NCBI GenBank assembly: GCA_018263575.1
Contig: JAANWX010000080.1
Location: forward strand, 1 to 35,426
DNA from: Chloroflexota bacterium
GTDB lineage: Bacteria; Chloroflexota; Anaerolineae; Anaerolineales; UBA11858
Length of the DNA stretch: 35,426 nt
Reading direction: 5' to 3'
Of the stretch, positions 1-35,426 are shown in pieces. The notes beneath the pieces were generated by a model. That model worked only from the letters and a program-made list of their open reading frames with translations. It was not told the origin of the DNA and ran no database searches. Positions within the stretch are counted from its first letter, which is position 1, and the number at the start of each line of letters is the position of its first letter. Both the position numbers and the translations under genes were made by a program.

Positions 1-1
1 T

Positions 2-313
2 CCGATCTTACTTTTTGCTAAACCGCTACATCCCTATACTCAGGGTTTGATAGCTTCCATCCCTGTCTTGGGACAAGAGAAAGATGAGCTTGATGTAATC
101 CCTGGCTCTGTTCCCAATCTGATTGACCTTCCATCAGGTTGCCAATTTGCCCCCCGGTGCCGTTCCCGAATAGAGCACCAATTATCTATTTGCACCGAAA
201 TTGAACCTGAGTTAATTAACAACTTACCAAATCATGCCGTGAGGTGTTGGCTTTATCAGAACCACGACGAACACCTGGCTCCTTTGCAAGCCGTAGACAC
301 AGGAATCGAGTAA
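2..313 (+). CDS. Dipeptide/oligopeptide ABC transporter ATPase, C-terminal end (DppD/OppD-like, partial)
   Basis: Only the last ~103 codons are in the window; the gene enters from the left edge with an open frame from base 2. The visible part begins with the motif KPLHPYTQGLIASIP, which is the start of the oligopeptide-transporter C-terminal region found after the ABC domain of DppD/OppD and DppF/OppF proteins. It is followed by the family's Cys-containing segment (GCQFAPRC, then ICTEIEP and RCWL). The protein would be a cytoplasmic ATPase energising peptide (or nickel/oligosaccharide) uptake. A DppF-like partner starts 20 bases after its stop, so the two most likely form the usual ATPase heterodimer. 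An internal TTG at 47 could be mistaken for a start but is well inside the domain. Confidence 0.9.
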   Translation, partial: PILLFAKPLHPYTQGLIASIPVLGQEKDELDVIPGSVPNLIDLPSGCQFAPRCRSRIEHQLSICTEIEPELINNLPNHAVRCWLYQNHDEHLAPLQAVDTGIE

Positions 314-333
314 TTATCTAGGAGAAACGACGA

Positions 334-1320
334 ATGAGTGAACAAACAAATAGCAAACGAGAACTTATCCAGGTAAAGAACTTGAAAAAGCACTTCCCTG
401 TGCGCGGGGGATTGTTGCAACGCGTGGAGGCATGGGTTCAAGCGGTAGATGGAGTCAGTTTTTCGATTTATGAGGGTGAAACCCTGGGACTAGTAGGTGA
501 ATCGGGGTGTGGCAAAACTACGGTTGGGCGCACTATGCTCCGCTTGCTGGAACCCACTGCAGGCTCGGTATACTTTGGTGATGTCGATGTATTAAGCCTC
601 AAAGGTCGTAAATTGAAAAATATGCGTCGGGATATGCAAATAATTTTTCAAGACCCTTTTTCATCACTAGACCCGCGTATGCCCGTAGGTGAATCTATTG
701 CTGAAGGGCTGAAAATCCATAAAGTTGGTTCTTCCCGCGAACGATTTGAATCTACAATAGAAACCCTCCGAAAAGTAGGCATGGAGGATTATCACTACCG
801 GCGGTATCCCCATGAGTTCTCCGGTGGACAGCGCCAGCGGATCGGTATTGCTCGCGCCCTGGCCTTGCAACCCAGTTTCATTGTGGCGGATGAACCTGTA
901 TCTGCTTTGGATGTCTCGATTCAATCGCAAGTGTTGAATATCATGAGAGATCTACAAAGAGAGTTTGGTCTGACTTATTTATTCATTGCCCATGACCTAA
1001 GTGTAGTGGAGCATATCTCAGACCGGGTGGCGGTTATGTACCTGGGCAAGATCGTAGAGATAACGCAAAAGAGTAAACTCTATCGTAACCCCTTGCACCC
1101 TTACACTCAAGCACTAATGTCAGCTATACCTATTCCTGACCCTACCTTGGAGCGTGAGCGTATTATTCTCGAGGGCAATGTGCCCAGCCCACTGAATCCT
1201 CCCAGTGGTTGTCGTTTCCACCCTCGCTGTCCTGTAGCGCTGGATCATTGTGCTCATAAAGAGCCAATGGCTAAAGAAGTTAACCCTGATCATTGGGTCG
1301 CTTGCTGGTTGCAAGAGTAG
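334..1320 (+). CDS. Dipeptide/oligopeptide ABC transporter ATPase (DppF/OppF-like)
   Basis: A 328-residue cytoplasmic ABC ATPase, the normal length for DppF/OppF. Visible motifs are Walker [10 protein letters not shown] (about 55-63), the Q-loop [13 protein letters not shown] (103-115), signature SGGQRQR (163-169), Walker [13 protein letters not shown] (182-193) and the switch His in FIAHDLS. The C-terminal peptide-transporter region follows ([12 protein letters not shown], then [12 protein letters not shown] and ACWL), including the Cys residues typical of this subfamily. The ATG is preceded by a good Shine-Dalgarno (AGGAG). It follows the partial DppD-like gene by 20 bases and precedes a damaged DppC-like gene, so it belonged to a peptide-uptake operon. 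The substrate cannot be read from the ATPase; dipeptide, oligopeptide or oligosaccharide importers all use this subfamily. Confidence 0.93.
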
Positions 1321-1348
1321 AAAGTGTGTGCGTATTTATGATTAGACT

Positions 1349-2328
1349 TTGACTAATTTATTGCCCAAAAAAACTAAAACGCTATCTTTTGGAAAAAAGC
1401 AGGGTATCTCAGCAACTAAGAGTGAAAGGCGGGACTTATTTTGGTTGTTGCTTTCTTATTAATTGGAATCTTTGCACCTGTGTTTGCTCCTCCTGTTGAT
1501 CCTGATGACCCCTATGATATGCCGCGAGATGTCTATCGAGCTGAACCTCAAAAGCCTACGTGGCTTGCGGATGATGAGGAGAATCTTTCTCAAGGTGATG
1601 AAGGATAGCCTTGGTTAGGCACAACAGAAGGACAATATGATGTTTATTATGGTCTTGTTTGGGGAACTCGGACTGCTTTCAAGGCTGGGTTGATAGTAAC
1701 CTTTGCCACCTTATTTCAGGGATTACTCGCAGGTACCGTAGCGGGGTATTACGGGGGCATTTTAGATGAAGTGATAATGCGAGTTGTTGAAGTCTTCATG
1801 GCTTTTCCTTATTTGCTTGCTGCATTGACTGTAGCAACAGTTTTACAGCCGAAGTTAGGTAAGGGCCTCTGGACACCTATGGTAGCATTGATTGTCTTTG
1901 GATGGACAGGGTATGCCCGGTTGATTCGAGGAGATATCCTTTCTGTTAATAAAAGGGAATATGTTCTAGCAGCACGCGTGGCTGGTACAGATGATTTTTG
2001 TATTATTATTAAGAATATCTTGCCAAATGCGATTTTCCCCACCCTGGTAGTCGCTTCCATGGATATTGGCTCTTATGTATTGAGTTTCGCAGCTTTGAGT
2101 TTTCTGGGTGTAGGTGTACAAAAAGGGTATTCAGATTGGGGGCAGATTGTTAATTTTGCTCGAAATCGGATACCCGTTCTGGATCAATATTGGTTTATTA
2201 TCGTTTTTCCTGGATTGGCGATTACTCTTTATGTTTTGGGTTGGAATTTGTTGGGCGATGCTGTCCGAGATATCATGGATCCTCGTTTGAGGAAGCCACG
2301 CTATTTGAAAGCACGCACATTGCATTAA
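1349..2328 (+). pseudogene. Broken DppC/OppC-like ABC permease (frameshift plus in-frame TAG)
   Basis: The C-terminal ~212 residues from 1690 to 2328 read as a DppC-type inner-membrane permease with the EAA-type loop (VLAARVAGTDD ... ILPNAIFP) and the usual ending DAVRDIMDPRLR. The same frame is homologous further upstream (LVVAFLLIGIFAPVFAPP from 1441, PWLGTTEGQYD from 1609), but a TAG at 1606-1608 interrupts it between GDEG and PWLG. The N terminus (LLPKKTK ... SERRDLFWLL, 1361-1450) is in another frame that ends at a TAA at 1460-1462, so one base appears to be missing near 1442-1452. A TTG at 1349 or 1361 could have been the start; no ATG is available. The gene follows the DppF-like ATPase directly. 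Two lesions make decay likelier than one sequencing error, but a consensus error in a metagenome assembly is possible. Confidence 0.8.
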
Positions 2329-2337
2329 TATCTAAAG

Positions 2338-2380
2338 AAAGGAAGCGGACTCTCGTAAAACTACGGGACGCTTCCTTTTA
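2338..2380. terminator. Intrinsic terminator between convergent transporter genes
   Basis: GGAAGCG (2341-2347) pairs with CGCTTCC (2369-2375). An inner stem TCTCGTA/TACGGGA lies around an AAAC loop, with T-rich sequence after the right arm and an A-rich run before the left arm. It lies after the permease pseudogene and before the stop of the convergent permease, so it could stop transcription from both sides. Confidence 0.8.
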
Positions 2381-2509
2381 AATTTTAGAAGCGGCTTCTT
2401 GTTTTACGCTATTTGCTCTTGGATTCTATTTGGTTTCCAGGGGATTACACCGGGTAGCGAATCCGGATTTGCACAGTACTCGGTAAAAATCTATCTTTTA
2501 GATTAACTA

Positions 2510-3478
2510 TCAGTTTACTATTTCTTTTTCTCGTAAGCGGGGATTAAAGATTTTATCTGATGATCGGCCTACAAGATAAAATGCGCTGCAGAAAAGCATA
2601 ATGGACATGGCGGGGGGAATGAGGGAGCTCCATTGACCACCATAATTAAACCAGCGGAAGGTTCTGTGCCCGACCCAGATCATAGACCCCCAGGTCATGT
2701 AATCGTGTGTTCGGCTGAAAAATGACAGCAATGATTCTGTAAGTACTGCACCTACTACCGTCATGACGGCATGGACTATAGCTAAAGGAATCAGTCCTGG
2801 TAGGATGTGATTGAAGAAAATATGGAAGTCGCTTCCGCCAGCTATTCGTGCGGCTTCAATATAAACCTTGGATTTCATTGCCAGGGTTTGGGCTTTAACC
2901 ACAATGGATTGACTTCCAAGGCCCATCAGAATGCCGAAAATAATCGAAATACTCCACCAACTTAAACGGACTAATGTTCCCAAGAGCAATAAGACGATCA
3001 AAGCTGGTAGCAGGATAAAAACGTCCGAGATCCCCATTAGAATTACATCAGCAATGCCGCCGGAAAAGCCTGCCACACCCCCCACAAGCGTTGAGATAAG
3101 GACAGCAGTAATTGCTGAAGTGATACCGACGCTGAATGACATCCGTGCTCCGTACATTAATTGGCTAAGGATGTCATGCCCCATGCCATCAGTCCCCAAT
3201 GGGTGTTTTAAGGAGGGCAGCGTCGGATGCATCTTAAGAACCTGATCAAATCCAATGTAGGGATCGTAGATAGAAGGTCTCCAAATAGTATTCATTAACA
3301 CTGGATGAATGACGAGCATCAGCAAGAAAAAGAAAATTAATCCAAGCCCAATCATTCCTGTCGGATGAGCCCGGAATCTCATCCAATTTTTATTTAATTG
3401 GGTAAGTCGGGCTTTATTAAGATTTAAGAAGAGAGACCAAGAACTAGAACTAACTTCATTTTTAGGGTTTGGGGTCAT
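2510..3478 (-). CDS. ABC transporter permease, DppC/OppC-like
   Basis: A 322-residue integral membrane protein of the peptide-transporter permease family, the second permease of the pair. An N-terminal membrane helix (about 42-62) is followed by the family motif KHPLGTDGMGHDILSQLMYG (about 90-110) and a membrane domain. The EAA loop contacting the ATPase (YIEAARIAGGSDF ... HILPGLIPLA) is present, as is the C-terminal DKIFNPRLREKE. It starts three bases after the stop of the DppB-like gene and must be co-transcribed with it. No ATPase or solute-binding protein lies next to it on this strand; the + strand ATPases are convergent. Peptide, nickel or oligosaccharide substrates are all possible. 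Confidence 0.9.
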   Translation of the reverse strand: MTPNPKNEVSSSSWSLFLNLNKARLTQLNKNWMRFRAHPTGMIGLGLIFFFLLMLVIHPVLMNTIWRPSIYDPYIGFDQVLKMHPTLPSLKHPLGTDGMGHDILSQLMYGARMSFSVGITSAITAVLISTLVGGVAGFSGGIADVILMGISDVFILLPALIVLLLLGTLVRLSWWSISIIFGILMGLGSQSIVVKAQTLAMKSKVYIEAARIAGGSDFHIFFNHILPGLIPLAIVHAVMTVVGAVLTESLLSFFSRTHDYMTWGSMIWVGHRTFRWFNYGGQWSSLIPPAMSIMLFCSAFYLVGRSSDKIFNPRLREKEIVN

Positions 3479-3481
3479 ACA

Positions 3482-4633
3482 TCATTTCCTTTCTGCATAC
3501 CTTAAACGGGGGTCTAAAAATAAATACAAGATATCCAGGAAAATATGTCCCAAAAGGGTGAGAGCTCCCACAAGGGACAGGATCCCCATAATGAGGGGAA
3601 TGTCCTGATATTCAATCGCTTGGAAGACAACGGTGCCCATTGCCCGCCAGTTGAAAATAATTTCAATTGCTAAACTTCCTGTTAAAACAAAAGGGAGATT
3701 CAATAATAACCTGGTAAGGACTGGTAAAAAAGCATTCCGGGCAACATGCTTATCCCTGATTACACGAGGGGGAAGACCCTTCGCTTTTGCCATCAAAACA
3801 TATTCCTCTGTGAGGGTTTCCAGCATGGTTGTCCGCATTAATAACATTGTTTCTCCAAATGACATTAAAACAACTGTGCTTAAGGGTAAGGCAAGATGAT
3901 AGAGAATATCCAGCGCTAATTTCCCGTGGCCGATCTTATTCCACCAAATCCAGATCCCAGACCCTATAAGGGATAAACCAGCGAGTCGGCTTCCCCATTT
4001 TATAAGAGTGTTGCCAAAACCACGGGTGATCAGAAAGATACCCCACATGATAATTACTGAGAACAGGGCGGTAATTACCACCCAGCTAAGTACCCAACTA
4101 ACACTAACAGGAGCATCGAACCAAATAGTATGATCCACCAATCGTCGATAGGGAAACCAATGGAGATAACGACCGAAAACATTCAGGATCACAAAGCCCA
4201 AAAAAGGTGCAAAGGAAGTGTAACTGGCCACACCTCCAAGCGTGAGGGAAAATTCGAGCCATCCTCCCCGATTCCAGGCGATGATTTTCCCGAGACTTAT
4301 TCCCAGAAAGTATGCTAGAATAGCGGCGCTTAGAAAGAGGAGTAATGTTCTGGGAGCAGTTGCAAAAATGATTTCATGAACTGGTGTAGGCCAGGCCAGA
4401 AAGGATTTTCCCAGATCTAGATGAAAAAAATTATTTAACCAAATAAGATATTGCTGCCACCCGGGATGGTCTAACCCAAGCGTTGATTGTGCCAGCCTCT
4501 GTTCTAAAGGAGAGAGCACCAGAAATGCTGTGAAGTCATAAGGCAGAATCTGAATTAATCCAAAAAGAATACTTTGGAAGGTGATCAGGGTTATTAGTCC
4601 GCGGAACAGACGCTTGATGATATATTTGGTCAT
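3482..4633 (-). CDS. ABC transporter permease, DppB/OppB-like
   Basis: A 383-residue inner-membrane permease, the first of the DppB-DppC pair. It begins with the classic N-terminal helix (MTKYIIKRLFRGLITLITFQ) and has a long periplasmic segment containing LGLDHPGWQQYLIWL. The EAA-type loop (YVLMAKAKGLPPRVI ... RNAFLPVLTRL) and the ending LDILYLFLDPRLRYAERK are typical. It is somewhat longer than the usual ~310-340 residues because of an extra segment around 190-245 containing additional hydrophobic stretches. The stop lies three bases from the start of the DppC-like gene. Upstream, within 190 bases, is an IS630 insertion, so any solute-binding-protein gene that preceded it has been separated from it or lies elsewhere. 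Confidence 0.9.
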   Translation of the reverse strand: MTKYIIKRLFRGLITLITFQSILFGLIQILPYDFTAFLVLSPLEQRLAQSTLGLDHPGWQQYLIWLNNFFHLDLGKSFLAWPTPVHEIIFATAPRTLLLFLSAAILAYFLGISLGKIIAWNRGGWLEFSLTLGGVASYTSFAPFLGFVILNVFGRYLHWFPYRRLVDHTIWFDAPVSVSWVLSWVVITALFSVIIMWGIFLITRGFGNTLIKWGSRLAGLSLIGSGIWIWWNKIGHGKLALDILYHLALPLSTVVLMSFGETMLLMRTTMLETLTEEYVLMAKAKGLPPRVIRDKHVARNAFLPVLTRLLLNLPFVLTGSLAIEIIFNWRAMGTVVFQAIEYQDIPLIMGILSLVGALTLLGHIFLDILYLFLDPRLRYAERK

Positions 4634-4748
4634 AATAATTTCTCATTTATCGCGTTTTTTCAACCCCATAAGAACGCGTTCAGGCCATTAATTGATGAAC
4701 TATATATGTTGCTAGTACATGGCGGCAAAAATTCATTATTTGTGCTCA

Positions 4749-4787
4749 AGGTGCGTTGCACTCCTGTGTTTGGAGTGCATTGCACCT
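4749..4787. repeat. Dispersed hairpin, GTGCRTTGCAC type
   Basis: A 16-base arm AGGTGCGTTGCACTCC (4749-4764) and its inverted partner GGAGTGCATTGCACCT (4772-4787) surround a 7-base loop; 14 of 16 positions pair. There is no T-run after it, so it is a poor terminator. A similar hairpin lies at 28869-28906 before mtnA, so this appears to be a small dispersed palindrome family. Confidence 0.7.
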
Positions 4788-4822
4788 GGGAACCCCCAAA
4801 GGATTTCCGCTGAGTCGTACTA

Positions 4823-4848
4823 GTAGGTTGTCAAGAGTGAAATGATGG
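4823..4848 (+). repeat. Left terminal inverted repeat of the IS630 element
   Basis: GTAGGTTGTCAAG at the outer end matches the reverse complement of the right end exactly; the inner half matches with mismatches and ends TGATGG in both. TA target duplication is immediately outside. Confidence 0.85.
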
Positions 4849-5466
4849 ATAAAGTCTTTTCAATTTTATGCGAGCATCTTCTGTCGTGAATTGCCAGTCA
4901 ACGACTTTGGCTTTATTATTACGGTCATCATTCCAAGCCGTGATTTCCTTAATCAGAAATACTTTGTTATCTATACGACGATTGAGACATTGACTACTCA
5001 GAACACTTAGTTCTATTTCAGCTATATTAAGCCAACTACCATGCTTCGGCGTATAGTGAAATTTTAGCCGTTGCAAAATACGGTGAGCTTCTTCTGGTGG
5101 AAAGGCTTTGTAAAGAGATGCTGGGGTATGAGTATTAAGATTATCTTGGACAACACGAATGATTTCTACGTTTGGATATTTTTCATCAACTAGATATTTC
5201 ATGCAGTGAGCATAATCAATCATCGTACGTTGATCTGTCACTTTTACATGCCTCCATCCAGCTAAAGGCTCACAAAACATGAAAATATTAGCACTTCCAA
5301 GTCTCTCGTATTCATAATCATAACGTTGTAGTTGCCCAGGTTTCATTGGCAAAGCGGTTCGTAATGAACGGATTAGTTGCTTGGTAGCCTCGTCAAAACA
5401 AACAATTGGGCGCATTGGGTCATATGGTTCATGGTACAAATCGAGTATATCTTCCATCGCACACAC
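4831..5466 (-). CDS. IS630 transposase, catalytic DDE part (ORF B)
   Basis: This carries the DDE endonuclease domain of an IS630/Tc1-type transposase. Visible acidic motifs are VCFDEAT (first Asp), VQDNLNTH (second Asp) and, further on, SWLNIAEIELS (final Glu), followed by the QCLNRRI stretch usual for IS630. The GTG at 5466 is not a convincing start. The homologous frame continues upstream through KPWLSEQWVIPPKANAHF to about 5525, where it meets the first ORF at a run of nine A. The natural product is therefore most likely a -1 frameshift fusion of about 375 residues from 5963 to 4831. The stop lies inside the left inverted repeat. Confidence 0.88.
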   Translation of the reverse strand: MCAMEDILDLYHEPYDPMRPIVCFDEATKQLIRSLRTALPMKPGQLQRYDYEYERLGSANIFMFCEPLAGWRHVKVTDQRTMIDYAHCMKYLVDEKYPNVEIIRVVQDNLNTHTPASLYKAFPPEEAHRILQRLKFHYTPKHGSWLNIAEIELSVLSSQCLNRRIDNKVFLIKEITAWNDDRNNKAKVVDWQFTTEDARIKLKRLYPSFHS

Positions 5467-5519
5467 GAAATGGGCATTTGCTTTAGGTGGGATGACCCAC
5501 TGTTCACTCAGCCATGGCT

Positions 5520-5963
5520 TTATCGTTTTTTTTTAAGCACTTGACGCACTGTTTCATGCGAAATCGATTCTATGTCAACTTGCTCCAGTTTTACCAATCT
5601 ATCGGCTAATAGACGTAAGCTCCAATCAGCATATCCTTTGGGCGGTTCTCCACATGATAATGCGATCAAATGTGCTTCTACCTTGCCATCAATTTTACGC
5701 TCATATTGGCGGCTACTTGGTTTACGGTTGATAGCTTTCGCTAAATCTCCTTCAAAGTATTTCTTTCTAATACGCTCTACTGTAGCTCGACCTACATTCA
5801 GCGCTTCGCTTATGTCTTTATCAATCCATCCTTCATCTGCTTTTAGCAAAATGCGCGCACGGGTCAATTTGCGAGCTTTTTCTGTACCCGATGAAACTAA
5901 ATTTATGAGATGGTCTCGTTCTTTTTCGGATAAATTAACTTCATACATCTTTTTTCTAGGCAT
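5520..5963 (-). CDS. IS630 transposase, N-terminal helix-turn-helix part (ORF A)
   Basis: A 147-residue protein with the DNA-binding half of an IS630 transposase. It starts MPRKKMYEVNLSEKERDHL and contains an HTH segment (DEGWIDKDISEALNVGRATV, about 50-68) and a winged-helix part ending SHETVRQVLKKKR. The last Lys codons lie on a run of nine A (5526-5534 on the + strand as T), directly before the stop. A -1 slip there continues into TIKPWLSEQW and the catalytic ORF. The HTH part may also be made alone and could act as a regulator of transposition; that is inference. Confidence 0.88.
   Translation of the reverse strand: MPRKKMYEVNLSEKERDHLINLVSSGTEKARKLTRARILLKADEGWIDKDISEALNVGRATVERIRKKYFEGDLAKAINRKPSSRQYERKIDGKVEAHLIALSCGEPPKGYADWSLRLLADRLVKLEQVDIESISHETVRQVLKKKR
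5526..5534 (-). promoter_or_regulatory. Probable -1 programmed frameshift site (A9) in the transposase
   Basis: On the coding strand, nine consecutive A occur after CTT, immediately before the zero-frame stop. Slipping back one base joins VLKKK to TIKPWLSEQW and restores a full-length IS630 transposase. Frameshifting of this type is known for some IS630 elements; here it is inferred from the reading frames. Confidence 0.7.
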
Positions 5964-6014
5964 CTTTCTCCTCCGTTAGCTAAATTTAGAGAATGATACC
6001 TCCGAATGTGTTTT

Positions 6015-6040
6015 CCATCAACTCATCCTTGACAACCTAC
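6015..6040 (-). repeat. Right terminal inverted repeat of the IS630 element
   Basis: CTTGACAACCTAC at the outer end is the exact inverse of the left terminal repeat, and the TA duplication follows at 6041-6042. Confidence 0.85.
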
Positions 6041-6150
6041 TAGCTTGATGCTTCACAAGTTTTTTGTCTCTGTATTGTATCATGTATAAACTTCTTCCTG
6101 TAAATCTTCAAAAACTGATAAATAAGGTAATGCATACTCTTTCCCTGATT

Positions 6151-6293
6151 GTAACTACTCAGGTGTCATTTCGAACGGAGTGAGAAATCTTTCGCTCATA
6201 GAGGCGAATCGCTGGTCGAAACAAAGATTTCTCCTCGTTATTCGGCGAAAACCACGCCGAAACCTCGTCGAAATGACATGGGTGAGTAGTTAC
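6151..6293. mobile_element. 143-bp MITE-like element with 8-bp target duplication
   Basis: The ends are perfect inverted repeats (GTAACTACTCA / TGAGTAGTTAC). After a 2-4 base interruption they are followed by a second perfect block (TGTCATTTCGA / TCGAAATGACA). Internally, AGAAATCTTT and AAAGATTTCT are also inverted. The element is flanked by direct repeats CCCTGATT at 6143-6150 and 6294-6301. No coding capacity is visible. These are the hallmarks of a non-autonomous, transposase-mobilised miniature element. It is distinct from the neighbouring IS630, which duplicates TA only. Confidence 0.75.
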
Positions 6294-6386
6294 CCCTGAT
6301 TTTCGTATTAACTCGGTCAGCCAGGATAGGTTCCTGGCCCGGGTTCTTTCCTTTTCCAAGAAAAATATGATAGAATATATCTCAAT

Positions 6387-7445
6387 ATGACTACCTATCG
6401 AATTCTCATCGTTGACGATCATCGTGAAATCCGCTCCGCATACCGGGCGAATATTGAGCTATTGGACGCTGACCTGGAAGTTATTGATGTCCCTTCTGGT
6501 GAGGAGGCCATTCTCGAAATCTCTACTCGGCAAATAGACCTTCTGATTGCCGATGTGCGCCTTGCGGGGCTTTCAGGCCTTGAGTTGATCGATAAGATAA
6601 GGGATTATAACCCCGATATGAAGATCATTTTGGTTACTGGCTTAGTAGATGCCAATATTCGACGCCAGGTGGCCGACGCGAAAGCGGATGCTTTTTTCTT
6701 GAAACCAGTTGAAATGGCTGATCTGCTGGATGCTGTGGAGCGCAGCCTGGGGCTGCTAGGTGATGATGAACCTTCTCTTAGCGATACTTCTCATCTTGTA
6801 AAAAAAGCTTCCACTAAAAATGTTTCAGCTCGCTTAGTAGAATTACGCCAAGAGTTGGATGCTTTTTCGACAGTCTTGTTGAATGATCATGGCAAAGTCT
6901 TGGCAAGCGCTGGTGGGTTGCCAGATTCGCTAGAAGAATCTCAGGTTTTACCTACCTTGATGGCCACTTTTAGTGCTGTGAATAAAATTTCTCTCTTTTT
7001 GGGAAAAAAGCAGCCTGAGGATTTGTGGTATTTTTCAGGAACGAAATATGATCTTTTCTGGGCGCACGTAGGCTCATTACATGGCTTGTTGGTAATCGCT
7101 AATCCCATTCTTCAAGAGAAGGACTTGGCAGTCGTGATTAGCGCCGTTAAGCTTGCCGGGCGGGATCTCCTTGAGATTTTAAGCAAACTGGGAGTTACTT
7201 CAACGCGTGAAGAGGAACTTCCTGAAAAGCTTATTGTTGAGAGACTTGGTGCGAAAGATCTCACAGAAGAGGATAAGCACCAAATCGAGGAAATGCTACA
7301 CAGTGAGGAAGAAGTTGTTACTGATGAACTTAATGCCTATTGGGACACCGCCACGAGCGAAGAAGAAAATACTGGCCCCCAAAGTGCAGATGCTCTCACC
7401 TATGAGCAAGCTCGCCAATTGGGCCTGACCCCCGATGACGAATAA
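6387..7445 (+). CDS. Response regulator with non-DNA-binding C-terminal domain
   Basis: A 352-residue cytoplasmic protein. Residues 1-125 are a receiver domain: ILIVDDH with the acidic pair, phospho-acceptor Asp in LLIADVRL, Thr in ILVTGL and Lys in FFLKPVE. No HTH or enzymatic output domain follows. Residues ~145-275 (ARLVELRQELDAFSTVLL ... DLWYFSGTKYDLFWAHVG ... LLVIANP) resemble a Roadblock/LC7- or GAF-like alpha/beta sensing fold, but I cannot assign it firmly. The C-terminal ~80 residues are highly acidic (EEEVVTDELN, ATSEEENTG). No histidine kinase is adjacent. The nearest kinases are at 22-26 kb, which have their own receiver protein. A role in protein-protein signalling is inferred. 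Confidence 0.8.
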   Translation: MTTYRILIVDDHREIRSAYRANIELLDADLEVIDVPSGEEAILEISTRQIDLLIADVRLAGLSGLELIDKIRDYNPDMKIILVTGLVDANIRRQVADAKADAFFLKPVEMADLLDAVERSLGLLGDDEPSLSDTSHLVKKASTKNVSARLVELRQELDAFSTVLLNDHGKVLASAGGLPDSLEESQVLPTLMATFSAVNKISLFLGKKQPEDLWYFSGTKYDLFWAHVGSLHGLLVIANPILQEKDLAVVISAVKLAGRDLLEILSKLGVTSTREEELPEKLIVERLGAKDLTEEDKHQIEEMLHSEEEVVTDELNAYWDTATSEEENTGPQSADALTYEQARQLGLTPDDE

Positions 7446-7534
7446 ACGCTTCTGCGCTCCACCCTCCAATTTTCAACTTGCCACATCTCCATTGGTATGT
7501 TAGAATGCTGACCACTTGGCTGCCCAAGCTTCAC

Positions 7535-7605
7535 TGGGGAGTGGTGCAATGGTAGCACAGCGGCCTTTGGAGCCGTTGATCCTGGTTCGAGTCCGGGCTC
7601 CCCAG
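7535..7605 (+). tRNA. tRNA-Gln (anticodon UUG)
   Basis: A complete cloverleaf is visible. The acceptor TGGGGAG pairs with CTCCCCA; the D arm is GTGC...GCAC; the anticodon stem GCGGC/GCCGT encloses the loop CTTTGGA with anticodon TTG; the T arm CCTGG/CCGGG encloses TTCGAGT. The discriminator base is G and no CCA is encoded. Confidence 0.93.
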
Positions 7606-7678
7606 CCTGATTTCTAAATAAATTATGATGTTCGAGGAAGAACCTCCTGGTAGATGGCAATTAGATAATTTTCAAAAA

Positions 7679-7725
7679 AGCGAGCTAGTGTAACTGTTTC
7701 TAGTACACTATGCTCGCTGTTTTTA
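7679..7725 (+). terminator. Terminator-type hairpin just before glmU
   Basis: AGCGAGC (7679-7685) and TAGTGTA (7686-7692) pair with TACACTA (7704-7710) and GCTCGCT (7712-7718) with one bulged T; GTTTTT follows. It ends about 16 bases before the glmU start codon and only ~7 before its Shine-Dalgarno (TGGAG). It can end transcription of the tRNA; its position also fits attenuation of glmU. Confidence 0.8.
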
Positions 7726-7740
7726 TGTTATGGAGCATTT

Positions 7741-9093
7741 ATGAAAACTACTGCTGTGATCTTGGCCGCTGGACAAGGAATAAGAATGCGTTCGGGCTTG
7801 CCTAAAGTCCTCCACCCCGCTCTGGGAAGGCCAATGGTTCAATATGTTTTAGATGCGGTTTCTCCTGTCTCGGGTGAGAAGTCGGTCTTGGTTGTGGGCC
7901 ATAAAGCAGATCAAGTCAAGCAGACCCTGCAAGACCGTGTGCGTTATGCTATACAGGCTGAACAATTGGGGACGGGGCATGCGGTACAACAGGCTGAGGA
8001 CCTCCTAAAAAATAAGTCCGATTTGATTTTGGTAGTTTATGCCGATATGCCTCTCTTGCGCCCAGAGACATTGGGCAGTTTGGTGGAGGCCCAAAAAACT
8101 CACCCTGGCCCTTTTACAATGTTGACCGTTGAGGTCGATGATCCGCGAGGGTTTGGGCGCATTGTTCGGAACGAAGAAGGAGAAGTCCAAGCCATTGTAG
8201 AAGAAGCGGATGCCTCTCCGGAACAACTTGCGGTCAAAGAATTAAACGCGGGCGTGTACTGCTTTTCCGCTGAATGGATGTGGGACGCCCTTGACCAAAT
8301 AGAACTATCCCCCAAGGGAGAGTATTACCTTACGGATTTGGTGGAAATCGCTGTCTCACAGAATTTGAGCGTTCAGACAGTCTCCACGCATGAGCCTTCC
8401 GAATTAATCGGTGTGAACACACGGGTGCATTTGGCCGAAGCGGCAAGACTTCTTCGGGCCAGGATCAACCAAAAGTGGATGCTTTCCGGAGTCACTATCG
8501 CTGACCCTTTGACCACCTATATTGAGCCAAGCGTGAAGATTGCTCCCGAAACGACCATTTTACCTGGTACGCATCTCCAGGGCGATACCCAAATAGGCGC
8601 TCAGTGTGTGCTAGGCCCGAATACAATCGTCCGGGATTCTCAAGTTGGCGATTCCTGTCAGATTGAAGCCTCTGTGGTCGAAAATGCAATTTTGGAAGAC
8701 CATGTTGATATTGGTCCCTTCGGTCATCTTCGTAAGGGCGCGCATCTCGCTGAGGGCGTTCACATGGGGAATTTTGGTGAAGTAAAGGCTTCTTATTTGG
8801 GCCCGGGCACCAAAATGGGACATTTTTCATACATTGGTGATACCACCACGGGCAAGAACGTGAACATTGGTGCTGGAACGATCACTTGTAATTACGATGG
8901 CAGACAAAAACATAAAACACAAATTGGAGACGAAGTTTTCCTGGGCAGCGATACCATGCTGGTTGCCCCTGTCAAATTAGGAGATAAAGCGCGAACCGGA
9001 GCCGGAGCAGTGGTGACGAAAGATGTTCCGGAGAAAAACGTAGTTGTCGGTGCCCCTGCCCGCTCTATTCGAGTACTAGAAAATGAAGAATAA
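7741..9093 (+). CDS. glmU: Bifunctional UDP-GlcNAc pyrophosphorylase / glucosamine-1-phosphate N-acetyltransferase
   Basis: GlmU makes UDP-N-acetylglucosamine from glucosamine-1-phosphate, acetyl-CoA and UTP, for peptidoglycan and other glycans. The 450-residue length is normal. The N-terminal nucleotidyltransferase (1-~230) shows VILAAGQGIRMRSGLPKVLH, the EQLGTGHAVQ substrate loop, the metal-binding YADMPLL and ELNAGVY. The C-terminal half is a left-handed beta-helix of hexapeptide repeats with the acetyltransferase motifs PFGHLRKGAHL, GNFGEVK and TCNYDGRQKHKT. It starts at an ATG with TGGAG five bases upstream, right after a terminator-type hairpin. The small DUF211 gene follows 11 bases after its stop and may be co-transcribed. 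The pathway partner, a GlmS-like gene, is far away at 33.5 kb. Confidence 0.97.
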   Translation: MKTTAVILAAGQGIRMRSGLPKVLHPALGRPMVQYVLDAVSPVSGEKSVLVVGHKADQVKQTLQDRVRYAIQAEQLGTGHAVQQAEDLLKNKSDLILVVYADMPLLRPETLGSLVEAQKTHPGPFTMLTVEVDDPRGFGRIVRNEEGEVQAIVEEADASPEQLAVKELNAGVYCFSAEWMWDALDQIELSPKGEYYLTDLVEIAVSQNLSVQTVSTHEPSELIGVNTRVHLAEAARLLRARINQKWMLSGVTIADPLTTYIEPSVKIAPETTILPGTHLQGDTQIGAQCVLGPNTIVRDSQVGDSCQIEASVVENAILEDHVDIGPFGHLRKGAHLAEGVHMGNFGEVKASYLGPGTKMGHFSYIGDTTTGKNVNIGAGTITCNYDGRQKHKTQIGDEVFLGSDTMLVAPVKLGDKARTGAGAVVTKDVPEKNVVVGAPARSIRVLENEE

Positions 9094-9104
9094 GGAGTTT
9101 TAAA

Positions 9105-9392
9105 ATGGGACGTTTACGTAGGCTGGTTCTGGATGTCTTAAAGCCTTTGGAACCTAGTATCGTGGAATTGGTACAACTGATAGCCGCCCTTGAAGGCGTT
9201 GACGGCGTCAACATCTCTATCTATGAAATTGATCATAAAGTAGAAAATGCCAAGATAACGGTAGAGGGAAAGAGTTTGTCTTATGGAAATATGAAAGAGC
9301 TGATTGAAGCCAATGGCGGCGCCATTCACTCTATTGACGAGGTCGCGGCTGGAGATGTTTTGATTGAAGACGTGATCACACATCAGGACTGA
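9105..9392 (+). CDS. DUF211 family protein
   Basis: A 95-residue protein matching the small DUF211 family (archaeal MTH889-like): start MGRLRRLVLDVLKPLEPSIV, then GVDGVNISIYEIDHKVENAK and IEANGGAIHSIDEVAAGD. The fold is expected to be a ferredoxin-like alpha/beta domain that forms oligomers. Function is not established; structural work on an archaeal member suggested metal or small-ligand binding, which I recall only in outline. It is preceded by AAGGAG and is two bases from the next gene, a VIT-type membrane protein, so the two are very likely translated together. The pairing points to metal handling, but this is inference. Confidence 0.8.
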   Translation: MGRLRRLVLDVLKPLEPSIVELVQLIAALEGVDGVNISIYEIDHKVENAKITVEGKSLSYGNMKELIEANGGAIHSIDEVAAGDVLIEDVITHQD

Positions 9393-9394
9393 GT

Positions 9395-10009
9395 ATGCAT
9401 AAGACCAAAGACTTCCTAGATCAAGTCACAGGGTTCTTTCGTGAAGTACAGAGCTACAATCGTTTGGTCGGTATCTCAGAGATTGCCAGACGGTACTTTG
9501 CCATGAATGCATTCGATGGTGTATTGACGACAATTGGTGTCTTGATTGGGAATTATCTCGCTGGCGTGCGTGACGTTTCCGTCCCCATCCGCATTGGGCT
9601 AGCCACCTCGGTAGCCATGGGTATTTCTGGTTTATGGGGAGCTTATCTCACAGAAGCGGCTGAGCGCCAGCGCGAGCTAACCGAATTGGAGATGATTACT
9701 CTCACTGACCAGAACGATACCAAAATTGGTAAGGCTTCTCGTTTTGCTGTGGTGATCGTTTCTATTGTGGATGGCCTGGCTCCTTTTCTAGGTTCTATAT
9801 TGGTCTTACTCCCCCTCTTTTTTGATCCCATGATTGGCAACGCCGTAGTGAGTTACGCTCTCTCCATTGGTGTCGCCTTAATCAGTCTTTTTGGCTTAGG
9901 GGTTTTCCTGGGTCATATCTCACAACGCAACCTCATTGGATATGGGATACGTACATTGATCGCTGGGTTAGTAGCCATCGCTATTAACTTCCTTATAGAA
10001 GGAGGATAA
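9395..10009 (+). CDS. VIT1/CCC1-like membrane protein (TIGR00267-type), possible metal-ion transporter
   Basis: A 204-residue protein with a soluble N-terminal ~40 residues and about five hydrophobic segments. The signature FAMNAFDGVLTTIGVLIGNY at ~46-65 corresponds to the first helix of vacuolar iron transporter/CCC1-like proteins, in which a conserved Asp lies in the ion path. Further segments are IRIGLATSVAMGISGLWGAY, FAVVIVSIVDGLAPFLGSIL and SYALSIGVALISLFGLGV. The soluble metal-binding domain of plant VIT proteins is absent. It starts two bases after the DUF211 stop and ends six bases before a candidate small ORF. Iron or manganese export/sequestration is the family expectation; the substrate is not shown here. 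Confidence 0.75.
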   Translation: MHKTKDFLDQVTGFFREVQSYNRLVGISEIARRYFAMNAFDGVLTTIGVLIGNYLAGVRDVSVPIRIGLATSVAMGISGLWGAYLTEAAERQRELTELEMITLTDQNDTKIGKASRFAVVIVSIVDGLAPFLGSILVLLPLFFDPMIGNAVVSYALSIGVALISLFGLGVFLGHISQRNLIGYGIRTLIAGLVAIAINFLIEGG

Positions 10010-10010
10010 T

Positions 10011-10130
10011 ATGGACTTCAAAAATCTTCGGAATATCGGTTTTTGGCTTCAAAAGTTCAAGGTCGCTTGTGAAACTTCTTTTAATATGCCCTTTGAGACT
10101 TTTGAAGTTTACTCTAGGGAAAGGGGCTGA
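10011..10130 (+). CDS. Candidate 39-residue small protein
   Basis: An ATG at 10011 has a near-ideal Shine-Dalgarno (GAAGGAGG) five bases upstream, overlapping the end of the VIT-like gene. The 39-codon frame begins MDFKNLRNIGFWLQKFK and ends ETFEVYSRERG before the cytidine deaminase gene. I do not recognise the product. Part of it covers an inverted repeat (10047-10062 with 10091-10107), so the stretch might instead be a hairpin element, and the Shine-Dalgarno could be chance. Only the ribosome binding site and the open frame support it. Confidence 0.35.
   Translation: MDFKNLRNIGFWLQKFKVACETSFNMPFETFEVYSRERG
10047..10107. repeat. Imperfect inverted repeat before cdd
   Basis: CTTCAAAAGT at 10047-10056 is inverted as ACTTTTGAAG at 10098-10107, and the pairing extends inward with interruptions (TTCAAGG / CCTTTGA). 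There is no T-run. It could be an RNA structure between the VIT-like gene and cdd. Confidence 0.55.
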
Positions 10131-10139
10131 ACGGGTACA

Positions 10140-10553
10140 ATGAGAAAAATAACAGAAAAACAGCGCCAACAATTAATCAAGGCTGCAAATCGCGTGCGCG
10201 CCAATGCCTACGCCCCCTATTCGAACTATGCCGTTGGAGCCGCTCTGCTTACTTCCTCGGGAAAAATTTTTAGAGGGGCAAACGTTGAAAATGCCGCTTA
10301 TCCGGTGACTATGTGCGCTGAACGCTCGGCTGTTTTTAGTGCTGTCGCGGCAGGTGAACAAGAATTCAATGCCATCGCTGTGGCAACCGATAACGGTGGC
10401 ACACCCTGCGGTTCATGCCGGCAAGTTCTGGCGGAGTTTGGCCTTGATATAAAGGTTTTGATTGTGGATGGAGAGGAAAAGATAGTTCGGGAAACTACCG
10501 TAGAGGCACTTTTACCAGGTGCTTTCAGTGGGGGAGATTTACCGGACTCCTAG
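10140..10553 (+). CDS. cdd: Cytidine deaminase
   Basis: A 137-residue cytosolic zinc enzyme that deaminates cytidine and deoxycytidine to uridine and deoxyuridine in pyrimidine salvage. The length fits the homotetrameric class. Visible motifs are AYAPYSNYAVGAAL (substrate loop), GANVENAAYPVTMCAERSAV with zinc ligand Cys59 and proton-shuttle Glu61, and TPCGSCRQVLAEF with zinc ligands Cys90 and Cys93. It is the last gene on this strand before the convergent DUF389-SH3 gene, whose stop is five bases away. A nucleoside-type BMP ABC importer starts 3.5 kb downstream, so salvage of imported nucleosides is a plausible shared role. Confidence 0.95.
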   Translation: MRKITEKQRQQLIKAANRVRANAYAPYSNYAVGAALLTSSGKIFRGANVENAAYPVTMCAERSAVFSAVAAGEQEFNAIAVATDNGGTPCGSCRQVLAEFGLDIKVLIVDGEEKIVRETTVEALLPGAFSGGDLPDS

Positions 10554-10558
10554 GCCTA

Positions 10559-11773
10559 TTACCAATCCGCATCCGGCGGCTCGACCAAGAGTAAAGATTC
10601 GAGAATCCAACCTTCTTCCTGTTCCTCGGTGAATAAACGGATATGGATCCAGTGGTAGCCGTCCTCGTCTTCTGTTGGATTGGTGTCGATAATTTCTACC
10701 GCGTTTCCGTTGAGCAAAGATGTCAGCCGAGGGTTGTCAAAACCTGGCCCTGTGCGGATAACGGCTCCCCCTGTTTCTTCTGAGGCGTTGATGGTTGCAT
10801 AGATGGGCGTGGGGCTGGGGCTTGGGGTGCTGGTGGGGGATGGTGTGGGGGTGGTGGTCGGGATGGGGGATTGGGTCGCCGTGGGGGGGACCGGAGAGGG
10901 TGTGGGCGTGGCCGATGGCGGGACGGGGGACGGTGTCGCCGTTGGGGTTGGCGGGGTGGGGGACGGCGTGGGGAGGGCAACATTTCCCCCCAAAATAGCC
11001 CCAGCGCCGCTTAGGCCAATCAACAAAATAATCCCCAAAATGGTCACCACACTCCCCAAAGTGTATCCCAAAAACGTCAGGGGGCGGAATCCCAAAACGA
11101 CGAAAATAATACTTCCAACTAAGGAGACAATGGCAAAATGCGTGGCAAAAACTACCAGGCCATCGGGCCAAAGGTGAGGCGTGCCATTCCCTAACCCGAA
11201 CCCAGCCACGCTTAAGGGGATGAACAATTCATAAGCCAGGGCTACGCTTGGCAAAACAGGGCTGCCCTTTTTACGCGCCACTGCCAATACAGTGAACACC
11301 GTTCCTACAACGAGTAAAACCAGATGCGACCAAGAAACCTGGGCGTGTGAGACGGCATAAATCAAGACTTGGGGGCGCAAAACCCTTCCCGCCAAACCTC
11401 CCAAAAAGCCTACCAAAAATACCAATCCGCTCGCCACCAGCGTGGCCAGCAGACGTCGCCCAAAAAACTTGAACGAGCCGGTCACTGTTCCCAAACAGAT
11501 GCCAATAATGGGCGTTAAGGTGGGGGCTGTCAGAACCCCTAGAACTAGCAGCGCTGGGGTGTCTAGCATAATGCCTGCCGCTAGGATGGCTGCTGACAAA
11601 AGAGAAAATAAGAAAAAATCGAAGGACGGGGAAGTGCGTTGGGCGATTTTGTCAATCCCTTTCGTTTCGGCATCCAAGTCATCGGGAACCAGGTGGCGCT
11701 CTGCGCGACGACGGCGAGCGGGAGGAAGCTCATCTAGGTTTTCTGGGTTGTGGTTGGTTTTTGGAATAGACAT
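10559..11773 (-). CDS. DUF389-type membrane protein with proline-rich linker and C-terminal SH3 domain
   Basis: A 404-residue protein from the ATG at 11773 (a TTG at 11791 would add six residues). An Arg-rich cytoplasmic N terminus (RRRRAERH) precedes a membrane region of about seven helices (~50-260). That region opens with SPSFDFFLFSLLSAAILAAG and the DUF389-like TPTLTPIIGICLGTVTGS. Then come ~60 residues of Pro/Thr/Ser repeats (TPSPTPPTPTATPSPVPP type). The last part is a bacterial SH3-like domain (~330-404: YATINASEETGGAVIRTGPG ... GYHWIHIRL ... EEGWILESLL). DUF389 proteins have no settled function. The SH3 domain after a long linker suggests a cell-wall or extracellular contact, which is inference. 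On the same strand nothing lies downstream; cdd converges at the 3' end. Confidence 0.8.
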   Translation of the reverse strand: MSIPKTNHNPENLDELPPARRRRAERHLVPDDLDAETKGIDKIAQRTSPSFDFFLFSLLSAAILAAGIMLDTPALLVLGVLTAPTLTPIIGICLGTVTGSFKFFGRRLLATLVASGLVFLVGFLGGLAGRVLRPQVLIYAVSHAQVSWSHLVLLVVGTVFTVLAVARKKGSPVLPSVALAYELFIPLSVAGFGLGNGTPHLWPDGLVVFATHFAIVSLVGSIIFVVLGFRPLTFLGYTLGSVVTILGIILLIGLSGAGAILGGNVALPTPSPTPPTPTATPSPVPPSATPTPSPVPPTATQSPIPTTTPTPSPTSTPSPSPTPIYATINASEETGGAVIRTGPGFDNPRLTSLLNGNAVEIIDTNPTEDEDGYHWIHIRLFTEEQEEGWILESLLLVEPPDADW

Positions 11774-11956
11774 GTTTATATTATACTCCAAATGACATTT
11801 TTAGGGAGAGAGCCGCTCAGGTTGGGAGTATGTTTCTATGTGCAACTGCCCTGAGGGTTATTGTACTTCTTTCTTCTATTTGGGAGAAGATGCGATAAAA
11901 TAGGGGCTAATGACAAAATAGATTGCCACACCCTTATCCTGAATTCAGGAGAATTA

Positions 11957-13000
11957 ATGAAATTCCGATTTTTGAGTATTCTACTGCTTTTATCCATCGC
12001 CGGTTGCGCAGTGGCCACCCCAGGGGAGACCCCTCCTCCTGCCCCCTCTGGCACGTCTTCCCCTCCGGCTGCGACCGTTCCCCCCCCTTCGCCATCTCTT
12101 GCTCCCAGCCCATCCCCCGCCCTGCCACCCTTGGGCATTTTCCTTGCTCCTGCTAATGCTGACGCTGTCCTCGGGGAGGATTTACGCACCCTCACCTCCG
12201 CTTGGGCCGAAGAGGATGGTCTCCGTTTCCAACTTCGCGAAACGCTATCTGAAAATGACTTTGTGGCGGAAGATATTCATTGGGTAGTCGCCCTGCCGCC
12301 CCTTTCTAACTTGGAGGGTTTAGCCGCTTCAGCCCCTGAAACACGTTTTTTGGCGGTTGGCTTTTCTGACCTCGAAGCCACCGGTAACCTGAGCGTGATT
12401 CGCCCGGGAGTTTCTCATTTCGATCAGCAAGGTTTCATGGCCGGTTATATCGCCGCCATGATCACCCCTGACTGGCGCGTGGGCGTGATAGGCCTCGCAG
12501 ATGACCCGGCTGGGAAGGCGGCCCGAGAGGGGTTTACCGCCGGCGCTATCTATTTTTGTGGATTGTGTCGCTCCGAATATCCGCCATTTTTTGAATATCC
12601 CCTCTTCGTGGAGCTAGATGCTGAGGCCAGTTCTTCGCAGTGGCAATCGGCCGCGAACATTTTGCTCAACAAGGGCGTAGAAACTATTTACCTTGTCCCC
12701 GGGGCTGGGGATGATGACTTACGCCAATATTTAGTCCAATCTGATGTGAACCTTATTGGAGGCGGGGAGGAAGTGACAGAAACAATCGCTGAGCATTGGG
12801 TTGTCTCACTGCGCTTTGACCTCCTGCAGGTTGTTGAGGAGCATTGGCCTGAGTTTGTGGAGGGTGCGGTGGGTGCGAGCGTCCAGGTTCCGCTCACCTT
12901 GGCTGACATTAACTCAGATTTACTAAGCCCTGGCCGCCAGCGTTTGGCCGAGAAAATACTCGAAGAGGTTGTAGCCGGTTTTATTGAAGTTACTCCATAA
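11957..13000 (+). CDS. BMP-like lipoprotein, divergent substrate-binding protein
   Basis: A 347-residue lipoprotein from the ATG at 11957, chosen because AGGAG lies five bases upstream and a clean signal follows (MKFRFLSILLLLSIAGC, lipobox Cys17). A Pro/Ser/Thr-rich tether (~20-58) leads to an alpha/beta binding domain. The domain resembles BMP/PnrA-type proteins (PETRFLAVGFSD, FMAGYIAAMIT, WRVGVIGLADD, AANILLNKGVETIYLVPGAG) but lacks several conserved residues seen in the neighbour at 13700. It would be anchored outside the membrane. Proximity to a complete BMP importer suggests an accessory or alternative binding protein; a sensor role is also possible. It is separated from that operon by ~700 bases of repeat-bearing DNA. 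Confidence 0.7.
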   Translation: MKFRFLSILLLLSIAGCAVATPGETPPPAPSGTSSPPAATVPPPSPSLAPSPSPALPPLGIFLAPANADAVLGEDLRTLTSAWAEEDGLRFQLRETLSENDFVAEDIHWVVALPPLSNLEGLAASAPETRFLAVGFSDLEATGNLSVIRPGVSHFDQQGFMAGYIAAMITPDWRVGVIGLADDPAGKAAREGFTAGAIYFCGLCRSEYPPFFEYPLFVELDAEASSSQWQSAANILLNKGVETIYLVPGAGDDDLRQYLVQSDVNLIGGGEEVTETIAEHWVVSLRFDLLQVVEEHWPEFVEGAVGASVQVPLTLADINSDLLSPGRQRLAEKILEEVVAGFIEVTP

Positions 13001-13427
13001 AGATCGGGTTGCGCTCCCACACCGCCCTCTCATTGCAATCTGTGAAAATCATCTATGTGATAATCCTCCATTTCCTCATTAAACTCTTCTACGTTCTGTG
13101 TCTTGTCATGACTCCACTGAAATAACTACTTTTTGAGATGCGCCAAAAGATGGCAGAGCGACCAGTAGATTAGGCTTGTGAGAGCCAGAAACGCATCCTG
13201 GCGGTTCGTGTAAAGGGAGTGCATCTTTTTCGTAAAAAATTCACATAGAAGGCGTAGACAGCGATCAACTTTTCAAAAGTACCCTTTTTTCAGAGGAGTC
13301 TTGTGATATAATTACCAAGAGTCGAAAGCTGGGCATTTACTACGTACTACAAAATGTTTTTTGCTAAGCGTTGAATCGCTCCAATTTTTGATTATGAGAT
13401 GGTATCTTCTTATAAAATAGGGAAATT

Positions 13428-13566
13428 TGTAGCCGAGATTTTCGCGAAGCCACACGGTGTTGCCCACAGGGCATGCACAGCACACCCATTTGGTGTACCC
13501 GAAGGGGTACAATCTCGCTTTTGCGGGGTCACGGTGTGCGCCCTTGGCGTAGAAACCCCGGCTACA
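13428..13566. repeat. Palindromic intergenic repeat, TGTAG...CTACA family, copy A
   Basis: TTGTAGCCG (13427-13435) is inverted as CGGCTACA (13559-13566). The interior contains AGCCACACGGTGT, CCCATTTGGTGTACC and GAAGGGGTAC, and matching words recur in copy B at 20033-20139. No coding capacity is visible. Confidence 0.65.
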
Positions 13567-13637
13567 GAATCGTTCCCCAGAATATTGAAAAGATACATGA
13601 GATGTATACAATCGGGAGGTGAAATTACTCAAAAAAG

Positions 13638-13668
13638 TTGATAATTGAATATGCGCTAGTAGTATATA
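13638..13668 (+). promoter_or_regulatory. Possible promoter of the BMP importer operon
   Basis: TTGATA (13638-13643) and TATATA (13663-13668) resemble -35 and -10 boxes, about 30 bases before the lipoprotein start codon. The 19-base spacing is longer than ideal, so this is only a candidate. Confidence 0.3.
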
Positions 13669-13699
13669 AATTTCACTTAGTATTAGAGGAGAATTAGAA

Positions 13700-14722
13700 A
13701 TGCGTAAATATACTTTGATTAGTATTTTGTTAGTTGCTTTAGTTTTGTTGTCCGGTTGCGGCCCCGCCTTACCCGAAGGTTGTGAAAAAGGTGACCTGAA
13801 AGTTGGTATGGTTTCCGACGTAGGTGGTATTGATGATGCCAGCTTCAACGAGAACACCTGGGCAGGCCTTGAGCGTGCGGATGAAGAACTAGCCGTTTGT
13901 GCCAAGTTCATTGAGAGCCAGGCACAGGCCGACTACGAGAAGAACATTACCGAGTTTGCCGAGCAGGACTATGACCTGATTATCACCGTTGGCTTCTTGC
14001 TGGGTGATGCCACGGCAAAAATGGCCGAACAATATCCTGATGTCAATTTCGGCATCATCGACTTCGCTTATGACCCCCCCATCCCCAACGTGGCTGGTAT
14101 TGTCTTCAATGTTGATGAAGCTTCCTTCCCCATTGGCTACTTGGCCGCTGGTATGGCTGTGGAACAAGACTCCGATGATCCCCAAGTTGGTTATGTGGGT
14201 GGTATGCAAATCCCCCCTGTTGAACAATTCATTGTTGCCTATGAAGCTGGTGTGAACTATTACAATGAACAACATGGCACGGATGTAAAATTCAAGGGCG
14301 TTTATGTTGGTGACTTCGAAGCTCCTGACCAAGGCAAGATCCAGGGCAACTCACTAATTGACGAAGGCGCGGACGTGATCATGGGCTGTGGCGGTAAGAC
14401 TGGTAACGGTGGTCTCGCTGCGGCCAAAGAACGTGGCAAGCTAGGCATTGGTGTAGATGTTGACCAATACAACACGCTCCCCAATGAGAAAGACATTCTC
14501 ATTACTTCTACCATGAAGCGCCTCGACAATGCCGTTTACTCCGTTATTGAATCATTGATCAATGACGAGTTCCCCGGCGGCGGCCTTTATATTGGCGCCT
14601 TGGCCAATGGCGGCGTTGGTTTAGCACCTTATCACGATGTTGATGTTCCAGAAGATCTACAGCAAGAGGTTTCAGATATTCTAAATGCTGTTGAAGCCGG
14701 TGAACTTGATACTGGTTGGTAG
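13700..14722 (+). CDS. BMP-family ABC transporter substrate-binding lipoprotein
   Basis: A 340-residue lipoprotein (signal MRKYTLISILLVALVLLSGC, lipobox Cys20) of the BMP/PnrA/Med family, which binds purine and other nucleosides outside the cell and feeds an ABC permease. Visible family features are KVGMVSDVGGIDDASFNENT, the DLIITVGF strand, YPDVNFGIIDF, the FPIGYLAAGMA helix, VGYVGGMQIPPVEQF, DVIMGCGGKTGNG and IGVDVDQYNTLP. The length is normal. It has a strong Shine-Dalgarno (GAGGAGA) and is followed by a hairpin, short repeats and then the ATPase and two permeases, so it is the binding protein of that importer. Guanosine, inosine, cytidine or riboflavin-like ligands are all known for the family; nucleosides fit the context best. 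Confidence 0.95.
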   Translation: MRKYTLISILLVALVLLSGCGPALPEGCEKGDLKVGMVSDVGGIDDASFNENTWAGLERADEELAVCAKFIESQAQADYEKNITEFAEQDYDLIITVGFLLGDATAKMAEQYPDVNFGIIDFAYDPPIPNVAGIVFNVDEASFPIGYLAAGMAVEQDSDDPQVGYVGGMQIPPVEQFIVAYEAGVNYYNEQHGTDVKFKGVYVGDFEAPDQGKIQGNSLIDEGADVIMGCGGKTGNGGLAAAKERGKLGIGVDVDQYNTLPNEKDILITSTMKRLDNAVYSVIESLINDEFPGGGLYIGALANGGVGLAPYHDVDVPEDLQQEVSDILNAVEAGELDTGW

Positions 14723-14744
14723 ACTTTAACCGGTGTGATTTTTC

Positions 14745-14780
14745 CAATGGTGCTGAGGAATTTTCCCCAGCACCATTGTT
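14745..14780 (+). terminator. Hairpin between the binding-protein and ATPase genes (partial terminator)
   Basis: CAATGGTGCTG (14745-14755) pairs perfectly with CAGCACCATTG (14768-14778), followed by only a short T-run. It lies 23 bases after the lipoprotein stop. Such hairpins commonly stabilise or partly terminate the transcript, giving more binding protein than ATPase and permease. Confidence 0.6.
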
Positions 14781-14800
14781 CTAACTGAGTGCATGTGTGC

Positions 14801-14922
14801 AAGTGGCAAGTGGCAAGTGGCAAGTGGCAGGTTTGCAAGTAAGCGAGTGGGCGTTTTGCGAGCTACTTCTTCATCACTCATTACTCATTACTCATTACTC
14901 ATTACTCCTTACTCATCACTCA
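14801..14922. repeat. Two 7-bp tandem repeat arrays
   Basis: AAGTGGC is repeated four times at 14801-14828, and a TCATTAC array of about five units with variants extends over 14878-14922. Both lie inside the BMP operon, between the hairpin and the ATPase start. Similar low-complexity words occur near 28.7, 30.1 and 35.35 kb. Confidence 0.8.
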
Positions 14923-14947
14923 TCATTCCCCTCCAGAGAGAAATTAG

Positions 14948-16807
14948 ATGACTCCAATTATTGAAGCGCGGAATATAACCAAACGTTTTCCTGGCGTGTT
15001 GGCTAACGATGATGTTAGCTTTACGCTGAACAAAGGAGAAATTTTAGCCTTTTTGGGCGAGAACGGAGCCGGAAAAAGTACTTTAATGAACATCCTTTAT
15101 GGGCTGTACAGCTCAGATGAAGGAGAAGTAAAAGTGCGCGGCAATTCCGTCGACATCCAAGGCCCCAGCGATGCTATTGAACTTGGCATAGGCATGGTTC
15201 ACCAGCACTTCCAGCTTGTCCCAGTTTTTACAGTAGCAGAAAATATCGTCATGGGGACGGAGCCTACCCAGTTCCCGTTTTCATGGTTCGCCTTTGGCTT
15301 GAGCAGCGGAATTGTGGCTCTGCTTTCTTTTTTAGGAGCCATGATAGGCCTAAACAATGTAGGGCAATGGTTATTGGCCGCCTTAGCCGGAGGTGGGATT
15401 GTAGCAGGTTCTTATCTTTTATTTTATCTTCTAGGTCGGATTAGCAGCCAAAAAGCAGGAGTTTATATTCCCGTAATCTCTGCAATTGGCATTACTGGCG
15501 GCGTGGTTTCGGCTTTGAGCCAAGGAATGCCAGGGCAGATTCCCCTCTACATCATCTTGTCCATACTTTTTGCGGCCGCCTCTTACCCAGCGCTGCGTGT
15601 TTTAGCCACCGCCCTGGATAGGCACACGGCGGCCCGGCGCATCCGCGAGCTATCGGAGCAATATGGGTTGGTCGTGGATCCTAAAGCCCTGATCGAAGAT
15701 ATCCCCGTTGGCATCCAACAACGGGTGGAAATACTCAAAACGCTCTATCGCGAAGCTGATATTCTCATTTTAGATGAGCCTACGGCTGTGCTTACCCCCC
15801 AAGAAACTGAGGAATTATTCGAAATTATCCAAACGTTGGTTGACCGAGGGAAATCTATTATTTTCATTACCCACAAGCTAAAAGAGATCATGAGCTTTGC
15901 TGATCGCGTTGTTGTTCTGCGAGATGGACGGGTTGTGGGTGAGACCACGCCTGAGGAATCGTCTCGAGGAGAATTGGCGGAAATGATGGTGGGGCGTGAG
16001 GTCTCTCTAGTGGTCGATAAAGAACCTGCTGAGGCCAAGGAAGTCGTTTTAGAGGTTGAGGGCATCTCTGCAGAAGACGACCGGCAACAGACCGTTTTAC
16101 GTGATGTCAGTTTATCTGTGCGTTATGGTGAGGTTTTGGGCGTGGCCGGGGTGCAAGGAAATGGTCAAACAGAGTTGGTCGAGGTGCTGACGGGGTTGCG
16201 TACCGCCACAGCGGGGCGTTTCCACATCCTTGACCAGGAGATGACCAACGCTTCCCCCCGCCGCATTACCGAATTGGGTGTGGCCCATGTTCCCGAGGAT
16301 AGGCAGCGAGTTGGTTTGGTTTTGCCATCACCCGTTTTCGATAACCTGCTCTTGAACACCTATTATAAACCTCCCTTTGCCAAAAGAGCTATGCTTCAAT
16401 TTGACGAGATTCATGCCTACGCACATCGCCTGGTTGAAGAATTTGATGTCAGGCCGCCTAATGAGGAATTATTAGTTGAATCCCTTTCCGGCGGCAATCA
16501 ACAGAAAGTTATCGTCGCCCGTGAGTTCTCTCGCCCCATAAAATTACTCATTGCCGCTCAACCTACCCGTGGCTTGGATGTTGGCTCCATCGAATACATT
16601 CACCGCCGTCTCATTGAAAAACGGGATGAGGGCACGGCTGTACTATTGGTCTCGGTAGAACTCGATGAAATCATGGCCCTTTCTGATCGCATTGCCGTGA
16701 TGTACGAAGGTGAAATTGTGGCCACTGTTGACGCGGATAAAGTTACTCGTAGAGAACTTGGCCTGCTTATGGCGGGGTCAAGTCTGGATACACTAAAGGA
16801 GGCATGA
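14948..16807 (+). CDS. BMP-importer ABC ATPase (double NBD) with a four-helix membrane insertion
   Basis: A 619-residue ATPase with two nucleotide-binding domains, as in the YufO/NupO/RbsA-like energisers of BMP-type nucleoside importers, which are usually ~500-520 residues. NBD1 has Walker A GENGAGKST (38-46), Q-loop MVHQHFQLVP, signature-region PVGIQQRVEIL (253-263) and Walker B ILILDEPTAVL. NBD2 has the degenerate GVQGNGQTELVEVL typical of the family, LSGGNQQKVIVAREF and AAQPTRGLDVGSIE. Between NIVMGTEPTQ (~99-108) and LDRHTAARRIREL (~223-235), where relatives have only a few residues, lie ~115 residues with four hydrophobic segments (about 111-134, 138-163, 170-192, 198-222). The frame is uninterrupted. 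The stop lies inside the Shine-Dalgarno-start region of the next gene. The insertion is highly unusual for a cytoplasmic ATPase domain and would tether it to the membrane. Confidence 0.93.
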   Translation: MTPIIEARNITKRFPGVLANDDVSFTLNKGEILAFLGENGAGKSTLMNILYGLYSSDEGEVKVRGNSVDIQGPSDAIELGIGMVHQHFQLVPVFTVAENIVMGTEPTQFPFSWFAFGLSSGIVALLSFLGAMIGLNNVGQWLLAALAGGGIVAGSYLLFYLLGRISSQKAGVYIPVISAIGITGGVVSALSQGMPGQIPLYIILSILFAAASYPALRVLATALDRHTAARRIRELSEQYGLVVDPKALIEDIPVGIQQRVEILKTLYREADILILDEPTAVLTPQETEELFEIIQTLVDRGKSIIFITHKLKEIMSFADRVVVLRDGRVVGETTPEESSRGELAEMMVGREVSLVVDKEPAEAKEVVLEVEGISAEDDRQQTVLRDVSLSVRYGEVLGVAGVQGNGQTELVEVLTGLRTATAGRFHILDQEMTNASPRRITELGVAHVPEDRQRVGLVLPSPVFDNLLLNTYYKPPFAKRAMLQFDEIHAYAHRLVEEFDVRPPNEELLVESLSGGNQQKVIVAREFSRPIKLLIAAQPTRGLDVGSIEYIHRRLIEKRDEGTAVLLVSVELDEIMALSDRIAVMYEGEIVATVDADKVTRRELGLLMAGSSLDTLKEA

Positions 16808-16810
16808 GCC

Positions 16811-18253
16811 TTGACAGAAGAAAAGCAAGGTTTGGGTTTGTTCAAGAGCCGCATAGCCGCTTGGCCATCGTGGGCTAAGTTAGTTTCCGTAGCAGCTTTG
16901 TTGGGCGTCATAGTATTGGTTAGCAAGTGGCTGATTTTACTTTTATTGGTTGCCTTGGGTCTTTGGCCAATTTTGGTTTTATTGGGCCTGGGCATTTTAG
17001 GGGTTGTGTCTACGCGTCACGGGGGATGGCCATGGATGAAGGAATGGTTGGGTACCAAGTTAAAGCCATTGGTCTTGCCAGCTCTTGCTGTTCTGGCAGC
17101 TCTTATCCTTGGTGGTTTTGTGATTATGCTCACCGATAATGCCGCTTATCAAGCAATAGGAGCTGGTCAGGTAGGAAAGGGAATAGGCTTGGCGTTTAAG
17201 AATCTTGTCCGCGCTTATGTTGCCCTCTATCAGGGAGCATTGGGAAGCCCGGCAAGAATTCTATCAGCCATCTTTCGCGGCGCTATAGGTGGAGAAGGCC
17301 TGAAGCCTATTATGGGCGCTGTGCGCGGCCCTAGCGATAGTTTGGTTCAATCTGTACCTTATATTTTTGCTGGGCTAGCTGTGGCTTTGGGGTTTCGTTC
17401 TGGATTGTTCAACATTGGGGCAGAAGGACAAATAGGAGTGGGTTGGCTGGTATCAGTCATAGTTGGCTTTTCATTCCCCTCCTTGCCAGGCATTATCCTT
17501 TTGCCGATGGCTATTATAGCCGGGGCCTTGGCGGCCGGGATATGGGGGGCGTTGGCCGGATTGCTCAAAGCCGAGACGGGAGCCCATGAGGTTATCACCA
17601 CCATTATGTTCAACTATATCTCTTTTCGCTTGAGTGAATGGATATTGTGTGGGCCGCTTGAAAATGTTCAGGGCACTTGTCGGACTAAAGACGTTGTCCC
17701 TGCGGCCTATTTGCCTAAATTTCTAGATCATCCAGTCACCATGCACTGGGGCTTCATCTTGGCCCTCCTAGCCGCTGCGGCTACCGCTTGGTTACTCTTT
17801 AAAACTACCTGGGGGTATGAGATGCGCACCGTGGGCACCAATCCCGATGCCGCTCGTTATGGAGGAATGAACGTCTCTAGAACCTATGTTTTAGCCATGT
17901 TCCTTAGTGGGCTTTTGGCTGGGCTGGCCGGTGTTAGCCAGGGATTAGGATTAACCCATAACATTGCCCTTGGCTTTAGCGCAGGATATGGTTTTGACGC
18001 CATTGCCTTGGCCTTGTTAGGGAAAAGTAACCCGGTGGGTGTGGTTGGCGCTAGTATTCTCTTTGGCGTCTTGCGAGCTGGCGCGGCACGCATGCAATCT
18101 TTGGCTGGAATTCCTACCGAAATCGTGCAAATCGTCCAATCTTTGGTGATTGTCTTCATAGCAGCCCCAGCCATTATTAAGGCTGTCTATCGCCTCAAAG
18201 ATGACGGTGATGAAAGCAGACAGACTGTGTTCTCGCGCGGTTGGGGATCGTAA
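16811..18253 (+). CDS. BMP-importer permease 1 (YufP/NupP-like) with extended N terminus
   Basis: A 480-residue integral membrane permease starting at TTG, with GGAGG eight bases upstream and the preceding ATPase stop three bases away. The conserved core begins around 177 (DSLVQSVPYIFAGLAVALGF, then RSGLFNIGAEGQIGVGWL) and includes the EAA-like coupling region (YEMRTVGTNPDAARYGGMNV). Also visible are GFDAIALALLGKSNPVGVV and ILFGVLRAGAARMQ. Relatives reach the LFNIGAEGQ motif after ~60-80 residues; here there are about 100 extra residues with three or more hydrophobic stretches (~24-72 and ~86-108). It is followed by the second permease after 10 bases. The two permeases form the membrane channel for nucleoside-type substrates. 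Confidence 0.93.
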   Translation: MTEEKQGLGLFKSRIAAWPSWAKLVSVAALLGVIVLVSKWLILLLLVALGLWPILVLLGLGILGVVSTRHGGWPWMKEWLGTKLKPLVLPALAVLAALILGGFVIMLTDNAAYQAIGAGQVGKGIGLAFKNLVRAYVALYQGALGSPARILSAIFRGAIGGEGLKPIMGAVRGPSDSLVQSVPYIFAGLAVALGFRSGLFNIGAEGQIGVGWLVSVIVGFSFPSLPGIILLPMAIIAGALAAGIWGALAGLLKAETGAHEVITTIMFNYISFRLSEWILCGPLENVQGTCRTKDVVPAAYLPKFLDHPVTMHWGFILALLAAAATAWLLFKTTWGYEMRTVGTNPDAARYGGMNVSRTYVLAMFLSGLLAGLAGVSQGLGLTHNIALGFSAGYGFDAIALALLGKSNPVGVVGASILFGVLRAGAARMQSLAGIPTEIVQIVQSLVIVFIAAPAIIKAVYRLKDDGDESRQTVFSRGWGS

Positions 18254-18263
18254 GGAGATATCG

Positions 18264-19538
18264 ATGACAGCACAAGCGCAATCTATAGATATACCAAAAG
18301 CAACTGAACTTAGCCGCAAAGACCTCGTTATTGCCGTGCTTTTCCTCATATTGGGCGGCCTGATCCTTGTCCTGGGCGGATTTGGGACCCAGCCAGGCGA
18401 AAGGGCAATTTTCACCGACCAAATTTTAGGAGATTTGTTTTCTTTAGCCTCCCGTAGCACGCTTTATACCATTGGCAGCATGTCAATACTCATAGGTGGT
18501 TTACGATTAATACGCGCTTTAGATTCCCTTAAGTCTGTCCTCACCTGGGGGGGCATCTTTTTAATGGTGTTTGGCTTTTTGGTGTGGATTACGAGCGGCA
18601 CGAAGCTAAACATCACGGGTATGGTGCAGAGCATGTTGACCGCCGCTACCCCCTTGACCCTGGGCGCCTTGGCTGGCATCCTCTGCGAGCGGGCGGGGAT
18701 TATCAACATAGCCATCGAGGGCATGATGCTTTCCGGAGCCTTTGCCGCTGTGGCCTTTGCCGGGATTTTCAACAACCTATGGCTAGGCTTATTGTGCGCT
18801 AGCTTGGTGGGTGGCCTTATGGCCGCTGTCCACGCCGTGTTATCCATAAAATATAAAGTAGATCAAATCATCTCCGGTACGGTGATCAATATATTGGCCG
18901 CTGGCGCAACCCGCTTTTTGAACTTGCGCCTTCTTGAACCCTCTGGCTTGAGCGCACCCGGACAATTGGGCGCAATACGTATTCCCCTCTTGGCTGATAT
19001 TCCCATTATCGGGCCTATCTTATTTGAAAACTCACCCACTGTTTTCATTATGTTGATTTTAGTGGTGGTCATCAATTATGTCGTTTTCTTCACCCCGTGG
19101 GGATTAAGGATGCGGGCCTGTGGGGAACATCCTCGCGCGGCGGATACAGTTGGCGTGCACGTCAACCTTATGCGTTATGTCAGCGTGACCTTGGGTGGAC
19201 TCATTGCCGGGATCGGGGGCGCCTACTTCTCCCTGGACGTGGTAGGGGCCTTCGAGGATAACATGACCCGTGGGCAGGGCTTTGTCGCCTTGGCGGCTAT
19301 GATTTTCGGAAATTGGAGCCCCGTGGGCGGGTTCCTGGCCGCCCTCCTTTTTGGCTTTGCGGACGCTATTCAAGTGAAAATGCAAATCTTGCGTCCCATT
19401 TTACCCTTCCTGAACGTCTATATCCCCCACGAGTTCTTGCAGACCGCCCCTTATATTCTCACCATCATCGTCGTTGCCGGCGTGGTGGGCCGCTCACGAC
19501 CTCCCGCTGAGGAAGGGAAACCGTATGAAAAACAATAA
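18264..19538 (+). CDS. BMP-importer permease 2 (YufQ/NupQ-like) with extended N terminus
   Basis: A 424-residue integral membrane permease. The ATG at 18264 has AAGGAG seven bases upstream; an in-frame ATG at 18201 lies inside the previous gene and is rejected. The core starts near 124 (MLTAATPLTLGALAGILCER, AGIINIAIEGMMLSGAF) and contains the coupling loop LRMRACGEHPRAADTVGVHV and RGQGFVALAAMIFGNWSPVG. In relatives that core begins within the first ~30 residues. Here it is preceded by ~115 residues containing about three membrane helices (LVIAVLFLILGGLILVLGG, the segment around STLYTIGSMSILIGGLRLI, and LTWGGIFLMVFGFLVWITSG). It is the last gene of the importer operon; the antitoxin-toxin remnant converges on it. 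Confidence 0.93.
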   Translation: MTAQAQSIDIPKATELSRKDLVIAVLFLILGGLILVLGGFGTQPGERAIFTDQILGDLFSLASRSTLYTIGSMSILIGGLRLIRALDSLKSVLTWGGIFLMVFGFLVWITSGTKLNITGMVQSMLTAATPLTLGALAGILCERAGIINIAIEGMMLSGAFAAVAFAGIFNNLWLGLLCASLVGGLMAAVHAVLSIKYKVDQIISGTVINILAAGATRFLNLRLLEPSGLSAPGQLGAIRIPLLADIPIIGPILFENSPTVFIMLILVVVINYVVFFTPWGLRMRACGEHPRAADTVGVHVNLMRYVSVTLGGLIAGIGGAYFSLDVVGAFEDNMTRGQGFVALAAMIFGNWSPVGGFLAALLFGFADAIQVKMQILRPILPFLNVYIPHEFLQTAPYILTIIVVAGVVGRSRPPAEEGKPYEKQ

Positions 19539-19557
19539 AAATGATCTAACCCCATAA

Positions 19558-19629
19558 TTACATCGATTTGATAATACGTTCATATTCGTCGTGTGGGCCA
19601 ATCCAAAACCAGTAAATAGTATCATCATC
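19558..19629 (-). pseudogene. C-terminal remnant of a ParE/RelE-superfamily toxin
   Basis: Directly after the antitoxin stop, another frame reads DDDTIYWFWIGPHDEYERI and ends IKSM before a stop. The DTIYWFWIG...HDEYERI motif is the C-terminal strand and helix of ParE/RelE-like toxins. A stop codon lies just upstream in that frame, and the ~65-residue N-terminal part is missing. It is best read as an internal deletion that removed most of the toxin and left the antitoxin. Confidence 0.6.
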
Positions 19630-19945
19630 GATTCTCGGTTAAAATTATTGGGTTGGCTTTACCTGCCTGGATTTCCGCCAATGCCTCATCCGCTAGTTTC
19701 TCCAGTGCAAGTTGCCCTTCCTCCGATGTTAAGAGATCGTCCCAATATGCGTCAGACTCAGTGGGAGCGCCTCCTAAGTCCGCTTCTTCTTCAAGGAAAT
19801 CATGCTCTGATGCCTGGTATTCTTCAAATGCGAGAAAACGGGCAAATGAAAGAATCTGTGCTTTGCTCTCTGGGGGCAACCTATGTATAATGGCAATAAT
19901 CTTATCTTCGTCCTTTGATAGTAGCTTTCCAGTATGTTCTGTCAT
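19625..19945 (-). CDS. Antitoxin-like protein
   Basis: A 106-residue acidic, mostly helical protein. The start is MTEHTGKLLSKDEDKIIAI; the middle has LPPESKAQILSFARFLAFEE, a segment similar to the dimerising region of antitoxins of the DUF2281/VapB-associated type. The C-terminal half is acidic (LEEEADLGGAPTESDAYW). I assign it as an antitoxin mainly because a toxin-like C-terminal remnant follows its stop in another frame. DNA binding cannot be shown. The toxin is no longer intact, so this would now be an orphan antitoxin. Confidence 0.5.
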   Translation of the reverse strand: MTEHTGKLLSKDEDKIIAIIHRLPPESKAQILSFARFLAFEEYQASEHDFLEEEADLGGAPTESDAYWDDLLTSEEGQLALEKLADEALAEIQAGKANPIILTENR

Positions 19946-20032
19946 GGTTTTTCCTATCGTTAATCGCTAATGGTAATAGTTACTTAGAAATACCTTAACC
20001 GTAAACGGTAGAACCACATTTTAGCGTGGTCA

Positions 20033-20139
20033 ATGTAGGGTGGGTTTTCGCGTAGCCACACGGTGTGCCCCCATTTGGTGTGCCTGAAGAGGTACGATAC
20101 CCGCCACATATGGCAGTAGATGTAACCCGCCCTACATTT
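20033..20139. repeat. Palindromic intergenic repeat, TGTAG...CTACA family, copy B
   Basis: AATGTAGGGTGGGTT (20033-20047) is inverted as AACCCGCCCTACATT (20124-20138). The interior holds TAGCCACACGGTGT and CCCATTTGGTGT, words also found in copy A at 13428-13566. Confidence 0.7.
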
Positions 20140-20159
20140 AGGTTTCTTAAGACATTTTA

Positions 20160-20495
20160 GGGATGGTTCATAAATGTGTAGACACTTTCAAAACTACTAT
20201 GTCACTGCGAAGCGCGTTTTGTGCGCTGTGGCACTAGCCTATGGGCTGTACACCGTAGTCTCCCGGATAACGGAGGGGTATTGCCTTCCGCGGTAACCGT
20301 TCACACCCCTCACCTCAATCCTCTCCCACGGGGAGAGGAGGCTGTCCCCTCTCCTGAGGGAGAGGGCTAGGGTGAGGGCAGGGGCTGAATGGTTACCTTC
20401 CGCGAGATCGCCGCGCTCCACTACGTTCCACTCGCGATGACATCTGGTTACCAAAAAAAGTGTCAATTAATTTCTAGCCTTAAGTGAACCATCCC
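20160..20495. mobile_element. 336-bp MITE-like element with 8-bp target duplication
   Basis: The terminal inverted repeats start GGGATGGTTCA (20160-20170) and end TGAACCATCCC (20485-20495); a further GACACTTT word is inverted about 20 bases inside. The element is flanked by ACATTTTA at 20152-20159 and 20496-20503. There is no coding capacity. Nested inside is a GGTAACCGTTCA / TGAATGGTTACC inverted pair enclosing a CTCTCCC composite repeat, which suggests insertion of one repeat into another. The long target duplication would fit mobilisation by, for example, an IS256-type transposase; this is a guess. Confidence 0.7.
20306..20379. repeat. CTCTCCC/GGGAGAG composite palindromic repeat, copy R1
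   Basis: Two short palindromes (CCTCTCCC with GGGGAGAGG; CCCCTCTCC with GGGAGAGGG) are joined by GAGGCTGTCC and bounded by CCTCACCTCAATCC and GGGCTAGGGTGAGGG. The inverse of the same composite occurs at 21782-21873. Confidence 0.75.
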
Positions 20496-20567
20496 ACATT
20501 TTACCATATTTATATTGCTTGATATTTGTCGCCAAATGTATAGCATTGCTCCACGTGTATTGCTTCA

Positions 20568-21755
20568 TTAATTCGTTGATTTGGCAATATGCCGCTGTTT
20601 TTTATAACAGCCAAACTCCTCCACCGCGTCCACCATAGCCAGCACGTTTTCAGGCGGGACATCGTTCATGATGGTGTGCACGGAAGAGACCAGATAACCG
20701 CCCCCCGGCCCCAGGATGTCTATCACGCGGCGCACTTCTTGCCGGACTTGGTCGGGCGTCCCCTCTGGGAGAATGCGCTGGGTGTCGATACCCCCACATA
20801 GGACGATGTCATCCCCAAAGCGGGTTTTTAGTTCACGCAAATTCGACATCCTCCCCGCCGAGGTTTGGATGGGGTTCAGAATGTCAACGCCGATTTCGAT
20901 GAAGTCTTCGATGAGGGGGAAGACATCCCCGTCAGTGTGGAAGAAGACTTTCGCAGCCGTGCGTTTTTTGATGAAGTCGATAAAGTCTGCATGGATGGGT
21001 TTGAGAATTTCCCGGTACATAGCGGGGGACATGAGCAGGCTTTCCTGCGTTCCGAGGTCATCGCCAATTTTGATGATGTCTACGTTCTCACCCAATGCGG
21101 CCAAGAATGGCCCCATCAACTCTTTGCACTTCTGGGCGATTTTTTCGAGCAGGGCTTTAGCGAAATTCGGGCGCATGGCCAGGTTGAGAAGGAAGACATC
21201 CATGCCCTGCATGGCAAAGGCCCGCTCTAGGGGGAAGAGGAGCCAGGGCGTGGCCATGATCGCGTATTGGTTCTCTTGAGCCAAGGCTTGGGCTTGTGAT
21301 TGAACGTGGGCGATGCGGGTGGGGTCGCTCATGTCTGGCCAACCGGGGTAAGCTTCAATCTCTTCGATAGTGGTCGCATCGGGAAGAGGGTGAATGCCGG
21401 GATACCACTGGCCGGGCTCAACCTCTTTTTGGCCGGACCCCCAGGAGTCGATGCAGGGGCTGTGTGGTTCCCGCTCCCGGTTGCGCTCCAGCGTGGAGGC
21501 CGGTTCCAGGTCACGGACGCCGCGCGCGTCGCTGCGCAAACGCTGCATGGTGGCCTCGTCTATTTTTGCCGTCCCCAGCTCAGGCCATTGGTAGATATAT
21601 TCGTCAGGCGCTTCGATTCCGGCCAGTTCTTTAATCCCCTGGCAGGTTTTCATTTTTATCCCCGTGGCGTTGCTGACGCCTATGATAATGGGGACACGGT
21701 CGGGTTCCTGGTGGTTAAGGGTGGTTAGTACTCGTTCTTTGGGTGTCATGGGCAT
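20568..21755 (-). CDS. URO-D-family methyltransferase-like protein
   Basis: A 395-residue cytoplasmic protein of the uroporphyrinogen decarboxylase superfamily. It starts at the ATG at 21755 (AGGAAG seven bases upstream; another ATG at 21749 is possible). The N terminus MTPKERVLTTLNHQEPDRVP is typical of the corrinoid/methyl-transfer branch (MtaA/CmuA/MtbA-like), not of true HemE. A TIM-barrel follows with FPLERAFAMQGMDVFLLNLA, IDIIKIGDDL-like and GVDILNPIQ segments. The motif VFFHTDGDVFPLIEDFIEIG provides a His and Asp near the barrel mouth. No corrinoid protein or methyl-transfer partner is adjacent, so substrate and activity are unknown. The gene is flanked by inverted copies of a composite repeat (R1 and R2). 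Confidence 0.8.
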   Translation of the reverse strand: MPMTPKERVLTTLNHQEPDRVPIIIGVSNATGIKMKTCQGIKELAGIEAPDEYIYQWPELGTAKIDEATMQRLRSDARGVRDLEPASTLERNREREPHSPCIDSWGSGQKEVEPGQWYPGIHPLPDATTIEEIEAYPGWPDMSDPTRIAHVQSQAQALAQENQYAIMATPWLLFPLERAFAMQGMDVFLLNLAMRPNFAKALLEKIAQKCKELMGPFLAALGENVDIIKIGDDLGTQESLLMSPAMYREILKPIHADFIDFIKKRTAAKVFFHTDGDVFPLIEDFIEIGVDILNPIQTSAGRMSNLRELKTRFGDDIVLCGGIDTQRILPEGTPDQVRQEVRRVIDILGPGGGYLVSSVHTIMNDVPPENVLAMVDAVEEFGCYKKQRHIAKSTN

Positions 21756-21781
21756 TGGTGTCTTCCTTTGTAAACGTTTAT

Positions 21782-21873
21782 CCCTCACCCTAGCCCTCGC
21801 TCTGCGCGCCTGCGGCGTCCCAAGGGGAGAGGGGATAGCCTCCTCTCCCTCTGGGAGAGGATTGAGGTGAGGG
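21782..21873. repeat. CTCTCCC/GGGAGAG composite palindromic repeat, copy R2 (inverted relative to R1)
   Basis: Reading on the - strand gives CCTCACCTCAATCCTCTCCC, then GAGGCTATCC and CCTCTCCC, as in R1. An insertion containing GACGCCGCAGGCGCGCAG precedes GAGGGCTAGGGTGAGGG. The insertion is shared with copy R3 at 26281-26333. Confidence 0.75.
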
Positions 21874-21888
21874 CAGAGGCAGGGTAAC

Positions 21889-22257
21889 CTACTTTTCGAA
21901 CAAGCGGGGTGCTAGTTCTTGTAATTGAAGAAAACTAATTGGTTTGATCATCACCAGGTCGCACTCATCTTGAAGCATGTTTGCCATTTGTGGATCGGCA
22001 GTAGTGAGGATGACTTTTGTCTTTTCTAGGCGTGCTGTGTTTCGTATTTGTCTGAGGAGCTTTTCTCCTGAGATGAAAGGCAAGTGCAGGTCTAATAACA
22101 CTAAATCTGGGGAGGCGGTTTGGAGATGCTGCATGGCTGTTGAGCCATTCGTAATGACCTCAACCTCAAAATTAGCCAGGGAAAGCGATTCTCGGAAAAT
22201 ATTGGCCTGTTTTTTGTCATCTTCAATGATAAGTGCGGCATGGGATGGTGCGTGCAT
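21889..22257 (-). CDS. Single-domain response regulator
   Basis: A 122-residue stand-alone receiver domain: acidic pair in ALIIEDDKKQ, phospho-acceptor Asp in LVLLDLHLPF, Thr in VILTTADP and Lys in VMIKPIS. There is no output domain. It starts four bases after the stop of the upstream histidine kinase and is the last gene of a kinase-kinase-receiver operon, so it is probably phosphorylated by those kinases and acts by protein contact (CheY/Spo0F-like) or as a phosphate sink. Confidence 0.9.
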   Translation of the reverse strand: MHAPSHAALIIEDDKKQANIFRESLSLANFEVEVITNGSTAMQHLQTASPDLVLLDLHLPFISGEKLLRQIRNTARLEKTKVILTTADPQMANMLQDECDLVMIKPISFLQLQELAPRLFEK

Positions 22258-22261
22258 TAGT

Positions 22262-24028
22262 TTAGCCCTCCTTAGGGGTGAAGGGTAAGGTGACGGTAAA
22301 CGCGCTGCCTTGATTGGCGGTGCTTTGAAAATTCATCTTTCCGCCCATAAGTTCAGCAACTTGCTTGACGATGTTAAGCCCAATTCCGGATTTCGGGAGG
22401 CGGTCTTGCCAAGTGATGTCTTTTTGTTCGCCTGGTTCGAGAAGCTGCATTTTAACAACCTTTGGGAGACCTGTGCCGGTATCTTCCACGTTGATTGACC
22501 AGAAATCCTCGTTTTCGGCTTCTAGCCAGATTTTCACATAGCCTTGGTCAGTATATTTAACGGCGTTGCTGATTAAGTTAATGATGATTTGATTTAACCA
22601 ATAGATGTCCCCTGTTATGGTTTGGGGCATAGTGGGTTTAATGTCGGTTGCTATTTCCACGCCTTTGGCCCTGGCCAAGGAACGCGCACTGGATTGAATT
22701 CCTAGAAAGAGCCTTTCCGTTGGAATGGATTTTGGGGTTGGCTTAAAGGCCCCTGTTTCAAGTTGTGATTGCCCCAGAAGATTGTTGATGAAGTTGAGGA
22801 GTTCTTCCCCGTTTTCCAGTATATCGGTAATGGTTGCTTTTTGGTTGGCCGTTATTTCTCCGAAGGCCCCGGATTGGAGTATCTCCGAATAACCTATGAT
22901 GGCTCCCATGGGGGAGCGCAAATCGTGGCTAACGTTTGCTATGAGGCGTGTTTTCATTTGTGAGGCTGTGGATGCTTTTTCAAGCGCCTGAGTGACTTCT
23001 TGTTCCATGAGTTTGCGGGTTGTAATATCCCGCAGGACTATTGCTCTGCCCAGCTTTCGCCCTTGTTTGTTGGTGATTAACGAGATGCTGACATCATAAT
23101 AATGGGTCTCGTTTTCTGCTTTGAATTCCAGTTCCTCGTGGGGGAATTTGTCTAGTTTTTCCCATTGGGGTATCGCCTTAAGTATAGTATTTCCAATCAG
23201 TGTATCTTTTGATTGCCCTAAATATTTTTCGGCAATGGCGTTCATGTCTACGAGATGGTCGTTATTGTTGATGACAATCAGACCGTCGTTGATGCTCTCG
23301 GCGATAGCTCTTCGGGTAATAGCGGCTAAGTCCGTCGTTTGGTAGTAGAGCAGTCCCCAGGTGAAAGCTATTCCCGTTAAGGTAAAGGCGAAGGGGGTAA
23401 GGTTCAATCCGAAGGGGCTCATTCGGGTCAGGTAAAGGAAGTTTGTAATCCAGGGCGCGGCAGCACCCAGGAGGAGCGCACGGGCTTGTTTTTTGTGTCG
23501 TCCCGAGGCTTTGATATACTTATAAACTAAAAGCCCTGTCCCGGTAACCATGAGGAGGTAGGAATAGCCGGTATGAACCCAAAACCATGCCCCATAGCTG
23601 GTGATATTGTTTCTTGTATACGGGCCTACATAGGCCAGGGTGTATTCCTGCCAGATAAGATGATGGAATTCATTGCTCCACTTTAAAAGGATAGTCGTGA
23701 GAGGGATTGCGGCCGCAAGTATTATTTTGGGCCGTGAGAGGTGGTTTTTGAACCCTGCGTATTCTGCGGTGAATACCAACCACAGGAGGGGAACGGCTGC
23801 GGCGGGGATGTATTGGATGTGGGATGAAAAAACTTTCAACTCTAAATCTGCGCTAGCCCATGATAGCATATGACCCATCGTCCACACAAACACCAAGCCC
23901 TGCAATATCATCAAGGGCAAAGCCCCAGTCAAGTCCCGTTTGCGGCGGTTGATATAGAAGAATAGCACGGCCGATATCGCAGACGCAATGCCCAGCGGAA
24001 TGAGAAGGGGTGGGGTTTGCCAGTTCAT
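22262..24028 (-). CDS. 7TM-PAS sensor histidine kinase (His-containing paralogue)
   Basis: A 588-residue membrane sensor kinase. Residues 1-~225 form an N-terminal 7TM kinase sensor with NEFHHLIWQEY in an extracellular loop. A PAS domain (~235-345; GLIVINNNDHLVDMNAIAEK and VLRDITTRKLMEQEV) and a HisKA dimerisation domain (ANVSHDLRSPMGAIIGYSE, acceptor His368) come next, followed by a HATPase_c domain (N-box NQIIINLISNAVKYT, G1 VEDTGTGLP, G2 SGIGLNIVKQVAELMGG). The F-box region is atypical. Its ATG overlaps the stop of the other kinase by four bases, and the receiver gene follows. It is closely related in layout and length (also 588 residues) to the upstream kinase, which indicates a tandem duplication. 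Confidence 0.93.
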   Translation of the reverse strand: MNWQTPPLLIPLGIASAISAVLFFYINRRKRDLTGALPLMILQGLVFVWTMGHMLSWASADLELKVFSSHIQYIPAAAVPLLWLVFTAEYAGFKNHLSRPKIILAAAIPLTTILLKWSNEFHHLIWQEYTLAYVGPYTRNNITSYGAWFWVHTGYSYLLMVTGTGLLVYKYIKASGRHKKQARALLLGAAAPWITNFLYLTRMSPFGLNLTPFAFTLTGIAFTWGLLYYQTTDLAAITRRAIAESINDGLIVINNNDHLVDMNAIAEKYLGQSKDTLIGNTILKAIPQWEKLDKFPHEELEFKAENETHYYDVSISLITNKQGRKLGRAIVLRDITTRKLMEQEVTQALEKASTASQMKTRLIANVSHDLRSPMGAIIGYSEILQSGAFGEITANQKATITDILENGEELLNFINNLLGQSQLETGAFKPTPKSIPTERLFLGIQSSARSLARAKGVEIATDIKPTMPQTITGDIYWLNQIIINLISNAVKYTDQGYVKIWLEAENEDFWSINVEDTGTGLPKVVKMQLLEPGEQKDITWQDRLPKSGIGLNIVKQVAELMGGKMNFQSTANQGSAFTVTLPFTPKEG

Positions 24029-25791
24029 AGCGCACCATCCTGAGGTTCGAAAGGCAAGGAGATGGTGAATGTGCTTCCCTGCTTAAGGGCGCTCTCCAGG
24101 GTAATTTCTCCGCCCATGAGCGTGGTGAGTTGTTGGACAATGGCAAGTCCTAGCCCCGCCCCAGAATCTTGCGCTCTCACCAGGGAAGTTTCATCTCGCT
24201 GAAAGGGTTCGAAGATTTTCTCTTGGGCTTCCTTGGGAATCCCCCTCCCTGTATCGCTCACACTCAGGCTCCAAAAATCTTCCTCTTCAAGTTGTAACGT
24301 GACTTCAATTTTTCCTTTCTCGGTATATTTGGCGGCATTGCTTACCAGGTTAGCGATGATTTGTTTGAGCCAATATAGGTCTCCCCTTAAGTTTTCTGGC
24401 ATGCCGGGAGAAGCTGTGGTGATGAAATCTATGGGTTTATTTTGGAGGAGGGGACGAGCAATATTTTGAATCTCAGTGATTAGTGTGGCGGTACGAATAC
24501 GGTCATAGTGTAATTTTAACCGTCCCGTTTCCAGTTGGGCCTGGTGAACGAGTTTATTGATAAAGTTCAATAATTGCTCGGCGCTTTCATGCATATTCTT
24601 GAGAATATCTTTTTGTTTTGGATTAATCCCGCTCTCCGTTCTTGTTTCTAAGCTCTCTGTGTGGCCCAGAATTGTGTTTAGCGGTTCTTGGATATCGTTG
24701 GTGACATTGTTGAGTAGATAGGTTTTTGTATTCGAAGCGGCTACCGCTTCATCGCGGGCTTGGGCAATCTTTTCTTCCATTTCTTTGCGGGCTGTAATAT
24801 CGCGCATCACCAAAACTTCTCCCAAGGTGTAGTTTTCCTCACCGTGGATGGGAGAAATTTTTACATCATAATGTTTTTTGCCGTTTTTTCCCCGCAGCGT
24901 GATTTCACGCTGCCCAGGCACGCTATCGCCCAGAATATGACCTTGAGGAAAAACTTTTCTCAGGGGTTGTTCTAGGATGTGTTCTAGAGATTTGCCAATT
25001 AATTTCTGAGCCGACGGATTGACGTCCGTGATAATGCCAGCAGTATTTAGGGTGATAATCCCATCCTCGAGCCCTTCGACCACAATATCCTGGGCGATGG
25101 GAACAATGTCAAAAAGTTGATGCTGAAACAAGTTCCACATCATGGTAATGCCGGTGATAGAAAGTGATAAATGGGTCAGGTCTATACCGGTGAACAGGTG
25201 TAAGACGTGCAAAATCCACGGAGCTATTACCCCCAATAATAGGGTCGCAATTTGCTTTCGATAGAGCGTGGAGGATTTCGAGTAAGCCGCAATTAACAGG
25301 CCCACGCCAATCACCATGAGGCTATAAGCGTAGGTGATTTGTAGCCAATAGAATAAGCTATAAGAGGGATCAAGATTAGCGATGCCATCTTGAACATATT
25401 TTAGCTCTGCGCTTGTCCAAATGAGATGGTGATGGTCGTTTGTCCAAACGAGGATGATGGTAGAGACGGGAATAAAGTATAGCAGGGCTATGTTGCGCCT
25501 GGTGAGGAACTTGTCCCTATTCAGGTAGGTGAGGATGACGATGAATATGGCAACAACGCTGGTGGTTCCGCCAATGAACCCCAGCCTGGTCAGGAAAATT
25601 TCTCGCTGCAGGTCATTCGTGGCCCATTTGAGCGCGCCAATAAATGTCCACTCCGCCACTAAAAGGAGGAGGACAGCCAAGGCGTTGGCCCCCTTGACCT
25701 CCCTGCTTCGCCAGGAGTAGACCGCTAACGCCAAATTTACGATAGCAGATGCTATAAGGACGATGACATAGTTTTGTGCTTGCGGGGGCAT
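24025..25791 (-). CDS. 7TM-PAS sensor histidine kinase paralogue lacking the acceptor His
   Basis: A 588-residue membrane sensor with the same architecture as its neighbour: 7TM N terminus (with NDHHHLIWTSAELKY in a loop), PAS (~235-345, GLEDGIITLNTAGIITDVNP and VMRDITARKEMEEKI), HisKA-like helices and HATPase_c. The ATPase side looks intact (N-box KQIIANLVSNAAKYTEKG, G1 VSDTGRGIPK, F-box KIFEPFQR, G2 AGLGLAIVQQLTTLMGG). In the H-box, the position of the phospho-acceptor His is Asn365 (NNVTNDIQEPLNTILGH). It therefore cannot autophosphorylate in the normal way and may work as a pseudokinase or trans-phosphorylate its paralogue in a heterodimer. It is the first gene of the operon. Confidence 0.9.
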   Translation of the reverse strand: MPPQAQNYVIVLIASAIVNLALAVYSWRSREVKGANALAVLLLLVAEWTFIGALKWATNDLQREIFLTRLGFIGGTTSVVAIFIVILTYLNRDKFLTRRNIALLYFIPVSTIILVWTNDHHHLIWTSAELKYVQDGIANLDPSYSLFYWLQITYAYSLMVIGVGLLIAAYSKSSTLYRKQIATLLLGVIAPWILHVLHLFTGIDLTHLSLSITGITMMWNLFQHQLFDIVPIAQDIVVEGLEDGIITLNTAGIITDVNPSAQKLIGKSLEHILEQPLRKVFPQGHILGDSVPGQREITLRGKNGKKHYDVKISPIHGEENYTLGEVLVMRDITARKEMEEKIAQARDEAVAASNTKTYLLNNVTNDIQEPLNTILGHTESLETRTESGINPKQKDILKNMHESAEQLLNFINKLVHQAQLETGRLKLHYDRIRTATLITEIQNIARPLLQNKPIDFITTASPGMPENLRGDLYWLKQIIANLVSNAAKYTEKGKIEVTLQLEEEDFWSLSVSDTGRGIPKEAQEKIFEPFQRDETSLVRAQDSGAGLGLAIVQQLTTLMGGEITLESALKQGSTFTISLPFEPQDGAL

Positions 25792-25847
25792 TGTGGGTTT
25801 ATTTGGGATAGGGCTTCATTAAGGAATGGGGCGGATAAGGGAGCGGG

Positions 25848-26102
25848 TTAAATCTTTTCCTTTGCCAAGTCATCTAGCCCTATGCTTTTTAGTACAATCC
25901 AGGCGGGGCGGTCTCGGCTTTCTTGGAAAAGTTTTTGAGCGCGTTTTAGAGCCGCTCGTTTTTCTTTGCGGTTTTTGGCCAACAAAAAGGGCTTTTTCTT
26001 GTCAAGTAGATAATCCGCCGCGGCCGATACATCATCATCTTCTTTCTCAAGGGCTTCTAAAACATATTCGTGCAAATATTGCCGATAAATTTTGTGCTCC
26101 AT
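25848..26102 (-). CDS. Small hypothetical protein, 84 residues
   Basis: A charged, probably all-helical protein: MEHKIYRQYLHEYVLEALEK, an acidic patch EKEDDDVSAA, then a basic stretch KNRKEKRAALKRAQKL and the C terminus LDDLAKEKI. The ATG has GGAG about six bases upstream. I do not recognise the family; no membrane segment, signal peptide or Cys motif is visible. It lies 56 bases upstream of the kinase operon on the same strand and might be co-transcribed with it, or be an independent gene following the repeat-rich stretch at 26.15-26.37 kb. Confidence 0.6.
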   Translation of the reverse strand: MEHKIYRQYLHEYVLEALEKEDDDVSAAADYLLDKKKPFLLAKNRKEKRAALKRAQKLFQESRDRPAWIVLKSIGLDDLAKEKI

Positions 26103-26280
26103 TCGCTTTCTCCAAAGATAAATTGCGCTATGCTTTCGTATATTGTATCAGAGAGAGATGCAAACGTAAGCGGATTTGGGGGATGCCGCCCCGCGTGGCC
26201 GGTCCGGGACTGGGGTGGCCGCGCCGGTGGAGCGGGGAGTCGCCCCCGGGGTGATGGGCTGGTGGAGCGGGGAATCGCAT

Positions 26281-26371
26281 ACCCTCTCCCCATGGGACGC
26301 CGCAGGCGCGCAGAGCGAGGGCTAGGGTGAGGGCAAAGGTGAGGGCACTGGTGCGGGGTAGGGTGAGGGCA
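26281..26371. repeat. CTCTCCC composite repeat, copy R3, with GGTGAGGGC reiterations
   Basis: CCCTCTCCCCATGG leads into GACGCCGCAGGCGCGCAG and GAGGGCTAGGGTGAGGGC, the same block as in R2. Two more GGTGAGGGC words follow up to 26371, just before the murJ stop. The GC-rich stretch 26175-26280 preceding it also contains GTGGAGCGGGGA repeated twice. Confidence 0.7.
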
Positions 26372-26376
26372 AATCC

Positions 26377-27918
26377 CTACAAGCGGGACAATGCCTTCAT
26401 CTCCCGCCAGATGAAGGGGAGCACCACGCCCCCTCCCACCAAGAGTATGCCCAGCGTGGCCAGTATTTCTAATGGGAGGGATAGTGCCTGAATTGGAAAA
26501 GTATGCAGCAAAAAGTAACTGAGGCCCCCACCCAGCCCTGTGCCCGCTATGGTGCGCGTTATTGTCGAGTTTAGCTGAAGCCCCTGGGGAAGCGAGCGGT
26601 GGAGGAGCATCAGCAAGACGAGAGCTTCCAGCGAAAAGGCGATTGAATTTGCCAGCCCAATGCCCGGCGCGCCTAAACGCGGGGCGAGCAGTATCCCAAA
26701 GAGAAGGAAGGTAAGCGTTGAGAGCACAGTTGCCAGGAGGGGTATAAGCGCTTTTTGTTGCGCGTAAAAAGCCCGAGCGGCAACTTCTATTAAGCCGTGT
26801 GCCAGCATGCCTGTTAGGTAGGCGCGCGTCGTCCAGACGACTAATTCTGTGCCGGCTGCGTCGAAATTCAATAAACTTACTAGTGGCCACAGGCCTATGC
26901 CTAAGAGAATTGCGCTGGGTATGATGAGGCTTAGGATTACCCTTATGGCGGTGCTAAAAGTTTTTTGGAAGGCCATTTCCTCTCCGCGCGTGATTTGCCT
27001 GGACAGGGTAGGCAATATAGCTTTTCCGATGGCTGTACCAATCATGGTCTCGGGCACTTGCATGAAAAGCCATCCATACACCAGGGCGGTCACCGCGCCA
27101 ACGGGGAGACGGGAGGCCAGGTTATCTTGCATGATGAAGATGAGCTGGATGGAGAAGAAGGTCAGCACGCGAGGACCCATGAGCCGGAGAACTTTTTCTA
27201 CGCCAGGGTCTTTGAGGCTCAGGGTTGGCGTCCATTTGAATTTATAGTGAATGAGAGCGGGGATTTGTACGCCGAGAAATAGGGCCGCCCCTAAAATTGT
27301 GCCGTAAACCAGGCCGTGGATCCCCAGTTGTAGGGTGGGCAGGGTGATGGGGCCAATTTGGAAGCCGGTCTCCGGGGAAAGGATGAGCACGCCAACCAGG
27401 GCGCCGATATCGTACATGGTGGGGGCTACGGCGGGCCAAAGGAAGTGTTGGTTGGCCTGTAACCCAGCGATGGCCAATCCCGCCAGCGAGAAAAGGAGGG
27501 TGGCTATCAGGTTGAGGCGCATGAGGTTGGCAACCAGGGCTTGCTCGGCGGCGTCAAAACCGGGCGCGATGCCAACTTCCCAGGCCACGAGTTGTTTGGC
27601 AAGGAGTGCCACAAGTATAGAGAGCGCGGCCGAGACGAGAAAGACCAGGTTGGTGACTTGCGAAAATAATTCCCAGGTGGCCGTGTGTCCCTTTTCTTCC
27701 AGGTATTCCGAGAGCACGGGAATGAACGCTAAGGCCAGCGCTCCTCCCGAAATGAGGGCAAAGATCAGGTCAGGGATGTTGTTGGCGGCGTTGAAGACGT
27801 CTAACTCACTTGAGAGGCCGAATACGCGCCCAACGATGATGTGTCGCAAGGCCCCTAATAATTTTTCGGAGACCGCGAAAACGCTGATAATGAGGGAGGA
27901 ACGGGCGATGTGTTTCAT
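26377..27918 (-). CDS. murJ: Lipid II flippase MurJ (MviN family)
   Basis: A 513-residue polytopic membrane protein of the MOP superfamily, which flips lipid II to the outer face of the membrane for peptidoglycan synthesis. The start MKHIARSSLIISVFAVSEKL and the next segment with GRVFGLSSELDVFNAANNIP, then ALISGGALALAFIPVLSEYL, are the classic MurJ/MviN N-terminal motifs. About 14 hydrophobic segments follow and the length is normal. It starts 10 bases after the VapC stop and may be read through from the toxin-antitoxin genes. Other MOP lipid flippases (polysaccharide export) are the main alternative, but the N-terminal motif favours MurJ. Confidence 0.88.
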   Translation of the reverse strand: MKHIARSSLIISVFAVSEKLLGALRHIIVGRVFGLSSELDVFNAANNIPDLIFALISGGALALAFIPVLSEYLEEKGHTATWELFSQVTNLVFLVSAALSILVALLAKQLVAWEVGIAPGFDAAEQALVANLMRLNLIATLLFSLAGLAIAGLQANQHFLWPAVAPTMYDIGALVGVLILSPETGFQIGPITLPTLQLGIHGLVYGTILGAALFLGVQIPALIHYKFKWTPTLSLKDPGVEKVLRLMGPRVLTFFSIQLIFIMQDNLASRLPVGAVTALVYGWLFMQVPETMIGTAIGKAILPTLSRQITRGEEMAFQKTFSTAIRVILSLIIPSAILLGIGLWPLVSLLNFDAAGTELVVWTTRAYLTGMLAHGLIEVAARAFYAQQKALIPLLATVLSTLTFLLFGILLAPRLGAPGIGLANSIAFSLEALVLLMLLHRSLPQGLQLNSTITRTIAGTGLGGGLSYFLLHTFPIQALSLPLEILATLGILLVGGGVVLPFIWREMKALSRL

Positions 27919-27928
27919 GGGGTTACTG

Positions 27929-28354
27929 CTACGCCTCCTCCCAGGGGTTGAAGATGTCTATTCCTGCTGATTCGAAATCTTTTACATTGCTGGTGACGAG
28001 GGTCATCTTGTGGGTCAGGACGGTGGCGGCTATTAGGGAGTCAATAGCTGGTAGGGGGCGTCCCTTGCGTTCTGCCTGGGCGGTCAGGGAACCCCAGGTC
28101 ATGAGAACGTTTGTATCCAAAGGAAGGATTTGGTCTTGGAAGCGGGCCAATAAATCGTGCTCGAGCCAGGTCTTTAGCTCCTTTTTGCGTTCCGACTCAG
28201 TCAATTTCTCGACGCCTTTGGCAATTTCCCCAATGGTGATAACGCTTAAGTAAACCTGCTTGCTGTCTAGGGTATCGACCCAATTGATAACTTCAGGAGC
28301 AGGTTGTTTTGAGGCTAATTCTGAGATGATGCAGGTGTCGAGAAGATAATTCAT
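27929..28354 (-). CDS. PIN-domain toxin, VapC/FitB-type
   Basis: A 141-residue PIN ribonuclease. The conserved acidic residues are visible: Asp in MNYLLDTCIISELASK, Glu in ITIGEIAKGVEKL, Asp in LPAIDSLIAATVL and the final acidic patch in TLVTSNVKDFES. Such toxins cleave RNA, often tRNA or rRNA, when their antitoxin is lost. Its ATG overlaps the end of the antitoxin gene by four bases, the usual antitoxin-first arrangement. murJ follows ten bases downstream on the same strand. Confidence 0.92.
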   Translation of the reverse strand: MNYLLDTCIISELASKQPAPEVINWVDTLDSKQVYLSVITIGEIAKGVEKLTESERKKELKTWLEHDLLARFQDQILPLDTNVLMTWGSLTAQAERKGRPLPAIDSLIAATVLTHKMTLVTSNVKDFESAGIDIFNPWEEA

Positions 28355-28599
28355 AATTCTGCCTCAGTGCGCGGCATACTCTTATCTCGTTCTAATTCGA
28401 TGTCGGCCAAGGGGGAAGATTGAAAGAACTCTGAGAGCTTATTCTGGGAAGCTTGTAGCTTTTCATATTCGAGATGAGAAATAACAACAGCGGTGTTTTT
28501 TCCCCAGCGGGTGATAAATTGCGGCCCTACATCAAGGGCGTGGTCGACGACCTCACTAAGCTTATTTTTCGCTTCCTGCATTTGCCAAACTGTGTTCAT
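28351..28599 (-). CDS. Phd/YefM-type antitoxin
   Basis: An 82-residue antitoxin: MNTVWQMQEAKNKLSEVVDH and ITRWGKNTAVVISHLEYEKL are the DNA-binding/dimerisation part of the Phd/YefM fold, followed by a flexible, charged C terminus (ADIELERDKSMPRTEAEL) expected to wrap the toxin. It overlaps the PIN toxin gene by four bases. It likely represses its own promoter in the microsatellite-rich region upstream. Confidence 0.9.
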   Translation of the reverse strand: MNTVWQMQEAKNKLSEVVDHALDVGPQFITRWGKNTAVVISHLEYEKLQASQNKLSEFFQSSPLADIELERDKSMPRTEAEL

Positions 28600-28694
28600 A
28601 GTCCACCTCCAAATCTGTCTAGCCTGTCCAGATTTTATCCTTTGCTTGATAATCTGTCAATGTCGATTGTTTCTTGTAACCGGGCGGCGGTGTT

Positions 28695-28807
28695 GCGAGT
28701 GGCGAGTGGCGAGTTTGCATGTGGCATGTGTGCATGTGGCATGTGGGCAAGTGTGCATGTGGCTCCTTTGCTCCCTCTGTCCCCTCTGTCCCCTCTGTCC
28801 CCTCTGC
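28695..28807. repeat. Low-complexity tandem repeats upstream of mtnA
   Basis: GCGAGTG is repeated about three times at 28695-28714, GTGCATGTGGCAT-type words at 28715-28763, and a 9-bp unit CCCCTCTGT occurs four times with edge variants at 28772-28807. Confidence 0.75.
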
Positions 28808-28868
28808 CTCCTCATTCACCTCACATCTCTCCTGATTCATGGTAAGATATACCCCGTGTGAAAATGGA

Positions 28869-28906
28869 GATGTGCATTCCATCCGCTTTTGGATGCGTTG
28901 CACATC
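28869..28906. repeat. Dispersed hairpin, GTGCRTTGCAC type, before mtnA
   Basis: GATGTGCATTCCATCC (28869-28884) is inverted as GGATGCGTTGCACATC (28891-28906) around a GCTTTT loop, with 13 of 16 pairs. It lies 30 bases before the mtnA start and resembles the hairpin at 4749-4787. There is no T-run after it. Confidence 0.65.
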
Positions 28907-28935
28907 GGTTTAGAAGACAGTAAAAAGGAACACCT

Positions 28936-30078
28936 ATGCGAACCGTAAAATGGAATGATGAGAAAACCCTAGTAGAGATGATTGACCAGCGCTTGTTGCC
29001 GAGCGAGTTCAAAATTGCCGAATTCGATACCTACCAGAAAGTGGCCCAAGCCATCACCGATATGGTCGTCCGGGGAGCACCCGCAATTGGCGGAGCGGCC
29101 GGATTTGGCCTGGCAGCGGCGGCCTTTCAATCGTCAGCGTCCACGCCAGAGGAACTTCGCCGGGATTTGGAAGAAGCTGCCGCCGTATTGCGGAAAGCCC
29201 GCCCCACCGCCGTCAACCTGGCCTGGGCCTTAGACCGAGTTCTAAACGAGGTCTTCCCCCCTCTCCCCTTGGGAGAGGGGCCGGGGGTGAGGGCAGAGGA
29301 GTTGGGAGAGGGGCCGGGGGTGAGGGCAGAGGGGCCGGGGGTGAGGGCCGGCGCGGGGATGGGAACCGACGACCTCCGCCAAGCCGTTCTCACCGAGGCC
29401 CAACGCATTGCCGATGAGGACGTGGAAATCAACAAGCGCATGGCCCGCCACGGTGCGGAATTAATCGACGATGGGGATACGATCATTCACCATTGCAATA
29501 CCGGCGCGTTAGCAACCGTGGATTGGGGCACCGCTTTGGGCGTGATACGAACCGCCCACGAACAGGGGAAAGATATCCACGTTTTAGTAGATGAGACCCG
29601 TCCCCGCTTGCAGGGCGCGCGCCTCACGGCCTGGGAATTGGAGCAATACGGCATTCCCTACGACATCATCAGCGACAACGCAGCGGGCTATTTCCTGAGT
29701 ACGGGCCAAGTCCAAAAGGTGGTCTTCGGCGCGGACAGGGTGGCCGCTAACGGGGATGTAGCCAATAAAATTGGTACCTACATGCTGGCCTTGGCCGCCC
29801 GTGATAATGGCGTCCCGGCCTATTCCGTCGTCCCCACCTCCACCGTTGACCTCTCCCTCCCGGCTGGGGAAGACATTCCCATCGAGGAGCGGGAAGAGGC
29901 CGAGGTGCTGGCCCTGACCCTCAAGGGGAAGCAAGTCCCCCCCGCCAACGCTTCCGCCCGCAACCCGGCTTTCGACATTACTCCTAATCGTCTCGTCACT
30001 GCCATCGTCACCGAAAACGGCGTTGTCTATCCGCCCTTTGACGAAAATCTGCCGAAAGTAGTGAAGAGTGAAACGTGA
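28936..30078 (+). CDS. mtnA: S-methyl-5-thioribose-1-phosphate isomerase with in-frame repeat insertion
   Basis: This enzyme converts methylthioribose-1-phosphate to methylthioribulose-1-phosphate in methionine salvage. At 380 residues it is longer than the usual ~340-350. Family motifs are visible: [19 protein letters not shown] (near 50), the catalytic Cys187 in [33 protein letters not shown] and catalytic Asp267 in [18 protein letters not shown]. Residues ~108-139 (start [15 protein letters not shown]) are encoded by a copy of the CTCTCCC/GGGTGAGGGC repeat. They lie in a loop between two helices where relatives have little sequence. The frame is kept. The same fold is shared with eIF2B-alpha-like proteins and ribose-1,5-bisphosphate isomerase, but the motifs favour MtnA. 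The gene starts an apparent cluster with a PfkB kinase and ahcY. Confidence 0.93.
29257..29352. repeat. CTCTCCC/GGGTGAGGGC repeat, copy R4, inside mtnA
   Basis: CCCCTCTCCCCTTGGGAGAG begins the copy, followed by GGGCCGGGGGTGAGGGCAGA, a second GGGAGAGGGGCCGGGGGTGA unit and a third partial one. The words match the intergenic copies R1-R3. The 96 bases equal 32 codons, so the reading frame is preserved. Confidence 0.8.
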
Positions 30079-30140
30079 TGAGTAATAAGTGAAACGTAAA
30101 ACGTGAAAACGTGTTGCGTGAAACGTGAACTCGCGACCTG

Positions 30141-30236
30141 ACTAACGACTACGAAACTAACGACTACGAAACTAACGACTACGAGACTAACGACTACGAA
30201 ACTAACGACTACGAGACTAACGACTATGAAACTAAC
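30141..30236. repeat. 15-bp tandem repeat array running into a start codon
   Basis: Six units of ACTAACGACTACGAA (last base A or G) start at 30141. In the sixth unit ACG has become ATG, and this ATG at 30226 is the start of the kinase gene; ACTAACC continues the pattern into codons 3-4. The preceding 30062-30140 carries degenerate GTGAAACGT words. Confidence 0.88.
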
Positions 30237-31182
30237 CCTCACCGGCTCTATCGCCTACGATTATCTAATGACCTTTCCCGGCCATTTCCGCGACCACATC
30301 CTCCCCGACAAACTTGATTCCATCAGCCTATCCTTTTTGGTGGATGGCATGGTCAAGCGGCGCGGAGGCGTGGCGCCCAACATTGCCTACACCTTGTCCC
30401 TCCTGGGGCAGCGCCCGCTGATTTTTGGCTCCGTGGGGGAAGACTTTGCCGCTTACCAGGCCTGGCTCGAGGAGCAGGGAGTGGATGTCTCGGAAATTCG
30501 CGTCATCCCCGATGAGTTCACGGCTTCCTTCTTCGCCAACACCGACCGCGACAACAATCAAATTGCCAGCTTCTACCCCGGCGCCATGGGCTACGACGCG
30601 CGGCTATCCCTAGCAGATTTGGCGGAGACCCCCGACCTGGTGGTCATTTCCCCCACCGACCCCGGCGCCATGGTCAGTTTTGTGGAAGAGGCCCAATCCT
30701 TGAAAATCCCCTATCTCTACGACCCCAGCCAGCAGCTTGTCCGTCTGGAGGGGGATGACATCCGCCGGGGCGTGGAGGGCGCCTTGGGCATGTGTATCAA
30801 CGACTATGAATTCAGCCTGGTGCAAAAAAGCACCGCAATGACGCCCCAAGAAATTGTGGATAGTGTCCAATTCCTGGTCGTGACCCGGGGGGAGGAGGGG
30901 GCCACCGTTTACGCGGATGGTGACGAGCACCACATCCCCACCGTTCCCCCCAGTGACGTGGTCGACCCCACCGGCGTGGGGGACGCCTTCCGGGGCGGAT
31001 TCCTGACCGGGTTCAGCCACGGCCTGGATTGGGTGCTGTGCGGTCAAATGGGCGCTCTCGCCGCCACCTATTGCCTGGAGACAGACTCTCCCCAAAGTCA
31101 CCATTACACGATTGCGGAGTACGTTGCTCGTTTTCGGGAACACTTTGATGATGAGAAGAAACTTGATATACTGAGCTGGTAG
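30226..31182 (+). CDS. PfkB-family carbohydrate kinase, likely adenosine kinase
   Basis: A 318-residue cytosolic kinase of the PfkB/ribokinase family. The N terminus MKLTLTGSIAYDYLMTFPGH and RRGGVAPNIAYTLSLLGQRP are the family's substrate-binding part. DPTGVGDAFRGGFLTGF carries the catalytic Asp and anion hole, and SPTDPGAM and FLVVTRGEEGATVY are further conserved strands. Adenosine kinases of bacteria often look like this (GSIAYDY ... FPG ... DHI). With ahcY and mtnA nearby, phosphorylation of adenosine released from S-adenosylhomocysteine is the best guess; ribokinase-like sugars are alternatives. No Shine-Dalgarno is seen because the region before the ATG is a 15-bp tandem array; the start is fixed by homology of residues 1-10. 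Confidence 0.88.
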   Translation: MKLTLTGSIAYDYLMTFPGHFRDHILPDKLDSISLSFLVDGMVKRRGGVAPNIAYTLSLLGQRPLIFGSVGEDFAAYQAWLEEQGVDVSEIRVIPDEFTASFFANTDRDNNQIASFYPGAMGYDARLSLADLAETPDLVVISPTDPGAMVSFVEEAQSLKIPYLYDPSQQLVRLEGDDIRRGVEGALGMCINDYEFSLVQKSTAMTPQEIVDSVQFLVVTRGEEGATVYADGDEHHIPTVPPSDVVDPTGVGDAFRGGFLTGFSHGLDWVLCGQMGALAATYCLETDSPQSHHYTIAEYVARFREHFDDEKKLDILSW

Positions 31183-31185
31183 GTT

Positions 31186-31209
31186 GGGAAACTGGGAAAC
31201 TGGGAAACT
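31186..31209. repeat. 8-bp tandem repeat, three units
   Basis: GGGAAACT occurs three times in a row immediately after the kinase stop and 20 bases before the next gene. Confidence 0.8.
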
Positions 31210-31229
31210 GGTGAAGGGATTTTGATACA

Positions 31230-31607
31230 ATGCCTAAATATCCTCAGATAGTTGAAGCGATCAAATCGGTACGCTCAAAGATACGCTGGAAACCCAACAG
31301 TGCTACACGTCATTTGCAGAAACGTAAGCGACGAGGACACTTACCATTAACCGCCTCACTTGAAGAGTACGAACACATAATATCGAATGTAGTGCAAGAT
31401 AAAGCAGCACATGTATATCTCTATTGGTATAAACGTGTTGCGTATGTGGCTGTAGTTTCAGAAATTGAGGAACAGCAATGGCTGGTGATGTTTGCTTATA
31501 ATGGGGTGCTGGAGAGCGCTTTTGTACTTGAACGACCAAGTAGATATTTGAACAAGCCCGGATTTGAGGAGATTGGATTACTGAGCGAGGTGAATGATGA
31601 ATTATAA
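31230..31607 (+). CDS. Uncharacterised protein, first gene of a two-gene cassette
   Basis: A 125-residue protein with a basic N-terminal third (VRSKIRWKPNSATRHLQKRK, KRRGHLPLTASLEEYEHI) and a predicted beta-rich remainder (AAHVYLYWYKRVAYVAVVSE, QQWLVMFAYNGVLESAFVLE), ending SRYLNKPGFEEIGLLSEVND. I do not recognise an established family. The LTASLEEYEHIISNVVQDK segment with an aromatic beta-sheet is vaguely like small RelE/BrnT-type toxins, but no catalytic motif is clear. It overlaps the next gene by 14 bases, so the two are translationally coupled. There is no signal peptide or membrane helix. Confidence 0.7.
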   Translation: MPKYPQIVEAIKSVRSKIRWKPNSATRHLQKRKRRGHLPLTASLEEYEHIISNVVQDKAAHVYLYWYKRVAYVAVVSEIEEQQWLVMFAYNGVLESAFVLERPSRYLNKPGFEEIGLLSEVNDEL

Positions 31608-31956
31608 AGAGTTGATTGCTAGTTATGAAACAGATGTGCAATTTCCTGAAGTAAGCGGTATGGAGCATTTAGAAATGTTGATGACACGCAGCGACATTGC
31701 TAAAAATGAATCTCATTTGTCAAACGAAGAACGCAGGCGTGTATTAAAAGCGGATAAAGTATTTTTGCGACAAGCTGAACAATTCTACAGATCAATTCAA
31801 AGTATTGCTGATTTGTCTAGTTGGCGACGTGATGAGAACGTGCCTGCTACGCATTGGTGGTGGTATCTTGATGTGATTGTGCAATTACCAGTACATCCAG
31901 ATCTGTTACCACAGTCTGCTCCGCCTAGTATGGAACTATCCCATGTCGGTGCTTAA
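31594..31956 (+). CDS. Uncharacterised protein, second gene of a two-gene cassette
   Basis: A 120-residue, mostly helical protein: MMNYKELIASYETDVQFPEV, GMEHLEMLMTRSDIAKNESH, LSNEERRRVLKADKVFLRQA, then IADLSSWRRDENVPATHWWW and a C-terminal YLDVIVQLP. The His-Trp-Trp-Trp motif is striking. I do not know its function. The gene starts inside the end of the preceding one (14-base overlap), which implies coupled translation and likely physical interaction, as in toxin-antitoxin modules, although neither protein shows a known toxin fold. It is followed by the repeat-bearing 231-base gap before ahcY. Confidence 0.7.
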   Translation: MMNYKELIASYETDVQFPEVSGMEHLEMLMTRSDIAKNESHLSNEERRRVLKADKVFLRQAEQFYRSIQSIADLSSWRRDENVPATHWWWYLDVIVQLPVHPDLLPQSAPPSMELSHVGA

Positions 31957-31998
31957 CTTTTTCACATTAGACTGGCAACTTCTCAATATTCCGGGGGA

Positions 31999-32068
31999 AT
32001 GTAGGTCGAAATGGTATTTCGGTGCAAAGTTGCACTTTGCCAAGGCGATTTACCAAATCGCCCTACAT
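31999..32068. repeat. Palindromic intergenic repeat, TGTAG...CTACA family, copy C
   Basis: ATGTAGGTCGAAATGGTA (from 31999) is inverted with mismatches as TACCAAATCGCCCTACAT (to 32068). Its centre is a second palindrome, GCAAAGTTGCACTTTGC. It is shorter than copies A and B but has the same ends. Confidence 0.65.
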
Positions 32069-32179
32069 CAGTCCGCTATTTTTTGAGATGATACTTAGAC
32101 TGAAATAATGATTGTATTTTTGAGCAGTATACAAATATACATTACCTAATACCCAATATCACCAACTTACCAACCTTAG

Positions 32180-33448
<1,269 letters not shown>

Positions 33449-33477
33449 GCGCAGGACGCTTGATAATTTGATTATAT

Positions 33478-33513
33478 AAAGCCCTATCAAAGTTTTCTTT
33501 GGTTGGGCTTTTA
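33478..33513 (+). terminator. Terminator-type hairpin between ahcY and the glmS-like gene
   Basis: AAAGCCC (33478-33484) pairs with GGGCTTT (33505-33511), and CAAAG (33488-33492) with CTTTG (33497-33501) around a TTTT loop; TTT follows. It ends just before the Shine-Dalgarno (AGGAG) of the next gene, a situation like that at glmU. Confidence 0.8.
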
Positions 33514-33525
33514 TAGGAGTAGAAC

Positions 33526-35334
33526 ATGTGTGGAATTTTTGCCATTGTCACCAAAGAAGAACAGTTATTAGGCCCCACGCTGATTGAAGCCGGGCGTCGT
33601 CTATCGTACCGGGGATACGACACCGTGGGGGCGGCCACCATCCCCCAGGCGGGGGAGATTGATCTCCGCAAGGACGCTGGCCGGGTCGAGGAGGTGGCGG
33701 AACATTATAACTTCGCCGAAATGTACGGGAACCGGGCCATCCTCCAGTTGCGGTGGGCTACCTTTGGGGCGCCCTCCCAGCCGAACTCCCAACCCCACCT
33801 CGACTCGGATGGGGACATGGTTGGCGCCCACAACGGGAATGTGGTCAACAACGTGGAGCTGCGCCGGGAATTCATGGCCGAAGGCATGACCGTGCGCTCC
33901 GAGAATGATGGGGAAAGCTGTGTCCACGCCGTGGAGCGCTACGTGGATCAGGGACATGATATGGTGGAGGCCATGCGCCTCGCCTCCCACGACTTGGAAG
34001 GTGATTATGCTTATGTGATTGGCAAAGTCGGTGAGGACCGGCTCTACGCTATCAAAAAAGGCTCCGGTTTGGTAGCTGGTATTACAGATGATACGGTTTG
34101 TATCGCTTCGGATCTGCCCTCTGTTTTACCCAAAACGCGGAATATCGTCCGCCTCGAGGATGGGGAGATTATCACCTTCTGGGCGGGCGGATATGAGATC
34201 CGGAAGGTGGAGGATGGCAGCCTCGTCGAGCGCCAACCGGAACTGGTCGAGGAGAGCATGGAGGTGGCCCAAAAAGGCGGCTATGCCCATTTCATGCTCA
34301 AAGAGATTCACGAGCAGGCCCAGGTGGCGGGTGAATTGGTTCATCTCCTGGACAGCTCCCCCGATGTTGACCCTTTCCTGGAACGTCTGGCTGGGGCCAG
34401 GAATGTCTACATTGTGGCCTGCGGGACGAGTTATCACGCCGGGATGTTGGGTTCGGTTTACCTGGGACGTTTGGCCGGCCTGCCCACTATTCCCGGTCTA
34501 GCCCCGCAGTTTCGGGCCCAATATGGTTCGCCCATCGGCCCCGAGGATGTAGGAATTTTCATCAGCCAGAGCGGGGAGACCAAGGACGTGCTCGACGCCG
34601 TGGGCCTGGCTCAGGCGCGGGGAATGGGCGTTTTGGGGTTGGTGAATGTGGTCGGCTCGGCCCTGATCCGGAAAAGTGAGTATCACATCCCCCTAACTTG
34701 CGGTTATGAGATCAGCGTCCCGGCTACCAAGACCTTCTCGAATCAGGTGATTGCCCTTCTCTACCTATCCCTGCGTATGGGCGGGCATGATACGGCTGTC
34801 TTGCGTGCCCTGCCTGCGTGGATTGAGGAAACGATTGCCGGGGTGGAAGATCAGATTCCCGCCGTGGAGGAGCGGGTTACCCCTTGGGACGACCTTTATT
34901 GTTTAGGATACGGGCTGACCTACCCCATCGCCTTGGAGGGTGCTCTGAAGTTCAAGGAGATCACCTATGCCCATTGCGAGGGAATGCTCTCTACTGAGTT
35001 CAAACATGGGCCGCTTTCGGCCGTCACCGAGGGGTATCCGGTGATCTTCGTCGCTGGGCCGGAGGATGTCCCCCTCATCATCAGCGGGATCAACGAGGTC
35101 ACCTGCCGGGGGGGACGGGCCATCGTCATCGGCGAGGAGGACGACCGCCTGCGTGCCAACGCTCACGATGTGATCGTCATCCCCCGCGTGGATGCTCCCC
35201 CCGCGCTGCGCCCGTCCATTGCCACCCTCCTCAGCGTCATCCCCTTGCAGTTGCTCTCCTACGAGAGCAGCCTGGCGAGGGACTACGACCCCGACTTCCC
35301 CCGCAATTTGAGCAAGACGCTGACAGTGGATTAG
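33526..35334 (+). CDS. GlmS-like glutamine-fructose-6-phosphate aminotransferase
   Basis: A 602-residue protein with the two-part layout of GlmS: an N-terminal class II glutaminase (MCGIFAIV, nucleophile Cys2; LRWATFGAPSQPN; GAHNGNVVNNVELR) and two SIS domains. The first SIS domain has IVACGTSYHAGMLGSVYLG and ISQSGETKDVLDAVGL; the second has GYGLTYPIALEGALKFKEI and AHCEGMLSTEFKHGPLSAV. The end is DFPRNLSKTLTVD, like the GlmS C terminus. GlmS makes glucosamine-6-phosphate from fructose-6-phosphate and glutamine. The normal HTRWATHG and NAHPH motifs are changed (LRWATFG, NSQPH), so this may be a divergent GlmS or a paralogue with altered glutaminase; hence no gene symbol. It follows ahcY after a terminator hairpin. 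Confidence 0.85.
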   Translation: MCGIFAIVTKEEQLLGPTLIEAGRRLSYRGYDTVGAATIPQAGEIDLRKDAGRVEEVAEHYNFAEMYGNRAILQLRWATFGAPSQPNSQPHLDSDGDMVGAHNGNVVNNVELRREFMAEGMTVRSENDGESCVHAVERYVDQGHDMVEAMRLASHDLEGDYAYVIGKVGEDRLYAIKKGSGLVAGITDDTVCIASDLPSVLPKTRNIVRLEDGEIITFWAGGYEIRKVEDGSLVERQPELVEESMEVAQKGGYAHFMLKEIHEQAQVAGELVHLLDSSPDVDPFLERLAGARNVYIVACGTSYHAGMLGSVYLGRLAGLPTIPGLAPQFRAQYGSPIGPEDVGIFISQSGETKDVLDAVGLAQARGMGVLGLVNVVGSALIRKSEYHIPLTCGYEISVPATKTFSNQVIALLYLSLRMGGHDTAVLRALPAWIEETIAGVEDQIPAVEERVTPWDDLYCLGYGLTYPIALEGALKFKEITYAHCEGMLSTEFKHGPLSAVTEGYPVIFVAGPEDVPLIISGINEVTCRGGRAIVIGEEDDRLRANAHDVIVIPRVDAPPALRPSIATLLSVIPLQLLSYESSLARDYDPDFPRNLSKTLTVD

Positions 35335-35392
35335 GGGTGAGGTGATGGGGTAATGAGGAGAGGAGGGACGAGGGATGGGGTGATGAGGAACG
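35335..35392. repeat. Low-complexity GGGGTGATGAGG-type sequence after the glmS-like gene
   Basis: GGGGTGAGGTGATGGGGTAA and GGGATGGGGTGATGAGG are repeated, purine-rich words of the same kind as the intergenic GAGTAATGAG and GTGATGAG words elsewhere in the window. No gene is visible in the last 92 bases. Confidence 0.5.
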
Positions 35393-35426
35393 CGGTTCCA
35401 ATCAATGTTCTCAGGGTCGCGAGCCA

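Follow-up and report, generated by a model that had tools for sequence, protein, structure and literature searches.

Does an ABC importer operon in which the ATPase and both permeases carry extra predicted membrane segments encode one intramembrane module that was gained as a whole, or are its parts of different age? An earlier note had raised this question for a 35,426-nucleotide stretch of Chloroflexota DNA (hereafter the window), which is contig C101 in a draft genome of 2.7 Mb. The operon consists of four genes, all on the plus strand, in the order BMP substrate-binding protein, ATPase, permease P1 and permease P2:

13700..14722, plus strand: BMP/PnrA-type substrate-binding lipoprotein, 340 aa (Pfam PF02608, E 1.1e-59; score 202 bits, cut-off 24.1).
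14948..16807, plus strand: ATPase with twin NBDs, 619 aa, of the type found in BMP/sugar importers (PF00005 twice; best NCBIfam model NF047930, under its cut-off; aligned with relatives).
16811..18253, plus strand: permease P1, 480 aa, TTG start (PF02653, E 5e-45).
18264..19538, plus strand: permease P2, 424 aa, ATG start (PF02653, E 4.5e-39).

On these family matches we assign the operon to the BMP/PnrA family of ABC importers. The PF02608 lipoprotein, the twin-NBD ATPase and two PF02653 permeases with the family's motifs are all present, and the FNIGAEGQ-like and NIAIEG-like permease motifs occupy positions that are invariant or nearly so in the alignments. From the family alone, the substrate is probably nucleosides or similar solutes. 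In the conserved columns of an alignment of 32 ATPases, the Walker A and B motifs of NBD1 are canonical and the LSGGN signature of NBD2 is intact; ATPase activity is therefore expected. A soluble, helix-free ATPase is usual for importers of this family without being strictly defining, and the window ATPase, with four predicted membrane helices, departs from that trait. Gene content and gene order are those of the BMP/PnrA nucleoside importers (YufNOPQ/NupNOPQ of B. subtilis, PnrA/Bmp); relative to the Bacillus systems, the window adds the four-helix insertion in the ATPase, an N-terminal block in P1 and a three-helix extension in P2. In NCBIfam, the ATPase (476.8 bits) and both permeases match best to the 'putative B6 ABC transporter' set NF047927-NF047930, to which the binding protein matches weakly; identification with that importer was rejected, all scores lying far under the curated cut-offs (476.8/670, 126.9/400, 162.1/465 and 43.6/400 bits). 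Upstream of the window operon (11861-13000, plus strand) lies a gene for a 379-aa protein that by eye resembles a degenerate BMP-type lipoprotein and has no Pfam match. Among related loci, two BMP genes encode proteins of 684 and 662 aa (L058:5042-7096 and L118:480-2468, respectively), and the former contains two stretches that both align with the BMP protein of the window, which suggests a tandem duplication of the binding domain.

The claim that the ATPase contains a membrane insertion held up in comparison with related operons, which were fetched around the best ATPase match and comprise 40 relatives (38 without and two with the insertion) and 20 further genomes:

15263..15613, plus strand: insertion in NBD1, residues ~106-222, with four predicted membrane helices and both ends cytoplasmic (from Q-loop-to-signature spacing and helix dG).

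About 110 residues are placed in the helical subdomain of NBD1, between the Q-loop and the signature, and the protein measures 619 aa in the window against mostly ~505-520 aa in relatives. The Q-loop-to-signature spacing is 158 in the two insertion-bearing relatives, with an equal layout in the window, against 48 (47-55) in the others; it is normal in 58 of 58 non-carriers (48 in nearly all, up to 55, with a few read from alignment blocks only). Four membrane helices are predicted by dG in 3/3 carriers and membrane-like segments in 0/38 normal ATPases. The third helix is weak in the window ATPase (dG 2.1), a figure to be read with the caution due to any single value of this predictor, which was coded anew from published parameters. 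In all three carriers, the loop joining helices 2 and 3 and the stretch past helix 4 carry positive charges, which fits a cytoplasmic location of both regions. An AlphaFold model of the ATPase places the insert helices at residues 113-132, 138-166, 170-191 and 195-220 with low confidence (pLDDT mostly 44-73), and the insert aligns at about residues 104-106 of MalK. The long-frame ATPases of L116 and L125-L129 were rejected as further carriers: they are fusions, tails or N-terminal overcalls, and their spacing is normal. Gene fusions in the sample include P2 joined to the ATPase in an 883-aa frame of a permease-first operon (L125:3438-6089, genome G220) and P1 joined to P2 in a single 865-aa frame (L073:909-3506, genome G041).

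The insert evolves faster than the remaining ATPase (62-76% versus 82-85% identity among carriers) and is under purifying selection. Its dN/dS is 0.11-0.20 across the three carriers, and the remaining ATPase and the part of P1 behind residue 75 show 0.01-0.09; these ratios are approximate, with synonymous sites near saturation in several comparisons. Several possible origins were tried and rejected, namely a known domain (best Pfam E 0.23), a relative of a solved structure (best E 0.043, a hydrophobic match to cellulose synthase), a copy of P1 or P2 (profiles show no similarity) and a mobile or repeat-flanked element (flanking repeats are unconvincing and G+C matches the surroundings). A search for a second copy elsewhere in the window genome returned chance-level matches only. 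Such an insert could be a membrane domain with a regulatory or sensing role on NBD1, responsive to membrane potential, to lipid state, to a partner protein or to a small ligand, without docking on P1. The helical subdomain is a known attachment site of this kind, serving as the docking site of the regulator MlaB on MlaF in MlaFB (PMC7367683), and the insert is located in the half that supplies the non-canonical signature VGIQQ. However, no meaningful match to Pfam domains or solved structures was obtained and the three sequences show no obvious conserved cluster of polar residues that would suggest a ligand site, and we consider a purely regulatory role improbable.

The permeases require a more differentiated account. 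According to the earlier note, each has gained ~100-115 extra N-terminal residues with about three membrane helices, and all three core subunits acquired membrane segments together. For P2, the feature in question is the following:

18264..18617, plus strand: N-terminal extension of P2, residues 1-118, with three predicted helices, an ancestral feature of related operons in this order (39 of those sampled combine it with a normal ATPase).

The extra helices are predicted at residues 20-42, 64-86 and 92-110, and the core motif lies at residue ~145 against 36-71 in short members of the same order, so that length and helix number stand as described when short members are the reference. Against most relatives they do not, as the extension is shared: among operons with a normal ATPase it is present in 39 and absent in 12, the rest being cut by the contig end, and the operons without it are mostly those with the permease genes first. 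Since 39 operons combine it with a normal ATPase, the P2 part is much older than the insertion, and judged by this distribution the extension is ancestral and ordinary in the order. A search of plasmid records with P2 yielded no example of the extension outside the phylum, the matches mostly beginning at residue ~139. Three operons of the same order (L043, L050 and L119) illustrate the contrast: they resemble the window in gene order, P2 extension and long P1 loop, and their ATPase cores are ~60-68% identical to that of the window, whereas their ATPases are normal (~505-520 aa) and no helix stands ahead of the first helix of P1. The window operon does have all three extensions, as one co-evolved intramembrane module would predict, but the 39 operons with a normal ATPase make that reading highly improbable, and the joint gain by three subunits had to be abandoned. 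The P2 extension could have been recruited later as a pre-existing docking surface.

In P1, a lineage-specific segment is followed by the helix with which the family's permeases begin:

16811..17035, plus strand: P1 residues 1-75, lineage-specific hydrophobic block with two predicted helices, the one strong and the other weak, a probable hairpin (in the window, G009 and G006 only among 400 genomes of the order; dN/dS 0.11-0.135).
17069..17137, plus strand: canonical first helix of P1, residues ~87-109 (matches the first helix in all relatives).

The FNIGAEGQ motif lies at residue ~199; most related operons have it at ~115-170, and short forms at ~85-103. The described excess therefore applies to P1 in comparison with short forms; relative to most operons it shrinks to residues 1-75, the long loop behind the first helix being common to relatives, and one of the three supposed extra helices (~87-109) is the family's first. 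By alignment, residues 1-75 are all that is special to P1. The first predicted helix of this block is marginal, and an AlphaFold model of P1 shows residues 20-69 as a single long helix of low confidence, with no hairpin. The best solved-structure matches of the P1 model are weak (E 0.005-0.02) and fall on BtuC and PsaC-like permeases, those of the BtuCD and PsaBC systems (type II and related folds); BtuCD and PsaBC importers use separate single-NBD ATPases. A P1 homologue of 551 aa from the same genus (L057:1530-3185, genome G008), encoded beside a normal ATPase, has ~145 extra N-terminal residues before the first helix that lack membrane segments and show a resemblance, under the cut-off, to part of a BMP binding domain (E 0.0099 with Pfam Bmp).

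Internal start codons just before the conserved cores would account for the long permease N-termini in another way. A putative ribosome site (AAAGGAGG or AAAAGGAGG) lies 7-8 nt upstream of the P1 TTG in 3/3 genomes, and site and TTG are kept even in G009, where ~228 nt separate P1 from the ATPase gene (locus L039; 3 nt in the window and G006). Codons 1-75 are under purifying selection at the dN/dS given above. Taken together, the conserved ribosome site, the TTG and the low ratio make an internal start of P1 unlikely, and a start at Met76 (17036) was rejected on the same grounds. Misassembly, a frameshift or wrong start codons might nevertheless be suspected in a genome that is a draft and, like those of the two relatives, probably metagenome-assembled. 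Yet three separate assemblies share this arrangement, and in them the frames are open, dN/dS is well below 1 and the ribosome site is conserved, which leaves the chance of an artefact close to negligible. As judged from these sequence signatures, the insertion and the P1 block are translated and conserved.

The insertion and the P1 block share a narrow distribution. Both are carried by the window genome, G009 and G006, the window's two fellow carriers being MAG Chloroflexota bacterium CSMAG_882 and MAG Chloroflexi bacterium B10_G9; the three (n=3, all draft genomes) belong to one genus by kinship codes, and each segment was found only where the other is. In a sample of 400 genomes from the order, the insertion query and the P1 N-terminus query both scored above chance in these same three genomes only, and across 400 genomes sampled from the phylum the insertion query recovered the window only. 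In a collection of 84,980 species the insertion query found the two relatives only, in a scan for short exact patterns that diverged copies could escape: a single-sequence query returned nothing, and a three-sequence query returned both relatives. Weaker matches to the two queries were short and hydrophobic, some of them in broken frames. No helix-bearing extra P1 N-terminus was found in the normal-ATPase operons scanned for helices; for the P1 frames of operons checked later, the comparison used length and the position of the motif. The co-occurrence of extensions and insertion across genomes that the earlier note envisaged is thus borne out for the P1 block and fails for the P2 extension and the P1 loop. 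In an ATPase tree from which the insertion was left out, the three carriers form a clade with 100/100 support, so that the insertion needs one gain; this clade adjoins other ATPase-first operons with modest support, and its stem measures 0.34 of a total tree length of 10.65 (3.2%). Besides this operon, each of the three carriers has another BMP gene, located close to a further twin-NBD ATPase whose alignment shows no insertion (G000:C31, G006:C13 and G009:C265), and the modified importer therefore probably coexists with a normal one.

Whether the two segments belong together depends on how their shared branch is read. They could have accreted independently on the same long stem, at permissive sites and without interacting. 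Theirs is a single joint event (n=1), and chance could have linked them on a stem of moderate length. The N-terminus of P1 is highly variable in the group (as in G008, with its normal ATPase), and the insert lacks profile kinship to P1. On the other hand, the coincidence of both rarities, each unique in the sample, on a 3.2% branch is suggestive, and both segments are under purifying selection. Two independent rare gains on this stem are unlikely, although the branch was chosen post hoc and the comparison is not a formal test. Overall, we regard separate accretion as unlikely, if by no means far-fetched. A co-gain of two subunits, the P1 block and the ATPase insertion, on one branch is possible on the comparative sequence data.

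These observations can be accommodated in a history of two layers. The older layer consists of the three-helix P2 extension and the long P1 loop, common to related operons of the order. On the stem of the three genomes, the ATPase gained its insertion of ~110 residues with four predicted helices, and P1 was lengthened at its N-terminus by about 60-75 residues, in which one or two helices are predicted. As the number of insert helices is even, NBD1 would stay cytoplasmic, and its helical subdomain would be tied to the bilayer close to where the coupling helices dock; coupling helices dock in a cleft of this subdomain (PMC3150292). The motor would become a permanently membrane-anchored subunit and, more speculatively, the new P1 helices may form part of the docking surface of the anchor. 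We tentatively favour, as a nearly even call, the reading in which the insertion serves as a membrane anchor for NBD1 alongside the permease, perhaps against the extra helices of P1. The stronger version, an integral membrane motor subunit whose insert helices pack on the new helices of one permease, tethering the motor and possibly altering coupling, seems to us rather doubtful.

The P2 extension and much of the apparent oddity of P1 are ordinary in the order, and it is the ATPase that bears on the wider view of these transporters. ABC motor domains are viewed as highly conserved, with diversity lying in the membrane domains (PMC8386196), and we found no precedent for membrane insertions in ABC motors in the open-access literature. 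A conserved membrane-spanning insertion in the helical subdomain of the motor, by the site of coupling to the channel, would be an unusual architecture, and it would offer a natural test of whether tethering of the motor alters coupling.
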